DNA of 64,000 bases. It comes from Raineyella sp. W15-4. Lineage in GTDB: Bacteria; Actinomycetota; Actinomycetes; Propionibacteriales; Propionibacteriaceae. Positions 1 through 64,000 of the stretch are shown here, in pieces (positions within the stretch are counted from its first letter, which is position 1; each line of letters opens with the position of its first letter). The position numbers and the translations under genes are program-made. The notes beneath the pieces are model-generated. The model searched no databases and had not been told where the DNA came from. It saw only the letters and a program-made list of their open reading frames with translations. The stretch covers positions 1,178,001 through 1,242,000 of the forward strand of contig NZ_CP137079.1 in the NCBI RefSeq assembly GCF_033170155.1, in the 5' to 3' direction.

Positions 1-396
1 GACGGGAGCAGCAGTGGCGGCGGGAACGCGGGCGGAGGCTCCGGTGGAGGAAGTAGCACACCGCCACCGCCGAAGACCCCGGCACCGGCACCCGCCGCGG
101 GTGGTGGAGGTGCCGCCGCAGGCGGGGGCGGCGCGGCCGCGGCCGGCCCCGTGGCCGCAGGGGTGGTGGTCGGGGCGAGTGTCGCCAAGGGTGCCGCGAC
201 CGCCGGGCCGAAGGCCGGAACGGCGCTGGGAACCCAGGGCGAGCACGCCGCCGACGCAGCCGCGCAGACAACGCCACCGCCCGCCGCCTCACCTGCGGCA
301 CCGCCGTCAATCTCGGCACCACGACCGCCGAGCACCGACCCGTCACCGCCGCCGAAGCAGCCCCCGCCGCCCGCGCCACGCCCACCAAAGGAGTAG
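1..396 (+). CDS. C-terminal tail of a conjugation membrane protein (partial)
   Basis: The open frame enters from the left edge and stops at TAG 394-396, immediately before the SCO6880-like gene. What remains is almost all low complexity: a Gly/Ser-rich stretch, an Ala/Gly-rich stretch that could be the end of a membrane region, then a Pro-rich tail. In actinobacterial ICEs the gene just before the SCO6880-like gene often encodes a large polytopic protein (TrbL/VirB6-like) with such a tail. That assignment rests on position only, since no diagnostic domain lies inside the window. Confidence 0.55.
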   Translation, partial: DGSSSGGGNAGGGSGGGSSTPPPPKTPAPAPAAGGGGAAAGGGGAAAAGPVAAGVVVGASVAKGAATAGPKAGTALGTQGEHAADAAAQTTPPPAASPAAPPSISAPRPPSTDPSPPPKQPPPPAPRPPKE

Positions 397-399
397 ATG

Positions 400-1869
400 A
401 TGAGCAGCACGAACCAGGACCGGCCCACTGCGGGTGAACTCGTGCCGGTGAAGTTCTCCCGCCTCACCCGCCGCGGCGTCCTCCTCGGCCTGTCGCTGAC
501 CCAGCTCATCACACTCGCCATCGGCGGAGCCACACTCATCGGCGCGTTCTACGCCGGAGGTGGGATGCTGCTCGCCTACAGTGCCCCGATCTGGGTACTC
601 GCCGCCGCGCTGACTTGGATACCGATCGCGGGCCGGCCGATCGTGGAGTGGCTGCCCATCGCCTGCTGGTGGCTGTGGCGTACCACCGGCGGACAACTGC
701 TGTACCGGCGCAGGATCGTCGTCCCGCGCCCCGTCGGCACCCTCGCACTGCCCGGCGACATGGCGCGACTGCGCGAGTACACCGACCCCGACACCGGAGC
801 GGGGATGATCCACGACCCCCACGCCGCCACGTTGACCGTGGTGTGCGAGGTCACCCATCCCGCGTTCGTGCTCCTCGATCCCGGCGAGCAGGAACGCCGC
901 GTCAGCTCCTGGGGCCGGGTGCTGGCCACCGTCTGCCGCTCCGGGCGGATCGCGACTCTTCAGGTCTTGGAGCGGACTCTGCCGGACTCCGGCACCGGAC
1001 TGGCCGAATGGTGGGCCACCCACGGCACCCCGGACGGATCATGGGCGGCCGACACCTACGCAGAACTCATCGACCGTGCCGGACCCGCCGGCGAACGCCA
1101 CGCCACCACCCTCTCGCTGTCACTGGACATGAAGACCAGCGCTCGGCAGATCAGGACCGCGGGCGCCGGGATGCGCGGTGCTGCCGCCGTGCTGCGCCAA
1201 GAGATGAACACTCTCATCGCGGCGCTTCGCTCCGCCGACCTCTCGCCGTCGGGATGGCTGACACCAGGGCACATCGCGGTGATGCTGCGTTCCGCCTACG
1301 ACCCAGCGATCGCCGCCACGCTGGAACGGCACGGCAGGCTCGGCCAGTCCCTCGCGACCGCAGGGCCGGTTGCGGTCACCGAGACCTGGGGCAAGCTGCG
1401 CACCGACTCCGCCCACCACGCGGTGCTCTGGGTCAGCGAGTGGCCCAGGTCGCTCGTCTATCCGGGATTCCTGTCGCCCGTGCTGCTGTCCACCGGCATC
1501 CAGCGGTCGTTCTCGCTGATCTGCACCCCGATGCGCTCCGATGCCGCTGCTCGCGACATCCGCAGGAAGAAGGTCGAGCACATCTCCGACCAGGCCCAGC
1601 GCGCGAAGATCGGCCAGATCGAGGACGCCTCGCAGACCGCCGAGTATCACGACGTGCTCCAGCAAGAAGCCGACCTCACCGCCGGCCACGGCATCCTCCG
1701 CTACACCGGCCTCATCGCCGTCTCTGCGCCCACCGGCGAAGAGCTCGATGCCGCCGTCGCCGCGATCGAGCAGGCCGCGATCCAAGCCTCCTGTGAGACG
1801 CGGCTGCTCGTCGGCCAGCAAGCCGCCGCCTTCACCGCCGCCGCGCTCCCGCTCTGCCGGCGGGTCTGA
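400..1869 (+). CDS. SCO6880 family conjugation protein
   Basis: About 489 residues. Two hydrophobic helices lie near the N-terminus (roughly residues 30-85), followed by a long soluble domain rich in Arg and Ala. This layout matches the SCO6880 family found next to VirB4/VirD4 ATPases in actinobacterial conjugative elements; it is presumed to be an inner-membrane component of the transfer channel, with no known catalytic activity. Two ATGs are adjacent (397 and 400). The AAGGAG at 388-393 is six bases from the second, so 400 was chosen. It follows the preceding gene directly and ends 2 bp from the convergent CHAT gene. Confidence 0.8.
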   Translation: MSSTNQDRPTAGELVPVKFSRLTRRGVLLGLSLTQLITLAIGGATLIGAFYAGGGMLLAYSAPIWVLAAALTWIPIAGRPIVEWLPIACWWLWRTTGGQLLYRRRIVVPRPVGTLALPGDMARLREYTDPDTGAGMIHDPHAATLTVVCEVTHPAFVLLDPGEQERRVSSWGRVLATVCRSGRIATLQVLERTLPDSGTGLAEWWATHGTPDGSWAADTYAELIDRAGPAGERHATTLSLSLDMKTSARQIRTAGAGMRGAAAVLRQEMNTLIAALRSADLSPSGWLTPGHIAVMLRSAYDPAIAATLERHGRLGQSLATAGPVAVTETWGKLRTDSAHHAVLWVSEWPRSLVYPGFLSPVLLSTGIQRSFSLICTPMRSDAAARDIRRKKVEHISDQAQRAKIGQIEDASQTAEYHDVLQQEADLTAGHGILRYTGLIAVSAPTGEELDAAVAAIEQAAIQASCETRLLVGQQAAAFTAAALPLCRRV

Positions 1870-1871
1870 GT

Positions 1872-2969
1872 TCAGCCTTCAGGGCTGACGAGGATCGTGG
1901 CTGATGGATCGACATCGGGTGCCCAAGCAAGGGTCGGCAGGTCAGCGCTTTCCAGTCCCGCGAGTTCGAGCGCAGCCTGTCCCGACAGATGCGAAGAGAT
2001 GATGGACTGCCCGTTTGCGACTGCCGCGTAGAACTGTGCGGCGTAGTTGATCGCATCGGCGTCTTCGATGCTGTCGGCCATCCCGATCGCGAACGGCACG
2101 ACTCGAGCCACCAGGTCGTCGATCTGGGCTGCGGAGCGACACGAGTTCAGCAGGACGAGGAGCGGAGGATCGTCGGTTGCGCTGATCGCGCGTGCGAAGG
2201 CTAGCGCCGTCACGATCACTCCCTCGTGGGGTTCGTCTGCTTCATCCTCAAAGACGATCAGGTCGTCGTTGCTGTGGCCCGAGAAGTGGACCACGTGAGG
2301 ACGGAACTTCGTGATGCCGTCCAGTAGGTCAGCCGTAGTTGCTGCTGGCCGCACATCGAGTTCGATCTGGTCACGGTGCAAAGCCGACTCGACCGCTGCC
2401 CGGATGCGCTTCTGCTCCCTTCCAACGCGGAGGTCACCTTCGGCCGAAGCACCCAGCATGAGCACTCGGAGCTTCTCCGGCTTGGGCGCTGGGAGCTGAC
2501 GCAGCGCGTGACTGACGGCTACCTCGGCACCGCTGATCCGCGATTCAAGCTGGGCACGTTCAGCCGCCGCCCGCCGGTCGGCACGCTGCTGCTCGCTCTT
2601 TCGGCGTCTCTCGGCGGCATCGGCCTCCGACTGTTCGGCACGGGAGAGCTTGGTCTGTAGCGCGGCCTCGTCCTTCGCGTAGCCGGCTGCCCGGGTCTGC
2701 CAGCGGCTGGCCTCCTTGCCCGCAGTCTCCGCTTCCTTCTCGCGGCGCTCGGCGTCCCGCAACTTGCTGCTGCGGGTGGAACTGCTCGTCGTCTTTGCGG
2801 CAGCCTGCCGCGCCTTGGCGGCATCGGCTCGCTTCGAGGACTCCTTCGACCGGTACTCACCCGCCTTCTTGTCCGCGTCGATCCGCTGTTTGCGCTTGCG
2901 GTCAAGCTGTCCTCGGTACTGACTTGCGCTCACTCTGTCGGGCTCCTGCCTCGTTTGCCCTCGTGTCAT
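1872..2969 (-). CDS. CHAT-domain (caspase-like) protease with N-terminal coiled coil
   Basis: 365 residues. Residues about 20-155 are a long, highly charged Lys/Arg/Glu/Ala coiled coil. Residues about 165-365 form a CHAT domain: the putative catalytic His232 lies in the HFSGH motif and the putative catalytic Cys277 in the LLNSC motif, each after a hydrophobic strand as expected for a caspase fold. CHAT proteases cut protein partners and are frequent effectors in antiphage and cell-death modules. This gene is the only one on the minus strand in the conjugation block and separates two transfer genes, so it looks like ICE cargo. Its substrate cannot be told from sequence. A TAGCGT element just before the ATG would allow a leaderless transcript. 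Confidence 0.75.
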   Translation of the reverse strand: MTRGQTRQEPDRVSASQYRGQLDRKRKQRIDADKKAGEYRSKESSKRADAAKARQAAAKTTSSSTRSSKLRDAERREKEAETAGKEASRWQTRAAGYAKDEAALQTKLSRAEQSEADAAERRRKSEQQRADRRAAAERAQLESRISGAEVAVSHALRQLPAPKPEKLRVLMLGASAEGDLRVGREQKRIRAAVESALHRDQIELDVRPAATTADLLDGITKFRPHVVHFSGHSNDDLIVFEDEADEPHEGVIVTALAFARAISATDDPPLLVLLNSCRSAAQIDDLVARVVPFAIGMADSIEDADAINYAAQFYAAVANGQSIISSHLSGQAALELAGLESADLPTLAWAPDVDPSATILVSPEG

Positions 2970-3048
2970 CTACAACGCTAGGCCGCACCACCGACATTTT
3001 CCGTTCGCTGGTGCGCACCTCCCCGTCATACGGCACCAGGAGGTCACC

Positions 3049-3879
3049 ATGCCTACGTTCTTCGATTCGACTGCCGACGCCGCCGAGGCGTCCGAAGCCT
3101 TGCGCGGCCTCGCGCACGCGAGCCGGGGCTTCGATCAGCCCGCCGAGATGTACGGGGTGATCGGTGATCTGTCCTCGGGCATGCGCTCGCTGCGGCAGGC
3201 GCTCGACCAGATCGCCGATGTTCACGAGCGCAAGGCCGCGCACGCGTTCAACGACGCCGGAAGCCACGAGGCAGGCGTGCGGGAGGCGCTCGCTGCTGCG
3301 GAAGAGTTGCGTCAGGCCGCGAACCTCGTTAACCGGGCCCACGACCGGCTCGCGGAAGGCTTCATCGCCGCGGGGCGGATCGCCTGGCACCCCGAGCCCG
3401 CCGTCGAGGAGGTCATGCCGTCGCGGTGGGTCAGCGTGGTGTTCCTCCAGGGCGAGGAGGCCGACCGGCCGTTGCACATCCTGGGCGAGCTGGGACACGT
3501 GGATGCGGTGGACTTCCTCGCGCAGTGGGACTACGGCGACGAGACCACGCAGGCCGCGCTGGAGAACGGGTATGTCTACGACAAGCCCGGCGAGGGCACC
3601 AACGATCGGGTTGCGCTCTCGGGCGACTACGCGCTGGTCGTCAACCCGCATATCGGCTACGTCTCGCTGCTGCGCCGCTACACCGAACCAGAGGCCGAGC
3701 CCCAGGATGCCGAGCTGGTCGAACCGGCTCCGGTGCAGCCGGGGCCGGAGCTTCTGGTGTCGTACTCGTCGCCGGGCGCTCCGAAGCGAGCCGACCCGCC
3801 GACCCCGAAGCGGGATGGGTCGTGGTTCGAGCCGGCCAAGATCACGGCGGTCAAGCAGTCGCGGGGGCTGGTGCGGTGA
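3049..3879 (+). CDS. Conserved ICE protein of unknown function
   Basis: 276 residues with no recognised catalytic motif. The first 110 residues are Ala/Glu-rich and predicted largely helical; the centre (about 125-220) is mixed alpha/beta; the C-terminus is a basic Pro-rich tail. AGGAGG lies six bases before the ATG. Its stop overlaps the GTG of the VirB4-like ATPase by GTGA, so the two are probably translationally coupled and the product likely serves DNA transfer. I do not recognise the family. Confidence 0.6.
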   Translation: MPTFFDSTADAAEASEALRGLAHASRGFDQPAEMYGVIGDLSSGMRSLRQALDQIADVHERKAAHAFNDAGSHEAGVREALAAAEELRQAANLVNRAHDRLAEGFIAAGRIAWHPEPAVEEVMPSRWVSVVFLQGEEADRPLHILGELGHVDAVDFLAQWDYGDETTQAALENGYVYDKPGEGTNDRVALSGDYALVVNPHIGYVSLLRRYTEPEAEPQDAELVEPAPVQPGPELLVSYSSPGAPKRADPPTPKRDGSWFEPAKITAVKQSRGLVR

Positions 3880-5360
3880 CCGAGGATCGCGCGCGGCTGC
3901 ATACCGCTGTCCTGGTGGCACCGTCGAAGGAGCGGCGGAAGCTCCGCAAGCAGCGCCGCAAGGCCGAGGCCCGACTCCACGCCGAGCAGCGAAGGACCGC
4001 GCTCGCCGCCGCGAAGGCAAAGGCCGAGGAGGAGCGTGCCGAGCGCCGCGCGACGGTCTACCTGCCGAAGGCAGGCGAGTCCGGCGCTGCGCGGCTGCGC
4101 ACTCCGGGCCGGTTCCATCTGACGCGGCATCAGGACACGTCGGCGACGCTGGCGGGTGCGTACCCGTTCGTCGCCGAGGGCGGTCTCGGCGCCGATGGCG
4201 TGTTCGTCGGCCAAGACCTCTACTCGGGCGGGAGTTTCGTCTACGACCCGTGGGTGCTCTACGCACGCGGCATCATCACCGCACCCAACGTGGTGCTGGC
4301 CGGGATCGTCGGCTCCGGCAAGTCATCGCTGGCCAAGTCCCTCTACACGCGCTCGCTACCGTTCGGACGGCGCGTATACGTGCCCGGCGACCCGAAGGGC
4401 GAACACACCGCCGTCGCCAACGCCGTCGGTGGACGTGCCATCGTCCTCGGTCACGGACTCAACACTCGCCTGAATCCGCTCGATGAAGGCCACCGGCCCA
4501 GCGGTCTCTCGGATGAGCAATGGGCGTCCACTGTCGCAGCCCGACGGCGTGACCTGATCGGCGCACTCGCGGAGACCGTGCTCGCGCGGGGATTGTCGCC
4601 GTTGGAGCACACCGCGATCGACATCGCCCTGACCCAGACCGTGCGGGAGAACGATGTGCCGATCCTGCCGATGGTCGTTGACCGCATCCTCGCCCCGAGC
4701 GCGGATGCCGACGGCCGGTTGGCCGAGGACGGCAGGCTCGTCGGCCACGCGCTGCGCCGTCTCGTGGCCGGCGACCTGGCCGGACTGTTCGACGGGCCTT
4801 CGACGGTCGCGTTCGACCCGTCGCTGCCGATGATCTCGCTCGACCTCTCGCGCGTCACCGAGAACTCGACGCTCATTTCGGTGTTGATGACGTGCTCGTC
4901 GGCGTGGATGGAGTCCGCGCTGCTCGACCCGAACGGTGGACAGCGGTGGGTGATCTACGACGAGGCCTGGCGGCTCATGTCCCATCCAGCGCTGCTGCGG
5001 CGGATGGATGCGCACTGGCGACTCGCGCGGCACTACGGGATCGCGAACATGCTGATCTTCCACAAGCTCACCGACCTCGACAACGTGGGCGACCAAGGCT
5101 CAGCCATGCGCTCCCTGGCGAACTCACTACTCGCGAACGCGGAAACGCGGATCGTGTACCGGCAGGAGTCCGACCAGCTCGGACCGACCGCGACCGCCCT
5201 CGGTCTGACCGGCACGGAGCAGCAGCTCTTGCCGAACCTTGGCGTCGGCCAAGGGCTGTGGCGGATCAAGGCCAGGAGCTTCGTCTGCCAGCACCAACTC
5301 CACCCCGACGAACTCGCCCTGTTCGACACCAGCAGCCGCGCCGCAGGAGGACACCGATGA
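3876..5360 (+). CDS. VirB4/TraC-like conjugation ATPase
   Basis: 494 residues from the GTG at 3876, which overlaps the previous stop (GTGA). An in-frame opening continues upstream inside the preceding gene but is overlapping noise. A basic coiled N-terminus (about residues 15-55) is followed by a RecA-like domain with Walker A GIVGSGKSS and Walker B WVIYDEAW. This fits the hexameric ATPase that powers a type IV secretion channel at the inner membrane. The protein is shorter than classical VirB4 (about 800 residues), the usual form in actinobacterial elements, where the N-terminal domain is reduced. The next gene starts inside its stop codon. Confidence 0.85.
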   Translation: MTEDRARLHTAVLVAPSKERRKLRKQRRKAEARLHAEQRRTALAAAKAKAEEERAERRATVYLPKAGESGAARLRTPGRFHLTRHQDTSATLAGAYPFVAEGGLGADGVFVGQDLYSGGSFVYDPWVLYARGIITAPNVVLAGIVGSGKSSLAKSLYTRSLPFGRRVYVPGDPKGEHTAVANAVGGRAIVLGHGLNTRLNPLDEGHRPSGLSDEQWASTVAARRRDLIGALAETVLARGLSPLEHTAIDIALTQTVRENDVPILPMVVDRILAPSADADGRLAEDGRLVGHALRRLVAGDLAGLFDGPSTVAFDPSLPMISLDLSRVTENSTLISVLMTCSSAWMESALLDPNGGQRWVIYDEAWRLMSHPALLRRMDAHWRLARHYGIANMLIFHKLTDLDNVGDQGSAMRSLANSLLANAETRIVYRQESDQLGPTATALGLTGTEQQLLPNLGVGQGLWRIKARSFVCQHQLHPDELALFDTSSRAAGGHR

Positions 5361-5905
5361 ACCTCACCGGCCCGCGCCGATCCACCCCGAACGAAGACGA
5401 TGCCACGGCTCCCGTCGAGCTGCCGCACGTCCTCGTCACCGTCGCTGCAGACGGCACCCTCACCGCCACGGTCGATGGAACACCGTTCGCGTCGCCGGAC
5501 GCGGGCGACTGGACGCGCGCGACGTTCGGGCCGCTCATGGATGCCATCACCAACGACCGCACCATCGCAGTCCGAGTCGAGGTGCGCGAGAACGACGGCA
5601 GCGTCTTCACCGACATCCTCCGCACCCGCAAACCCCGACGCGCAGTCGCACCGTCCGAGACCCCTGCGCCGGAAACTCGTCGAAGTCGCCACGCCCGACG
5701 GGTGCCGCGCTTGGCTGAGGTCACCGCGGGCGGGTTCGTGCCTGGCGAGGATGTCGCTGTCGCGACGATCGTCTCCCACACCGACGCTACCGGGACCGGC
5801 GAAGCCCGGACGCTCATCGACCTCGACGACCTACCCGACGGCACACACGAGGTGATCCTGTTCGGGCGCATCTCGGGCACGCTCGCGGTGCGGCGGCTGA
5901 CATGA
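5357..5905 (+). CDS. Small ICE protein between the VirB4-like and VirD4-like genes
   Basis: 182 residues from ATG 5357 (AGGAGG at 5345-5350). It overlaps the ATPase stop upstream and the VirD4-like start downstream, so it sits in a coupled operon. An N-terminal beta-rich part (about 20-90) has repeated short strands; an Arg/Pro linker follows, then a second beta-rich half. No motif is recognised. Its place suggests an accessory role in coupling the transfer ATPases. Confidence 0.6.
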   Translation: MNLTGPRRSTPNEDDATAPVELPHVLVTVAADGTLTATVDGTPFASPDAGDWTRATFGPLMDAITNDRTIAVRVEVRENDGSVFTDILRTRKPRRAVAPSETPAPETRRSRHARRVPRLAEVTAGGFVPGEDVAVATIVSHTDATGTGEARTLIDLDDLPDGTHEVILFGRISGTLAVRRLT

Positions 5906-7680
5906 ACCAGCGGCAGGCCGGGGGCATGGGCGACGAACTCACCAATGCCGCCCTCATTGGGCTGATCGGCATGTTCGGGATCGCCCTCGTTCTCCGCGCC
6001 GGTGGCAGTGTCGCCGCGTTCCTCACCGGCACACCCCAGCCAGACGCCGGCGCAGCGGCGGGACTCGCCGTGCTGTTCAACCCCGGCGACCCGGCAACCG
6101 CGCTCGGTGCCGACGGTCTCAACCCGGTCGCCTACTGGCTCGTCAGCGCGGCACTGCTCGGCGGACTCGCCACCGGGATCGTCTGGGTGTGGATCGTGCT
6201 GCGCCGCCACACGCGGAAGACCGAGACCGACCCGCACCGCCTTGCCGGGATCGCGACCAGCCATGAAGTCAAGACCGCAGCATCCGCGAAGGCACTGCTG
6301 CACCGCGCGGCCACACTGCGCCCCTCCTTGGAATCACCAGCCCCGCAGGATGTCGGCTACCTCCTCGGTGCCAGTCGCGGGACGGAGGTCTGGGCATCTG
6401 TCGAAGACTCGATCCTGCTGATCGGCCCACCCCGCTCAGGCAAGGGCCTACATGTCGTCATCAACGCGATCCTCGACGCACCCGGAGCGGTCGTCACCAC
6501 CAGCACCAGGCCCGACAACCTCACCGCGACCCTCCGCGCCCGACGCCGCAGGGGCGGACCGGTCGCGGTGTTCGACCCGCAACACCTCGCCGAAGGCATC
6601 CCCGCCGGGCTGCGCTGGTCGCCCATTCGCGGCTGTGACGATCCGCTGACCGCGATGATCCGCGCTAACGGCCTCGCAGCCGCCACAGGACTCAGCGCCG
6701 GAGGGGTCGAGTCCGGCGGGTTCTGGGAAGGCAAAACCCGCACCGCACTCCAAAGCCTGCTGCATGCCGCCGCGCTCGACGGCCGCCAGCCAGCCGAGCT
6801 GTTCAGATGGACCCTCGACCCCAGCGCCGCGTCCGAAGCCGTCGCCATCCTCAACTCACACCCGAACGCGGCGATGGGCTGGGACGACTCCCTGGCCGCG
6901 ATGATCGACGCCGACCCCAAGACCCGCGACAGCATCTGGCAAGGCGTCTCCCTCGCACTGGCCGCACTGGCCGACCCGCGCGTGCTCGATGCCGTCACGC
7001 CAGGCCCGCACGAGCACTTCGACCCCGAGACCTTCCTCACCGAACAAGGCACCCTGTACCTGCTCGCCACCGGAGCAGGAGCAGGAGCCTCGGCATCGCT
7101 GGTCGCGGCGTTCGTCGAAGACCTCATCGAAACCGCCCGCCGACTTGCCGCCCGCTCGCCCGGAGCACGGCTCGACCCGCCGCTACTGCTCGCGCTCGAC
7201 GAGATCGGGAATCTCGCACCGCTGCCGTCACTGCCGACGCTCATGGCCGAAGGCGGTGGCACCGGGATCACGACCATGCCGGTCTTGCAGTCCCTCGCAC
7301 AGGCTCGCGACAGGTGGAGTGAACACCAGGCCGGCGCGATCTGGGACGCTAGCATCGTCAAGATCATCCTCGGCGGCGCATCCAACAGCCGCGACCTCCA
7401 AGACCTCTCCACGCTCATCGGAGAGCGCGACGAGTACACCGACAGCGTGACACTCGGCGACCACGGCACCCGCTCCAACCAGCGCTCGATCCGCCGCGTC
7501 CCGATCCTGCCGCCAGACCGCATCCGCACCCTGCCATTCGGCACCGGCATTGCGATGCTGCGCTCCGCGCCGCCCATCGTCACCGACCTCCGCGCCTGGC
7601 CGACTCGCCCCGATGCCGCGCAACTCCGCAGCGACCGCGACGAACTCGAAACACTGCTGCGCCACCGCCCCGTCACCTGA
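5902..7680 (+). CDS. VirD4/TraG-type type IV coupling protein
   Basis: 592 residues. Two N-terminal membrane helices (about 13-40 and 78-100) precede a cytoplasmic ATPase domain with Walker A GPPRSGKG (175-182) and Walker B LLLALDEIGN, the arrangement of coupling proteins that recruit relaxase-bound DNA to the transfer channel. The length is normal for the family. The start overlaps the preceding stop as ATGA. It closes the transfer ATPase operon; an 80-bp gap follows before the SSB gene. Confidence 0.9.
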   Translation: MNQRQAGGMGDELTNAALIGLIGMFGIALVLRAGGSVAAFLTGTPQPDAGAAAGLAVLFNPGDPATALGADGLNPVAYWLVSAALLGGLATGIVWVWIVLRRHTRKTETDPHRLAGIATSHEVKTAASAKALLHRAATLRPSLESPAPQDVGYLLGASRGTEVWASVEDSILLIGPPRSGKGLHVVINAILDAPGAVVTTSTRPDNLTATLRARRRRGGPVAVFDPQHLAEGIPAGLRWSPIRGCDDPLTAMIRANGLAAATGLSAGGVESGGFWEGKTRTALQSLLHAAALDGRQPAELFRWTLDPSAASEAVAILNSHPNAAMGWDDSLAAMIDADPKTRDSIWQGVSLALAALADPRVLDAVTPGPHEHFDPETFLTEQGTLYLLATGAGAGASASLVAAFVEDLIETARRLAARSPGARLDPPLLLALDEIGNLAPLPSLPTLMAEGGGTGITTMPVLQSLAQARDRWSEHQAGAIWDASIVKIILGGASNSRDLQDLSTLIGERDEYTDSVTLGDHGTRSNQRSIRRVPILPPDRIRTLPFGTGIAMLRSAPPIVTDLRAWPTRPDAAQLRSDRDELETLLRHRPVT

Positions 7681-7762
7681 CGCTGCGTCTGGGTGCCGAA
7701 GCGCACCTGCCTGACACAGCGGCCACACACGGCTGGTCGCCCGAGTTCAGGAGGACGCCATC

Positions 7763-8200
7763 ATGGCCATTCGTACCCACCAGTCCATCTCCGGCTTTGT
7801 CGCCTCGGACCCGCAGCTCAGCTACACCGACCGCGGCGACGCACGGCTCTACATGAAGGTCGGCATCGAGCATTACCGCAAGGAGCCCGACAACTCCTTC
7901 ACGCAACTGGAGACGACGTTCCACGACCTCATTGCGTATCGCGGTGCTGCCGAGCAGGGAGCCGAGCGGCTCGCCAAGGGCGACAACATCATCGCCGACG
8001 GACGGGTGCGCGACTACTCCTACGAGCGCAACGGCCAGCGGTACGAGGGCGAGGAGTTCATCGCGACGCGCATCGGACACGACCTCGCCCGCACCCGCTA
8101 CGAGGTGGATCGCAGCGAACGCACTTCCGGCCGAGACGCCGCGGCGTTCACCGGACCTCAGCAGGCCGCGCCGTCCACCGCGGCTGCCATCGGAATGTGA
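7763..8200 (+). CDS. ssb: ICE-borne single-stranded DNA-binding protein
   Basis: 145 residues with an OB-fold layout: an N-terminal strand region, a central segment ending in a GDNIIADGRV turn, then an Ala/Pro-rich tail lacking the acidic DDEPPF-like tip of chromosomal SSBs. AGGAGG lies just before the ATG. Conjugative elements often carry SSBs that protect transferred single strands. A second, longer SSB gene lies at 55.6 kb. Confidence 0.8.
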   Translation: MAIRTHQSISGFVASDPQLSYTDRGDARLYMKVGIEHYRKEPDNSFTQLETTFHDLIAYRGAAEQGAERLAKGDNIIADGRVRDYSYERNGQRYEGEEFIATRIGHDLARTRYEVDRSERTSGRDAAAFTGPQQAAPSTAAAIGM

Positions 8201-8211
8201 GCGATCCCGCC

Positions 8212-8775
8212 ATGAGCGATCAGTTCCACCCTGAGCACGACGACATGCCACCCGAGGCAGGTCTCGCGTCCCCGCGTTTCGACGTGCCCGAGCCGCCGCA
8301 TCCGGTCAACTGGAATCTGCTGACCGCCAACGATCTCGAAGCCGAGTTGCTCGAACTGAACCGTTGGGTGGACTGGCTTCGCCACACCTACGGACTTCCG
8401 GCCAGCGTCGTTCCGCCCTACTGGCACCGTCACCCCGAGCTCCTCTGGGAACTGTCGGCGCTGCACCTGCACTGGCTGTGCGCATACGACCCCGAGCAGA
8501 ATGGGTCGGCACCGCTCGGCTGGCACCGCGACTTCGCCGATGCCCGTGCCCGCCTTCGTGATTGGGTGTCGGCCTGCGGTACGCGGCTCGACCGAGACCG
8601 CCCGACTCGCCAGACGAGCTGGCCCGGTGAAGACCCCACTCAGCCCATCGAGGACTCACCGATCACGGATCGCGACGAAGACTTCGTTCGGTTCGTGATC
8701 GACATGGTGGATGCGCGCCAGGAAGCAGAGGATGCCTTCTTCGCGGGCATCGACCCGGAGACGGGCGAGGTGTGA
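8212..8775 (+). CDS. Hypothetical ICE protein
   Basis: 187 residues from ATG 8212. The protein is acidic, rich in Trp and His in its central third and has a disordered Pro-rich N-terminus and acidic C-terminus. No membrane segment or catalytic motif is visible. It is 11 bp downstream of ssb and 3 bp before the next small gene, so all three are probably co-transcribed. Function unknown. Confidence 0.6.
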   Translation: MSDQFHPEHDDMPPEAGLASPRFDVPEPPHPVNWNLLTANDLEAELLELNRWVDWLRHTYGLPASVVPPYWHRHPELLWELSALHLHWLCAYDPEQNGSAPLGWHRDFADARARLRDWVSACGTRLDRDRPTRQTSWPGEDPTQPIEDSPITDRDEDFVRFVIDMVDARQEAEDAFFAGIDPETGEV

Positions 8776-8778
8776 ATC

Positions 8779-8985
8779 GTGGCGCGCCGCTATGAACGGA
8801 AGACCGGGCAGCGTCAACAGAGCGAGCGCGAGCTGACGATCCGCGCCGAGTTCCACGAGCCGCCCGACCTGGACAAGCTCTGCGAGCTGCTGATCCGCCT
8901 GGCGCTCCAACAGTCGGGAGCGTGCCGTTCGGAGGGATCGACGCGACCGAAGCGCCCTCGTGCCTCCGCGAGCGCGTCGTCGTAG
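8779..8985 (+). CDS. Small basic ICE protein
   Basis: 68 residues from a GTG start three bases after the preceding stop. The N-terminus is Arg/Lys/Gln-rich, the middle (about 25-46) could form an amphipathic helix, and the C-terminus is Ser/Ala/Arg-rich. Small basic proteins of this size often lie before the integrase in actinobacterial elements. No family is recognised; an excisionase-like role is possible but unsupported. Confidence 0.5.
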   Translation: MARRYERKTGQRQQSERELTIRAEFHEPPDLDKLCELLIRLALQQSGACRSEGSTRPKRPRASASASS

Positions 8986-8993
8986 AATGGAGG

Positions 8994-9115
8994 CATCCGT
9001 CGCGGATGGCGGATGTTGTGGTCCTAGCGCTTCGCCGCCACGGCGAGGCAAAGTAAACGTGGCCGACTCGGCCTAGTCCTACAGCCTTCGGGCTCTTCTC
9101 ACGATCAACATCCGC
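8994..9115 (+). ncRNA. Candidate multibranched structured RNA upstream of the integrase
   Basis: A perfect 10-bp closing stem (GCGGATGTTG at 9009-9018 with CAACATCCGC at 9106-9115) encloses at least three internal hairpins: TCGCCG/CGGCGA at 9032-9046, GGCCG/CGGCC at 9061-9073 and AGCC-TTCG-GGCT at 9083-9094. The hexamer CATCCG occurs at 8994-8999 and 9109-9114, and its partner CGGATG at 9003-9008 and 9010-9015, so two mutually exclusive folds can form. No ORF fits here. It may be a leader that controls the integrase gene or a separate RNA. Confidence 0.5.
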
Positions 9116-9161
9116 TCTCACAAGTCCGCGTCGGCAGGACCAGTGACTGTGGAGAAGAGCC

Positions 9162-10841
9162 ATGACGATCATCGACGCGGACCGAACCGCGATAGACAGC
9201 CTCGTAGCGCCCACCCCGTTCCCCGGATCATTCGCCGTCTCCTACCTACGGGTCTCCACGAAGGAGCAGGCGGAGAAGGGCGGCCAGGCGGAGGGCTTCT
9301 CGATCCCGGCCCAGCGCGAGGCGAACCAGCGCAAGGCCGACCAGCTCGGAGCAACGATCATCGAGGAGTTCGTCGACGCGGGCGAGTCCGCGCGCAAGGC
9401 CGACCGGCCCGAACTGATGCGGATGATCCAGTACGTCGCGAAGCACAAGACGAACTACTGCATCGTCCACAAGGTCGACCGGCTCGCCCGCAACCGAGCC
9501 GACGACGTGACCATCCACCTCGCCCTCAAGGACGCCGGCGTCACGCTGGTGTCGGCCACGGAGAACATCGACGAGACCCCGTCCGGGATGCTGCTGCACG
9601 GCATCATGTCCTCGATCGCGGAGTTCTACTCCCGCAACCTCGCCACCGAGGTCGTCAAGGGTCTGTCGCAGAAGGCCGCGCAGGGCGGCACCGTGACGAA
9701 GGCACCCATCGGCTACCGCAACGTCGGCGTGCGCGACGAGTTCGGGCGGGAAGTACGCACCGTCGAGATCGACGAGGAGCGAGCCCCGTTGGTGCGGTGG
9801 GCGTTCCAGGTGTTCGCATCCGGCGACTGGACGACGAGCCAGCTTCACCAGGAGCTCGTAGCGCGCGGGCTCACGACAGCGGCGTCGCCGCGGCGACCGT
9901 CCCGACCCATCGGGAAGTCGTCGGTGCATCGGATGCTGACGAACCCGTACTACAAGGGCAGCGTCCGCTACCAGGGCGTGACCTATGCCGGAGCGCACGA
10001 GGCCATCGTCCCCAACGAGGTGTGGGACCAGGTGCAGACCGTGCTCGGCACGCACCGCTCGGCAGCAGATGCAACGCAAGTCCACGAGCACTACTTGAAG
10101 GGGACGGTGTTCTGCGGCCAGTGCGGCTCGCGGCTACTGGTGTGCAACGCCAAGAGCAGCCAGGGCACGATCTACCCGTACTTCGTGTGCGCGAGCAGGC
10201 ATGGTGGCAGAGGCGACTGCACCCGGCAGGCGATGCTCATCGAGCAGGTCGAACGGCTCATCGAGCGCTTCTATGCCAAGGTGCAGCTCGATCCCGAGAC
10301 GACGCAGGCGGTCTCGGCGATGATCCATGCCCGGTTCGACGAGATGATGGCCGAAGGAGCCGCCGAACTTGCCGACCTCGCGTCCCGGAGAACCCAACTC
10401 GAAGGCGAGCAGCAGAAGTTGCTGCAAGCCCACTACGCCGGAGCCATCCCGCTCGACCTGCTCAAGAAGGAGCAGGACCGGATCACCGCGTCGTTGGAGA
10501 CCATCGAGCACCGGATCACCGCTCACCACGGCCACTATGCCGACGCGCGGGCGAACCTCGACGACTCGCTGAAACTGCTGTCCAACGCAGCCGACCTCTA
10601 CGAGCACGCCGACGACGCGAACCGCCGACTGTGCAACCAAGCACTGTTCAGGGCGATCTACATCGACGAGGACAACGACGTGCGCGTCGGCTACCGGAAC
10701 CCGTATGACGGACTGAGCCTCTCCGGCCTCCACGCCGACGCCCTGAGCTGGGCCGCCGAGGCGAAGAAAATGGGCCAGGCGCGAACCGCGACCAAGGGTG
10801 GCCCCTTGGTCGCAAGTTCACACCTGACCCGTTTGGGGTGA
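9162..10841 (+). CDS. Large serine recombinase (ICE integrase)
   Basis: 559 residues. The resolvase-type catalytic domain occupies about residues 25-165, with nucleophile Ser32 in SYLRVSTKEQ and conserved Arg in the KVDRLARN segment. A recombinase domain (about 190-300) is followed by a zinc ribbon (CGQCGSRL with later Cys residues, about 315-355), then a coiled-coil segment (about 385-450), as in phiC31-type integrases. It would catalyse element integration and excision. Its last codons run into the tRNA-His gene: the TGA at 10839-10841 lies within the tRNA acceptor stem, so the final residues may differ in the excised circle. Confidence 0.92.
   Translation: MTIIDADRTAIDSLVAPTPFPGSFAVSYLRVSTKEQAEKGGQAEGFSIPAQREANQRKADQLGATIIEEFVDAGESARKADRPELMRMIQYVAKHKTNYCIVHKVDRLARNRADDVTIHLALKDAGVTLVSATENIDETPSGMLLHGIMSSIAEFYSRNLATEVVKGLSQKAAQGGTVTKAPIGYRNVGVRDEFGREVRTVEIDEERAPLVRWAFQVFASGDWTTSQLHQELVARGLTTAASPRRPSRPIGKSSVHRMLTNPYYKGSVRYQGVTYAGAHEAIVPNEVWDQVQTVLGTHRSAADATQVHEHYLKGTVFCGQCGSRLLVCNAKSSQGTIYPYFVCASRHGGRGDCTRQAMLIEQVERLIERFYAKVQLDPETTQAVSAMIHARFDEMMAEGAAELADLASRRTQLEGEQQKLLQAHYAGAIPLDLLKKEQDRITASLETIEHRITAHHGHYADARANLDDSLKLLSNAADLYEHADDANRRLCNQALFRAIYIDEDNDVRVGYRNPYDGLSLSGLHADALSWAAEAKKMGQARTATKGGPLVASSHLTRLG
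10788..10813. repeat. 11-bp perfect inverted repeat near the attachment site
   Basis: GCGACCAAGGG at 10788-10798 and its exact complement at 10803-10813 are separated by TGGC. The structure lies inside the integrase C-terminal codons and 21 bp beyond the encoded CCA end of tRNA-His. It could terminate tRNA-His transcription or be an arm of the integrase attachment site. No T-run follows on the tRNA strand, which weakens the terminator reading. Confidence 0.6.
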
Positions 10842-10910
10842 GTAACGGGGCTCGAACCCGCGACATCCTGGACCACAACCAGGTGCTCTACCAGCTGAGC
10901 TATACCCACC
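10834..10910 (-). tRNA. tRNA-His(GTG)
   Basis: Read on the minus strand the gene runs from 10910 (the extra G-1 of tRNA-His) to C73 at 10837, with CCA encoded at 10836-10834. The anticodon loop TTGTGGT gives anticodon GTG, and the acceptor stem pairs with one G-T. The T-arm carries GTTCGAG. It lies next to orn, a common actinobacterial arrangement, and serves as the ICE insertion point. Confidence 0.95.
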
Positions 10911-11070
10911 ATCGTCGCCAGAGGTTTCCCTTCCGGGCGAACCTGAGCAGTATAGCCAAGTCCGGATGACGTACGCCAATCGGCGTCATTCGGTCGATCT
11001 GCGGAGTGAGCCCCGGTTCGGGATCGGAGGGCCGTCGCCCCCGACGCGGGGCCCGTACGCGCACACGACG

Positions 11071-11733
11071 TCACTCGGCGTCGGCGGCCACGCTCTCGTC
11101 GACGTCCTCGGCGGTGCCGTTCTCGGACAGGCCGGTGAGGCTGCCGCGGTGCTTGCGGGCGATCCGCTTCAGTGCGGTCGTGTCCGGGCCTGGCTGGTGG
11201 ACGAAGACCGCCTCGCGGTAGTAGCGCAGCTCCTCGATCGACTCCTGGATGTCGGCCAGGGCCCGGTGGTTCCCGTTCTTGGCCGGGGCGTGGTAGTAGG
11301 TCTTGGGGTACCAGCGCCGCGACAGCTCCTTGATCGAGGACACGTCGACGTTGCGGTAGTGGACGTACGCCTCGAGCTCCGGCATGTCCTTGGCCAGGAA
11401 CGCCCGGTCGGTGCCGATGGTGTTGCCGGCCAGCGGGGCCTTGCGGGGCTCCTTCACGTACTGGCGGAGGTAGGCCAGCACCTGCTGTTCGGCCTCGGCC
11501 ATGGTCAGCCCACCGTCCAGCTCGGGCAGCAGGCCGGACTTGGTGTGCATCTGGCGGACGAAGTCACCCATGTGCGCCAAGGCCTCCGCGGAGGGCTTGA
11601 TCACCACGTCGACGCCGTCGCCGAGGACGTTGAGTTCCTCGTCCGTGACGAGTGCGGCCACCTCGATCAGCTCGTCATGGGCCAGGTCCAGGCCCGTCAT
11701 CTCGCAGTCGATCCACACCAGTTCGTTCGTCAC
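11071..11733 (-). CDS. orn: Oligoribonuclease
   Basis: 220 residues, a little longer than typical (about 180-215) because of an acidic C-terminal tail. The DEDDh exonuclease signature is visible: WIDCEMTGLD at the N-terminus, GTDRAFL in the middle, and the HRALADI motif near residue 170. The enzyme degrades 2-5-nt RNAs and pGpG to mononucleotides in the cytoplasm. It stands alone, transcribed toward the ICE, with a 160-bp gap before tRNA-His. Confidence 0.93.
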   Translation of the reverse strand: MTNELVWIDCEMTGLDLAHDELIEVAALVTDEELNVLGDGVDVVIKPSAEALAHMGDFVRQMHTKSGLLPELDGGLTMAEAEQQVLAYLRQYVKEPRKAPLAGNTIGTDRAFLAKDMPELEAYVHYRNVDVSSIKELSRRWYPKTYYHAPAKNGNHRALADIQESIEELRYYREAVFVHQPGPDTTALKRIARKHRGSLTGLSENGTAEDVDESVAADAE

Positions 11734-11897
11734 GCGTCGATCCTAATCCGGACGTGTCCGGCCGGGCTTCGGGTGGCCCAGGGTGGGCGGTGGCGGGGAG
11801 GAGCGCCCGGTGGCGTCGTACGGCGCGGGCTGTGGCGAGGGGACCGTGGCGTGGCACGAACCCTTGAGCGCGCCTCACCCACCACCGCACTCTGGGT

Positions 11898-11941
11898 TTA
11901 GGTCACCCTAACTAGTGAGCGTTTAGGCTACCCTAACTAGT
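11898..11941. promoter_or_regulatory. Tandem IdeR/DtxR-type iron boxes
   Basis: Two 19-bp sites at 11898-11916 and 11923-11941 share TTAGG, ACCCTAACTAGT and the spacing of the TTAGGTTAGSCTAACCTAA consensus; they differ only at two central positions and start 25 bp apart. They precede bfd-bfr by 35 bp. Tandem IdeR sites before bfrA are known to mediate iron-dependent activation in mycobacteria, so iron-responsive control of this operon is likely. Confidence 0.8.
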
Positions 11942-11975
11942 AAGCTCGAGGTGGCCCGGACGAAGGGACGGTGCG

Positions 11976-12182
11976 GTGATCGTCTGTCAGTGCAAGGTCG
12001 TGACGGATCGGGACATCCGGGCTGCCGTCGACCGGGGTGCCCGGACCATGGCCCAGGTGTGCCGGGTCACCGGGGCCGGCACCGAGTGCGGCCGTTGTGT
12101 CTTCACAGTGCGGCGCCTGCTGTGCGAGCATGGTGAGATCGTCCACGCGTCGCTCCCGGAGGTCGACAGTGAAGCCAGTTAG
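11976..12182 (+). CDS. bfd: Bacterioferritin-associated ferredoxin
   Basis: 68 residues from GTG 11976. The four [2Fe-2S] ligands sit at Cys4, Cys6, Cys38 and Cys41, the same spacing as E. coli Bfd. The protein donates electrons to bacterioferritin to reduce and release stored iron. The adjacent bfr overlaps its 3' end by 14 bp, so both are made from one message behind the iron boxes. Confidence 0.92.
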   Translation: MIVCQCKVVTDRDIRAAVDRGARTMAQVCRVTGAGTECGRCVFTVRRLLCEHGEIVHASLPEVDSEAS

Positions 12183-12657
12183 TCCCCGGGTGATCGAGCT
12201 GCTGAACGCCGGCCTCACGCTCGAACTCACCGTGATCAACACCTACTTCCTCAACGCCCGGATGCTCGACAACTGGGGGTTGCCGCGCCTCGGGCAGGTC
12301 TTCTACGACCTGTCGATCGCCGAGATGAAGGATGCCGACGAGTTCATCCAGCGGATCCTGATGTTCGACGGCCATCCCAATGTGCAGAAGCTCGGCGCCA
12401 TCCAGGTGGGGGAGGACCCCGAGGAGGTGCTCCGCCTGGCGTACGACGGGGAGCAGGAGGCGATTGCCCTGTTCAACGCCGGTGCCGAGGAGTGTCATGC
12501 CCTCGGCGACCATGCGACCGCCCTGTACTTCGAGACCGGCGCCCGCGACGAGGAGCGGCACGCCGATTGGCTCGAGGGCCAGATCGACGCCATCGCCCGC
12601 GTCGGCGCCCAGAACTACCTCGCCCAGCATCTCGACCCGTCGTCCGGGCCGGCCTGA
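12169..12657 (+). CDS. bfr: Bacterioferritin
   Basis: 162 residues from GTG 12169, with GGAGG at 12158-12162; the frame is open upstream but that part lies inside bfd. The four-helix ferritin fold is clear. Ferroxidase residues equivalent to E. coli Glu18, Glu51, Glu94, Glu127 and His130 are present, as is the haem Met (Met53 here, in AEMKDAD). The usual ferroxidase His54 is replaced by Asp55, which may alter iron oxidation. It forms the iron-storage shell with Bfd as its release partner. Confidence 0.93.
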   Translation: MKPVSPRVIELLNAGLTLELTVINTYFLNARMLDNWGLPRLGQVFYDLSIAEMKDADEFIQRILMFDGHPNVQKLGAIQVGEDPEEVLRLAYDGEQEAIALFNAGAEECHALGDHATALYFETGARDEERHADWLEGQIDAIARVGAQNYLAQHLDPSSGPA

Positions 12658-12743
12658 CCCGCGACGAGCCGGGAGCCCCGGAGACCGGAGTCCCGATCGT
12701 GCGATGACACCGGCCGGGCCTGCCCGTTACCCCCGAGACGCCG

Positions 12744-12774
12744 AGAGGGCCCGAGCCGATGGCTCGGGCCCTCT
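12744..12774. terminator. Bidirectional hairpin terminator between bfr and the exporter gene
   Basis: A 14-bp perfect stem starts at 12744, has a GAT loop and ends at 12774, placed between convergent genes. A short pyrimidine tail (CTTCC) follows on the plus strand. Two copies of a 21-bp repeat beginning CTCGTCCGGTCCGC follow at about 12796-12838. Confidence 0.8.
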
Positions 12775-12831
12775 TCCGGTCGTCCGGTCCGTTGTCTCGT
12801 CCGGTCCGCTATCGGGGTCTCGTCCGGTCCG

Positions 12832-14826
12832 CTATCGGGCGGCTCCGCCGATCGGGTCGGCCCCCGCGCCGGAGCTGGTCCCACTCGCCTTCGCAGCGGC
12901 TCGGTTGGCCTGCTCCTGCAGGGCCGAGTGCAGGCGCAGTTCCGGCACGCGGAAGAACCAGGTCAGCACGAAGGCGACCAGCAGCACACCCATGGCGACC
13001 CAGTAGATGGTGATCGCCGAGGTGTTGAACCCGAGCAGGAACGGCCGGGTCAGCCGCGGGTCGGCGCCGTTGAGGAACGAGGTGTCGGAGGTACTGGTGT
13101 CGGTGGAGGCATTGACCGTCGACCCCTGACCGGCGATCCCGTCGATGATCACCGGGACCGCCCGATCCACCACCGCGCGACGCTGAGTCTCGTTGCTGTA
13201 GTCGACCTCCACCCGGCCGTTCACCACGGTCGCGCCGGCCTTGGCCGCGACCTGCTGGAGGATGGCCTGCTTGGCCGCCTCGTTCGGCGCGTGCGCGGTC
13301 GCCTGGGTGGCGGCCTGGTCGAGCTGGGTCTGCACGTTGTCCTCGATCGGGGTGACGATCGGGGTCCAGATCTGGCTCATCGCCCCGGCATTCTGCGGCG
13401 CCTGGGCGACCGCCGGCGTCATCGCGGCGTCGAGAGCGCTGGTGAGCACGTCCTTGTCCTGCATGGCCGTACGGATGTTGCCGGGCATGGCGGAGAACAG
13501 CACCGAGAGCAGGATGGCCGTGCCCAGGGTGCCGCCGATCTGCCGGAAGAACGTGGCCGAGGAGGTGGCCACACCCATGTCGGTCGGCGCCACCGAGTTC
13601 TGGCTGGCGAGGACCAGGCTCTGCATCAGCTGACCGAGACCCAGACCGATGATCGCCATGCCGCCGGCGACGAACAAGAACTGGCTGTCGACGGTGATGA
13701 AGGTGAGATAGAAGAAGCCACCGGCGACCAGCGCGGTGCCGAGGACGGGGAACAGCCGGTATCTGCCGGTCCGGGAGATCAGCTGCCCGGAGACGATCGA
13801 GGCCACCATCAGACCGCCGATCATCGGGAGGGTGGCGAAGCCGGACTCGGTCGGCGACATCCCCATCACGATCTGCAGGTAGAGCGGCAGGGTCATCATC
13901 GCGCCGAACATGCCGAAGCCCACCAGGGCACCGAGGACGGTGGCCATCGAGAACACGCCGGAGCGGAAGATCCGCAGTGGGATGATCGCGTCGCGACCCA
14001 TGTGGTTCTCGATGATCAGGAAGGCGACGATGCCGACCAGCCCGACGACGATGCAGGTGATGGACGCCGCGGAGGTCCAGCCCCACGTACGACCCTGCTC
14101 GGCGACCAGCAGCAGCGGGACGAGCGCGACGACGACCGAGGTGGCGCCCCACCAGTCGATCCGGACGCGATGGTGCTCGAATCGGGGCAGGTGCAGGAAG
14201 GCGAGCACCATGGCCAGGGCGACCAGGCCGATCGGCACGTTGACCAGGAACACCCAGCGCCAGCCGGCGATCCAGGCGATCGTCGCGGTGCCGGCGAACA
14301 GGCCGCCGACCAACGGGCCGATGACGGCCGAGACGCCGAAGACGGCGAGGAAGTAGCCCTGATACTTGGCCCGCTCCCGCGGGGCCAGCATGTCGCCCAT
14401 GATCGCCAGCGGCAGCGACATCAGGCCGCCGGCGCCGATCCCCTGGAAGGCACGGAACGCGGCCAGCAGGTACATCGAGGTGGAGAACGACGACAGCAGC
14501 GAGCCGAGGATGAAGACGGTGATGGAGAAGATGTAGAGCGGCCGGCGGCCGAAGACGTCGGACAGCTTGCCGTAGATCGGGGTGGCGATCGTCGAGGTGA
14601 TGAGGTACGCGGTGGTCACCCAGGCCTGCTTGTCGAGGCCGTGCAGGTCGTCGCCGATGGTACGGATCGCCGTGCCGACGATCGTCTGGTCGAGCGACGA
14701 CAGGAACATGCCGGCCATCAGTCCGTAGATGACCAGCATGATCTGCTGGTGGGACATGACCGGGCGGGGCGCCGTCGCCGCGCTGGCGCGGGGTGCGGCC
14801 GGCTCGGATTCGAGCATGGCGGACAC
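12832..14826 (-). CDS. DHA2-family MFS drug exporter (EmrB/QacA type)
   Basis: 664 residues from a GTG at 14826, five bases after GGAG; an ATG at 14817 is less well placed. About 14 membrane helices are visible, with the DHA2 signatures DQTIVGTAIRTI in helix 1 and the GKLSDVFGRRP loop between helices 2 and 3. A long extracytoplasmic loop (about 120 residues, Ala/Gln-rich) lies before the last helix. Such proteins export drugs or dyes using the proton gradient. No regulator gene adjoins it. The C-terminus is a polar Ala/Gly tail. Confidence 0.88.
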   Translation of the reverse strand: MSAMLESEPAAPRASAATAPRPVMSHQQIMLVIYGLMAGMFLSSLDQTIVGTAIRTIGDDLHGLDKQAWVTTAYLITSTIATPIYGKLSDVFGRRPLYIFSITVFILGSLLSSFSTSMYLLAAFRAFQGIGAGGLMSLPLAIMGDMLAPRERAKYQGYFLAVFGVSAVIGPLVGGLFAGTATIAWIAGWRWVFLVNVPIGLVALAMVLAFLHLPRFEHHRVRIDWWGATSVVVALVPLLLVAEQGRTWGWTSAASITCIVVGLVGIVAFLIIENHMGRDAIIPLRIFRSGVFSMATVLGALVGFGMFGAMMTLPLYLQIVMGMSPTESGFATLPMIGGLMVASIVSGQLISRTGRYRLFPVLGTALVAGGFFYLTFITVDSQFLFVAGGMAIIGLGLGQLMQSLVLASQNSVAPTDMGVATSSATFFRQIGGTLGTAILLSVLFSAMPGNIRTAMQDKDVLTSALDAAMTPAVAQAPQNAGAMSQIWTPIVTPIEDNVQTQLDQAATQATAHAPNEAAKQAILQQVAAKAGATVVNGRVEVDYSNETQRRAVVDRAVPVIIDGIAGQGSTVNASTDTSTSDTSFLNGADPRLTRPFLLGFNTSAITIYWVAMGVLLVAFVLTWFFRVPELRLHSALQEQANRAAAKASGTSSGAGADPIGGAAR

Positions 14827-15161
14827 AGAGTCTCCTTGCTTTCCTTGTGGTGCGGATCGCTGCGTGGCCGGTCCGGGTCCGGTCCGGGGTCCCGTCCTGC
14901 TGGAGGCCGGCGAAGAGAGCGATCCGTGCAGCCCATGCAGTTTTGCGCGTAGTGCAAGAATTTTCAAGTGCGGGTCCGTCGGCCCGGGCAACGACGGCCG
15001 TCGGGCACCGTCACGGGGACGAGCACCCTCACGGTCGAGGGGCGCCCCGGCGTGTACGGGTGGCGCCGTTGCCGATTCCTTAGTCTGCCACTCCGGGGTC
15101 GGTCAGTGGGGCCGGGTGGTGAGCGGTGCGCCAGCCGGCGGCGGCGCGACAGTGGGTGCGT
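14827..15161. other. Gene-free leader of the exporter gene
   Basis: Apart from the ribosome site of the exporter, this 335-bp stretch shows no credible ORF, tRNA or strong hairpin. It probably carries the exporter promoter on the minus strand. No repressor palindrome stands out. Confidence 0.5.
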
Positions 15162-15218
15162 CCGGTCAGTTCCGGGTGAGCCGGTCAGTTCCGGGCGAGC
15201 CAGTCAGTTCCGGGCGAG
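15162..15218. repeat. Three 19-bp tandem repeats spanning the aldolase stop
   Basis: Units at 15162-15180, 15181-15199 and 15200-15218 share CCGGTCAGTTCCGGGCGAG with two substitutions in all. The third unit contains the last codons and stop of the aldolase gene, so the gene end appears to have been duplicated downstream by slippage. Confidence 0.8.
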
Positions 15219-15872
15219 ACGGTTGCGCAGGTGGGCGATCCGGTCCGCGCTCATCCGTCGTTCGCCGCCGAGCATCCGCAGCGCCGCCGTCGTCCGGGCC
15301 AGGGCCTCCAGGCGCTCCATCGTCAGGTAGGCGTCCGTCAGGGTGGGACCCCAACTGACGGCCCCGTGGGACTCGAGCAGACAGGCCCGGTGGTGCGCGA
15401 TCAGGGGCGCGACGGCGTCGGGCAGTTCCTCGGTGCCGGGGGTGGCGAAGGGTGCCACCGGCACCTCCGGCAGCGTCAGGAGCGTCTCGGTCATCAGGTC
15501 ACCGTGCAGCGCCTCCCCGCGGATCGCGAACGCGGTGGCGTACGGCGGATGGGTGTGCACGACGGCGCCCACGGTGGGGTCGACCCGGTAGACCCGTAGA
15601 TGCATCAGAATCTCCGAGGACGGCCCCTGTCCGGTCCCCGCGTCGACCACCTCACCGGACCCGGTGACGACGCAGAGCATCTCCTCGGTCAGCATCGCCT
15701 TGCTGACCTCGGTAGGGGTGCACAGGATGGTGCCGTCCCGGAGCCGGGCGGACAGGTTCCCGTCGTTGGCGGCGACGAGCTGGCGCTCCCACAGGCGCCG
15801 CCCGAGGTCCACCATCAGCCGTCGCAGTCGGGCATCGTCGGCCTGCGGTTCCGACCCTGGGTCAGTGGTCAC
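15204..15872 (-). CDS. Class II aldolase / L-fuculose-phosphate aldolase family
   Basis: 222 residues from GTG 15872 (AGGAG six bases upstream). Class II aldolase/adducin features are present: NDGNLSAR near residue 35, the HTHPPYA zinc-binding pair, and LESHGAVSWGP near residue 170. The enzyme should split a phosphorylated sugar into glyceraldehyde or lactaldehyde plus dihydroxyacetone phosphate, or act as a related epimerase. The divergent PfkB kinase and DeoR regulator make a small sugar-phosphate pathway likely; the substrate cannot be read from the sequence. Confidence 0.82.
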   Translation of the reverse strand: MTTDPGSEPQADDARLRRLMVDLGRRLWERQLVAANDGNLSARLRDGTILCTPTEVSKAMLTEEMLCVVTGSGEVVDAGTGQGPSSEILMHLRVYRVDPTVGAVVHTHPPYATAFAIRGEALHGDLMTETLLTLPEVPVAPFATPGTEELPDAVAPLIAHHRACLLESHGAVSWGPTLTDAYLTMERLEALARTTAALRMLGGERRMSADRIAHLRNRLARN

Positions 15873-16308
15873 ATCGGCTCCTTCGCCTCGCCGGGGACGC
15901 CGTCCCGGCCCGGTCGACTCCGGGCGCGGATTCCTTGGGACATTACGGCCCGGATCGTCTGTAACAGTTAATATCATATTATCTCAGGCTGTGCAGTCCG
16001 GTCATCTGCCGCCACCGGGCTTTCCAGCTGCCCTCGATCGAGCCGAACACTGGCTTGTGTGCGTGTCGTTGTGGGTGTTCTGTCGGTCCGGGTGGCGAAG
16101 GTCACCGTCCCGGGGTGTGCCGATGTGATTATCACAGTTGCTAACATCCTTGCTGTGGTGCCGATGTACGACGAGGTTCATCGCTGCGGTCGTACCCGAG
16201 GCCACCGACAGGCGACTCCGCCGGTCTCCGGACGGGGTGCCAGGACTCACCGGACCGCCATGGGCGTCGGTCGCGACCGCGACGGCGCCCGACCTGAGAG
16301 GAAGCTCG
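15873..16308. promoter_or_regulatory. Divergent sugar-locus promoter region with two palindromes
   Basis: The 436-bp gap between the aldolase and kinase starts contains an unusually AT-rich perfect palindrome TAATATCATATTA at 15969-15981 and a second, TGTGATTATCACA, at 16124-16136. Both are 13 bp with a single central base. They are good candidate operators for the nearby DeoR protein; the second also resembles half of a Crp/GlxR-type site but its spacer is too short. Confidence 0.55.
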
Positions 16309-17256
16309 ATGCCCGACGTCATCTCCTTCGGAGCCCACATCGCCGACGCGCTCGGATGGCCGTTTACGGCGGTCCCGCCGGGTCAGCAGCTCGCCATGCT
16401 CAACCGGATCTCGTTCACCGTGGCCGGCACCGCCGCTGCTCCGTCGGTCAACCTGGCCAAGCTCGGTGTCCGGGTCGCAACGGTGGGGCGGATCGGGGAC
16501 GACTCGATCGGCGCGTTCATCCGCACCACGATGGAGAGGTACGGGGTCGACACCACCCACCTTGTGGTCGACCCGGAGCTGCAGACGTCGTCGAGCCTGC
16601 TGCTGATCCGCCCGGACGGCTCGCGGCCGGCCCTGCACGTGATCGGTGCCAATGCCGCCCTCACCGAGGACGACGTCCCCTGGGACGCGGTCGCCGAGGC
16701 CAAGGTCTTCCACCTCGGCGGCGCCTTCATCCTCCCGGGCATCGACGGCCGGCCGATGGCCCGCATCCTGGCGAGGGCCAAGGAGCTGGGGTGCATTACC
16801 ACGGTGGACTTCCTGATGAGTCCCCGCCCGGACGCCCAGGAGCTGATCGGTCCGGCGCTGCCCCACATCGACTACCTGATGCCGAACATCGAGGAGGCGG
16901 GCTGGCTGGTGGGCAGCGAGGACCGTGCCGAGATCGTCGCCTGGCTGCACGCCCAGGGAGTCGGCTGCTCGGTGCTGACCATGGGCGGGGAGGGGGTGAG
17001 CATCGCCCCGCGGGGCCGGGAGGAGGTCGTCCTGCCGGCGTACGACGTCGACGTGGTCGACACGACGGGGTGCGGCGACGCCTTCACCTCCGGCTTCATC
17101 TCGGGCCTGCTCGACGGGTTGGAACCGGCCGACGCCGCCGAACGGGGACTGGCCTGTGGCAGCCTGGTCGCCACCGGCCTCGGATCCGACGCCGGCATCG
17201 TCGACCGTGACCAGGTCGAGGAGTTCCGCACCACCCACGCTCGGCTGGCGGTCTGA
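16309..17256 (+). CDS. PfkB-family carbohydrate kinase
   Basis: 315 residues from ATG 16309, preceded by AGAGGAAG; the frame opens 57 codons earlier but without a ribosome site. The ribokinase fold shows a Gly-rich N-terminal segment after the start, sugar-contact residues around NAALTEDD, and the C-terminal PfkB signature DTTGCGDAF with the catalytic Asp. It likely phosphorylates a sugar (or sugar phosphate) fed to the divergent aldolase. The DeoR regulator follows after a strong hairpin. Confidence 0.85.
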   Translation: MPDVISFGAHIADALGWPFTAVPPGQQLAMLNRISFTVAGTAAAPSVNLAKLGVRVATVGRIGDDSIGAFIRTTMERYGVDTTHLVVDPELQTSSSLLLIRPDGSRPALHVIGANAALTEDDVPWDAVAEAKVFHLGGAFILPGIDGRPMARILARAKELGCITTVDFLMSPRPDAQELIGPALPHIDYLMPNIEEAGWLVGSEDRAEIVAWLHAQGVGCSVLTMGGEGVSIAPRGREEVVLPAYDVDVVDTTGCGDAFTSGFISGLLDGLEPADAAERGLACGSLVATGLGSDAGIVDRDQVEEFRTTHARLAV

Positions 17257-17260
17257 GCGA

Positions 17261-17318
17261 GCCGCTCCGGGGCCCGCGGGGCCCCGCCGGGCCCGCCGCG
17301 TCGCGGGCCCGGAGCGGC
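17261..17318. terminator. Hairpin after the PfkB kinase gene
   Basis: GCCGCTCCGGGGCCCGCG at 17261-17278 pairs with its complement at 17302-17318 over 17 bp with one bulged G, just after the kinase stop. It may act as a terminator or attenuator that lowers expression of the following deoR-type gene. Confidence 0.65.
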
Positions 17319-17361
17319 GCAACCGACTGACCACCTGCCCGGCGACCGACCAGGAGACCCG

Positions 17362-18168
17362 ATGACCGCCCCGAGCGACCCAGACCGGGCCACGCCACGC
17401 CACCGACCGTTGTCGAAGGCCGCCCGTCTCGACCACATCAGCACGGCCGTCCGCCGTGACGGCTTCGTCAACGTCGACGACCTGGTCGAGTCGCTCGGGG
17501 TGAGCCGGATGACCGTGCACCGCGACCTCGACGAGCTCCAGGCCCTCGGCGCGCTGCGGAAGGTCCGCGGGGGTGCCTCGGCCCAACGGTCGACGCGGTA
17601 CGAGAGCGACCTGCAGTACCGTCTGGCGACGGCGGTCGAGGAGAAGCGGCGGATCGCCGCGGCGGCCGCGGAGCTGGCGAACGACGGTGACGTGGTCATC
17701 GTCGACGACTCCACCTCCGCCCTGCAGTTGGTGCCCCACCTCACCCAGCGGCGTCCGCTGACGGTGATCACGAACTCGATGCCCGTGCTGCAGGCCCTCG
17801 GTGCGCAGACCGAGGTGAGCGTCATCGCCCTCGGCGGGCGGTACGACGTACGTCATGCCGCGTTCCTCGGCCTGCTCTGCGAGAACAATCTGGCGAGCCT
17901 CTACGCCGACGTCCTCTTCGCCTCGACATCCTCGATGCGCGGGCAGGTGCTCTACCACCAGGACCAGGACGTGGTGTCGGTGAAGCGGGCGATGATCCGG
18001 GCGGCCGGGCGCCGGGTGCTGCTGCTGGACCACACCAAGGTCGGTCACGGGGCGCTCTACCGGTTGTGCGATGTCAGCGACTTCACCCATGTCGTGGTGG
18101 ACGACAGGGTGGACGACGAGGTCGTCGGGAGCATCCGGGAGCTGGGTGTCGAGGTCCTGGTCTGCTGA
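17362..18168 (+). CDS. DeoR-family transcriptional regulator
   Basis: 268 residues. An N-terminal helix-turn-helix (about 22-75, with VSRMTVHRDLDEL typical of the family) is joined to a C-terminal sugar-phosphate-sensing domain (about 90-265; DDSTSALQLV and TNSMPVL segments). Members repress sugar operons until the sugar phosphate binds. Location after the kinase and opposite the aldolase implies control of this locus through the palindromes at 15.97 and 16.12 kb. Confidence 0.85.
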   Translation: MTAPSDPDRATPRHRPLSKAARLDHISTAVRRDGFVNVDDLVESLGVSRMTVHRDLDELQALGALRKVRGGASAQRSTRYESDLQYRLATAVEEKRRIAAAAAELANDGDVVIVDDSTSALQLVPHLTQRRPLTVITNSMPVLQALGAQTEVSVIALGGRYDVRHAAFLGLLCENNLASLYADVLFASTSSMRGQVLYHQDQDVVSVKRAMIRAAGRRVLLLDHTKVGHGALYRLCDVSDFTHVVVDDRVDDEVVGSIRELGVEVLVC

Positions 18169-18599
18169 CCCGGTGATCCACGAATCCACACAGACACAAA
18201 TCCACAGCTCTGCGTTTCGCCCGTGCAGATGTGCGTGTCATTCAGCAACTCTGCACGGGCGAAGTGCGCAGGTGTCGGCCTCGGCGATTCGGGTGTCCAT
18301 CAGTGCGCCCCGACACCCGGCAGGGGGCACACGACCCGATCGGGAGCGATGCAGCAAGCCCGTCCTGAGGGACGGGGTGATTGGCCGTTACTTTTGTCGA
18401 CGCGCGCCCCGTGGCCCTCGGCCTTCTCCAGCTGATAGACCCTCTGCTTGGTGATGCCGACACAAGCAGTTTTGGTCCGCGTTCTGCCCCCGCACAGGTG
18501 CTCGTAGTCGGACAGGTTTGCGGGGGCGAAGTGCGGGGGTGCGGATGCCGGCCCCGACGCGGACTCAGCCTCACCCCGGGGCCGCAGCGACCTCGCCGC
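18169..18599. repeat. Gene-free stretch with two degenerate long palindromes
   Basis: Copy 1 has a 14-bp perfect stem (TTCGCCCGTGCAGA at 18216-18229 with its complement at 18250-18263) around a 20-nt loop. Copy 2 has GCCCCCGCA at 18486-18494 and TGCGGGGGC at 18519-18527. Both are flanked by GCGTT on the left and GGGCGAAGTGCG on the right, so they look like diverged members of one dispersed palindromic family. No protein gene is credible here. Confidence 0.6.
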
Positions 18600-19337
18600 T
18601 CACGATGCAAGGCCCTCGCGTGTGGCGACGGCGAGGCCCTCACGGGTGGCGACGGCGAGGCCCTCACGGGTGGCGACGGCGAGCCCCTCACGCTCGGCGA
18701 CGGCGAGGCGTACGGCGGGGGCGATGTCGCCGCTGAGCAGTGCGAGCGCGGGCATCGAGGTGGTCGGGTTCAGCGCGACGTTGCGGCGGACGGCCTTCTT
18801 GGCGTCTGTGCTCAGCGCCGTCAGTACGTCGACGGGGGTGTTCGGGTTGGCGGCGACGCACTGGCGTGTGCGGACGTCGTAGGCGGCGAGCACGGTCAGG
18901 GTCTCACTGTCCGTTGCCGGGTCGGCTGCCGCGGTCTCGCGTTGCTGTGGTGACCAGGCCGACACCTCCGCGTACGCGGGCAGGTGCCGGACGGCGAGCT
19001 GCCGCTCGGCGGCGGCGGAGACCGTGCCGTCGGCGTCCTGGCACAGGGTCCGCAGCACGTGCGCGGTGGTCGCCGGGTTGTAGGCGACCGCGCGCCGCAC
19101 CCTCGCCTCCTCATGCGTGGCGAGGTCTTTCAGGACATGCTTCGGGCAGGAGGGGTTGTGCGCCATCTTCGGGTTGGTCGACGGATGCCTGCGCGCGAGG
19201 ATCGTCAGGGCCTCAGTGGACGTCGCGGGGTCGGCGGCGGTCGCAGCGAGCCGCTGGCTGCGCCGCTTCTCGGCCCTCACCTCGTGACGGTGACGCTGCT
19301 GTGACGTGATGCTGTCGTGAAGATCCATGTCCATCAT
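18600..19337 (-). CDS. Leucine-rich-repeat-variant (LRV-like) protein
   Basis: About 245 residues from ATG 19337; ATGs at 19334 and 19328 are alternatives and none has a strong ribosome site. The body consists of roughly 24-residue helical repeats with the pattern R-x-x-VA-x-NP-x-T-x3-VL-x-x-L, as in LRV proteins that form curved superhelices and bind partners. The C-terminus ends in four near-identical octapeptides (REGLAVAT) encoded by 24-bp tandem repeats. It lies downstream of the lanthipeptide precursor on the same strand; any functional link is unproven. Confidence 0.6.
   Translation of the reverse strand: MMDMDLHDSITSQQRHRHEVRAEKRRSQRLAATAADPATSTEALTILARRHPSTNPKMAHNPSCPKHVLKDLATHEEARVRRAVAYNPATTAHVLRTLCQDADGTVSAAAERQLAVRHLPAYAEVSAWSPQQRETAAADPATDSETLTVLAAYDVRTRQCVAANPNTPVDVLTALSTDAKKAVRRNVALNPTTSMPALALLSGDIAPAVRLAVAEREGLAVATREGLAVATREGLAVATREGLAS
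18611..18706. repeat. Four 24-bp tandem repeats
   Basis: Units start at 18611, 18635, 18659 and 18683. The middle two are identical, the outer two carry a few changes. They encode the repeated REGLAVAT tail of the LRV-like protein and are likely to vary in number between strains. Confidence 0.8.
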
Positions 19338-19377
19338 CTGCGGGGGAAAGCGGGTCGGCGTGCCGGACCGGGCCGGC

Positions 19378-19412
19378 GTGCCGCGGTCCCCCGGGGGCGG
19401 CGACCGCGGCAC
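19378..19412 (-). terminator. Hairpin after the lanthipeptide precursor gene
   Basis: GTGCCGCGGTC at 19378-19388 and its perfect complement at 19402-19412 enclose a C/G-rich loop. It begins 15 bp after the precursor stop codon, so it probably ends or attenuates the lanKC-lanA message before the LRV-like gene. Confidence 0.65.
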
Positions 19413-19426
19413 GGATCGGGGAGGAC

Positions 19427-19552
19427 TCAGCACACAGCAGATCCAGTGGATAGGCAGAGGGACGGGCTGAAGGTGCTGAATGAGGGGATAGCGACGGTCC
19501 TGTCGGCAGGAACTTCGAGTTTCTGCAGGTCAAGCAGGAAGCGATCGGGCAT
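19427..19552 (-). CDS. Class III lanthipeptide precursor (labyrinthopeptin-like)
   Basis: 41 residues. The ATG at 19552 starts four bases after the LanKC stop and has a strong GGGAGGTGA ribosome site, so the two genes are coupled. The leader contains LLDLQKLE (residues 6-13), the helical motif class III synthetases recognise. The core has two consecutive labionin-type motifs: STFSPSLC (Ser26, Ser29, Cys33; S-x2-S-x3-C) and STGSAVC (Ser35, Ser38, Cys41; S-x2-S-x2-C), ending at the final Cys. The layout closely parallels the labyrinthopeptins, including an STGS second ring, but lacks their extra disulfide cysteines. Product structure and bioactivity are inferred only. Confidence 0.88.
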   Translation of the reverse strand: MPDRFLLDLQKLEVPADRTVAIPSFSTFSPSLCLSTGSAVC

Positions 19553-19555
19553 GGT

Positions 19556-22225
19556 TCACCTCCCTCCGAGTGAGTGGGCGCAGGAGTCGGCGGAGGCAGT
19601 GACCGTGGCGGTCGGCAGCAGGAGCGGCAGCGTCTCCTGCGCCGGATAGTCCGAAGCGTGGGCGAGCAGACCGTAGGCGTCCAACGCCAGCAGCACCCCA
19701 GCCGATCCGGTGGCGAGGTCGCAGGACAGGCGCAGCAGCCCGTCGCCTGCGAAGCCGATCCCAGCAGCATGGCGGACGGCGTGAAGTTTCAGGGCCTGGG
19801 CATGGGCATCGAGAGCGGCTCGCGATACGGCGGTCGCCAGGCCCTGACGTGCGAGGGTGAGGTGGAGCAGCATCAGCCCGCTGCGTCCGGTGAACAGCCC
19901 TGATTGCACCGTGAAGGGTGCGCTGGCGGCGCGCGAGATGCCGTCGAGCGCGGTGGCGTACTTCTCCGATGGCGCCAGATGCAGAAGCAGTTGGGCAAGC
20001 ACGATCCCGATCCCGGCCGATCCCGATGCGAGGTAAGGCATGAGCCGCCATCCCTCGTCCACCTGCAGTGAGCCGTCGTCTGCGGTGCGACAGTGGAGGA
20101 GGTCGTCGTCAAGTGCGTCCATCGCGAGGCGCAGATACTCGCTCTCCCGGGTGCGCTCGAAGAGCCGCAGCGCGAACAGGGCAGTTCCCGACGCGCCCCA
20201 CATCAGCCCGGCGCCCCGCGATGTCACCGGGGTGTGCTCCGTGAGCTTGGGGAGCATGGCGCGCCTCTGCCGCAGGGTGTGCGCGATCCGGGCGGCGTCC
20301 TCGAGCAGGCCAGGATCGCGATTCGCCTCGGAGAGGAAGAGCAGACCGACTCCGGGCAGACCGGCGTACAGGTCATTTCCCAGCTCATCGTGCGTGGTGC
20401 CGCGCAGTCGGTGCAGGATGGCGTCTGCCAGGTGGTGCTCGCCACTGCGGCGATGCACCCAGGCGGCACCGGCGAGCCCGTCGTAGAGACCCAGGTTGGT
20501 GTCCGCGGCTGCAAGTGCGGCCTCCGTGGCGTGCCGAAACCAACTCAGCGCAAGCGGGTTCACATCGAGCGAGGCTTCCCGCATCGCGTGGATCACTCCG
20601 CCCGCACCGTGGGCAAGACCGATGCCGTTCTCGTCGAACTGCGTGGGGTCGCCGGGCCACAGCCGGTCGGAGCGGGAGAAGTCCGGCGCCGCGGCATCGA
20701 GCGACCTGCCGATCATCACCGCGATCTCGGAGATCCCAGCCTCCGAGTCGACATCCCAGGCCCGTAGCGCCGTCTGGGCGGCTCGGCCGAGCTGTGACGG
20801 CGGTCGCAACGACTGAGGCGTCGGGTCGATGACAGTACGGATGCCCTCTGCCCAGCTCTCGGGCAGCTCGTAGAGCCGGCGGGCGTGGTCGAGCAGGTCG
20901 TCGATCTTCTCGCGATCGAGCGCCACGAGCGGCGTCAGCGGACAGAACATGGCGAGCTCGATGCACGCGAGGGCGTACAGGTCGGCAGCGGCGCCACCAC
21001 GGCCGTCCGGTGGCACGAAGCCGGGCGCACCCATCTGCATGGGGGTGTCGTCGCGCACGGGTGTGCTGAACTCCAGGTCGACCAGCACCGCGCGGCTGTC
21101 CGGGGTGATCATCACGTTGCCCGGATGGAGATCGCCGTGCGTGAAACCCGCCGCGTGCAGCCTGGTGAGTGCGACACGCACCTGGTCGCAGATCGCGACC
21201 GCCCAGTCGCGGTACGCGACGAAGTCTCTGGGGCGCGAGTCGGATCTGATCTGCGGGGAACGCCGGATCAGCTCGCTGTGGAGAGTGACGTCTCCGAGGT
21301 GCTCCAGCACGAGGAAGACGTGATCTCCGACCTGCGCCAGCTCCCGCACGGGGACGATGCCGGGGCCTGCGGCGTCCGTGAGCCGCGCATGTTCGTCGCG
21401 TACCCGCTGGGCCGCATCGCGACCGTCCGGGCTGTATCCGATGAACGGACGCCCTTCCTTCAGCACGACTGGCGCGCCCTGCCGATCGGTGCCGAGATAC
21501 GTGCCGCCGGCATTGGAGAAGGCCAGAGCACTCTGCACCGTGTACGGGAAGTCTGCCGGCGCGGCGCCATCCCCGAGGCTGTCCCATTGCTGCTGCAGAA
21601 AGTCCGGAACCGTCACCCAGGCCGGCGGCGCGAAGTACGGCGTCCGGCGATCCTCGACCAGGGTGCCGTCGGGTGCCAGGAGGGCGTACCTCCGATGCCC
21701 GGCCTCGCTGCGCAGACGCGCCTGGCTGAAGGCGCCATAGCGTACGAAGGCCGGACCGCGGTGCCAACGCAGGTCGGAAAGGATGTGCGGCGATGGCAGG
21801 TGACCCAGGGCCGTGTCGAGGTCGGTCAGTGCGGCGTGCAGGCCCTGCTCATCGGTGGGGTAGATGGTGACGAGCTTCGCCGAGCTCCCGCGATCGGCGT
21901 CCTTGCTGAGTTGCGCGGCGACGGTGGCGTGATCGACCAGATGCTTGAACGCCAGCCCGTGCGCGTGGCAGTACCGGGCGGCGACGTCGACGACCTGCGC
22001 TGCATGGTCGGGAGTCGCCGACAGGTGGATCTTCCAGCCCTGGTCGGGCAGGGTGATCCCTGGGGGATGCAGGTGAGCCCAGGTGCCGTCCTCGACGCGA
22101 AGCCAGCCGTCCCAGTCCAGAGCGGCATCGACCGTCAGAGGCCGCTTCCGCTGCCCTCGGCGCCGGGACGGATGATCGTAGAACGTCGGATCGACTGCCG
22201 CGAAGCGGTACAACTGACCATCCAT
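19556..22225 (-). CDS. Class III lanthipeptide synthetase LanKC
   Basis: 889 residues from ATG 22225, five bases after GGAGG; the frame is open 16 codons further but without a ribosome site. It has the three-domain class III plan: an N-terminal phospho-Ser/Thr lyase (about 1-215), a Ser/Thr kinase (about 225-480; VVLKEGRP with Lys256, HGDLHPGN with Asp365, VDLE with Asp383), and a LanC-like cyclase (about 530-889). The cyclase shows Gly-rich repeats (GLAHGAGG, ASGSAGIG) but no Cys/Cys/His zinc site, as expected for class III. It should phosphorylate precursor serines, eliminate phosphate and form labionin or lanthionine rings. Confidence 0.92.
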   Translation of the reverse strand: MDGQLYRFAAVDPTFYDHPSRRRGQRKRPLTVDAALDWDGWLRVEDGTWAHLHPPGITLPDQGWKIHLSATPDHAAQVVDVAARYCHAHGLAFKHLVDHATVAAQLSKDADRGSSAKLVTIYPTDEQGLHAALTDLDTALGHLPSPHILSDLRWHRGPAFVRYGAFSQARLRSEAGHRRYALLAPDGTLVEDRRTPYFAPPAWVTVPDFLQQQWDSLGDGAAPADFPYTVQSALAFSNAGGTYLGTDRQGAPVVLKEGRPFIGYSPDGRDAAQRVRDEHARLTDAAGPGIVPVRELAQVGDHVFLVLEHLGDVTLHSELIRRSPQIRSDSRPRDFVAYRDWAVAICDQVRVALTRLHAAGFTHGDLHPGNVMITPDSRAVLVDLEFSTPVRDDTPMQMGAPGFVPPDGRGGAAADLYALACIELAMFCPLTPLVALDREKIDDLLDHARRLYELPESWAEGIRTVIDPTPQSLRPPSQLGRAAQTALRAWDVDSEAGISEIAVMIGRSLDAAAPDFSRSDRLWPGDPTQFDENGIGLAHGAGGVIHAMREASLDVNPLALSWFRHATEAALAAADTNLGLYDGLAGAAWVHRRSGEHHLADAILHRLRGTTHDELGNDLYAGLPGVGLLFLSEANRDPGLLEDAARIAHTLRQRRAMLPKLTEHTPVTSRGAGLMWGASGTALFALRLFERTRESEYLRLAMDALDDDLLHCRTADDGSLQVDEGWRLMPYLASGSAGIGIVLAQLLLHLAPSEKYATALDGISRAASAPFTVQSGLFTGRSGLMLLHLTLARQGLATAVSRAALDAHAQALKLHAVRHAAGIGFAGDGLLRLSCDLATGSAGVLLALDAYGLLAHASDYPAQETLPLLLPTATVTASADSCAHSLGGR

Positions 22226-22357
22226 CGGATCCTCCGGTCCGGTCACTCGGTGCGGTCTGACCTCCGCGCGCACGGTCGGGACTCACTCGAGCCTCAGCCG
22301 AGGACAGCGTTGCCCGGAGACGGCCCCATTCTGTGCGGACCAGGCCCGGCGGCTCCA

Positions 22358-22396
22358 GTGCCGATCGGATGCATTGTCCTGGTGCCGATCGGCACC
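22358..22396. promoter_or_regulatory. Two palindromic operators upstream of lanKC
   Basis: GTGCCGATCGGATG at 22358-22371 and the perfect 16-bp palindrome GGTGCCGATCGGCACC at 22381-22396 lie between the response-regulator stop and the lanKC start. The same GTGCCGNTCGGC core recurs in the sensor-kinase/TetR intergenic region, which points to one shared repressor, most simply the TetR-family protein. Confidence 0.65.
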
Positions 22397-22435
22397 TCGT
22401 CGAGCCGGCAAGCGGAGGAGACGCCCGCTGTCGGA

Positions 22436-23104
22436 TCAGTCCAGCAGCCCCTCGCTGGTCGCCCATGCCGCAAGCTCCGCGCGGGAGGCGAGGCCATACT
22501 TGGCGAGCAATCGCTCGACCGCGCTTTTGACTCCGCCGTGCGACATCGTCAACTCCTTGGCGATTTCGCGATTGGTCTTGCCCTGCGCCAGCGCACGCAC
22601 GATCAGCTTCTCGCGCGCGTTGAGCGGATTGGGGTCATGGCTATCGTGGCCGCCCCGCCGTCGATAGTCTGCGAGCAGCCCGGGCAGCACCCGCTCATTG
22701 ATCACCGAGTTGCCTGCCGCCGCGGCTCGCACTGCGCGGGCAAGGTCAGGTGGGTCGATGTCTTTCAGCAGATAGCTCGTCGCGCCGGCGTCGATGGCGT
22801 CGTGCACGTCGCGGTCACCCTCGAAGGTGGTGAGCACCACGACGGCCGCTCCGCTGTCCCCGGCGACGATCTGTCGGGTCGCGGTGATCCCGTCGCCGTC
22901 AGGCATCCGCAGATCCATCAGCACGACGTCGGGGTGCAATTCCGCCGTTGCGGCGACGGCCAGCGGTCCCGACGATGCTTCGCCGGTGACCTCGATGTCT
23001 GCGTACGGCGCCAAACTTACCCGAAGACCGTTCCGGATCACTGTGTAGTCATCGACGACGAGCACACGAATGTGCTCGTCATGTCGCTCACGTGCTTTCA
23101 TCAT
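22436..23104 (-). CDS. NarL/LuxR-type response regulator
   Basis: 222 residues from ATG 23104, which overlaps the kinase stop as ATGA. The receiver domain (about 12-130) shows the DD pair in LVVDDYTVIRNG, the phospho-acceptor Asp in VLMDLRMPDGDG and the Lys in YLLKDID. A LuxR-type helix-turn-helix (about 155-215) carries LNAREKLIVRALAQGKTNREIA. It should be phosphorylated by the adjacent kinase and control the lanthipeptide operon that follows. Confidence 0.92.
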   Translation of the reverse strand: MMKARERHDEHIRVLVVDDYTVIRNGLRVSLAPYADIEVTGEASSGPLAVAATAELHPDVVLMDLRMPDGDGITATRQIVAGDSGAAVVVLTTFEGDRDVHDAIDAGATSYLLKDIDPPDLARAVRAAAAGNSVINERVLPGLLADYRRRGGHDSHDPNPLNAREKLIVRALAQGKTNREIAKELTMSHGGVKSAVERLLAKYGLASRAELAAWATSEGLLD

Positions 23105-24372
23105 GCCTTCCCGAGAACAGGTTCCTGTGCTTCCAGGGGCAACAGTGCACGGGTCTCCCATCCGCCACCGGCGCGTGGCGCGCTGATGAGAGTTCCGCCG
23201 AGAAGCTCGGCCCGTTCACGCATGCCGATCAGCCCATAGCCGGGTCGCGTCGGGCCGGACGGATTTGCGTCAGGAGCCCTGCTCTCTTCATTCGACACCC
23301 GGATTTCCAGCCCTTGCGTACCACGCCTGACGGTGACCGTGACACGCGCGTCAGGGGCATGGGTCCGCGCATTACCCAGTGACTCCTGCACAATCCGGTA
23401 ACACGCCAGCGCCGTACTGTACGTCACGTCCGTCACTTCGTCGTCAATGTGAAGGCAGACGATCTGACCGCCGGCCGCCGCCGCTGCCGTCAGCTGCGCG
23501 AGGCCCTCACGCAGGGTGATCCCCGGCATCAGGGCATGCCCGCGACGGGAATCGTCGTCCGTCTGGCGCAGGAGCTTGATCGTCTCGCGGGTGCTCTTGA
23601 GGGCGCTCTCACCCTCATCTCGCACCGTGCGGAGGGCATCACGGAGGACGGAGACATCATTCGTCTGCAGGTTCAGCGTTCCCTTGCTGTGGAGCACGAT
23701 GCTGCCCAGATGGCGCGCGAGAGTGTCGTGGATCTCGCGTGCGATCCGCGTGCGCTCGGCATTGATCGCAGACTTCCGGATCTCCGCGGAAGCCAGACGA
23801 AGAGCATCGGCTCTTTCTGCCTCCAGTGCCGCTCGTTTGCGCTGATTGGCGTAAAGGAGGCCGGCGAGGATGGCAAAGACGTACGGTGGGATCACGCGAA
23901 GAATTATCGAAATGATTGCGAAGATGGTTACGCCGGCGGCCGAGGTCCCGATAACCAGGTAGATCCCGAGATCGATAGCAACCGCGAGGGCGACCGAGGA
24001 CACCCATTTTCGTTGTCTGCTGAGCGCCACCAATATCACCAGGGAGAGTGGGAGCGCCGGACTCAGCATGAGCATGCGATCAACGATGAGCAACACTCCG
24101 CCCTGGAACAGGGCAAAGGTGACCCAGAAAACGGTCAGCGGCGCGACGGTCGCCCAGCAGATGACGGCTGCCTGCAACGTCAGTGCTGCCAGTGCGCCCC
24201 ACACCACCATCGGCGCGAGTTGTGGACCGAGCGCGTGCGGGAAGAAGAACTTTGTGGCGACCGCGACGCCGAGCAGGAAATAGCCGGCACCGACGACCCA
24301 GCAGAGGATCGCCCAGAGCCAATCGGGGAGGATCAGGCGGGGACGGTCCGGGTGGGTGGGCACCGAAGTCAC
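23101..24372 (-). CDS. HisKA_3-type sensor histidine kinase
   Basis: 423 residues. Five to six membrane helices (about 15-180) lack a large extracellular domain, followed by a HisKA_3 dimerisation helix with the phospho-acceptor His in TRIAREIHDTLARHLG and an ATPase domain with NARTHAP and GYGLIGMRERAELLGG. Such intramembrane sensors often answer cell-envelope peptides. Translationally coupled to the response regulator and placed upstream of lanKC, it may sense the lanthipeptide or envelope stress. Confidence 0.9.
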   Translation of the reverse strand: MTSVPTHPDRPRLILPDWLWAILCWVVGAGYFLLGVAVATKFFFPHALGPQLAPMVVWGALAALTLQAAVICWATVAPLTVFWVTFALFQGGVLLIVDRMLMLSPALPLSLVILVALSRQRKWVSSVALAVAIDLGIYLVIGTSAAGVTIFAIISIILRVIPPYVFAILAGLLYANQRKRAALEAERADALRLASAEIRKSAINAERTRIAREIHDTLARHLGSIVLHSKGTLNLQTNDVSVLRDALRTVRDEGESALKSTRETIKLLRQTDDDSRRGHALMPGITLREGLAQLTAAAAAGGQIVCLHIDDEVTDVTYSTALACYRIVQESLGNARTHAPDARVTVTVRRGTQGLEIRVSNEESRAPDANPSGPTRPGYGLIGMRERAELLGGTLISAPRAGGGWETRALLPLEAQEPVLGKA

Positions 24373-24477
24373 CGTCGACTTGTATCACCTTCCGGTGTAC
24401 GGCCGGTGTACGGCGAGAGCGCCGGTATCACGGTGACCTCTGTGTGCAGCGAGTCCTCCCTGTGGTGATCGCCCGTG

Positions 24478-24532
24478 GTGCCGTTCGGCTCAGGGGGGTG
24501 CCGTTCGGCTCAGGATGATGCCGGTCGGCATC
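24478..24532. promoter_or_regulatory. Three palindromic operators in the kinase/TetR intergenic region
   Basis: Two direct copies of GTGCCGTTCGGCTCAGG (24478-24494 and 24498-24514) are followed by GATGCCGGTCGGCATC (24517-24532). They cover the divergent promoters and match the operators before lanKC. A TATCAT element at 24533-24538 sits seven bases before the likely GTG start, so repressor bound here would block a leaderless tetR message. Confidence 0.65.
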
Positions 24533-24544
24533 TATCATGGCCGG

Positions 24545-25141
24545 GTGCAGACCCCGGCTCCCGCCCGTCCGACGCGAACCCGTGCCCGGGACCCGAGGGT
24601 CCGAGAGGCTCTGCTGGATGCGGCCGCAGGGGAGTTCTGGCGACACGGCCTCGCGGGAACCCGCATCCAGGACATTCTCGAGCACACCACGGCGTCGCGG
24701 ACGAGCCTGTACGTGAACTTCGCCGAAGGCAAGGAAGACATCGCTCAGGCGCTCGTCGCTGAACGCCGGTGGCAGGCGCTCGTCGAGCAGCACGCGCTCG
24801 GCACCGGGCGGGGACTGGACCTGCTGGAATCGTTCCTCACCGCGATCGCGGAGCGGGTGGAGAGCGACCCGTGCGCTCGCGCTCTCGTGCGCGTCGCCCA
24901 CGAGTTGCCCGATCCGGAAGGCGATTCCGGGCTGCGCGCGTGGCGCAGCCGCATCGCCGAACTGTTGGAACAGGCGAGCCTTGATGGCTCGGCCGCCGGA
25001 CTGGTCGCCCGCGACGACGTGGCGGACGGTCTGATGGTCCTGCTGCAGGGCGCGATCCTCGCTGTCGAGTCGTCTCTGTCGGTGCTGGAACGGGTCCGGT
25101 TGCTCTGGCTGATGGTGCGACCGGGCCTGGTCAGTCGCTGA
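24545..25141 (+). CDS. TetR-family regulator of the lanthipeptide locus
   Basis: 198 residues from GTG 24545, chosen because the ATG at 24515 lies among the operators and a -10-like TATCAT precedes the GTG (leaderless start). The N-terminal helix-turn-helix (about residues 15-65) reads LLDAAAGEFWRHG and ILEHTTASRTSLYVNF. The pattern resembles gamma-butyrolactone receptor-like repressors (ArpA/ScbR group), an uncertain hint that a small signal releases it. It likely represses itself, the two-component genes and lanKC through the repeated palindromes. Confidence 0.8.
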   Translation: MQTPAPARPTRTRARDPRVREALLDAAAGEFWRHGLAGTRIQDILEHTTASRTSLYVNFAEGKEDIAQALVAERRWQALVEQHALGTGRGLDLLESFLTAIAERVESDPCARALVRVAHELPDPEGDSGLRAWRSRIAELLEQASLDGSAAGLVARDDVADGLMVLLQGAILAVESSLSVLERVRLLWLMVRPGLVSR

Positions 25142-25511
25142 CTGCCCTCTTCGCAAACGAAAAAGATCGAATTCCGCTGGCCTTCGAGCGGGAGCATCTT
25201 CCCGTTCACTAGCGAATTTTCACGTCTGCCCATCCCGCGTTCACCAGGCGTTCACTCAAAGAACAGACGAAATAGTTTGCGACGTTGGCGCTGATCCGAG
25301 CATGATGGCCATGTCGCTGTGCGGGCCAGCCTGCACAGCGGAGGCATTACGGCTCGCCCCGGTGGAGCAGTCCGGGGGCGGGTGTCCTGGTCAGGAGTGT
25401 GCGGAGCACACCATGGCCTCACGGACAGGCGCGGAACCAGGTCTACCTGTGGCGCGAGAAGCCCGGTCAGGCAACCCCTGACCTCGGTCGTCGATCGCGC
25501 AAGGAGCCCTG
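25142..25511 (+). promoter_or_regulatory. Gene-free promoter region with PHO boxes before pstC
   Basis: GTTCACC at 25239-25245 and GTTCACT at 25250-25256 form a direct repeat with the 11-bp period of actinobacterial PhoP sites; a further GTTCACT lies at 25204-25210. The 250-bp leader after them shows no ORF. PhoP-dependent induction at low phosphate is the natural reading for the following cluster. Confidence 0.7.
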
Positions 25512-26579
25512 ATGTCCCGTACGACCACACCCGGCCTGCTGCCGCAGGACACCGCGGTGTCGGACAGCCTCGCGTTCGGAGGCGGTGCGCCGCCCGGCGG
25601 CCCGGCCGATGACCGTCCGCGGACGATGTACATCTCGCGGGGCCTGAAGGACAACCTCTTCCGGGTGGGTGCGCACGGTGGCGGAGTGATCGTCCTTGCG
25701 GTGATGACGCTGGTGGGTGTGTTCCTGGCGCTGCGCGGGGCGGAGGCGGTCAAGGCGACGGGGTGGTCGTTCTTGACCGAGCAGAGTTGGGAGCCGGCGG
25801 CGGGCCGGTTCGGGATTGCGGCGGTGCTGTTCGGCACGGTGGTGATCGCGCTGGTCGCGATCGTCGTCGCGCTGCCCCTCGCGCTCGGCGTGGCCACCTA
25901 CATCTCGGAGTACGCCCCGGCAGGGATGAAGACCTTCCTGACGAACATCGTGGATCTGATGGCCGCGATCCCCAGCATCGTGTATGGCCTGTGGGGGTTC
26001 TACTGGCTGCAGGGTGAACTCATCCCGGTCGCCCAGTGGATCAGCCACTACCTGGGCTGGATCCCGATGCTCGCGGTGCCGCAGTTCGACCCGAAGGATC
26101 CCCTCGCCACGCCGACCGTGTTCACCAGCTCCGCGTTCCTGGCAGGTCTGGTGGTTGCGCTGATGGTCGCGCCGATCGCGGCGTCGATCATGCGAGAGGT
26201 GTTCAGCCAGGCCCCCATCGGTGAGCGCGAGGGTGCGCTCGCGTTGGGGTCGTCGAAGTGGGGGATGATCACCAGCGTCGTCTATCCGTTCGGGATGGGC
26301 GGCATCATCGGCGGCACCATGCTCGGCCTCGGCCGGGCGCTGGGCGAGACCATCGCGGTCTACATCGTCATCTCTCCGATCTTCGTGATCAACGGGCACA
26401 TCCTGTCCACCGGCTCGAACAGCATCTCGGCACTGATCGCGCTGCGCTACTCCGAGGCGACCCCGCTGGAACTGTCCGGCCTGATGGCCGCGGGCCTCGT
26501 CCTCTTCCTGATCACGATGGCCGTCAACTTCCTCGCCGGCGCCATCGTCTCCCGTTCCCGCTCCGGCGCCTCGAGCTGA
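25512..26579 (+). CDS. pstC: Phosphate ABC transporter permease PstC
   Basis: 355 residues with AAGGAG five bases before the ATG. A 45-residue polar N-terminus precedes six membrane helices; the binding-protein-dependent permease loop REGALALGSSKWGMI that contacts PstB is near residue 240, and the LGRALGETIAVYIV segment is typical of PstC. It forms half of the membrane channel for phosphate uptake. It opens the long co-directional cluster behind the PHO boxes; pstA begins 8 bp later. Confidence 0.92.
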   Translation: MSRTTTPGLLPQDTAVSDSLAFGGGAPPGGPADDRPRTMYISRGLKDNLFRVGAHGGGVIVLAVMTLVGVFLALRGAEAVKATGWSFLTEQSWEPAAGRFGIAAVLFGTVVIALVAIVVALPLALGVATYISEYAPAGMKTFLTNIVDLMAAIPSIVYGLWGFYWLQGELIPVAQWISHYLGWIPMLAVPQFDPKDPLATPTVFTSSAFLAGLVVALMVAPIAASIMREVFSQAPIGEREGALALGSSKWGMITSVVYPFGMGGIIGGTMLGLGRALGETIAVYIVISPIFVINGHILSTGSNSISALIALRYSEATPLELSGLMAAGLVLFLITMAVNFLAGAIVSRSRSGASS

Positions 26580-26587
26580 GGCCCGCC

Positions 26588-27907
26588 ATGACCACCACGA
26601 ATGCGACAGACAACGACATGACCGAGATCATCACCGACCGGCCGCACCGGAGCGCGAGCGGCTTCGACCGGATTCCTGACTCGCACGTCCCCGACCGGAT
26701 CACTCGCACCCACGTCCCCGGCCGGGAGGGGCGTTCCCACCCGATCCGGCACGAGGTGAAGCGGGAGCTGACGACGATCCGCCGCGAGGACATCCTGCGG
26801 ATCGTCGGCGCGGGCCTGGCAGCCCTTGCTCTGACAGGCTGGCTGTTCCAGCAGCTCCTCCCGTTCGCAGGCCCCCTTCCGTTCACGCTGTTCGCCTATG
26901 GGCTGTTCCTGCTGTTCTTCGTCGTCCTCGTCTCCTTCGACGAGGACAAGGTCGCCATCCGCGACAGGGTGATGGCAGTGATCATCCACTCCTCGGCGGT
27001 GGTGTTGCTGCTCGCCCTGGCCGTGGTGGTCATCTTCACCCTGCTGCGCGGGTCGGATGCGTTCCTGCGATGGAACTTCTGGACCCAGGACATGTCGATG
27101 GCCGGTCCCCTCGACCCGGTGACGGTGGGCGGCATGGCGCACGCCGCGATCGGGACGCTGATCGTGATCGCCATCGCCCTGGCCATCGCGATCCCGTTGG
27201 GGGTGATCACCGCGGTGATGATGGCCGAGTTTCCCTCGCCGTTCACCCGCGTCGTCCGCACCGTGGCCGAGGCGATGACCGCTCTGCCGTCCATCGTCTG
27301 CGGCCTGTTCATCTACGCCACCTACATCCTCATGTTCGGGCTCCCACAGTCCGGGTTCGCCGCTGCGCTCGCCGTGACCATCATGATCCTGCCGATCATC
27401 ATCCGCTCCGCCGACGTGGTGCTGCGCCTCGTCCCGGCCACGCTCAAGGAGGCGGCGCTGGCGACCGGGGCGAGCCACTGGGACACGGTGATGAAGGTGG
27501 TGCTGCCCACCAGCCGCTCCGGCCTGATGACCGCCATCGTGCTGGGCACCGCCCGCGGCATCGGCGAGACCAGCCCCGTGCTGCTGACCGCGGGATGGAC
27601 CACGTTCTTCAACCTCAACCCGTTCCAGGGCGCGATGGTCACCCTCCCGTTCGCCACGTTCACCCTGGTCAAGTCACCGGAGGAGACGATGATCGCCCGC
27701 GGGTTCGGTGCCGCCGCGGTGCTCATGCTGCTCGTCTTCGTGCTCTTCCTCATCGCCCGCCTCATCGGCGGCAGGGGCCCCGGCATCCTGTCGCCCCGGC
27801 AGGCCGCCGGCGCCCGCCGGGCCAGCGCCCGCGACGTGCGCCGGTTCGAGGAACGCCACCAGACCACCTTCACTCGTGAGACCACCAAGATGGGAGTGCG
27901 TCAATGA
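26588..27907 (+). CDS. pstA: Phosphate ABC transporter permease PstA
   Basis: 439 residues from ATG 26588; longer than typical PstA (about 290) because of a polar 75-residue N-terminus and an extra pair of hydrophobic helices (about 80-150). The core shows PSIVCGLF and the ATPase-contact loop KEAALATGASHWDTV, followed by ARGIGETSPVLLTA, all PstA features. It pairs with PstC in the membrane. The following pstS overlaps its stop by ATGA. Confidence 0.9.
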   Translation: MTTTNATDNDMTEIITDRPHRSASGFDRIPDSHVPDRITRTHVPGREGRSHPIRHEVKRELTTIRREDILRIVGAGLAALALTGWLFQQLLPFAGPLPFTLFAYGLFLLFFVVLVSFDEDKVAIRDRVMAVIIHSSAVVLLLALAVVVIFTLLRGSDAFLRWNFWTQDMSMAGPLDPVTVGGMAHAAIGTLIVIAIALAIAIPLGVITAVMMAEFPSPFTRVVRTVAEAMTALPSIVCGLFIYATYILMFGLPQSGFAAALAVTIMILPIIIRSADVVLRLVPATLKEAALATGASHWDTVMKVVLPTSRSGLMTAIVLGTARGIGETSPVLLTAGWTTFFNLNPFQGAMVTLPFATFTLVKSPEETMIARGFGAAAVLMLLVFVLFLIARLIGGRGPGILSPRQAAGARRASARDVRRFEERHQTTFTRETTKMGVRQ

Positions 27908-29658
27908 CCGGCGAGCGACGAGGCCGGGCGACGAACGCGCGGCACTGGACGACCAAGCGGACCACCGCCCTCCTGCTCGGAGTGGCGATGATGATGCTCG
28001 GCGTGTTCGGCACGATCGCCCCGCCGCAAGCGGCGGCGGTCGGCACCACGTATGTCCCGATCACCGGGTCGGGCTCCACCTGGTCGGAGAACGCGCTGGC
28101 GGCCTGGATCCGCAACGTGTGGGGGAACCATCAGTGGAAGATCGAGTACTCCGGCGGCGGCTCCACTCAGGGTCGCACTGACTTCGCCAACGGCACCAAG
28201 GACTTCGGCGTCTCAGAGATCCCCTACGGCATTGCCAACTCGAACGAAGCCGACCGGCGGCCCGAGCGCGGGTTCGCCTACATGCCGATCGTTGCCGGTG
28301 GCACCGCGTTCATGTACAACCTGTCCATCGGCGGCAAGCGCGTCACGAACCTGCGCCTGTCCGGCGACACGGTGGCGAAGATCTTCACCGGCGTCATCAC
28401 CCGCTGGAACGACCCGGCGATCAGCGCCGACAATCCCCAGCTCGCTCTCCCGAACATCCCGATCGTGCCGGTGGTGCGCTCCGACGGATCGGGCGCGACC
28501 GCACAGGTGTCGATCTGGCTGCGCCAGGAGCACACCGCGGTGTGGGACGCCTACTGCCCGAAGGTGGGCAGGCCGATGGTGAACGGGCACTGCGGTGTCA
28601 CGTCGAACTACCCGACGGTGCCCGGCAGTGGCTTCATCTCCAAGAAGGGCTCCGAAGGTGTCTCCGGCTACGTCGCCCAGTCGTACGCGGCAGGGGCGAT
28701 CACCTTCGTGGAGTACTCCTACGCCCTCAACTCCGGCTTCCCGGTCGCGAAGCTGCTCAACAGCGGCGGCTACTACACCGAGCCGACCGCGGCGAACGTC
28801 GCCGTGGGGTTGTTGCAGGCGCACATCAACGAGGACCAGACCTCCCCGGACTACCTGACGCAGGACTTGCGCGACGTCTACACCAACAAGGACACCCGCA
28901 CCTACCCGCTCAGCTCGTACTCCTACATCATCCTGCCGACCAAGCTCGAGTTCGGCTTCACCGAGAACAAGGGCAAGACCCTCGGCGCCTTCGGCTCCTA
29001 CTTCCTCTGCGACGGTCAGCGACAGGCCGAGGTGCTCGGCTACTCGCCGATGCCGGTCAACCTGGTGCTCGGGGCGCAGCGCCAGCTCAAGAAGGTGCAA
29101 GGCGGTGACCCGGCCGAGACCGGGTTCGCGGTGAAGGACTGCAACAACCCGACCCTCGACCCGAACGACCCCAACGGCAACGCCCTCGCCAAGGGCGCGC
29201 CCTTCCCCAAGGCGTGCGACAAGCAGGGCCCGGTGCAGTGCTCGGACGGAACGGGCGGTGCGAAGGACACCTCCACCGCGCCGAGCTCGGGCGGGGGCGC
29301 GCAGGGCACCACTGGTGGCGGAGGGCAAGCCGGTTCGTCCGCCGCCGGTGGGCCAGGGGGCGCCGCCGGCGGGTCAGCCGACGCTTCCGGCGTCGGGTCT
29401 GACGGCCTCGGCGTGGACGAGCTGTCCGGTAGCGGCGCGGGAGTCAACGCCCGCCCTGCCATCGTCGCGGCGAACCCGCAGTCCATTCCCGCACCCGACC
29501 TCGGCCTGTCGGCCCCGGCCGCGCTGCTCCTCGGTGGCGCGGGGATCGTGCTGGCGACCGTCGCGCCTCCGCTGCTGAGCAGGCGCCGCAAGAGATTGCT
29601 GCCCGGCGCAGTGCCCGGTTCCGTCTCACTGACCCGCGGTTCGCCGCTCGCCCGATAG
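27904..29658 (+). CDS. pstS: Membrane-anchored phosphate-binding protein (PstS-like)
   Basis: 584 residues. A signal segment (about 20-46) ends at QAAAVG. The binding domain (about 47-405) shows the Ser-rich TGSGSTWSENAL entry and SGGGSTQGRTDFANG of PstS proteins. A disordered Gly/Ser/Ala linker (about 435-530) leads to one membrane helix and a basic RRRKR tail, so the protein is held at the surface rather than by lipid (no lipobox). Coupled to pstA by ATGA. It presumably captures phosphate for PstCA. Confidence 0.88.
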   Translation: MTGERRGRATNARHWTTKRTTALLLGVAMMMLGVFGTIAPPQAAAVGTTYVPITGSGSTWSENALAAWIRNVWGNHQWKIEYSGGGSTQGRTDFANGTKDFGVSEIPYGIANSNEADRRPERGFAYMPIVAGGTAFMYNLSIGGKRVTNLRLSGDTVAKIFTGVITRWNDPAISADNPQLALPNIPIVPVVRSDGSGATAQVSIWLRQEHTAVWDAYCPKVGRPMVNGHCGVTSNYPTVPGSGFISKKGSEGVSGYVAQSYAAGAITFVEYSYALNSGFPVAKLLNSGGYYTEPTAANVAVGLLQAHINEDQTSPDYLTQDLRDVYTNKDTRTYPLSSYSYIILPTKLEFGFTENKGKTLGAFGSYFLCDGQRQAEVLGYSPMPVNLVLGAQRQLKKVQGGDPAETGFAVKDCNNPTLDPNDPNGNALAKGAPFPKACDKQGPVQCSDGTGGAKDTSTAPSSGGGAQGTTGGGGQAGSSAAGGPGGAAGGSADASGVGSDGLGVDELSGSGAGVNARPAIVAANPQSIPAPDLGLSAPAALLLGGAGIVLATVAPPLLSRRRKRLLPGAVPGSVSLTRGSPLAR

Positions 29659-29667
29659 GAGCCCGAC

Positions 29668-32358
29668 GTGACCGCTATCTCTGCAGCAGTGCGATCGAGG
29701 ATCGGCCGGTTCCTGGTCGCTGTGACGCTCGCCGCCGTCGTCGGTGCGCTCATCGGAGCCACCGCCTTCACCGCAGCGCCGCCGGCCCGCGCGGCCGGCG
29801 GCGACTCCCCGATCACGGTGAAGTGGGCCGGCGGCAATGAGGCAGGCCTGCAGAAATACCAGCCTGACCACGCCGCCCTGACCAGCGATGGCAACGGCAA
29901 GGACGCAGGCTCCGGGCACTGGGACGACTTCAAGAATCTCCAGGTCACCGTGTCGAAGACCACGGACCTGGACACCGAGGTCGTTCGGGTCACCGCCAAG
30001 GGCATGGCGCCGACCGTCGGGGACCCCGGCCTGAGGAAGAACTTCCTGCAGGTCATGCAGTGCTGGGGGCCTGACCCGCTCGCCGCCGACTTCGCGAAGA
30101 CCTGCCAGTTCGGCGCCTCGGACCAGACCGCGGGCTTCGCCAGCGCGGACGACCTGATGTACCACACGATCGGGCAGGCCACCTACAACCGCTATGGCTA
30201 CAAGACCGGATACCTGCCGTTCCGCGCCGTCACCAAGGAGGAGAGCGTCACGGACCAGGTTCCCGCCCCCGGCGGGGGCACACTGACCCGCAACGGCCTC
30301 GCCCGGTTCATGGACCCGTCGACGTCGAACGAACTGCCCTATGTGCCGATCGGCGGCGACGGCACGGCGTCGGTGGCCTTCGAGACCCAGGCTGCGACCG
30401 CCGCCCCCTACCTCGGCTGCGGCAGCCCGGCCGCCGCGGGACAACGCTGCTGGCTGGTCGTGGTGCCCCGGGGCACGCACGCCGGCGAGCACCCCGGGGC
30501 CACCGGCGAGTGCATGCCGAAGAACTACGACCAGAACTACGCACAAATAGGGTCAGCGGTGTCCCCGGACTGCACCTATTTCGCCGACCGCCTGGTCGTC
30601 CCGCTCGACTTCAGGGATCCGACCGGGAACTGCGCCGTCGGCTCTGCCGATCGGGCCGTGACGGGCACCGAGTTCGTCGCCGGAGCGATGTCCTCCTGGC
30701 AGTCGGCGGCGTGCGCAGCGACCGGAACCAGCTTCGCGCTGACGACGAACTCCGGCGCGCTGTCCCGTGGCCAGTTGCTGACCGGGCAGGCGGACTTCGT
30801 GGTTGGCGCGCGGCCGGTGACAAAGGACACCATCGGCACGACGGATCCGGCCCTGCTCGACGGGGCGGAGATCGCCTACGCGCCGCTGGCGAACACGGCC
30901 CTGACCATCTCGTATGTCGCCCGCCGCAGCGGTACCGCGATCACCGAGGTGAAACTCACCCCCCGGCTGATCGCCAAGCTGCTCACTCAGAGCTATCGGG
31001 ACCTGACACCGATCGTCGGCCTGTACCCGGTGACGGACGCGGAGAAAGCCGCTCAATGGGAGGGCTGGGCGCAGCAGCCGCCGGCCAGCATCGTGGCGGA
31101 TCCGGAATGGGCCGCACTCGGCAACGATCCGCAGCTGAAGAACTTTACCGGCGCGACCGGGTCCTTCGTCGTCTCCGGTCCCTTCGGTGACGACGCGATC
31201 GAACTGCTCTGGCGGTACGTGCTCGCGGACGCCGACGCGGTGGCTTTCCTGAGCGGAAAGCCTGACCCGTGGGGGAACTCGGTCAACCCCTACTACCTGC
31301 CCCCGGGGCACCCGAAGGCGAAGGGCGGCGGCTACGATGTCGACCTGTCGCGCACGGCGATCGACACCGTGCCCCGCGCCGACCAGACCATGTACCCCTC
31401 TGTCGAGGAAGCGGCACGGACGACAAAAGGCCAGCGGGTCGACTCGGTGACCCTGCTGCCGTTCTCCACATCGCTGCAGGCCAACGCGCAAAGGGTGTTC
31501 CGTGTGGACACCCGGTACACCGGCATATGGAACAAGCTGCAGTTCAACTCCGCCGGTGAAGCCGGAGCCTTTGCCCCGGTCGCCTCCGAGCAATTCAGCG
31601 AGTCCCAATGGATCGTGGGCCCGACGACCGCGAACGCCGCGGCCGCGTACGGCCTCAGCACGGCGCAACTCGCGATCCCGCTGTCCACCACGACGACAAA
31701 TGACACCGTCCGGACAGCCCGACACTTCGCCGGGCTGAGCACGGCATCGATGGCGACGGCGATCGCCACGGACACGCCGGACCCGGCCACCGGGGTGGCG
31801 TCGAGGGACTTCACCCGGCTCCCCGGCGACGCCTATCCGCTCACCACCACCCTCTACGGCGCCGTCGACCTGGGCTGCGGACGGCTGGACAAGGCCGCCC
31901 GAACGCAGTACGCGGGGCTGATCGACTATGTCGAGGGCGACCGAGCGAACACGCCGGGAACCCAGCGCGGGCAGCTTCCGGAGGGGTACACGCCCCTCAC
32001 GGGGGCCCAACGCGACCAGGGAAAGGCCGTCGCCGTCAAGCTCCGCAGCGAGGCGAACTGCTCCCCCTCGGCGCCCGGCGGTGCCGATCCCCAGGGCAAC
32101 GGCTCCGCATCCTCCGACACCGCCTCCTCCGACCCGGGAGCGACCGTCCCGGACAGTGCGGTCGATCCCGGGGCGAACGGCCCCGGTGGTAACGCGCCGG
32201 CGACCCAGACCGAGATGAGTGCCGCGGCCGGCGAGGCCGGGACGAAGACACCTGCCACCGTCGGGCAGGGGGCCGCCGTCGGCGGCGCGCTCGCCGCGAG
32301 CGTCGCGGGCCTGCTCGGTACACCGTTCCTGCTGCGACGACGTGGCATGGGCGGATGA
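29668..32358 (+). CDS. Giant PstS-like surface-anchored protein
   Basis: 896 residues from GTG 29668, six bases after AGGAG. It has a signal peptide (about 10-43), then a large ectodomain. A periplasmic-binding-protein-like segment is recognisable from about residue 340, with GQADFVVGARPV and APLANTALTISYVA and the KLTPRLIAKLLTQSY helix of PstS folds. Large insertions contain paired cysteines. The C-terminus is a disordered Ser/Pro/Gly linker, one membrane helix and an RRRG tail, like the preceding protein. Ligand specificity is unknown; phosphate or an adaptor role is inferred from context. Confidence 0.72.
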   Translation: MTAISAAVRSRIGRFLVAVTLAAVVGALIGATAFTAAPPARAAGGDSPITVKWAGGNEAGLQKYQPDHAALTSDGNGKDAGSGHWDDFKNLQVTVSKTTDLDTEVVRVTAKGMAPTVGDPGLRKNFLQVMQCWGPDPLAADFAKTCQFGASDQTAGFASADDLMYHTIGQATYNRYGYKTGYLPFRAVTKEESVTDQVPAPGGGTLTRNGLARFMDPSTSNELPYVPIGGDGTASVAFETQAATAAPYLGCGSPAAAGQRCWLVVVPRGTHAGEHPGATGECMPKNYDQNYAQIGSAVSPDCTYFADRLVVPLDFRDPTGNCAVGSADRAVTGTEFVAGAMSSWQSAACAATGTSFALTTNSGALSRGQLLTGQADFVVGARPVTKDTIGTTDPALLDGAEIAYAPLANTALTISYVARRSGTAITEVKLTPRLIAKLLTQSYRDLTPIVGLYPVTDAEKAAQWEGWAQQPPASIVADPEWAALGNDPQLKNFTGATGSFVVSGPFGDDAIELLWRYVLADADAVAFLSGKPDPWGNSVNPYYLPPGHPKAKGGGYDVDLSRTAIDTVPRADQTMYPSVEEAARTTKGQRVDSVTLLPFSTSLQANAQRVFRVDTRYTGIWNKLQFNSAGEAGAFAPVASEQFSESQWIVGPTTANAAAAYGLSTAQLAIPLSTTTTNDTVRTARHFAGLSTASMATAIATDTPDPATGVASRDFTRLPGDAYPLTTTLYGAVDLGCGRLDKAARTQYAGLIDYVEGDRANTPGTQRGQLPEGYTPLTGAQRDQGKAVAVKLRSEANCSPSAPGGADPQGNGSASSDTASSDPGATVPDSAVDPGANGPGGNAPATQTEMSAAAGEAGTKTPATVGQGAAVGGALAASVAGLLGTPFLLRRRGMGG

Positions 32359-32435
32359 GTTGAAGCGCCCGCCCCCGTGTGCGGGCTCCGACAACTCCAC
32401 ATAGACACTCGTTCGCCCCGGATGACGAACGAGGA

Positions 32436-32472
32436 GGCCCCCACCCGGGGCTGGAAACTCAGGGTGGGGGCC
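32436..32472 (+). terminator. Hairpin inside the Pst-WxL cluster
   Basis: GGCCCCCACCC at 32436-32446 pairs perfectly with 32462-32472 around a 15-nt loop. It follows the 896-residue protein and precedes the third binding protein by 50 bp, so it may divide the cluster into two transcripts or attenuate read-through. Confidence 0.6.
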
Positions 32473-32522
32473 GGGCGCCACCAGGCGCGCCAACGGGAAA
32501 CAATAGCAGAAAGGCTATTCCC

Positions 32523-33779
32523 ATGAAGACCATCTGGAGGAGGGCCCTCGCGGCCGTCCTCGCCACCGTGGCCGGTCTCGCGTTCGGCAACGCGCCGGCC
32601 GCGCACGCCGACCCCAGCGGAGCACCCGCTCCCCGCGTGCTGAACGGTGTCGGCTCCGACACCACCCAGGACATCAACAACGGCCTGGCGGCGGTCGTCA
32701 AGGACGGCAGCGGCAACCTGCTGCTCGGCTCCTGGGATGCGACCCCGCAGCCCTCGACCATCACGCCCGTCACCACCACCTTCCCGCGCCCCGACGGGTC
32801 GGGCGCGGGCATCTCGGCCCTGCGCGCGGCGAAGACCGGTGGGACCTACCAGGGCGTCACCCTCCTCAACGAGGACCTCCAGTTCGCCCGCTCCTCCAGC
32901 GGCGCGACCTGGAAGAAGGACGGCAACGGCGCCTACGCCTACGTCCCGCTCGCGGTGGACGCGGTGTCGTTCGCGGTGTCCAACACCAACAGCGTCATTC
33001 CGATCAATGGTGTGGGCAAGCGCGAGCTCCCGCTCGGCACCACCATCGGCCAGGACTCCGACGGCAACGGCGTTCCCGACCTCACCCTGAAGAACATCTA
33101 CGGCTACGACCGGACGAACCAGATCATCACGCTCGAGGACTCCACGGGCACGGACTACACGGTCGGTGCCCAGGGGACCGGCGCGCAGATCGTTCCGTTC
33201 GTCCCGCAGATCAACTCGGGCACCCGCAAGTTCTTCGCCGAGAAGATCCTCGGTTCCGGCGACTGGGTGGCCGCCGACCGCGCTGACTGGGCCTACACCA
33301 AGGCCGGCAGCCCCGTCGACGTGCAGGAGCATGACGGCAGCGTCCTGCAGGACGTGCCCGGGGCCATCACCCCGTTCTCGATCGCCAGCTGGATCGCGCA
33401 GAACAAGAAGGCCTCGAGCTCGACGTACTTCGACGTCTACTCCGGAGTGTCGGTCACCGACCGTCGCCACGGCGCCGTGCTCGGCTACGTCAACGGTGAG
33501 GCGCCCTACACCGGCACCAGCCCCAGTCTCTCGCTGAACACCAGCTTCCCGCTCGCGCGGCCGGTGTTCACCGTGGTGAAGGTGTCGGATCTGACCGCGA
33601 TCCCGGCACTGGCGGACGTCTTCCAGGGCGGAAACGCCAAGGCCTACACCGCGAAGCGGCCCGGTTCGCTCACGCAGCTTGTCGTTACCGACTTCGGTTT
33701 CGGCAACCTGACCGGCGGCGTGCCGATCAACGGCGTCACCTACAACCCGGGTGACACCACCTCCTTCACCGTCGATTGA
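32523..33779 (+). CDS. Secreted PstS-like protein without membrane anchor
   Basis: 418 residues from ATG 32523, preceded by AGAAAGG. The signal peptide ends near AHADPS (about residue 30). The mature start carries LNGVGSDTTQDINNG, a motif of actinobacterial secreted PstS-like proteins, and later QINSGTRKFFAEKILG. No C-terminal helix or sortase signal is present, so it is likely freely secreted or held by another surface protein. It is the third binding-protein-like gene of the cluster. Confidence 0.72.
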   Translation: MKTIWRRALAAVLATVAGLAFGNAPAAHADPSGAPAPRVLNGVGSDTTQDINNGLAAVVKDGSGNLLLGSWDATPQPSTITPVTTTFPRPDGSGAGISALRAAKTGGTYQGVTLLNEDLQFARSSSGATWKKDGNGAYAYVPLAVDAVSFAVSNTNSVIPINGVGKRELPLGTTIGQDSDGNGVPDLTLKNIYGYDRTNQIITLEDSTGTDYTVGAQGTGAQIVPFVPQINSGTRKFFAEKILGSGDWVAADRADWAYTKAGSPVDVQEHDGSVLQDVPGAITPFSIASWIAQNKKASSSTYFDVYSGVSVTDRRHGAVLGYVNGEAPYTGTSPSLSLNTSFPLARPVFTVVKVSDLTAIPALADVFQGGNAKAYTAKRPGSLTQLVVTDFGFGNLTGGVPINGVTYNPGDTTSFTVD

Positions 33780-33786
33780 CAGGTCC

Positions 33787-33818
33787 GGGCGGCGGTCTGC
33801 TTCGGCGGGCCGCCGCCC
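33787..33818 (+). terminator. GC-rich hairpin before the WxL-like gene
   Basis: GGGCGGCGG at 33787-33795 pairs with CCGCCGCCC at 33810-33818, eight bases after the preceding stop. Possible attenuator or terminator; no T-run follows. Confidence 0.45.
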
Positions 33819-33895
33819 CTCCGCCCGCCGCCCGGCACCGCCGGTGGCCTCGGGCGGTTGGCCCCGTCCACAGGAATCTGCACAGAAAGCGAACC

Positions 33896-35278
33896 ATGAC
33901 CCGCTCAGCCCCCCCGAAGACCCTCAGGCGGCGCCTGGTGTCGGCCTCGACGATCGTCGTCGCCGCGCTCGGTGCAACGGTGCTCACACCCGTTGCCGCA
34001 CATGCCGATGCCCTTGGCACAGTGACGCTGGACCCCGCGAAGGAAGTCGCGGGAGCCTACACCTTTGCGCTCAACACGACTTCAGGCAGCTTCATTCAGG
34101 ACGAGATCTGGGGTCAGATCGCCGCCAACCAGCCGACCCAGCTGAACATCAGCACGGGCTGCCCGGTGGGGTATCGCAAGTCTTCCCGCACGTACTGGGT
34201 CGGACCTGACGGAACCTACCAGGACGCCGCGATCGACCGTATGAACCCGAACGCCGCCGACTGGGGACTCCAGGGCAACCCGATCAAACTGTTCGACGAC
34301 TATGCCGTTGTCTGGACCGCGCTCGGCCCGAACGTGATGGCGAACGGACTCAACAAACTCATCGTCACCTGCGACGCCGTGGCCACACTGAACGAGGAAG
34401 GCCTGAAGCCCGGGACGGACTACAAGTACTTCGTCACCACCATCAAGGTGGATCGTACGGCGAAGACCTGGCAGGTCGTCTCCGACACCACCCCGCCGGT
34501 CGAGAAGACGGCCACCACCACGGCAGTGACCACGTCGGCCGTGACCGGGACGTCGGCGACGCTGACGGCGAAGGTCGACCCGGCCGACGCCACCGGCACC
34601 GTGCAGTTCACCCAGAACGGCACCAACGTCGGCACCCCGGTCCCGGTCACCGGCGGCCAGGCCATCACCTCGGTCTCCGGCCTGACCCCGGCCACCGCCT
34701 ACACCTTCGGCGCGGTCTACTCCGGCGACGCCACCCACCAGGGCTCCACCGGCGCGGCCGCTCCGGTGACCACCGAGCCGCCGGCGCCCGTCGCCGACAG
34801 CTCGAAGTCCGACGTCTCGGTGTCGGTCCCCGCCGAGACCGGAGGCGCCCCGACCGGATTGTCCATCTCGGTCAAGCCCGGTGCCGTCACCCTGTCGGGT
34901 GCGGCCACCCGTGACAAGGGTGCCGACTGGCAGGCCACGGGGTCGCTCGGCGGGCTGACGGTGAAGGACGACCGTCAGGTCGCCGGCGCCGCCTGGTCGC
35001 TGACCGGCTCCGCGTCGGACTTCGTCGGCGGTGGCAACACCATCGGCGTGTCGAACTTCGGCTGGGAGCCCGCCAAGGTTTCCGGCGCGGGCACCGTCGG
35101 CGACCCGGTCGCCCCGGGCGTGAACAACGGCTTGGGTTGGCCGAAGCCGCTGGCGCAGGGCGTGGGCACCAAAGACGCGAACGTGCTGACCGCACTGACC
35201 GCGGGCCTGACCCTGAAGGTTCCCGGCGGCACCCCCGCCGGAAACTACAGCTCGGTGCTCTCCCTGACCCTCATCTGA
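33896..35278 (+). CDS. WxL-like secreted surface protein with Ig-like domain
   Basis: 460 residues from ATG 33896. A signal peptide ends near AHADAL (about residue 38). An N-terminal domain (about 40-195) is followed by an Ig-like module (about 205-300) and a C-terminal domain (about 325-460) resembling WxL domains: repeated Trp-centred strands (ADWQATGSLGG, AAWSLTG, NFGWEP, GLGWP) and the terminal GNYSSVLSLTLI strand. WxL domains attach non-covalently to the Gram-positive cell wall, usually beside DUF916 partners, and one follows here. WxL proteins are classically a Firmicutes feature, so the assignment needs profile confirmation. Confidence 0.65.
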   Translation: MTRSAPPKTLRRRLVSASTIVVAALGATVLTPVAAHADALGTVTLDPAKEVAGAYTFALNTTSGSFIQDEIWGQIAANQPTQLNISTGCPVGYRKSSRTYWVGPDGTYQDAAIDRMNPNAADWGLQGNPIKLFDDYAVVWTALGPNVMANGLNKLIVTCDAVATLNEEGLKPGTDYKYFVTTIKVDRTAKTWQVVSDTTPPVEKTATTTAVTTSAVTGTSATLTAKVDPADATGTVQFTQNGTNVGTPVPVTGGQAITSVSGLTPATAYTFGAVYSGDATHQGSTGAAAPVTTEPPAPVADSSKSDVSVSVPAETGGAPTGLSISVKPGAVTLSGAATRDKGADWQATGSLGGLTVKDDRQVAGAAWSLTGSASDFVGGGNTIGVSNFGWEPAKVSGAGTVGDPVAPGVNNGLGWPKPLAQGVGTKDANVLTALTAGLTLKVPGGTPAGNYSSVLSLTLI

Positions 35279-35341
35279 GGTTCCTCACCCCTCGGCGCCG
35301 GGTCGCGCCGAGGCCACCGCGACGTCGGTGACGTCGCACAG

Positions 35342-35392
35342 GGGGTTGCCCCGGGCAGGACGCGCTCCACGCGCTCGGCTCGGGGCAACCCC
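35342..35392 (+). terminator. Long hairpin after the WxL-like gene
   Basis: GGGGTTGCCCCG at 35342-35353 and its exact complement at 35381-35392 enclose an internal CGCGC hairpin. About 60 bp of C/T-rich repeats (CTCTCCCACCCCA, three copies, about 35409-35460) follow before the DUF916 gene. Confidence 0.6.
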
Positions 35393-35556
35393 GCCCCCAT
35401 GTCCCACGCCTCTCCCACCCCATCTGCTCTCCCACCCCACCTTCTCTCCCACCCCACCTGCCTTACGTCTGCTCTCCCACTGCCCGCGCGGACCGCGACC
35501 GACCCCCGGCGGTCGCCAGGACGAGCAGATGCCCTACCGCAAGGAGCACACCCGCC

Positions 35557-36774
35557 ATGCCCGCACCGGCCGCCCGCCTCGCCTTCCTCAGGCATCCCAG
35601 ACCCCTCAGCCACCGGGCTCGGCCCGCGCTCGCGCTGCTGCTGGCCGTCGTCGTCGCCATCGCAGTGTCCATCGCAGTGCAGCCCGCGATGGCGGCCCCA
35701 CCTGGCGAGCCGGTGGTGTGGGGGGTGCAGCCCTCCACCCCCAAGGGGCCCGACGGGCGCACCAGGTTCGAGTTCCAGGCCGCATCCGGCACCACCATCA
35801 AGGACTGGGTCGCGGTCACCAACCAGGGCACCGTGCCCGGCACGTTCCGGGTCTACGCCGCTGACGCGACCGCCGACCGGTCCGGCGCGTTCTCACTCGT
35901 CGGTGCGAACCAGGCCTCCACCGACCTCGGTGCCTGGACCAGCGTGAAGGGTGCCCGCGCGGCCTGCGACGACACCAACGACGCCGCCGAGGCGACCTGC
36001 GCGATGGCGGTCGGGTCCACCGTCACCCTGAAACCCGGTGAGCGGGTGAACGTCCCCTTCACCATCACCATCCCCAAGGGGGCCACCCCCGGCGACCACT
36101 CCGCCGGAGTCGTCGCCGGTCTGCTCAGCGACGCGGCCAAGGAAGGCGCCTCCGTGCGCGTGGAGAACCGCGTCGGCGCACGCATCTATCTGCGCGTCGA
36201 CGGGCCCGTCTCACCCGGCATCGGTGTGACCGGCAGCACCGGGGGATACAACCCCTCCCTCATCCCGTTCGCACCCGGCAGCGCCTACCTCGGGTTCGAC
36301 GTCGCCAACACCGGCAACGCGCGCATCAGCGTCGCCCCCGAAGTGGCCCTCACCGGCCCCTTCGGCATCCCTCTGGGCACCGTGAAGCTCGACACCGTCG
36401 CGAACCTCGTGCCCGGGGCGACCACGCACGTCGAAGCCGAGCTCCCCGGCATCCCCCCGCTGCTGGTGCTGTTCGCACGCCTGACCGCGACACCCGTGCC
36501 TGCCGACGGCGTCGCCGCCGGGGACCCGATGCCCGCCCCCGTCACCACATCAGTCACCACCTGGGCGGTCCCGTGGACCGGGCTGCTGCTCGTGTTCCTC
36601 ATCGCCGGGCTGGTGTGGTTCGAGCGGCGGCGTCGCCTGCAGCGCCGTGAGCGGATGGCGCAGGAACTCGCCGACTTCGCCGACAGCATCCGCTCCGAAC
36701 AGACCACTCCCGCAGACCCCGCGCCGATCGGTGCCGGATTCGTACCCCGCAATACAGAGGACGGCAACGCATGA
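35557..36774 (+). CDS. DUF916-type WxL-partner membrane protein
   Basis: 405 residues. A signal segment ends near PAMAAP (about residue 48). Two extracellular beta domains follow: about 50-170 (WGVQPSTPKGPDGRTRFEFQ start, the WxL-interacting peptidoglycan-binding domain) and about 180-310 (the host-binding-like second domain). A membrane helix (about 333-352) and a basic WFERRRRLQRRER stop sequence end in a cytoplasmic tail. These partner proteins bind WxL proteins and peptidoglycan. Its stop overlaps the next start (ATGA). Confidence 0.75.
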   Translation: MPAPAARLAFLRHPRPLSHRARPALALLLAVVVAIAVSIAVQPAMAAPPGEPVVWGVQPSTPKGPDGRTRFEFQAASGTTIKDWVAVTNQGTVPGTFRVYAADATADRSGAFSLVGANQASTDLGAWTSVKGARAACDDTNDAAEATCAMAVGSTVTLKPGERVNVPFTITIPKGATPGDHSAGVVAGLLSDAAKEGASVRVENRVGARIYLRVDGPVSPGIGVTGSTGGYNPSLIPFAPGSAYLGFDVANTGNARISVAPEVALTGPFGIPLGTVKLDTVANLVPGATTHVEAELPGIPPLLVLFARLTATPVPADGVAAGDPMPAPVTTSVTTWAVPWTGLLLVFLIAGLVWFERRRRLQRRERMAQELADFADSIRSEQTTPADPAPIGAGFVPRNTEDGNA

Positions 36775-37583
36775 CCACGCAACGCCTCACCCCGCGCCGC
36801 CGGCGCATTCGCCTCCTGCTGGGGGTGATCCTCGTGAGCGCACTGTGGGCAATGCCCGCCGCCGCGCACGCCGACAACAGCGGCAGTGACGTGACCGTCG
36901 CCGTTCCCACTGAACAGCCCGGCGTCGTTGACCCCACTCCCACTCCCACGCCGACCCCGACCCCGACGGACCCGCCGGGCGGGACCCCCGGCGCTGGAGA
37001 CAACCCGGGTGGCGGCACTGTCCCGGGCGGCAGTAACCCCGGTGGCGGCAGTAACCCCGGAGGTGGTGACAACCCTGGCGGCGGCAGTAACCCTGGCGGC
37101 GGTGGCAGTAACCCCGGCGGTGGCGGCGCGTGCACCCCGGCCGAGCCGGCGATTCCGACCAGCCCGGCCACCTCCGGCGGGAAGGTCACGTTCGACAAGG
37201 ACATGTACCGGGTCGGGGAGAAGATCACTGCCACCGCGTCCGGCTACGGTGCGGGCGAACACGTGCAGCTGGTGATGTTCAGCGACCCGACACTGATCGG
37301 CTCGTTCACCGCCGACCAGACCGGGCAGGTGCACGCCTCGTTCCCGGTCGCGGGGGACATGCTGCCCGGTTCGCACACCGTCCAGTTCACCGGCTGGTGC
37401 AAGGCCGTGGCGGTCGGGACGGTGCTCATCGGCACCAACACGGCGGCCAGCATGCCGGCGACCGGGGGCCTCCCCGCCTGGCTGTGGTGGGTCGGCGGCA
37501 CCCTGCTCGCCCTGCTCCTGGCAGCGGGCGTCTGGTACGTCATCCGGCTGATGCGCGAACCCGAGGGTGAGGCTGCCCGATGA
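36771..37583 (+). CDS. Surface protein with MPATG-type sorting signal
   Basis: 270 residues. Signal peptide to about AHADN (residue 35); a stalk of Pro-Thr repeats (53-68) and Asn-Pro-Gly-Gly-Gly repeats (75-118); a single beta-sandwich domain (about 125-222) with one Cys pair (121/210); then MPATG (228-232), a membrane helix and a charged tail. MPATG deviates from LPxTG only at the first residue and is a credible sortase signal. The nearby sortase-fold protein appears inactive, so a chromosomal sortase elsewhere would be needed. Confidence 0.7.
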   Translation: MTTQRLTPRRRRIRLLLGVILVSALWAMPAAAHADNSGSDVTVAVPTEQPGVVDPTPTPTPTPTPTDPPGGTPGAGDNPGGGTVPGGSNPGGGSNPGGGDNPGGGSNPGGGGSNPGGGGACTPAEPAIPTSPATSGGKVTFDKDMYRVGEKITATASGYGAGEHVQLVMFSDPTLIGSFTADQTGQVHASFPVAGDMLPGSHTVQFTGWCKAVAVGTVLIGTNTAASMPATGGLPAWLWWVGGTLLALLLAAGVWYVIRLMREPEGEAAR

Positions 37584-38608
37584 CCATCGACACCCTCACC
37601 GACACCGTCGACGCCACCGACACCGTCGACGCCGCGGCCGGGAACTCCCTTGACACCACTGATGCCAAGCCCGTGGGACCCGTCCGGTTCGGGCGTCCGA
37701 GGGCAACGGCGAAACCCAAGCGCAAGCTGCTGCCCGCACCCAAGAAGCGCCCACCCGTGGTCCGCGACGGCAGGTGGTGGACCGGAATTGCGGTCTTTAC
37801 CATCTCTGCCCTGATGATGGGCTTCGTCATCCACGTCGCCCTGCTCTCGGCCGGGCAGCACTACCGTGACCAGCTCATTGCCTACGGCGAGTTACGCACC
37901 GGCCTCGCCGAAGCTGAGACCCCGGTCGGGCCGCTGGATGTGAACGGAGAGATCGTCGCCCCAGGCACTCCCGTCGCCCTGATCACCTCCGACGCGATCG
38001 GCCTGAACGAGGTCGTCCTCGAAGGCTCCTCCTCCGCAGTGCTGCGCTCCGGCCCAGGCCACCGGCGCGACACCGTCATGCCCGGGCAGGCAGGCACCAG
38101 CGTCATCCTCGGCCGACAGCTCGGCTATGGCGGACCGTTCAGCCGGCTCCACAGGCTCGCCCCCGGCAACGAGTTGACCATCACCACCGGGCAGACCGTG
38201 GCCAAGTACAAAGTGTTCGGCATCCGCCGCACCGGTGACCCCCTGCCCGCCCCGCTGAGGGCAGGGCAGGGCCGCCTCGAACTGCTCACCGCGGACGGCT
38301 TGCCCCTCTATGCCAGCGGGGTGCTGCACATCGACGCCGAACTCATCACCCCCGTCCAGGAGACCCCCGCCCGCGCGCTGGCCACTGCGGCCCTGCCCGC
38401 CCCGGAGCGAGCGATGGGGCAGGACCCGTCCGGGTGGTTCATCGGCTTCTTCTACGCGGTGTTCTTCCTCGCCGCCGGCCTCGGCACCTGGTGGCTGTGG
38501 ACCACTTGGGGACGCCGGCAAGCCTGGGTGGTCGGACTGCCCATCATGATCTTCCTCGGCGTATTGGTCTGCGACCAAGTGATGGACGCGCTCCCCAACC
38601 TCATCTGA
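37580..38608 (+). CDS. Sortase-fold protein lacking catalytic residues
   Basis: 342 residues. An N-terminal membrane helix (about 69-91), a sortase-like beta-barrel (about 135-258), and two C-terminal helices (about 286-308 and 316-336). In active sortases the barrel contains a GH, a TC and a C-terminal Arg. Here these become LGRQ (Arg179 in place of His), LLTADG (Ala238 in place of Cys) and ASGVL (no Arg), while the surrounding GYGGPFSRLHRLAPGN framework is well kept. It is therefore probably a non-catalytic scaffold or receptor rather than a transpeptidase. Coupled upstream by ATGA. Confidence 0.72.
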   Translation: MTIDTLTDTVDATDTVDAAAGNSLDTTDAKPVGPVRFGRPRATAKPKRKLLPAPKKRPPVVRDGRWWTGIAVFTISALMMGFVIHVALLSAGQHYRDQLIAYGELRTGLAEAETPVGPLDVNGEIVAPGTPVALITSDAIGLNEVVLEGSSSAVLRSGPGHRRDTVMPGQAGTSVILGRQLGYGGPFSRLHRLAPGNELTITTGQTVAKYKVFGIRRTGDPLPAPLRAGQGRLELLTADGLPLYASGVLHIDAELITPVQETPARALATAALPAPERAMGQDPSGWFIGFFYAVFFLAAGLGTWWLWTTWGRRQAWVVGLPIMIFLGVLVCDQVMDALPNLI

Positions 38609-38635
38609 CCCCCTGATTCCTGAAAGAGAACCGAT

Positions 38636-39724
38636 ATGCGACCCGACGTCGACTCACCGACCGCCCGCAACTCACCCTCCTGGGCGGAGGACGTCACCGA
38701 AGTGCACCCCTCTGCCGCCACCCCGTCCCGGGCCTGGACGCCCGCGGACGACGACCTCACTTCCGTACAGCCCTCGCTCCCGCAGCCCTCGTTCGCACCG
38801 CCCTCGTTCACGCAGACAGCGGTCGTCGGACAGGCCGGGATCGTGCCCCCCGCCCCGGCCCCCGGGACGCCCCGCGGCGCGGACATCGAGGTCGTCGAAG
38901 CGCGCCGGGGGGAAGCACGCCGACGGGCCGATCCCGCACCCGCCCAGGAGCTCTCCGTCATCGAAGCCCGCGACATCTCCGCCTGGTTCGGATCGCACAA
39001 GGTGCTGGAGCGGGTCTCGCTCACCATGCCCGCCGGCCAGGTCACCGCCCTCATCGGGCCGTCCGGCTGCGGCAAGTCCACCTTCCTGCGGATCCTCAAC
39101 CGGATGCACGAACTGGTGCCGTCCGCCTCGCTGGCCGGGGAAGTGCTCCTCGACGGGGACGACATCTATGCCCGAGGCCGGAAGCTGCAGGAGGCGCGGA
39201 AGCACATCGGCATGGTCTTCCAGAAGCCGAACCCGTTCCCGGCGATGTCGATCTACGACAACGTCGTCTCCGGGCTGAAGCTGACCGGCACGCGGGCATC
39301 GCGCGACGAGAAGGACGACATCGTCGAGCGCTCACTGACGGCCGCAGGCCTGTGGAAGGAGGTGAAGGACCGGCTGCGGCAGCCCGGCGGCGGTCTGTCC
39401 GGCGGCCAGCAGCAGCGCCTGTGCATCGCCCGGTCGATCGCGGTCAAGCCGAAGGTGCTGCTGATGGACGAGCCGTGTTCCGCGCTGGACCCGACCTCGA
39501 CCCGAGTGATCGAGGAGACGATGGTCGAGCTGCAGAAGGAAGTGACCATCGTCATCGTCACCCACAACATGCAGCAGGCCCAGCGGGTGTCGCAGCAGTG
39601 CGCGTTCTTCCTCGCCTCCCAGGGCACCCCCGGCGCGATCGTGGAATACGGCGACACCGAGGCCATGTTCTCCGAGCCGCAGGATGAACGCACCTACGAC
39701 TACGTCAACGGTCGATTCGGGTGA
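38636..39724 (+). CDS. pstB: Phosphate ABC transporter ATPase PstB with N-terminal extension
   Basis: 362 residues; the ABC domain starts near residue 106, so an N-terminal extension of about 105 residues is added to a normal PstB (about 255). Walker [10 protein letters not shown] (141-149), [17 protein letters not shown] signature and [12 protein letters not shown] Walker B are intact, and QNPFP-like KPNPFP is typical of PstB. The extension is disordered and carries EDVTEVHP and DDDLTSVQP, acidic Thr-x-Val sites like those phosphorylated by PknB-type kinases; such a kinase is the next gene. Confidence 0.9.
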
Positions 39725-39731
39725 CCCGAGC

Positions 39732-41597
39732 ATGATCGCCACACCCGGGGACCTGATCGGCGGGCGCTACGCACTCGACGAGCTCCTCGGTGTGGGCGGG
39801 ACCGGATCGGTCTTCGCCGCCGACGACACCCTGACCGGGGAGCGGGTCGCGGTGAAGCTGCTGCATCCGCACCTGTGTGCGGACGCGGCCTCGCGCGACG
39901 CCTTCCTGAGGGAGGCGGAGCGTGCGTCGCGACTGTCGCACCCGAACATCGCCAGGGTGCGCGGTGCCGGGCTGCACGATGCGGCCGGGGTGGTGCAGCC
40001 GTGGATCGCGATGGACCTCGCCACCGGCCCCACCCTGCGCGAGCGGGTCCGCGACGGCGGGCCGCTCACGCCTGCCGAAGCCGGCGCCGTGCTCGACGGC
40101 GTCCTCGCCGGCCTCGGCCACGCCCACCGGGCCGGGATCGTGCACCGCGACCTGACCCCGCAGAACGTCGTGCTCGTCGGGGCCGCCGCCGGCGCGCCGC
40201 TGACGGCGGCCATGGTGCGGATCATCGACTTCGGTCTCGCCGACGCCACCGGACACTCCACCGTCGGTCACGACGTCCTGCTCGCCACCACCCCTGGCGG
40301 GGACGGCGTCGGGGGTGTCGGCGGGGGAGTGGTCGGCAGCGCGGCGTTCATGTCGCCCGAACAGGCCACCGGGAAACCAGTCCGGGTCGGCTCCGACCTC
40401 TACCAGGTCGGCTGCGTGCTGTACTTCGCGCTCACCGGACAGGAACCCTTCCCGCGCAGCTCGGCCACCCTGACCATGCAGGCGCACGTCAGCGCCCCCC
40501 CGCCGGTGCCCTCAGCGCTGGCGCCCGCCGCCCGGCGGTTGGACCGCGTCGTGACCCGGGCGATGACCAAGGTCCCCGCCCGCCGCTTCCGCGACGCCGC
40601 CGAGTTCCGCGAAGCTCTCGCCGCATCGGCCGCCGCATCGGCCGCCGTGGCGCCCGCGGTGGCGATGCCCGCGGTGCCGCCCGCAGTGGCGGCGCATGCA
40701 GTGGCGGCGCATGCGGTGGCCGAGCCCCACCAGGACGAGACCGACCCGCTTGCAGCGGACCGGACATCCACCGGGGCCACCAGGATCCGCGCCGGCGATC
40801 CCGTCCGGCGCGGCACCCTCGATTACCTCACCGACCCCGAACCTGTCGCCGCGGTGCCCGCGACCGGCCGGGCGCCAGGCAACGGCCCCGCCGTGCTCGG
40901 CGGTGTCGCCGTCGTTGCCCTTGTCGTCGTCGTCCTGGTCGCCGCTGCCCTCGGCGGGAGCAGCGCCGCGCCCGGCGCCGGGCCCGGCGCCGCACCGGCC
41001 CCGAGACCCTCGGCCACCTCGGCGGTGCCGGCGACCACTCCGCCGCTGACCCCGACCCCCACGCCGACCCCGACCGTCACCCCGAGCGCGCTCCCGGCAA
41101 CGCCCACCCCCGTGCCGGCCAGCGTGCCCGCCCTGCACGGCACCCTCGCCGACGCGGAACAGGCCCTTCTCGCGGCAGGCTTCCGGGTCGGGACCATCAC
41201 CCGGGAGGACTCTGCCGAGCGCGCAGAGACCGTGCTGCAGCAGCGTCCCGCACCAGGTGCGCAGGCCGTGGCGGGCGCCGTGGTGGACCTCACCGTCGCC
41301 AGCGGACGCAATGCCGTCCCGCAGGTCGCCGGCATGAGCCTCGGCACCGCCACCGCCGTCCTGGAGACCGCCGGCTTCCTCGTCGCACCGCAGCCGTCAG
41401 TGGTGCCCGCCGATCGCACCGTCACCGGCAGCGACCCGCCCGCCGGAACCGTGCTGCGGGTGGGCGTCACCATCTCCCTCGTAGCGCAGTCCCCGCCCAC
41501 CCCGGACCCGACACCGATCGCACATCCGGCCACAGAGGGCCAGATCCGCCTTGGTGGCAGCCTCGGCCGTGCACAGAACAGGATCGCTTATGGCTGA
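39732..41597 (+). CDS. PASTA-domain Ser/Thr protein kinase
   Basis: 621 residues from ATG 39732. The kinase domain (about 8-280) has VAVKLL (Lys42), HRDLTPQN (Asp140, Asn145) and DFGLAD (Asp166). Position 142 is Thr where most Ser/Thr kinases have Lys. An Ala-rich juxtamembrane linker, one membrane helix (about 386-410), a Thr/Pro stalk and two PASTA repeats (about 465-535 and 536-600) follow. PASTA domains read peptidoglycan. It starts 7 bp after pstB, so phosphate transport and wall sensing may be linked. The SLT gene overlaps its end by 8 bp. Confidence 0.88.
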   Translation: MIATPGDLIGGRYALDELLGVGGTGSVFAADDTLTGERVAVKLLHPHLCADAASRDAFLREAERASRLSHPNIARVRGAGLHDAAGVVQPWIAMDLATGPTLRERVRDGGPLTPAEAGAVLDGVLAGLGHAHRAGIVHRDLTPQNVVLVGAAAGAPLTAAMVRIIDFGLADATGHSTVGHDVLLATTPGGDGVGGVGGGVVGSAAFMSPEQATGKPVRVGSDLYQVGCVLYFALTGQEPFPRSSATLTMQAHVSAPPPVPSALAPAARRLDRVVTRAMTKVPARRFRDAAEFREALAASAAASAAVAPAVAMPAVPPAVAAHAVAAHAVAEPHQDETDPLAADRTSTGATRIRAGDPVRRGTLDYLTDPEPVAAVPATGRAPGNGPAVLGGVAVVALVVVVLVAAALGGSSAAPGAGPGAAPAPRPSATSAVPATTPPLTPTPTPTPTVTPSALPATPTPVPASVPALHGTLADAEQALLAAGFRVGTITREDSAERAETVLQQRPAPGAQAVAGAVVDLTVASGRNAVPQVAGMSLGTATAVLETAGFLVAPQPSVVPADRTVTGSDPPAGTVLRVGVTISLVAQSPPTPDPTPIAHPATEGQIRLGGSLGRAQNRIAYG

Positions 41598-42528
41598 GAC
41601 GACAATGCCCGACACCATCCCCGAGCCCCCGTACTGGCAGACGCTGCTGTACCGGGCGATGGCGGTCGTCGGCCTCGCCATCATCGGCGTCGTCGCCCTC
41701 GGCATCCTGCACATCTCCCGGGCCGCGGAGCGGGCTGCGAGCGAGCAGCCCGTACAGGTGGTCGCGGCACCCGTCGGCGCACTCGCCGTCGCGAGCCCCG
41801 CCCCGCTGGCGCCCACCCCCTCCGCCGGTGCCGGCGCCAATACCTCTGCCGGTGCCTCCGCCTCTGCCAAGGCCAACCCTTCCGCCGGTGCCCGCACCGC
41901 CGTCACGGCCGGCGGTGGAACGCAGCGCACGAAGCAACAGGAGTCGGGTACGGCAACCTCCGGCTCCACCCGCGTCGACCCTGCCTGGACGGCGCGGGTG
42001 TCCGCCGCCACCGGTATCCCCGCCCGCGCGCTCAGCGCCTACGGTGCCGCACAGCTCGTCACGCAGCGTGAGAACCCGTCCTGCGGGATCGGCTGGAACA
42101 CCATCGCCGCCATCGGGTCCATCGAGTCCAACCACGGCCGCCACGCCGGAGCCGTCCTCGGCAGCGACGGGTACTCGACCCCCGCGATCCGCGGCCCGGT
42201 CCTCAACGGCAACGGGGTCGCCGCGATCCGCGACACCGACCGCGGCGTCTGGGACGGCGACACCACGTGGGACCGCGCCGTCGGCCCCATGCAGTTCATT
42301 CCGTCCACCTGGAGGCAGTGGGGCACGGACGCCTCGGGCGACGGTGTCGCCGACCCCAACCAGATCGACGATGCCGCGCTGGCCACCGCCCGGTACCTGT
42401 GCTCCTCCGGCTCCATGACCACCTCCGGCGGCTGGCGGCAGGCAATCTTCGCCTACAACCACCTCGACGCCTATGTCAATGACGTCGCCGCCGCCGCGAA
42501 CGAGTACGCGCAGAGGGCAGCACAGTGA
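41590..42528 (+). CDS. Membrane-anchored lytic transglycosylase (SLT fold)
   Basis: 312 residues from ATG 41590, overlapping the kinase stop. A membrane helix (about 20-42), an Ala/Ser/Pro linker (about 55-125) and an SLT domain (about 135-312) with catalytic Glu in IGSIESNHG and the GPMQFIPSTWRQWG motif. It should cleave peptidoglycan glycan strands outside the membrane. In this cluster it could open the wall for insertion of the large surface proteins. Confidence 0.85.
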   Translation: MAETTMPDTIPEPPYWQTLLYRAMAVVGLAIIGVVALGILHISRAAERAASEQPVQVVAAPVGALAVASPAPLAPTPSAGAGANTSAGASASAKANPSAGARTAVTAGGGTQRTKQQESGTATSGSTRVDPAWTARVSAATGIPARALSAYGAAQLVTQRENPSCGIGWNTIAAIGSIESNHGRHAGAVLGSDGYSTPAIRGPVLNGNGVAAIRDTDRGVWDGDTTWDRAVGPMQFIPSTWRQWGTDASGDGVADPNQIDDAALATARYLCSSGSMTTSGGWRQAIFAYNHLDAYVNDVAAAANEYAQRAAQ

Positions 42529-43010
42529 GCGTCGTCGCGCATCTGAAAGCCCCGCTGGGCCCGTACGCCGTGGACCGTCAGGTCGATGCTGCCACCGGGT
42601 GGCTGATGGACCAGGACCGACTCGCGCTCGTCATCGAAGGGCCGAGCGTACTTGCCGAATCCGTGCACCTCCGGGCGCTGGCCGACAACTACCCCCTCGT
42701 TTACGGACGGATGCTCAGCGCCTCTGCACGGACCCTCGGCCGGGCTTCCCTGCTGGTCGTCAGGCCCTCCCGGACCACCCTCGAAGCCGCGACCTTGCAG
42801 GACCGGGACTACCTCGTGCTGCACTCCGGACCCGGCGACCCGCACCTGCCTTGGCAGGACGCGTGGTGCTGGGCGCACCACTCCCACGACCTGCGAGGCG
42901 GCGCCGGACCCGCTGTCGTCTGTGCCGGCGTCAGCATCGAGGAGGAGTGGGCCTTCCGGCAGCGCGCCACCGCCGAGACGGTGGGACGTCGTACGCGTCG
43001 GTTTCGCTAG
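42525..43010 (+). CDS. Unknown cytoplasmic protein ending the Pst-WxL cluster
   Basis: 161 residues from GTG 42525, overlapping the transglycosylase stop (GTGA). It has no signal peptide or membrane helix and a basic C-terminus (RRTRRFR). The middle is Trp/His-rich (LPWQDAWCWAHHSHD). No family recognised. Its tight coupling suggests a role in the cluster, perhaps regulatory. Confidence 0.6.
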   Translation: MSVVAHLKAPLGPYAVDRQVDAATGWLMDQDRLALVIEGPSVLAESVHLRALADNYPLVYGRMLSASARTLGRASLLVVRPSRTTLEAATLQDRDYLVLHSGPGDPHLPWQDAWCWAHHSHDLRGGAGPAVVCAGVSIEEEWAFRQRATAETVGRRTRRFR

Positions 43011-43110
43011 CGACAGTCGATGGATCAGGGCCGCGGTGGTGAACCTGGCGGGTCAAGCCCCTGGGCGGGTTACAGATCACAACGTCTGCCAACCCGGCTA
43101 GGCTCGATTC

Positions 43111-44019
43111 ATGGATAGCCGCGAGAACGAGCTGGCAGCGCTCCTGGTGCTGCTCCGGAAGAAGCCGGGCGGCGCCGGATGGAACGACATCGCGTTCGAT
43201 GTCGCCGCCCGAGGAAGCGCGGTCGCGGTGCTGGACGATCTGGCCAGCGACACCCTGTTCGCCACGGTTGAGGAGGACGCACAGCTTGCGTCGGCCCGCA
43301 GGACCATCGCACAGTGGGACGCGGCCGGATACCGTGTCATCACCGTGCTCGACGAGGAATACCCGGCCCGGCTGCTCGGCATCCGCGAGACGCCACCGTT
43401 CCTCTTCTTTCAGGGTGCACTCCGGGAGCCGGACCCTGGGATGTCCGTCGTCGGCACGCGGCATGCTTCCGGTGACGGCCTGCGATTCGCAACCGAGGCC
43501 GCACGCCTCCTCGTCACCGAAGGACTGACCGTCATCGCAGGCCTCGCGGCAGGCATCGACACCGCCGCCCACCGGGCCGCACTGGACGCCGGCGGCAGGA
43601 CGGTCGCGGTCCTCGGTACCGGAATCACTAGGACGTATCCAGCCAGCAACGCCACGTTACAGAGCCAGATCGCCGACCGGGGGCTGTTGCTCTCGCAGTT
43701 CTACCCGGATGCGCCCCCGACGAAGCAGTCTTTCCCGATGAGGAACGCAACAATGTCCGGATACGGACTCGCGACGATCGTCGTTGAGGCCGGTGAGTAC
43801 TCCGGCACCCGCATCCAAGCACGGGTCGCTGGCGAACACGGGCGCCCGGTCATCCTCACCTCCGCGGTCGCCCGGACGACGGCGTGGGGTGCCGCGCTCG
43901 TCGACCGACCGAACGTGTACGTCGTCGACTCCCTCGACGAGCTGGCCGACGCTGTGCGCAAGATCCGTGAGGCGCCCGACCGTCTGACCAGCGCGCTCGA
44001 CGCCTTGGCTTCGGCGTGA
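43111..44019 (+). CDS. DprA/Smf-like protein
   Basis: 302 residues. A TAGGCT element at 43099-43104 lies seven bases before the ATG, implying a leaderless message. The Rossmann-like DprA domain (about 95-280) shows MSVVGTRHASGDG, GLAAGIDTAAH, GTGITRTYPASN and the MSGYGLATIVVEAGEYSGT segment. Chromosomal DprA loads RecA on incoming single strands; stand-alone copies near mobile DNA, as here, are often linked to defence or DNA uptake control. Its stop overlaps a 40-residue ORF. Confidence 0.82.
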   Translation: MDSRENELAALLVLLRKKPGGAGWNDIAFDVAARGSAVAVLDDLASDTLFATVEEDAQLASARRTIAQWDAAGYRVITVLDEEYPARLLGIRETPPFLFFQGALREPDPGMSVVGTRHASGDGLRFATEAARLLVTEGLTVIAGLAAGIDTAAHRAALDAGGRTVAVLGTGITRTYPASNATLQSQIADRGLLLSQFYPDAPPTKQSFPMRNATMSGYGLATIVVEAGEYSGTRIQARVAGEHGRPVILTSAVARTTAWGAALVDRPNVYVVDSLDELADAVRKIREAPDRLTSALDALASA

Positions 44020-44138
44020 CCCAGCAGTTTCGGCCCGACATCCAGCGGGCCGGGGACGAGTTGACTGCTGTCGCGGGCAGCTACCTGCACACGGTCAGAG
44101 CTGGGAGCTGGCAGGCGGCGGCGGTCCGTGCGGTGTAG
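44016..44138 (+). CDS. 40-residue ORF coupled to the DprA-like gene
   Basis: GTG at 44016 overlaps the DprA stop as GTGA and the frame runs to TAG 44136-44138. The peptide is amphipathic (FRPDIQRAGDELTAV start) with no motif. The coupling argues it is or was translated; DprA-like genes are sometimes followed by a larger partner, so this may be the stump of a truncated second gene. Confidence 0.4.
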   Translation: MTQQFRPDIQRAGDELTAVAGSYLHTVRAGSWQAAAVRAV

Positions 44139-44293
44139 ACGAGTTCTGCGAGCTGGAGGCGGCCCTCGGCCTCGACGGCGGCTTGCCGTACTCGGCCCGT
44201 TGGGCGTCGGTCACGGCACACAGGGGCTCGTCCCTGACCTGTTCCCACGGGGCGATCGTGTTCTTGAGCGAACATCCCACAGGAGACTGAGCA

Positions 44294-46681
44294 TCAGTAC
44301 CAGTGGGGCGTCGATGAGCCTCGTGTCCGCAGCCTCGTCCTCGCGCGCTGGACGGGTCGAAGCGCTCCAAACCGTGTACGGATTGCGTCATAGACGTCTG
44401 TTGATCGCGATTCGTCAATGACCGAGATGAGGAGCGCGAACGGAATCTTGGTGGGTGAGTTGTCGAGGGCTCCGCTTCGTCGTGCGACGTAGGACAGCTC
44501 AAGTCTGGGCAACTCGACCTCGTTGGGCTTCAAAGTCACTCGGTAGTGGCGAACGGTCTCCCATTTCCCGCTGTCGCGCAGCTGAGCCTCTGAAGCACCT
44601 CGCTTCGCTGCGGTCAACGTCTTTGTGACGGGTTCTTGACTCGGCGTCCATCCCTGGGCGAGAAGAGCGCGTGCTGTGTCGCCGCCGATGTCCAAGGTTT
44701 GCTTCTTGTCGGGTAGCCCCTTGGGTGGGGTGAACGTATGGATTCTGTGGTGCGGTCGTAGAACGAGCTCTAGGGAAGCGCTGGTGTACTCGGTTGGCTG
44801 CGTCGGGTCGACTGGTGATGCGTAAGCGAGCGTGATCTGGAGCTGCACCTCGGTGGTGGCGGGGTCGGCGACTGGCACTTGATATCCGAGGAGGTCGCCG
44901 CGCTCGATCTCATCGATGTACAGGACGTGCGCCTCGTTGGGTGCGCAGTCCAGAAGTGCATCGAAACTGAGCGGCTGACGCCCGTAGCCGACTTCGTCTC
45001 GGAGTTTGAGGTGATTCCTCGGCCGCTCGGCGAAGTGAGTGGTGAAGGCTCGGAGGACGCTGCTGTTGACCCGCGGAAGCCGGGTTACGAGGTCAGCGAG
45101 AGCGTGCGTTGTCACTGGTGCTGCGAAGCTCGTGCCGGCCGCTTCAAGGAAGCTGCCATCTGCTCGCACAACATTGAACATCCGGTTGCCGCTGCCGCCG
45201 AACTGGACACCCAGGGGCTGGACTCGGGCCCCATGACGGCCAGGACCCATTGACGAGTACGGCGCCCGTGCCCAAGGTTTCTCGGGAGCGGGCGCGTCGC
45301 ACGCGCCGACGGCGATCCCGTTAGCCATGTCGGCTGGTACCTGAACTCGATGGAGGCCGGTTTTCTGGTCCTGGTCGCCGTCGTTTCCGGCCGCCACAAT
45401 GAACAGGACGTCCTTTTCCCAGGCCAGTTGGTCGAGTTCGCTTGTCCAACGGTTTGGTTCCATGTCGTCCTCGACTGCAAGGGTTGGGCCGAGGCTGAGG
45501 TTGACGAGGCGATGCCCATTGGTCTCGACCGCTTCTTTGATGCGATCGAGAACCCAGTAGCCTTCGAGGTCGTCGGGAATGTTGGGGGCTGGGAGTACTC
45601 GATAGCTCTCAACGGGGAGTGGCGGCGTTGGCGCTTGCCCTCCAGGTGCGACGAGGCCATAGAGGACGGCACCGGTCACGCCGGTGCCGTGGTCGAGCTC
45701 ACCCTGAGCTGGCGGTTCTGGCGTGAGGTCGTGCGTGGGGATGGAGAACAGGGAGCCGCTTCTGCTGGCAACGTCCACGCCGCCGTCGAATACAGCGACC
45801 GAGACGGCTGAAAGGACAGGTTGGTTCGTCGGGGGCGCTGCGAGCCGTTGCACGCTGCGTGTGCCAAAGCGTGGACGTGGTCGGATCGCTGGCATGGGGC
45901 GTAGCACGCGCAATGGATTGAACCGAGCCAGGGAGGACGCCGTCTCGGTTTCAAGGCTGACCGGAGTGAAGGTCAGCCCGCCCACGCGCCGGACGTAGTC
46001 GCGATGAACTTCCCCGCCCTCGTTCACGATGAGCGTGAACCAGTGTTCAAGTGTCTCCTCATCGAGCGGAATCGGCTCGCCAAGCCTTGATGTGTGGGGA
46101 TGGAGGACTGCTTCCCAAACGCGCCGCTCAGCGGAGTTAGCCCGCGCTTCTGGCTCCTCCCGTGCCCGCAGGACGTCGGACTGACGCGGTAGGGCGATTT
46201 CGCTGAGTTCGCGTATTTGTGTGAAGGCTTGCTCTTCTGTTCGGTTTCGTCCGCCTTCCGTGATGAGTCGCCGAAGCTCACTCAGGCCGCCGTCCGGGAC
46301 GGTGAAGATGAGCCGCCGTGTCTGTGCTTCGACACTCTTCTTCTTCGTGACATACAGGCCCACGTCTGCTCGTGATCCGACTGGCGCTGCACCGATGTGG
46401 GCCAGGAGTTCGGTCGGGAAATAGGACGCCGCGAGGTAGTTCGGGAGTAGCTTCGCCTCGACGTAGACGCGATCGCTTGCGCGGAGCGTTGGCGGCAGAG
46501 TCTCGACCGCTTCGGTCACGGCGATCAACTGTGGCGCAAGAATGCTCTGCGCTTGCTCGACGGTTTGCGGCTCGTATTTTTCGCCGCCGCCGGCGCGCGG
46601 CGCCTGCACATCAAGTCTTAGCGCTTCCCCGTTGATGAGAAGCGGTCGCGATACAGCTTCATTGCTTCGCACGTCCGCCAT
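44294..46681 (-). CDS. IetS-like subtilisin family protease
   Basis: 795 residues. The S8 catalytic triad is visible at Asp299 (VAVFDGG), His331 (ELDHGTGV) and Ser518 (AAGTSFAAP), with oxyanion Asn433 in VAAGNDG. A 280-residue N-terminal part and a 270-residue C-terminal beta-rich part flank it; there is no signal peptide, so it works in the cytoplasm. The AAA ATPase gene immediately upstream (1 bp gap) gives the gene pair of the IetAS antiphage system (subtilase plus AAA ATPase). Base composition is visibly less GC-rich than the backbone. Confidence 0.82.
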   Translation of the reverse strand: MADVRSNEAVSRPLLINGEALRLDVQAPRAGGGEKYEPQTVEQAQSILAPQLIAVTEAVETLPPTLRASDRVYVEAKLLPNYLAASYFPTELLAHIGAAPVGSRADVGLYVTKKKSVEAQTRRLIFTVPDGGLSELRRLITEGGRNRTEEQAFTQIRELSEIALPRQSDVLRAREEPEARANSAERRVWEAVLHPHTSRLGEPIPLDEETLEHWFTLIVNEGGEVHRDYVRRVGGLTFTPVSLETETASSLARFNPLRVLRPMPAIRPRPRFGTRSVQRLAAPPTNQPVLSAVSVAVFDGGVDVASRSGSLFSIPTHDLTPEPPAQGELDHGTGVTGAVLYGLVAPGGQAPTPPLPVESYRVLPAPNIPDDLEGYWVLDRIKEAVETNGHRLVNLSLGPTLAVEDDMEPNRWTSELDQLAWEKDVLFIVAAGNDGDQDQKTGLHRVQVPADMANGIAVGACDAPAPEKPWARAPYSSMGPGRHGARVQPLGVQFGGSGNRMFNVVRADGSFLEAAGTSFAAPVTTHALADLVTRLPRVNSSVLRAFTTHFAERPRNHLKLRDEVGYGRQPLSFDALLDCAPNEAHVLYIDEIERGDLLGYQVPVADPATTEVQLQITLAYASPVDPTQPTEYTSASLELVLRPHHRIHTFTPPKGLPDKKQTLDIGGDTARALLAQGWTPSQEPVTKTLTAAKRGASEAQLRDSGKWETVRHYRVTLKPNEVELPRLELSYVARRSGALDNSPTKIPFALLISVIDESRSTDVYDAIRTRFGALRPVQRARTRLRTRGSSTPHWY

Positions 46682-46682
46682 G

Positions 46683-47816
46683 CTAGGCTCCTTCTGCTCG
46701 TTTGATACCGGCAGCGACGGTCGGGTGGCTCACGCCCATAAGCGCAGCGATCTGCCTGTTCGACATCCCCAACTTGTTGTGCATAGTCAAAAAGAGCTTG
46801 TCACGGCGTGGGCCGGCGTCCTCAATCTGACGCGCCAGCTGACTGAGAAGTTCATCGGTCACCGCGGAGTCGTTGAGGATTGATCGTCTGTGTGCGAGCG
46901 ACCAGAGCCGTGTGAGGTCAGAACTGGTCATCCCGGATGTGAGCTCGGTCGCGAGAACAAGAGCGCCGGTGTCGACGCGCTCGACGCCCGCGGCGAGGTT
47001 GTTCAGGATGGCATGTCGTTCCTCGTCGCCCGGAAGTGACAGGACCAAGGAACGGTCGAAGCGCCGTTCAACTGCTGTGTCGAGGAGTTGGCGATGATTG
47101 GTCGCTGCTATCAGCAGGCTGGTGTCGGGCCAGCGGTCGAGTTCGACCAGGATCACGTTGACGATCCGCTTGAGCTCACCGATGTCCGAGTCGTCGTCGC
47201 GTCGCTTGGCGATGGCATCGAACTCATCCAATAGCAGCACGCAAGGACCGCTCTTCGCGTAGTCGAGGACGGACTTGATATTCCGTCCGGAGGTACCCAG
47301 GTAACTGGAGACGACTGACGACAGGTCGAGGGAGAGCAGCGGCAGTTGGAGCGACTGCGCCAACCAGCGGGCTGCCATGGTCTTGCCCACACCGGGAGGG
47401 CCACTCAAGAGGAGCGTGCGAGTGAGGCCCGCGCCTGCACGTCGCAGTTCGTCTGCACGGCTGCGTTCCAGCAGTACCTCGTTGAACTCAACCATCACGT
47501 CGTTGCTGAGGACGAGTCCCTCTCCATCTGGCAAGAGGTCGATGTCCACCAACGGTTGCGCACTCTCCCCTTCGGTCGGGACCGCGCCCGAGACGTAACG
47601 CAACTCTGTCGTATCAGAGCCAGCCGCGATGGCTTGATGCACCGCGTCGCGGAACGACTCGATATCCTGAACACCCGTAGGGACCGACCGCATCAGCCTC
47701 GATGCGAGCTGCCGTACCCCGGCGCCATGACCGCGTGTCCCGACGCGAACGAGGTCGACCACGGCGCGCTCAAGCCCATCAGGAGTGTGGTAACCCTTGC
47801 TCGCTGCGACTGCCAT
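46683..47816 (-). CDS. IetA-like AAA ATPase with C-terminal helix-turn-helix
   Basis: 377 residues from ATG 47816 (AGGGTGGT five bases upstream); ATG 47843 is an alternative and a longer frame upstream overlaps the divergent regulator. Helical N-terminus (about 1-115), AAA module with Walker A GPPGVGKT, Walker B VLLLDEFDAI, sensor AATNHRQ and the arginine-rich ERRFDRSL. The last 40 residues form a helix-turn-helix (MSNRQIAALMGVSHPTV). It is paired with the subtilase, as in IetAS; the ATPase presumably senses phage or delivers substrates to the protease. Confidence 0.82.
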   Translation of the reverse strand: MAVAASKGYHTPDGLERAVVDLVRVGTRGHGAGVRQLASRLMRSVPTGVQDIESFRDAVHQAIAAGSDTTELRYVSGAVPTEGESAQPLVDIDLLPDGEGLVLSNDVMVEFNEVLLERSRADELRRAGAGLTRTLLLSGPPGVGKTMAARWLAQSLQLPLLSLDLSSVVSSYLGTSGRNIKSVLDYAKSGPCVLLLDEFDAIAKRRDDDSDIGELKRIVNVILVELDRWPDTSLLIAATNHRQLLDTAVERRFDRSLVLSLPGDEERHAILNNLAAGVERVDTGALVLATELTSGMTSSDLTRLWSLAHRRSILNDSAVTDELLSQLARQIEDAGPRRDKLFLTMHNKLGMSNRQIAALMGVSHPTVAAGIKRAEGA

Positions 47817-47933
47817 GCTTACCACCCTATCGAATTTCACCATGGCTGCCCGACAGGCGCACCCGGTAAGATCATGGCATGGGTCTCCGACACTTACCGG
47901 TTGGCGCCTGTCTTCCACCTGAGAAGGTACGTC

Positions 47934-48254
47934 ATGGAAGCCGACATCGTCGAGCTGCTCGGCGTCGATCCGAGTGATCCGCTCGCGCAGCTTGCTGGTG
48001 AGCTGGTGGCCAGCGACGAGAAGCTGCTGGATCAGCTTGTCAAGGTGCGCCGTGATCGCGGCTTGACCCAGGCGGATGTGGCCGCGCGGATGGGGATCTC
48101 GCAGGGCGCGGTGGCGAGGGTCGAGAGCGGTGAGCGGAACCCACATTTGTCGACTTTTGCGACGCTACGCCCACGCCGTCCGAGCTCGGGTGACGCACAC
48201 GGTCACGCCTGTGGGGCTTCCCGGTCGTGGGGTGCGGTCGCGTTGGTGAGCTGA
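47934..48254 (+). pseudogene. XRE-family regulator disrupted by a one-base frameshift
   Basis: ATG 47934 follows AGAAGG. The first 75 residues are a normal XRE protein with a complete helix-turn-helix (GLTQADVAARMGISQGAVARVESGE). After NPHLST the frame turns to unrelated Arg/Pro/Ser text. Removing one T from the TTTT at 48155-48158 restores the family ending (LRRYAHAVRARVTH onward) with a stop at 48247-48249. Either a sequencing error in a homopolymer or a true inactivating insertion. It is divergent from ietA and may have regulated it. Confidence 0.75.
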
Positions 48255-48594
48255 TTCTGACGGCTCAGCTTGCGGCACCTCGGGCCAACCTGGCGCGACC
48301 CACGGTCTTGTGAGCGTCGAGGACGCCTCTCCTACTCCGACTCGGGCAGGCAGTGCAGCGCAATCTGCACCAAGCCGTCATCTACCAGGTGTTTCACCAG
48401 CGCCCCCAGTGCGACTCGAATGCACGACCCGCAGACTAGAAGTCCAATCAGGACCATCCTGCCTAGTCGCATCTGGATTCAGACCGTCCGGTCCAGGCCG
48501 TTCCGGTGCAACACCTCCACCCCAACATCCGGCACTGTCTGACCCCATCCGTACGGTCGCGATAGCAGGCCCGTTAGCAACGAAGGAGCCCATC
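48255..48594. other. Gene-free stretch with a decayed tRNA-Arg 3' end
   Basis: 48375-48442 repeats the sequence at 49968-50037 with a 2-nt indel and about five changes: it is the 3' half of tRNA-Arg plus its 3' flank, in the same orientation. This marks the left attachment copy of a small island. The rest of the stretch shows no gene. Confidence 0.7.
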
Positions 48595-48900
48595 ATGCCC
48601 ACCAATGACACCCCCGCGATCACCCGTGACGACGCAATCACGTACCTGCGGACCGCCCTCCAAGACAACGCCGTCGAGTATGACCTCAAGGGTCTCGCCG
48701 ACGACCTCCACAACCAGTACGGCACCTGGGATTTCTCCACCGCCATGGATGACCCGGATGGCGTCGAACGGTTCTGGGGCACGGCTGGCTTCCACGAGTG
48801 GCGGACCGTCCTCAGCGCGGTCAGCGACCAGGAACTGGTCGACGAGATCCGGCGTCGGATGGAGCGGCCGGCCGCAGAGCCCGAGCCTGGGGAGAACTGA
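48595..48900 (+). CDS. Small acidic hypothetical protein in the tRNA-Arg island
   Basis: 101 residues from ATG 48595 with AAGGAG seven bases upstream. The protein is acidic and predicted helical, with a DGVERFWGTAGFHEW centre and a charged Glu/Pro tail. No family recognised. The next gene follows after 2 bp, so the two form a small cargo operon. Confidence 0.6.
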   Translation: MPTNDTPAITRDDAITYLRTALQDNAVEYDLKGLADDLHNQYGTWDFSTAMDDPDGVERFWGTAGFHEWRTVLSAVSDQELVDEIRRRMERPAAEPEPGEN

Positions 48901-48902
48901 CC

Positions 48903-49451
48903 ATGACCGCCACAACCTTCACCCGCGACACTGCATGCACCTACGTGTTGAACAAGATCCGTCAGACGTTCGGCGTCCAGCACGAGTTCGACATGCCGAA
49001 GATCCTCGACAACCTGGCCGTCGAGTGCCCTGACTGGAACGTCGCCGGCCACGACACTGTGGAGCTGATCAACACCATCTTGCGGCACCGGGTCACTGAG
49101 CCCGTGCCGGGCTGCCTCGACTGGTGCACTCTCGGACCCGGGCACATCTTCCAATCGTCTACGAACGGGAAGCGTGAGGGATACCACGAGGGCACACTCG
49201 CTATCGTCCCGAGTGACTACGAGCACACACCGGGAAGGGTGCAGAACGAACACACAGAGGTGTTCATCATCCAGGACGTCACCACGCATCCCGATGACAC
49301 CATCACCATGCGTGCCCCATACGTCGTCGTAACCAACTACGACGATGGATCCGGGCCGTCCTATGGACGCGTTGAGTCTCTCGACATTCTCATCGAGGCT
49401 CTGAAGAGGGGCCGTGAGGAACTCGCCAAGTTGCAGCCCAGCGCGTCGTGA
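48903..49451 (+). CDS. Hypothetical island protein
   Basis: 182 residues from ATG 48903. It has an alpha/beta look: helical N-terminus, a Trp/Cys-containing centre (CLDWCTLGPGH), then strands and a C-terminal helix (SLDILIEALKRGREELAKL). No catalytic motif is clear. Co-transcribed with the preceding small gene and ended by a strong hairpin. Confidence 0.6.
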   Translation: MTATTFTRDTACTYVLNKIRQTFGVQHEFDMPKILDNLAVECPDWNVAGHDTVELINTILRHRVTEPVPGCLDWCTLGPGHIFQSSTNGKREGYHEGTLAIVPSDYEHTPGRVQNEHTEVFIIQDVTTHPDDTITMRAPYVVVTNYDDGSGPSYGRVESLDILIEALKRGREELAKLQPSAS

Positions 49452-49511
49452 CGACCATCTTGGCCAGGCTCGCGCTTGTCCGACCGGTCCCGAACGTCTG
49501 AAGGGCCCTGC

Positions 49512-49544
49512 GGAGGGGGTACTCAGATGGTGAGTACCCCCTCC
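49512..49544. terminator. Strong hairpin after the island genes
   Basis: A 14-bp perfect stem, GGAGGGGGTACTCA at 49512-49525 with its complement at 49531-49544, around a GATGG loop. It lies 60 bp after the 182-residue gene. Confidence 0.75.
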
Positions 49545-49603
49545 ACGGCGTCCCCGCGCACACGCGGGCATGAGCGCTTCCCGGCTCCGGGAGCCGTCGA
49601 CAT

Positions 49604-49652
49604 CGGCGCATAGCTCAGTTGGTAGAGCGCCTGCCTTACAAGCAGGGTGTCG
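49604..49652 (+). pseudogene. 5' half of a tRNA-Val(TAC) gene
   Basis: The D-arm (AGCTCAGTTGGTAGAGC) and a perfect anticodon arm (CTGCCTTACAAGCAGG, anticodon TAC) are present, but no T-arm or complementary acceptor strand follows; after GGTGTCG the sequence becomes integrase-coding. It is a broken tRNA, probably left by an integration or deletion event. Confidence 0.75.
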
Positions 49653-49886
49653 TTGTCGAACTGGTGGAGGACGCTGGTGGCCGGCCTGGATCTGTCGAGG
49701 ATGACCCTGCACGGCTGCCGCCCCACCCACGCGACGACGCTGCTTCTGCGCGAGGGGGTCCCGGTCCACATTGTGTCGAAGCGCTTCGGGCACCGCGACC
49801 CGTCTGTGACGCTCAATGTGTACGCCGACGCGATCCCGGCCGATGACACCAGGGCTGTCGACGTGTTCGCCCGAGCCGTCTGGGGG
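49653..49886 (+). pseudogene. C-terminal fragment of a tyrosine recombinase
   Basis: The reading frame directly after the tRNA-Val half encodes HGCRPTHATTLLLREGVPV, then FGHRDPSVTLNVYADAI: the HxxR Arg, the GH histidine and the Tyr nucleophile region of phage-type integrases. The catalytic N-terminal part is missing and the usual RHTHA reads RPTHA. The frame stays open into the tRNA-Arg. It is a non-functional remnant of the island integrase. Confidence 0.75.
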
Positions 49887-49995
49887 CCTGAAATGGACTC
49901 TGTTCGCAATCCGTTGGCAGATCGGGCCTGCCGGGGTCCTCCGCCTGGTCGGACAATCCCAGCCAAACCGTCATCTACCAGGTGTATATCACCAG

Positions 49996-50069
49996 CGCCC
50001 CCAGTGCGACTCGAACGCACGACCGGCAGATTAGAAGGCTGCTGCTCTATCCAGCTGAGCTATGGGGGC
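49996..50069 (-). tRNA. tRNA-Arg(TCT)
   Basis: 74 nt on the minus strand with a fully paired 7-bp acceptor stem (GCCCCCA/TGGGGGC), a normal D-arm, T-stem GTGCG/CGCAC with TTCGAGT loop and anticodon TCT in CTTCTAA. One mismatch (C31-U39) closes the anticodon loop. CCA is not encoded. It is the intact copy at the right edge of the remnant island. Confidence 0.88.
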
Positions 50070-50176
50070 AGTCCGACTGATTGTACGACCTCGGGCGAGG
50101 ACGCCGCCCGGGCTGGGCCTCGGTCGGGGACCGTACGCCCGGGGCGATGTCTGCGGCGCTGGGTAGCCTTGGCCAC

Positions 50177-51697
50177 ATGTCTGTTGAGACCCATCGCACG
50201 ACCCGCGACCCGTCGCGGTCCCTGGTGGGCACCGGCCGGCCGGAGGCGGGCGGCCCCTCCCCGGATGGGCGCCTCACGGTCGGCACCGGCGGGGACACCA
50301 CCCCCCGGGACCTGCGTCGGGAGCGACGCCGCAACGGCCTGCCGGCGCCGGTGGATCGTACGGTGCCGCTGCCGCGCCGATTGCTCGGCGACTGGCGGCT
50401 GTGGATGTCGCTGGCCACGGTGGTCCTCTTCGTCGCCGCGTTCCTGGTCAACTGGACGCTCTTCGTGCCGGAGCACACCACCGCCACCGGCTCCATCCAG
50501 GGGCTCGGCACCGCGGTGATTCCGAAGGCCGCTCGGCTGGCGGCCTTCACCGCCGTCCCGCTGACGCTGCTGCTGGTCCTGGCCGACCGGCTGCGGCCGC
50601 AGGGCCTGTGGCTGTGGACGATCGCGCTGGTCTGGGGTGGTCTGGTCTCGACGGCGATCGCCGCGCCGATCAACACCTGGGCCTCCGCCCACCTGTCGAT
50701 CGTCGGCAACGGCGACCCGGCGACCAGCCTGCGCGGCGCGGTCTTCATCGCCCCCTTCGTCGAGGAGGCGGCCAAGGCGACGGTGGTGTTCTGGATCGCC
50801 ATCCTGTTCCGCAACCGGGTGATGTCGTGGCTGTCCACCGTCGCCCTGGCCGGGCTGTCGGGCACCGGGTTCGCCTTTGTGGAGAACATCGTCTACTACG
50901 GGCGGATCTACCGTTACGTCTCGGTCACCTCGGGCACCGGCGTCGACGCCCAACAGGCGATGAACCAGCTCGCCCTGATGCGTGGAGGGATGACCTTCTT
51001 CGCCCACCCGCTGTTCACCATCATGACCGGCATCGGCGTGGCCACCGCCCTGCGGGCCCGCAGCAAGCGGGTGCGGGTGCTGGCCCCGCTCACCGGCTTC
51101 CTGGCCGCAGCCCTGCTCCACATGGTGTTCAACTTCACCGCCTCGGCCGACTCCCCGGTGGGCCTGATGCTGTGGTTCATCGCCCTGGCGCTCGTCGGCA
51201 CGGTGATCGGGGCGATCCTCAACCAGCTGCGCCGCGAGCGTTCGGTGCTGCAGGCCCGGCTGGCGGAGTACGGACGGTACGGGTGGCTCGACGAGGCGGA
51301 TGCGGTGGCACTGGGCGCCGCCCGGGTGCGGATCCGGGCGCGGTGGTACGCGTTGTGGCGCGGCCCGACGACGTTCGCCGCCACCTGGCGGCTGCAGCGC
51401 GACGCGGTCGAGCTGGCCTACCTGCGCGATGCCGTCGGCCGCGGACTGGTGGATGCCGCCGGTCCGGGCCGCGAGGCGGAGCTGCTGCGCCGGATGCGCG
51501 TCGTCCGTCCGGCGGCCGTCGTCGTCGGCGCGGGGGCGATCGAGTATCCCTGGCAGCGCTGGCGGCGGGCACTGCGTGACCGGGCCGCCAGCGGTCGGCC
51601 GGAACCGCGGCGCAGGCCCCCGGTCGACGGACCGCTAGGATCATCAGGCATCGAGTACTCGCCGGTGGATCCGCAGTGGGGGCCACCTGAGCAGTAG
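50177..51697 (+). CDS. PrsW-family intramembrane metalloprotease
   Basis: 506 residues from ATG 50177; a TAGCCT element eight bases upstream suggests a leaderless message. After a polar 75-residue N-terminus come eight or so membrane helices with the family motifs: EEAAK (FVEEAAKATVV), FAFVENIVY, and HPLFT plus HMVFNF histidines. The C-terminal 130 residues are cytoplasmic and Arg-rich. PrsW proteases cut anti-sigma factors within the membrane; the target here is unknown. Nine bases separate it from the GTPase pair. Confidence 0.85.
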   Translation: MSVETHRTTRDPSRSLVGTGRPEAGGPSPDGRLTVGTGGDTTPRDLRRERRRNGLPAPVDRTVPLPRRLLGDWRLWMSLATVVLFVAAFLVNWTLFVPEHTTATGSIQGLGTAVIPKAARLAAFTAVPLTLLLVLADRLRPQGLWLWTIALVWGGLVSTAIAAPINTWASAHLSIVGNGDPATSLRGAVFIAPFVEEAAKATVVFWIAILFRNRVMSWLSTVALAGLSGTGFAFVENIVYYGRIYRYVSVTSGTGVDAQQAMNQLALMRGGMTFFAHPLFTIMTGIGVATALRARSKRVRVLAPLTGFLAAALLHMVFNFTASADSPVGLMLWFIALALVGTVIGAILNQLRRERSVLQARLAEYGRYGWLDEADAVALGAARVRIRARWYALWRGPTTFAATWRLQRDAVELAYLRDAVGRGLVDAAGPGREAELLRRMRVVRPAAVVVGAGAIEYPWQRWRRALRDRAASGRPEPRRRPPVDGPLGSSGIEYSPVDPQWGPPEQ

Positions 51698-51705
51698 GAG
51701 GATCC

Positions 51706-53685
51706 ATGACGGGACGGCTGGCCGAATCGCTCGAAGAGCTTCGAGCTGCGGTGGCCGACGTTCATCTCCCCCTGCCACTCCCCGGCGCCGACCGGGCGCT
51801 CGCCGAGGCGACCGCGATCGCCGACCAGCTCGATGACTACGTCCTGCCGCGGCTGGCCCGCCTGGACGCCCCGCTGCTCGTTGTGGTCGGCGGGTCCACC
51901 GGGGCCGGGAAATCCACCCTGGTGAACTCCCTGGTGGGACGTCCCGTCACCACTTCCGGGGTGATCCGGCCGACGACCCGACGGCCGGTGCTGGTGCACA
52001 ACACCGAGGACGCGGGCTGGTTCGCGGGCCAGCGCATCCTGCCGGGACTGGCCCGGGCGACCGGCGAATCCGATGGCGCCGGCCTGCAGCTGGTCGCCGA
52101 ACCCACCCTGCCCCGCGGTCTGGCGATCCTCGATGCCCCCGACATCGACTCCGTGGTCGACGAGAACCGGGCGCTGGCCGGGCAACTCCTCGCGGCGGCC
52201 GACATGTGGCTCTTCGTCACCTCCGCCGCCCGCTACGCCGACGCCGTGCCCTGGGATTTCCTCAACGGCGCGGCCCATCGGCACGTGGCGGTCGGCGTGG
52301 TGCTCGACCGGGTCCCGCCGGCGGGCATGCGTGACATCCCCGGGCACCTGGGCCAGATGATGGCCCACCGCGGCCTGGGGGACGCGCCGCTGTTCGCGGT
52401 GCCCGAGACGACGGTCGACGCGCAGGGGATCCTGCCGAACGCGGCGGTCTCGCCGATCCGCGGCTGGCTGGCGAGCCTGGTGGCGAGCGACCGGACCCGC
52501 CAGGACGTCGTACGGTCCACCCTGACCGGAGCGATCGAGGACACCGCGCGGCGCACCCCGGCGATCGCCACCGCGGTCGACCAGCAGGTCCGGGCGGTGG
52601 CGCAGCTGCGCGACGACGCGAACTCCGCGTACGACCTGGCGGTGAAGGCGGTGACGGTGCGCACCGCGGACGGCACCCTGCTGCGCGGCGAGGTGCTCGC
52701 CCGGTGGCACGAGTTCGTCGGCACCGGCGAGTTCATGCGCGCGGTGGAGAACCGGATCAGCCTGCTGCGTGACCGCCTGATGGCGGTGCTGCGGGGCCGA
52801 CCGGTGGAGGCCGACCATGTCAAGGTGGCCGTCGAATCCGGTCTCGAGGCGCTGATCATCGAGGAGGGCCGGGCCGCCGCCGAGCGCGCGGAGGCCGCCT
52901 GGCGGGGTGACCCTGCCGGCCGGCAGGTCCTGGAGGGATGCGCCGTCGACCTGGCGGCCACCTCCCACGACTTCGACGACCAGGTGGCGCGGATGATCCG
53001 CGACTGGCAGCGCGCCGTCCTGGACATGGTCAGCGAAGAGGGCGGGCAGCGCCGGCTGACGGCCCGCTACCTCGCCCTCGGGGTGAACGGGGTCGCCGCC
53101 ACGCTGATGGTCCTCGTCTTTACCCAGACCGGCGGTCTGACCGGCGCCGAGGTCGGCATCGCCGGCGGGTCGGTCGCCCTGGCCCAGAGTCTGCTGGAAG
53201 CAGTCTTCGGTGACGAGAACGTCCGCCGGATGGCGAAGAAGGCCAAGGAGGACCTCGACGAGCGGGTGGAGGTGCTGATGTCGTCCGAACTGCTGCGTTA
53301 TCACCAGAGCCTGGTCGCCCTGCAGGTCCGCCCGCAGCAGTCCGCGGAGCTCCGCGACGCCGCCCGCCATGTCGAGGAGGCGATCGCCGGTGGCCTGGAC
53401 TCCGCGACGTACGCGGCGCCCGCCGGGACTCCTCCCGTGGTGCCGGCCGAGACCCCGCCCGCCCTCGAGGTGGGGGACACCCCCGCCCTGACGGCGGGGC
53501 CGGCCACGACATCTGCCGGATCCGACGAGCCAGCGGTGCCGGCCGGGACCGAGGCTGCCCCGGCGGATCGGACCGCCGAGGGCGCTCCGACCGGCCAGGT
53601 GGCCGAGGAGACCGGTCTGCTGCAACCCGAGCGCGACTGGCGGCGTGACCACGGTGGGGCCACCCACCCGGACGAGGAGAAGTGA
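51706..53685 (+). CDS. Dynamin-like GTPase (first of a tandem pair)
   Basis: 659 residues with AGGAGG before the ATG. The G domain (about 55-270) has P-loop GGSTGAGKST, switch Thr in PTTRRPV and G3 DAPD; the usual NKxD is degenerate (VLDRVP). A helical stalk follows, with one or two hydrophobic segments near residues 450-490 that could insert into membrane, then a Pro/Ala/Thr tail. Paired with the next GTPase by a GTGA overlap, as dynamin-like pairs often are; a role in membrane remodelling or repair is inferred. Confidence 0.8.
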   Translation: MTGRLAESLEELRAAVADVHLPLPLPGADRALAEATAIADQLDDYVLPRLARLDAPLLVVVGGSTGAGKSTLVNSLVGRPVTTSGVIRPTTRRPVLVHNTEDAGWFAGQRILPGLARATGESDGAGLQLVAEPTLPRGLAILDAPDIDSVVDENRALAGQLLAAADMWLFVTSAARYADAVPWDFLNGAAHRHVAVGVVLDRVPPAGMRDIPGHLGQMMAHRGLGDAPLFAVPETTVDAQGILPNAAVSPIRGWLASLVASDRTRQDVVRSTLTGAIEDTARRTPAIATAVDQQVRAVAQLRDDANSAYDLAVKAVTVRTADGTLLRGEVLARWHEFVGTGEFMRAVENRISLLRDRLMAVLRGRPVEADHVKVAVESGLEALIIEEGRAAAERAEAAWRGDPAGRQVLEGCAVDLAATSHDFDDQVARMIRDWQRAVLDMVSEEGGQRRLTARYLALGVNGVAATLMVLVFTQTGGLTGAEVGIAGGSVALAQSLLEAVFGDENVRRMAKKAKEDLDERVEVLMSSELLRYHQSLVALQVRPQQSAELRDAARHVEEAIAGGLDSATYAAPAGTPPVVPAETPPALEVGDTPALTAGPATTSAGSDEPAVPAGTEAAPADRTAEGAPTGQVAEETGLLQPERDWRRDHGGATHPDEEK

Positions 53686-55334
53686 TGGCCCGACCGTCGA
53701 AACCCGGCCTCGCCGACCGGCTGCGTGCCCTCGGAGAGGCGGCCGAGGCCGCCTCCGGCCGGGTCGATCCGCAGCTCGTCGAAGAGGCCCGGAGTGTGGT
53801 CCGTCGGGCCGGACAGCGGCTGAGGTTCTCCGGGGCGGCGACTGTCACAGCGTTGGCCGGTGCCACCGGGTCGGGCAAGTCCACCCTCTTCAACGCCCTT
53901 GCCGGCAGTGAGGTGTCCACCCCCGGTATCCGCCGTCCCACCACCGCCCACCCGGCGGCGGTGATCTGGGGCGACGAGCCGACCGGTGGACTGCTCGACT
54001 GGTTGCAGGTGCCGCGGCGCCACCACGTCGACGCCTCCGGCGTTGAGGCCGGACTCGACGGCCTGGTGCTGCTCGATCTGCCGGACCACGACTCGGTCGA
54101 GGTCTCCCACCGGATGGAGGTCGACCGCCTGGTCCGTCTCGTCGACATGCTGGTCTGGGTCGTCGATCCGCAGAAGTACGCCGACGCCGCCCTGCATGAC
54201 AACTACCTCGTCCCGTTGCGGGAGTACGCCCCGGTGATGATGGTCGTGCTCAACCAGACCGATCTGCTCGCCCCCGAGGACCGGCGCCGGACCCTGGACG
54301 ACCTGCGTGCCCTGCTCGACCGCGAGGGCCTGCGGGAGGTGCCGGTGCATGCCGTGTCCGCCGTCACCGGGGAGGGGATGGCGGAACTGCGGACCATCCT
54401 CGCCGGCCGGGTCCGGGACAAGCAGGCCGTCGCCGACCGTGTCGGTGTGGACGTCCACCGCATCGTCACCCGGCTGCGGCAGGCATCGGGCACCGCGGCG
54501 GCGCCCCGGGTCAGCGACCGGACCGTGGCGGAACTGGACGGGGCCTGCGCCCGGGCAGCCGGTGTCCCGGCCGTGACAGAGGCAGTGGGACAGGCCTGGC
54601 GGCGCCGGGGGCGCGGCGCCACCGGATGGCCGGTGGTCTCCTGGCTGGCCACCCTGCGCCCCGACCCGCTGCGGCGGCTCCATCTGGACCCGGCACCCCG
54701 GCGGCGCTCGCGCCGGGAGATCGAATCGGGCATCGACGCCACCCATGCCCCGACCGGGCTGTCCCGGACCTCGGTCACCTCCCTGCAGGGCGTCCCCGCC
54801 GCCCAGGTCGACACCGCGCTGCGGGTGCTGGCCGACGAGGCCTCGGCCGGTCTGCCCCGAGGCTGGGCGGATGCCATCCGGGCGGCGGCCCGCTCCCGCA
54901 CCGGCGACCTCTCCGACGCCCTGGACCGGGCCATCGGGTCGACGAACCTGCAGATGCACCGCAACCGCCGATGGTGGACGGTGATCCGCGTCGTCCAGTG
55001 GATCCTGATTGCCACCGTGATCGCCGGTCTGGCCTGGCTCGCGGTGGACTTCGGTCTGCTCTACCTGCGGCTGCCTCCGCTGCCCGACCTGTCCTGGCGG
55101 GGCATCCCGGCACCGACCGCGCTGGTGGCCGGCGGGGTGGTGCTCGGCCTGGTGGTCGGCGGCCTGAGCCGGATCGGGGTCGAGGTCGGGGCGCGGCGCA
55201 AGGTGTCCACGGCGCGCCGGGCGCTGCTCGGCAAGATCGACACCGTCACCCGCGAACTGGTGATCCATCCGGTCACCGAGGAACTCGACCGTTACGAGAA
55301 GGCCCGCGCCGAGCTGACGATCGCGGCCGGCTGA
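53682..55334 (+). CDS. YfjP/dynamin-like GTPase (second of the pair)
   Basis: 550 residues from GTG 53682 (or the adjacent ATG 53685). P-loop GATGSGKST, G2 PTTAHP, G3 DLPDHDS and a fair G4 LNQTD are present. The second half is helical with two membrane helices (about 435-460 and 480-505). It should hydrolyse GTP at the membrane together with its upstream partner. The pair resembles the actinobacterial DynA/DynB arrangement. Confidence 0.82.
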   Translation: MMARPSKPGLADRLRALGEAAEAASGRVDPQLVEEARSVVRRAGQRLRFSGAATVTALAGATGSGKSTLFNALAGSEVSTPGIRRPTTAHPAAVIWGDEPTGGLLDWLQVPRRHHVDASGVEAGLDGLVLLDLPDHDSVEVSHRMEVDRLVRLVDMLVWVVDPQKYADAALHDNYLVPLREYAPVMMVVLNQTDLLAPEDRRRTLDDLRALLDREGLREVPVHAVSAVTGEGMAELRTILAGRVRDKQAVADRVGVDVHRIVTRLRQASGTAAAPRVSDRTVAELDGACARAAGVPAVTEAVGQAWRRRGRGATGWPVVSWLATLRPDPLRRLHLDPAPRRRSRREIESGIDATHAPTGLSRTSVTSLQGVPAAQVDTALRVLADEASAGLPRGWADAIRAAARSRTGDLSDALDRAIGSTNLQMHRNRRWWTVIRVVQWILIATVIAGLAWLAVDFGLLYLRLPPLPDLSWRGIPAPTALVAGGVVLGLVVGGLSRIGVEVGARRKVSTARRALLGKIDTVTRELVIHPVTEELDRYEKARAELTIAAG

Positions 55335-55426
55335 ACGTTGTCACTGCCGGCCGCGGACGCCGCAGGGCGGCGCGGCAGGGCTGATCGTCGTGCCCGGCGG
55401 GAGCCTGTGTCCGCGGACCGGCCCGG

Positions 55427-55466
55427 CTGTCCACAGCCTGCCGGTGTCCTGCAGGAGTTGTCCACA
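55427..55466. promoter_or_regulatory. Two DnaA boxes upstream of ssb
   Basis: CTGTCCACA at 55427-55435 and TTGTCCACA at 55458-55466, in the same orientation 31 bp apart. The second is the exact actinobacterial DnaA-box consensus. They precede ssb by about 95 bp and may tie its expression to replication; two boxes are too few for an origin. Confidence 0.6.
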
Positions 55467-55558
55467 GTGCGCCCGTCGCGGGCCGCCGTGACGCCCGTTC
55501 GTCCCACCCTGCGGGGGAGATCGCTCCCGAGCTGGGCAGACACGACCGGAGGAAGACC

Positions 55559-56146
55559 ATGGACGCCATCATCACTCTCACCGGCAATCTGGGTGCCGAC
55601 CCGCGGATCCGCTCTGTGGGTCCCGAGCAGCACCTGTTCACCGAGTTCTCCATCGCGAACACGCCACGGATCCAGCGCGACGGCCAGTGGCACGACGGCA
55701 CGACGACGTGGTACCGGGTCAGCTGCTGGCGCCGCCTGGCCGAGAACGCCTTCCATTCCCTGCGCCGTGGGGACTCCGTCATCGTCCACGGCCGGGTGCG
55801 GACCCACGAGTGGGCGGACAAGGACGGGGTCGTGCAGACCCGCGACGAGATCGAGGCGCTGTCCATCGGCCCGGACCTGAACCGGGGCACCGTGGTGATC
55901 GTCCGGCGTCGCGCGGCGGCCTCCGCACCGACGGCGGAGCAGCCCGGGGTCGGGGCGATACCGTCCGAGGCCGAGGTGCCCGGCCGGGAGCAGTCGGACG
56001 ACGACGAGGCACCCTTCGCCGTGGTGGAGCAGGCCCCGGTCGACGGCGAACAGCGCTCCGATGCCCCCGAGACGTACGCGACCGACCAGGGCGACGAGGA
56101 CGCGACCGAGGCGGGCCTCGGCGCGTACGGGCAGGCGGTCGCGTGA
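55559..56146 (+). CDS. ssb: Single-stranded DNA-binding protein (chromosomal paralogue)
   Basis: 195 residues with GGAGGAAG before the ATG. The OB fold (about 1-110) shows ITLTGNLGADPRIR, TTWYRVSCWRRLAENA and GDSVIVHGRVR. The tail is long, acidic and Ala/Glu-rich without a clear DDDIPF end, so it is probably the accessory SsbB-type protein rather than the essential one. Its 3' end abuts a toxin remnant. Confidence 0.85.
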   Translation: MDAIITLTGNLGADPRIRSVGPEQHLFTEFSIANTPRIQRDGQWHDGTTTWYRVSCWRRLAENAFHSLRRGDSVIVHGRVRTHEWADKDGVVQTRDEIEALSIGPDLNRGTVVIVRRRAAASAPTAEQPGVGAIPSEAEVPGREQSDDDEAPFAVVEQAPVDGEQRSDAPETYATDQGDEDATEAGLGAYGQAVA

Positions 56147-56516
56147 GTCACTAGCCCGCCGCCCGAACGGCCAGGCTCTGCTCCATGGCGGCCATCGCTC
56201 AGGCCGAGGGTGGGCAGGCAAGACCGAGTTTCCGGCGAGCTGGACCAGGGCCGACATGGAGCGGGCGGCAGTGATTGCGTGGACTGACCCTGATGCGGTC
56301 TACGTTTCGGGTGACCGCAGGACAGTACGACGACTAGTGGACGGTGTTATCGTCGAAGTGTCGGCCTACGGCGCCGGGTACAAGGATTTCCGGGCGGTAG
56401 TCCCCAAGAATGGGGCTGGCATCATGATGAATCGCACGAAGGGCGGGGGCGCCGACCAGATGCCTCTGGAAATGGCGATCTTGAACGAGGAGGGATGGAA
56501 CCATGTTGAGCGTTGA
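56147..56516 (+). pseudogene. Orphan EndoU-type toxin domain without a start codon
   Basis: A frame open through the end of ssb encodes HGGHRSGRGWAGKTEFPASW followed by a beta-rich segment (VDGVIVEVSAYG, FRAVVPKNGAG), the layout of bacterial EndoU RNase domains at the C-terminus of polymorphic toxins. No start codon or ribosome site lies between ssb and the domain, and its first residues are only in frame by overlap. It looks like a toxin tail displaced from its carrier. GC content is visibly lower than the neighbours. Confidence 0.65.
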
Positions 56517-56784
56517 GCAGCAGGTCGATCGGCTTCTCGCGGATGTCGTCCCTCACCTGCCCGAGGGAGATCAATCCCTCATTCGCTCCGATCTCTTCGA
56601 CGTTGACCCAGACATGGCACTAGACGATTGCATGCAGTTCACGCTGCTGGCAGGAATCCAGCTCCCTGCTGAACTCCTCGACAGTATCGAGGGCACCGTC
56701 CAGCACGCGTACGATCCTGAGCTTGTCGAGCGGACGCTCGGCTGGATCGATCAGCATCGGGAACGGAACCGCGCAGCGGCGTGA
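56503..56784 (+). CDS. Probable immunity protein of the EndoU toxin
   Basis: 93 residues from ATG 56503, overlapping the toxin end by 14 bp with AGGAGG ten bases upstream. Acidic and helical (LLADVVPHLPEGD, then a DIEDC-like acidic centre), as expected for an inhibitor of a basic nuclease domain. Function is inferred from position; no family is recognised. Confidence 0.6.
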   Translation: MLSVEQQVDRLLADVVPHLPEGDQSLIRSDLFDVDPDMALDDCMQFTLLAGIQLPAELLDSIEGTVQHAYDPELVERTLGWIDQHRERNRAAA

Positions 56785-56945
56785 ATCCCGCCCCTCGATG
56801 GTGGCTCGCGGGACCGGGTGGGCGAGGAATCGGCGATTGGGGCCTCTGCTTCGTCGCTGGCATACTGGCGGACGGCGTGCCCTCGCGCCGTGCCCGCCCT
56901 CCCGGACCCGGTCCGGGTCCGTACGTGAGAAAGCTGGAGTGATCC

Positions 56946-58628
<1,683 letters not shown>

Positions 58629-58664
58629 TCGTCGCGGTCGCCGATCCTCGGTCGGTGACCTGTC

Positions 58665-58701
58665 AGGAGGGGCTCCGCACCGCCGGTGCGGAGCCCCTCC
58701 T
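58665..58701. terminator. 17-bp hairpin terminator after ettA
   Basis: A perfect 17-bp stem from 58665 to 58681 pairs with 58685-58701 around a GCC loop, between convergent ettA and the IclR gene, so it can serve both strands. Confidence 0.8.
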
Positions 58702-58746
58702 GGTGTCTGCCGGCGAGGTGTCTGCCGGCGAGGTGTCTGCCGGCGA
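58702..58746. repeat. Three 15-bp tandem repeats
   Basis: GGTGTCTGCCGGCGA occurs three times without interruption directly after the hairpin, with a degenerate fourth copy (GGTGTGTGCAGGCA). No coding role is apparent. Confidence 0.75.
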
Positions 58747-58808
58747 GGTGTGTGCAGGCAGGGCGGTCAGCCCTTGCCGGCGGGGGCCCCGCCCGGTGTC
58801 CTGGCGAC

Positions 58809-59612
58809 TCAGGCCGTCTTCACCGTCGTCGCGGCCCGCTGCCGGCGGGCCCGCAGCTGGGCGGCATAGACCTTGGACGCCTCGAAGGAGATCTGGCGCA
58901 GCGGGGTGGCCCACCGGCGGGGATCGAACTTGCCGACCGGCCCGGAGATGCTCAGGCCGGCCACCGGGGTGTGGGTGGGCGACATCACCGGCGCGGCGAC
59001 GCAGTTGAGCCCCCGGCGCACCTCCTCGAAGTCGAACGCGATGCCCTGCTCCTTGACCCGGGCCAGCTGCCGACGCAGCTTGTCCGGATCGGTGATGGTG
59101 TGCGGTGTGATCGCCGGCAGCTCGCTGCTGCACACCTGGTCGATCAGGACCGGGTCGTACGCCAGCATCGCCTTGCCGATGCCGGTGCAATAGGCCGGGA
59201 CCCGCCCACCGATCCGCGACGGCGACGGCACCCGGTGGAAACCGTGCAGCTTGTTCAGGTACACCACGTCAGTGCCCTGCAGGACAGCCAGGTGCACCGT
59301 CTGCCGGGACTGCTCGTAGAGGATGGAGAGGAAGGGGGTGAGCACGTCACGCAGCATGTCGATCTCGGGCGCGGACTCGGGCGTCGGCAGGTCATGGATC
59401 ATCGGTCCCAGCCGGTAGTTGCTGCCCGCACGCTCGACCGCACCGTTGCGCTCCAGGATGCCGAGCAGACGGAACGCGGTCGACTTGCTGAGCTCAGTGC
59501 GACGTGCCAGTTCGCTCACCCCGACGCCGGTCGTCACCTCGTCCCCGAAGGCCCGAAGCAGCGCCAATGCTTTGTCGACGGCAGTCCGGCTGTCGCGCTG
59601 GCCCGTTGTCAT
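58809..59612 (-). CDS. IclR-family transcriptional regulator
   Basis: 267 residues from ATG 59612 (GGAGGTG upstream); an earlier in-frame ATG lacks a ribosome site. N-terminal winged helix (about 10-70; VSELARRTELSKSTAFRLL) and C-terminal effector domain (about 80-255; GKAMLAYDP, GLNCVAAPV). IclR proteins commonly control aromatic and acid catabolism. It is transcribed toward ettA and away from the aldolase pair; control of the HsaF/HsaG-like operon is plausible but unproven. Confidence 0.85.
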   Translation of the reverse strand: MTTGQRDSRTAVDKALALLRAFGDEVTTGVGVSELARRTELSKSTAFRLLGILERNGAVERAGSNYRLGPMIHDLPTPESAPEIDMLRDVLTPFLSILYEQSRQTVHLAVLQGTDVVYLNKLHGFHRVPSPSRIGGRVPAYCTGIGKAMLAYDPVLIDQVCSSELPAITPHTITDPDKLRRQLARVKEQGIAFDFEEVRRGLNCVAAPVMSPTHTPVAGLSISGPVGKFDPRRWATPLRQISFEASKVYAAQLRARRQRAATTVKTA

Positions 59613-60068
59613 CCATCCACCTCCGGCCTTGCACCGTCGATGGTGCACTGAACAGGAACCAGTGCCGCAGGGCGGCACCGTGGGTCACACAATACCTGTC
59701 AGGATCGAGGTCCGATGACATCAGCCGCAGCCAGACCCCCGAAGCGGCACCGGACGGGTCCGGAAGCCGCGTAAATCCGCGCCATCACAGGGAATGAGAC
59801 GTGCGCCACATTGTGTCCGGCGGCTGGACAAGGGGTCTACGCAATTTGTCGTACTACGTGACCCGGGGGATTTTGGCCCGGAGGGGGTCCCGGCGGGCGG
59901 GACGGGTACTTGCCGAGGGGGTCCGGGCCATGGCGGGAGGACCAGGAGCCACGACCGGCTCATTGTCAAGGGGGTAGATCCTCGAGTGCGGGGGCCACGG
60001 GGCAACGACGCAGGGGCGCCCCGGGTGGGAACCCCGGGACGCCCCTGGACGGTGCGCGTGAGTGCGGC
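59613..60068. terminator. Gene-free stretch with a terminator for the aldolase operon
   Basis: A 14-bp stem with one mismatch (60012-60025 with 60033-60046, loop TGGGAAC) follows the aldolase stop on the minus strand and is the likely end of that operon. The rest probably holds the iclR promoter; I see no ORF or further structure. Confidence 0.6.
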
Positions 60069-61121
60069 TCAGGCCGCGGTGCCTCCGGCGGCCAGCGACA
60101 CGGCGACGTCGATCAGCATGTCCTCCTGACCACCGACGTACCCGCGGCGGCCGGCCTCCTCCAGGATCTCCTGGACCGGGACGCCGTACCGCTCGGCGGC
60201 GCGCTCGGCGTGGAAGAGGAAGGAGTTGTAGACACCGACCTTGCCCTGGATGATCGACGCCCGGTCCATCATCGGCTGGCGGGGGATGATCGGGGCGGCC
60301 ACGTCCTCGGCGGCCGCCAGGATCTTGATGGCGTCCACGTTGGTCTTGATGCCGAGACGCTCGAACGCCGCGGCCAGCACCTCGGTGGGGGAGTTGCCGG
60401 CACCGGCACCCAGGCCGCGCAGCGAACCGTCGATCCAGGTGGCACCCTCGGCGACCGCGTACACCGAGTTGGCGACGCCGAAGCTCATGTTCTGGTGCCC
60501 GTGGAAGCCGACCTCGGCCTCGTCGCCGAGCTCGTCCTTCAGGGCGCGGACCCGCTCGCCGACCTGGTCGAGGATCATCGCTCCGGCGGAGTCGACGACG
60601 TACACGCACTGGCAGCCGGCGTCGGCCATGATCCGGGCCTGCTTGGCCAGCTGGTCCGGCTCGATCATGTGCGACAGCATCAGGAAGCCGGCGGTCTCCA
60701 GGCCCATCTTCCGGGCTTCCTGGAAGTGCTGGATGGAGACGTCGGCCTCGGTGCAGTGGGTGGCGATCCGGATCACGTCGATGCCGCGTTCCTTGGCCTC
60801 GCGCAGCTCGTGCAGGGTCCCCAGACCGGGCAGCATCAGCGCGGCGATCTTGGCGTGCTTCGCCTCGCCCTTGGCGGCCTCGATCAGGTCCATCTCGTTG
60901 ACCTTGGAGAAGCCGTAGTTGAAGGAGGAGCCGGCCAGCCCGTCGCCGTGGGTCACCTCGATGATGTCGACCCCGGCCTCGTCCAGGGCCCGGGTGACGT
61001 CCTTGACCTGCTCGAGGGTGAACTGGTGACGGACCGCGTGCGAGCCGTCGCGCAGCGTGGTGTCGATGATCCGCGCGGCGTAGGTCTTGTTGGGATCCAG
61101 CGTGTGCTTGGCGGAGCTCAT
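60069..61121 (-). CDS. 4-hydroxy-2-oxovalerate aldolase
   Basis: 350 residues from ATG 61121, overlapping the upstream dehydrogenase stop as ATGA. DRE-TIM aldolase features: [16 protein letters not shown] with the metal Asp, [24 protein letters not shown] with metal His residues and [11 protein letters not shown]. It cleaves 4-hydroxy-2-oxovalerate to pyruvate and acetaldehyde, which is channelled to the partner dehydrogenase. Such pairs (BphI/BphJ, HsaF/HsaG) end meta-cleavage and steroid pathways. No hydratase gene adjoins. Confidence 0.93.
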
Positions 61122-62059
61122 GCCCGCACCCCTTCCTGGGTCTTGCCGGCCTCGATGCGCTCGGCGAGCAGGTCGCCCGTGCGGGTGGCGGCGGAGGTGA
61201 TGATGTCGAGGTTGCCGGCGTACTCCGGCAGGTAGTCGGCGGCGCCGCGGACCTGGATCAGGCAGGTCACCCGGCCCCAGCCGTTCCACTCCGGGCGGGC
61301 GTGGTCGAACTGCGGTTCGGCGACGAGCTTGTAGCCCGGGACGTACGACTGGACGGTCTCCACCATCCGGGCGATGGAGTCCTTGACGGCATCCTGGGTG
61401 GTGCCGGGCTCGGCGGCCTCCGCCGGGAGCGAGCAGTAGACCGTGTTGCGCATCATCATCGGCGGCTCGACCGGGTTGAGGATGATGATCGCCTTGCCCT
61501 TCTTGGCGCCGCCGACCGCCTCGAGAGCCGCCGAGGTGGTCTCGGTGAACTCGTCGATGTTGGCTCGGGTGCCGGGACCGGCGGACTTCGAGGCGATCGA
61601 GGCGACGATCTCGGCGTAGTCGACCGGCACGACCCGCGAGACGGCGGCGACCATCGGCGTGGTCGCCTGACCGCCACAGGTGATCATGTTGACGTTCATC
61701 ACGTCGGTCAGCGAGTCGAGGTTGACCGGCGGGCAGAGGAACGGGCCGACGGCGGCCGGGGTGAGGTCGATCGCATGGATCCCGGCCTCCTTGTAGGCCG
61801 GCGCCCAGGCCGCATGGGCCTTCGCGCTGGTCGCCTCGAAGACGAAGTCGGGCCGGTCGTCCTGGGCGAGCAGCCACTTGGCGCCCTCGGCCGAGGTCTG
61901 CAGGCCGACGCGCTTGGCACGCTTGAGGCCGTCCGACTCGGGATCGATGCCGATCATGTGGGTCGGCTGGATGTGCTCACTCTTGCGGAGCAGCTTGAAC
62001 ATCAGGTCCGTACCGATGTTGCCGGAACCGACGATGGCTGCGGTGTACTTCTTCGACAC
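61118..62059 (-). CDS. Acetaldehyde dehydrogenase (acetylating)
   Basis: 313 residues from GTG 62059 (AAGGA upstream); the longer frame is not supported. Rossmann GSGNIGTDL, catalytic Cys in MITCGGQAT, and [12 protein letters not shown] typical of BphJ/HsaG. It oxidises acetaldehyde to acetyl-CoA using NAD and CoA, in complex with the aldolase encoded next. Confidence 0.93.
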
Positions 62060-62636
62060 GAGATGGTCCTTCGGGTCAGGGGACAGGCGCCCTCGTCCGT
62101 CCTCCTGACGCCTGCCGAGGCGGCGTGCGCGGCAGCGTCCGCACCTCGACGTACGCTCCCGCGGGGCGTTCGGAGGCCGGCCTCGGGTGCTGCCCGTGCG
62201 GCCGGTGACGCGTGCGGTTCCACCACGGTAGGCCGCGTCCGACAGGCGTGCGCAGGGTTCGTGCCGGACCGTGAACCGGGTCACATTGGTCCGTCCGATC
62301 CACGCAACGACGCGGGACCCAGGGTCTGACCAAATGCTGGGCCGCCCCTGGGGGAATGTCGGGGGCCGCCAGCGTGGTCAGACCGCGCCTGAAGACTGGG
62401 GGTCCGCCTCGGGCGACCGGACGGCCACCCCGGGGCGGACCGTGGCCGGACGTGCCGTCGGAGCGCGGGCGGCGTCCCGCCGCCGATCCCGCGCCGGCCC
62501 GTCCGCCGTTCCGGACCAGGGAACGGCGGCGGCCGAAGTGCCGGCCCCCGGCACGGACGGTCCTGCGGATCCGACGGTGCCGCAGCCACCGGCACAGGCT
62601 GCCGGTCCCGCGTTGTCCGCGCCGGGTCTCCTGGTC
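62060..62636. promoter_or_regulatory. Gene-free region with two GGTCNGACC palindromes
   Basis: GGTCTGACCA at 62323-62332 and TGGTCAGACC at 62375-62384 are 52 bp apart and mutually complementary; each contains the palindrome GGTCNGACC. This resembles TGGT-N-ACCA operators of GntR/FadR-type (LldR-like) repressors. They lie between the oxidoreductase end and the dehydrogenase promoter. The rest is GC-rich without a credible gene. Confidence 0.45.
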
Positions 62637-64000
62637 TCAGTCCCGGGCGCCGCGGGCGAGCAGCTCGGCGAGGGTGACCGCCGTCCGGTCGGCCAGGTCC
62701 GCCACCTGGGTCCGGCAGGAGAAGCCGTCGGCGAGGATCACCGCGTCGGGACCGGCGGCCTCGATGGCGGGGAGCAGGTCGTGCTCGGCCACCGCGACCG
62801 AGACGTCGTAGTGGCCGGTGACCGACCCGAAGTTGCCGGCCAGCCCGCAGCAGCCGCCGAGCGTACGGAGCTCGGCCCCGGTCCGGGCCAGCAGCTCGGT
62901 GTCGGCGGCGTAGCCGATCACCGAGCTCTGGTGGCAGTGCGGTTGGGCCACGATCGTCGTGCCGGTCAGGTCGGGCACCCGGTAGTCGGGGGTGCGGGCG
63001 AGCAGCTCGGCCAGGGTGAGCACCCCGGCCATGTCCGGCGTCCGCGGGTCGTCCGGCAGCAGGTCACGGACGTCGCTGCGCCACACCGACGTGCAGGACG
63101 GTTCGATACCGATCACCGGGGTGCCGGCGGCCAGGATCGGGTGGATGACGTCCATCGCCCGGCGCATCCGCTTCCGGGCACCGTCGAGCTGGCCGGTGGA
63201 GATCCACGACAGGCCACAGCAGGCCTCCCGCCCCAGCAGCCGCGGGGCGTAGCCTGCGTCGAGGAGCACCTTGATCACCGAGGGCAGGCTTCCGCCGGCG
63301 AACACGTCGGTGAACGAGTCGGTCCAGATCACCACCTCGCCGTGTCGGGCCCGGCGCGGGTGCTGGACCTGCTCGAGATGCAGCAGTCGCCGGCCCGCCC
63401 GGGTGGCCCGGCCGGGGGAGAAGACCGGGATGTGGCGGCGCTGGTCGGCCCCGGCGGCCCACTTCGCCACCGCGGCGAGCGGCTTCAGGCCGAGCGCCGC
63501 GTTCGCGATCCGGTGCAGCCCCGGGATGCCCGTCACCAGCCGGCCCCACAGCGGCAGCAGTCCGATGAAGTAGTGGTCGCGCGGGCGGAGCCGGCCGGCG
63601 TAGTAGTGGTCGAGGAACTCGGCCTTGTACGCTGCCATGTCGATCCCGGTCGGGCAGTCCCGGCGGCAGCCCTTGCAGGAGAGGCACAGGTCGAGGGCCT
63701 CCAGCACCTCCACCGAGCGCCAGCCGTCGGCGATCAGCTCGCCGTTGACCATTTCCTCCAGGGCCCGGGACCGGCCGCGGGTGGAGTCCTTCTCGTTGCG
63801 GGTCGCCTGGTAGGAGGGGCACATCACGCCGCCCCCGGCGGTGGTGTCGGCGATGCACTTGCCGACCCCGGTGCACCGGTGGACCTCGTCGGAGAACTGC
63901 CGGTGGTCGCGCCGGAAGGCGGTCGGCCCGGCGGCGACCGCCCGGATGTCCGCCTCGACCGGTGCCGGATCCACCAGCACGCCGGGGTTGAGCAGGTTCT
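62637..64000 (-). CDS. FAD-linked oxidase / Fe-S protein, C-terminal part (partial)
   Basis: At least 454 residues; the frame continues past the right edge, where NLLNPG marks the end of an FAD-linked oxidase domain. The visible part has two [4Fe-4S] motifs (CTGVGKC to CPSY, and CLSCKGCRRDCPTG) and two CCG domains (EACCGLSWIS, GGCCGLAGNFG) with Cys-rich substrate contacts. This is the plan of fused D-lactate, glycolate or 2-hydroxyglutarate dehydrogenases (about 950 residues). It oxidises a 2-hydroxyacid to feed the respiratory chain. Confidence 0.85.
   Translation of the reverse strand, partial: NLLNPGVLVDPAPVEADIRAVAAGPTAFRRDHRQFSDEVHRCTGVGKCIADTTAGGGVMCPSYQATRNEKDSTRGRSRALEEMVNGELIADGWRSVEVLEALDLCLSCKGCRRDCPTGIDMAAYKAEFLDHYYAGRLRPRDHYFIGLLPLWGRLVTGIPGLHRIANAALGLKPLAAVAKWAAGADQRRHIPVFSPGRATRAGRRLLHLEQVQHPRRARHGEVVIWTDSFTDVFAGGSLPSVIKVLLDAGYAPRLLGREACCGLSWISTGQLDGARKRMRRAMDVIHPILAAGTPVIGIEPSCTSVWRSDVRDLLPDDPRTPDMAGVLTLAELLARTPDYRVPDLTGTTIVAQPHCHQSSVIGYAADTELLARTGAELRTLGGCCGLAGNFGSVTGHYDVSVAVAEHDLLPAIEAAGPDAVILADGFSCRTQVADLADRTAVTLAELLARGARD

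Follow-up and report, generated by a model that had tools for sequence, protein, structure and literature searches.

Organization of the locus

The window (the whole 64-kb stretch of DNA that was analysed) carries on its minus strand a gene for a class III lanthionine synthetase with lyase, kinase and zinc-less cyclase domains (lanKC, 19556–22225), which was assigned using NF038151, Pfam domains and alignment to solved chains. It is followed directly by a small open reading frame, lanA (19427–19552), whose minus-strand reading from 19552 to 19427 gives the 41-residue peptide MPDRFLLDLQKLEVPADRTVAIPSFSTFSPSLCLSTGSAVC and a stop codon; the plus-strand reading of the same interval was rejected, as it contains in-frame stops. 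This is exactly the peptide that the initial annotation, which named no strand, placed directly after lanKC. The longest open reading frame of lanKC begins with GTG at 22273, and the ATG of MDGQLYRF is taken as the probable start; LanKC searches used 19556–22216 (886 aa) as the query, to which the LanKC residue numbers below refer.

The end of LanKC reads ...SLGGR followed by TGA, and lanA starts 3 nt past this stop codon on the same strand. The sequence GGGAGGTGA overlaps the lanKC stop codon, and direct reading of the minus strand places a ribosome-binding site, GGAGGGAGGTGA (19556–19567), which includes the TGA, just before the lanA ATG with a 3-nt spacer (19553–19567 together), in agreement with the ribosome site initially claimed. 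Translation of lanA is likely coupled to that of lanKC. On the 3′ side of lanA, folding identified a GC-rich hairpin without a T run, CGTGCCGCGGTC...GACCGCGGCACG (19377–19413, minus strand). The 83-nt stretch at this hairpin folds with −45.2 kcal/mol (z = −1.29) and was equalled by 19 of 200 shuffles, which as a terminator is no better than expected at this composition; that it marks the transcript end is a weak possibility. A consensus scan detected neither promoter-like nor terminator-like sites.

Upstream of lanKC, also on the minus strand, lie genes for a NarL/LuxR-type response regulator (22436–23161 as the longest open reading frame, start not settled; Pfam/NCBIfam) and a HisKA_3 sensor histidine kinase (23101–24372; Pfam). 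The gene directly after lanA (18600–19346, minus strand) encodes a leucine-rich-repeat-variant (LRV) protein whose end is a near-perfect VATREGLA repeat; no homologue of it was found in the 103 loci searched. The GC content of lanKC plus lanA (68.7%) is close to that of the window (69.1%), and composition therefore gives no sign of horizontal transfer; the values for lanA alone, the histidine kinase and the response regulator are 57.9%, 63.8% and 65.4%, respectively.

Characteristics of the precursor peptide

The leader probably comprises residues 1–23 and the core residues 24–41, approximately. The leader carries LLDLQKLE, and the core consists of two successive motifs, S26-x2-S29-x3-C33 (STFSPSLC) and S35-x2-S38-x2-C41 (STGSAVC), the latter ending the peptide; a small open reading frame adjoining lanKC thus combines an LxLQ leader with an S-x2-S-xn-C core, as the initial annotation described. 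In labyrinthopeptins, extra cysteines form a disulfide; here, Cys33 and Cys41 are the only cysteines, and the claim that these extra residues are missing is borne out. Among the open reading frames of 25–90 aa in the window, lanA is the sole one with the leader motif and two terminal S-x2-S-x2-5-C motifs; 60 dinucleotide-preserving shuffles of the window yielded none of this pattern, and two in all when the leader was not required. A search of the producer's own genome at E ≤ 10 returned no copy besides lanA itself, and when 391 genomes of the order, selected from a larger group, were searched likewise, 10 gave matches at E ≤ 0.1, the producer's own included; the nine others (E 0.037–0.093, open frames of 86–271 aa) were judged to be chance matches. 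The exact core string was not found in the literature searched.

The best NCBIfam match of the precursor is the SapB/AmfS model NF033212 (22.8 bits, cut-off 25, E = 7.1e-5), followed by two other class III models (E = 0.034 and 0.042); it scores 21.2 bits against the Pfam RamS family (PF19402; cut-off 24.3, E = 4e-4), 14.8 bits against lanthi_III_a (cut-off 22) and 13.9 bits against lanthi_III_b (cut-off 30). It lies under the curated cut-off of every family matched, and hence these models alone would not name it. Four Microbacterium precursors likewise score below 25 against the SapB/AmfS model (20.8–23.0 bits). The same model takes in precursors of L105 (28.2 bits) and L090 (32.7 bits) above its cut-off, two loci that, together with L006 and L060, we take to be labyrinthopeptin-like from their likeness to LabA1/A2; a match to it is therefore no guide to ring type. 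That such a gene is easily missed, as was initially remarked, accords with a published survey in which approximately 55% of class III precursors are described as unannotated (PMC7268733).

LanKC and its relatives

LanKC scores 842.3 bits against the class III model NF038151 (cut-off 575) and 352.3 bits against the class IV model, which is under the cut-off of 650, and its RamC_N, Pkinase and LANC_like domains all exceed the Pfam cut-offs. Its relatives of solved structure include SalKC and a set of class III LanKC chains (8sao and kin), which are probably ThurKC, since the residues named for that enzyme in PMC10604976 fit these chains with an offset of 3. In an alignment by eye that covered the lyase residues named for ThurKC apart from Arg191, these are kept at Lys62, His64, Lys91, Lys105, Lys114, Asp148 and Arg159, and the kinase motif keeps Asp380/Glu382, as DLE here versus DFE in ThurKC (PMC10604976). 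The Cys/Cys/His zinc positions of NisC are reported as Ser726/Phe770/Asp771 in ThurKC (PMC10604976) and correspond by eye to Ala730, Phe775 and Thr776 here, with neither Cys nor His, as expected of a zinc-less cyclase; Asp771 of ThurKC is replaced in this enzyme and likewise in all seven other relatives in the alignment.

Outside its own genome, the best LanKC matches have up to 42% identity (57 genomes, own included), and 11 of the 198 genomes of the family, again counting its own, match at E ≤ 1e-60, with identities of 41 and 38% for the top two. No LanKC at this threshold is present in three other genomes of the genus, and conservation is therefore visible only at 39–46% LanKC identity. In a scan of named genomes that retained the 80 best out of 586 confirmed loci, the closest three enzymes are from Microbacterium (45–46% identity). 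LanKCs identical to those of Kribbella and Actinopolymorpha occur in other families of the same order (L012 = L080, L005 = L051), which makes Propionibacteriaceae the probable family of the window.

A quick maximum-likelihood tree with SH-aLRT support was calculated for 99 LanKCs, including L132–L135 but not L136. The window LanKC and five Microbacterium enzymes (L043, L044, L045, L068 and L097) form a clade of six (99%), whose sister group of four (100%) contains L132 and L133 from the same family as the window, Actinobaculum L046 and Rhodococcus L047; together they make up a clade of ten (100%). The branch of the window LanKC is long (0.78), and its exact place within the clade of ten is therefore uncertain. 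The labyrinthopeptin-like loci L006, L090, L105 and L060 and the SapB-like loci fall outside this clade. One SapB-like locus, L134 (G387), is from the window's own family, and SapB-like peptides therefore occur in that family as well.

Precursors of related loci

Precursors were sought in 95 LanKC loci (L004–L018 and L043–L122, the latter being the 80 best among 586), leaving out L001–L003 (own genome), L019 (no usable LanKC frame) and L020–L042 (kinase-only or chance matches). The search demanded one [ST]-x2-[ST]-x2-5-C motif and hence leans to that pattern; with the window counted, it gave candidates in 80 of these loci and none in 15, one of which, L097, has a precursor that was found by eye. 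Two such motifs were present in 73 of the 95 loci, and in 51 when only Ser was allowed, and two motifs are likewise described for all of the putative precursors in Brevibacterium (PMC5719810). The double motif that the initial annotation reported is thus usual.

In all six precursors of the window's clade, including that of L097 as read by eye, an L-x-LQ leader precedes two S-x2-S-x2/3-C motifs, and in L043, L044, L045 and L068 the precursor lies directly after lanKC; the conservation of leader and Ser/Ser/Cys spacing on which the initial proposal was staked is therefore found. An alignment of five of these sequences, with L097 left out, has Met1, Leu7, Leu9, Gln10, Glu13, Ser26, Ser29, Cys33, Ser35 and Cys41 invariant; the Ser38 column is shifted by gap placement, and the second Ser is present by motif in each peptide. 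Cys is the last residue of the clade precursors except that of L068, which finishes with Cys-His. The five Microbacterium loci resemble the window in gene order, in a leader of the form L-x-LQ-x-(L/I)E and in the places of the motifs, but differ from it in the residues of the mid-leader and rings, in the leader start ((M)GY, versus MPDRF in the window) and in a LanKC identity of only 39–46%. Their second rings begin with STVS, STLS, SSAS, SSTS and SSTS, and none with STGS. Among the candidates of the 95 loci, which include the best 80 of 586, STGS recurs only in L006, L060 and L105. The likeness to labyrinthopeptins pointed out initially is thus real for these three loci, but it is absent from all five relatives of the window's own clade, and the LanKCs of the labyrinthopeptin-like loci lie elsewhere in the tree; because the closest relatives have other residues, this likeness is weak evidence.

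Several related loci have unusual precursor arrangements. In L097 (5968–8670, Microbacterium sp. ACRRU), LanKC and precursor form one continuous frame of 900 aa, whereas they are separate in the sister locus L068; enzyme and precursor are either naturally fused here or joined by an error in the sequence, and the arrangement recalls the engineered leader fusion described for ThurKC. A class III precursor candidate in L133 (4995–5321, G317) has 18 consecutive Ser in its core, which would permit very many dehydrations. Four identical tandem candidates (MANVLNLQTDVVEVTQETKRRSSWVSRWVCWG), 353 nt apart, follow the LanKC of L130 (135–1292, G162), and five different candidates stand behind one LanKC in L132 (4434–11193, G180), a locus that also has a gene for a prolyl oligopeptidase on its upstream side and one for an ABC exporter on its downstream side. 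L132, L133 and L046, whose LanKCs belong to the group sister to the window's clade, thus differ from the window: a prolyl oligopeptidase is present in all three (by Pfam in L132, as homologues in L046 and L133), an ABC exporter in L132 and L133, and multiple candidates in L132.

Regulatory, transport and protease genes

Each of the five Microbacterium loci of the clade has homologues of both the histidine kinase and the response regulator ahead of lanKC on its strand, with the response regulator directly upstream (query 22436–23125). Response regulator homologues were found in 33 of the 103 loci searched, such regulators being common, and histidine kinase homologues (E ≤ 1e-8) in eight of the 103, all eight from the clade of ten. 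The response regulator is likely the regulator of the cluster, and the histidine kinase is presumably its partner. No evident match to the HK-RR-LanKC-LanA subfamily appeared in the literature searched on lanthipeptides of Propionibacteriaceae and on class III lanthipeptides, avionins or lipolanthines, and two-component systems of Microbacterium.

Neither an exporter nor a leader protease is evident beside lanA. The window shows only weak ABC likenesses, the nearest approximately 19 kb from lanA, and an MFS transporter gene (12832–14991), approximately 4.4 kb beyond lanA with other genes between, has no evident link to it. In the related loci, an ABC exporter is clear in L132 and L133 and likely in L043 (on the other strand), and the same query found none in L044, L045, L068 and L097; a subtilase-like frame approximately 700 nt after lanA in L044 is a possible leader protease there. 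In the producer's own genome, Peptidase_S9_N is matched once and Peptidase_M1 twice, each time outside the window; as 5 and 8 of 14 control genomes, respectively, have these families too, the matches are no more than compatible with a role in leader removal. Pro15 and Pro23 of the precursor may serve as prolyl cleavage sites.

Assessment of the precursor and its ring type

The short length of lanA and its scores under the curated cut-offs would be expected of an open reading frame that arose by chance and is not a gene, but its position, its ribosome-binding site, the uniqueness of its motifs and the fact that all five other LanKC loci of the clade have a precursor that matches it make this highly unlikely. 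The class of LanKC, the uniqueness of the pattern in the window, and the clade precursors with two motifs and the histidine kinase and response regulator genes upstream make it very probable that lanA encodes a true precursor of a class III lanthipeptide, as was initially proposed. In avionin formation, the C-terminal Cys is decarboxylated and the ring then closed. A lipolanthine or avionin-type product would suit the C-terminal Cys and the S-x2-S-x2-C motif of LanA, but a Pfam scan of seven neighbouring proteins revealed neither a flavoprotein decarboxylase nor the product of a fatty-acid or polyketide gene, and the peptides of the clade close with Cys, or with Cys-His in the case of L068; such a product is very improbable.

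The labionin-type assignment of the initial annotation goes beyond the motif, which is described as giving either labionin or lanthionine (PMC7268733, PMC11251773, PMC13380574). Both rings might be labionins, with each Cys adding to one dehydroalanine and the resulting enolate attacking the other, to give a labyrinthopeptin-like bicyclic pair without a disulfide. The two S-x2-S-x2/3-C motifs suggest this, as do reports of rochsin A, with two labionins, and of durhapeptin, whose tandem motifs come with support for two labionin cross-links (PMC13380574). Against it stand the two plain lanthionines reported for each of SapB and AmfS (PMC13380574), the statement of a published predictor that the motif may be either ring type (PMC11251773), the position of LanKC outside the labyrinthopeptin-like enzymes and the absence of STGS from the five clade relatives. 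The positions tied to labionin formation in ThurKC, Arg610, Asp667 and Asp771 (PMC10604976), align by eye with Tyr617, Trp673 and Thr776 here; in L006, which is labyrinthopeptin-like, these positions are occupied by Phe, Tyr and Asn, so that the replacements are no guide to ring type. Two labionins are thus a tentative reading, with somewhat less than an even chance. Plain lanthionines with remaining dehydroalanines, or a mixture of lanthionine and labionin, agree with the best family matches (SapB/AmfS and RamS) and with the two lanthionines of SapB and AmfS (PMC13380574), but the SapB/AmfS model also catches L105 and L090, which leaves the match silent on ring type; we give this reading slightly more than an even chance. 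As for at least one labionin ring, our judgement leans narrowly in its favour. Because ring closure is described as mass neutral (PMC10604976), a labionin equals a lanthionine plus a dehydroalanine in mass, and the loss of four waters that was initially offered as support for two labionins would show dehydration alone.

Comparison with known class III systems

The window locus shares with the SapB/AmfS family (NF033212, PF19402) the LLDLQ leader, two tandem S-x2-S-xn-C motifs and a precursor right after LanKC. It differs in scoring under the curated cut-offs, in a core with neither the Gly-rich stretch nor the LLLCG found in SapB-like precursors (e.g., L085), in a full two-component pair upstream and in a LanKC of another clade. 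Two adjacent short rings are shared with the labyrinthopeptins, some of which also have the STGS second ring (L006, L060 and L105). LanA differs from them in lacking the extra disulfide cysteines and from the A2-like members in a second ring that is one residue shorter; its LanKC also lies in another clade from theirs (the clade of ten, 100%, in a quick tree with a long window branch).

Proposed maturation and implications

We conclude, with a probability of approximately 0.92, that the small open reading frame encodes LanA, the precursor of a class III lanthipeptide with two rings, and that it is co-transcribed and probably translationally coupled with lanKC and modified by its product. On the basis of features read from the DNA (the reading frame, the ribosome-binding site, the leader and ring motifs, the enzyme class and the arrangement conserved in the clade), the following course of modification, ring formation, leader removal and regulation is proposed. 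LanKC would recognize the LLDLQ leader of LanA and phosphorylate and eliminate Ser26, Ser29, Ser35 and Ser38, and perhaps also Ser24, Thr27, Ser31 and Thr36; its metal-independent cyclase would then link Cys33 and Cys41 to dehydroalanines, closing two rings of the lanthionine or labionin type. A general protease whose gene lies elsewhere may cut off the leader, and expression is probably under the control of the histidine kinase and response regulator pair upstream.

To our knowledge, Microbacterium, which holds the nearest relatives, forms no aerial hyphae, and the role of the peptide is therefore an ordinary question. The best-known class III members, SapB and AmfS, are described as developmental surfactants of Streptomyces (PMC13380574). 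A wider reading, which we consider improbable, is that the window and the Microbacterium HK-RR-LanKC-LanA loci constitute a compact, exporter-poor subfamily whose peptide, with labionin in at least one ring, would be a signal sensed by the adjoining histidine kinase, that is, an autoinducer outside the filamentous actinobacteria. The two-ring precursor appears new in sequence and is ordinary for its class. The class III lanthipeptides gain from it one further peptide with two rings, along with a small subfamily in which a two-component pair is conserved, and the case shows by example that the motif by itself does not allow labionin to be called.
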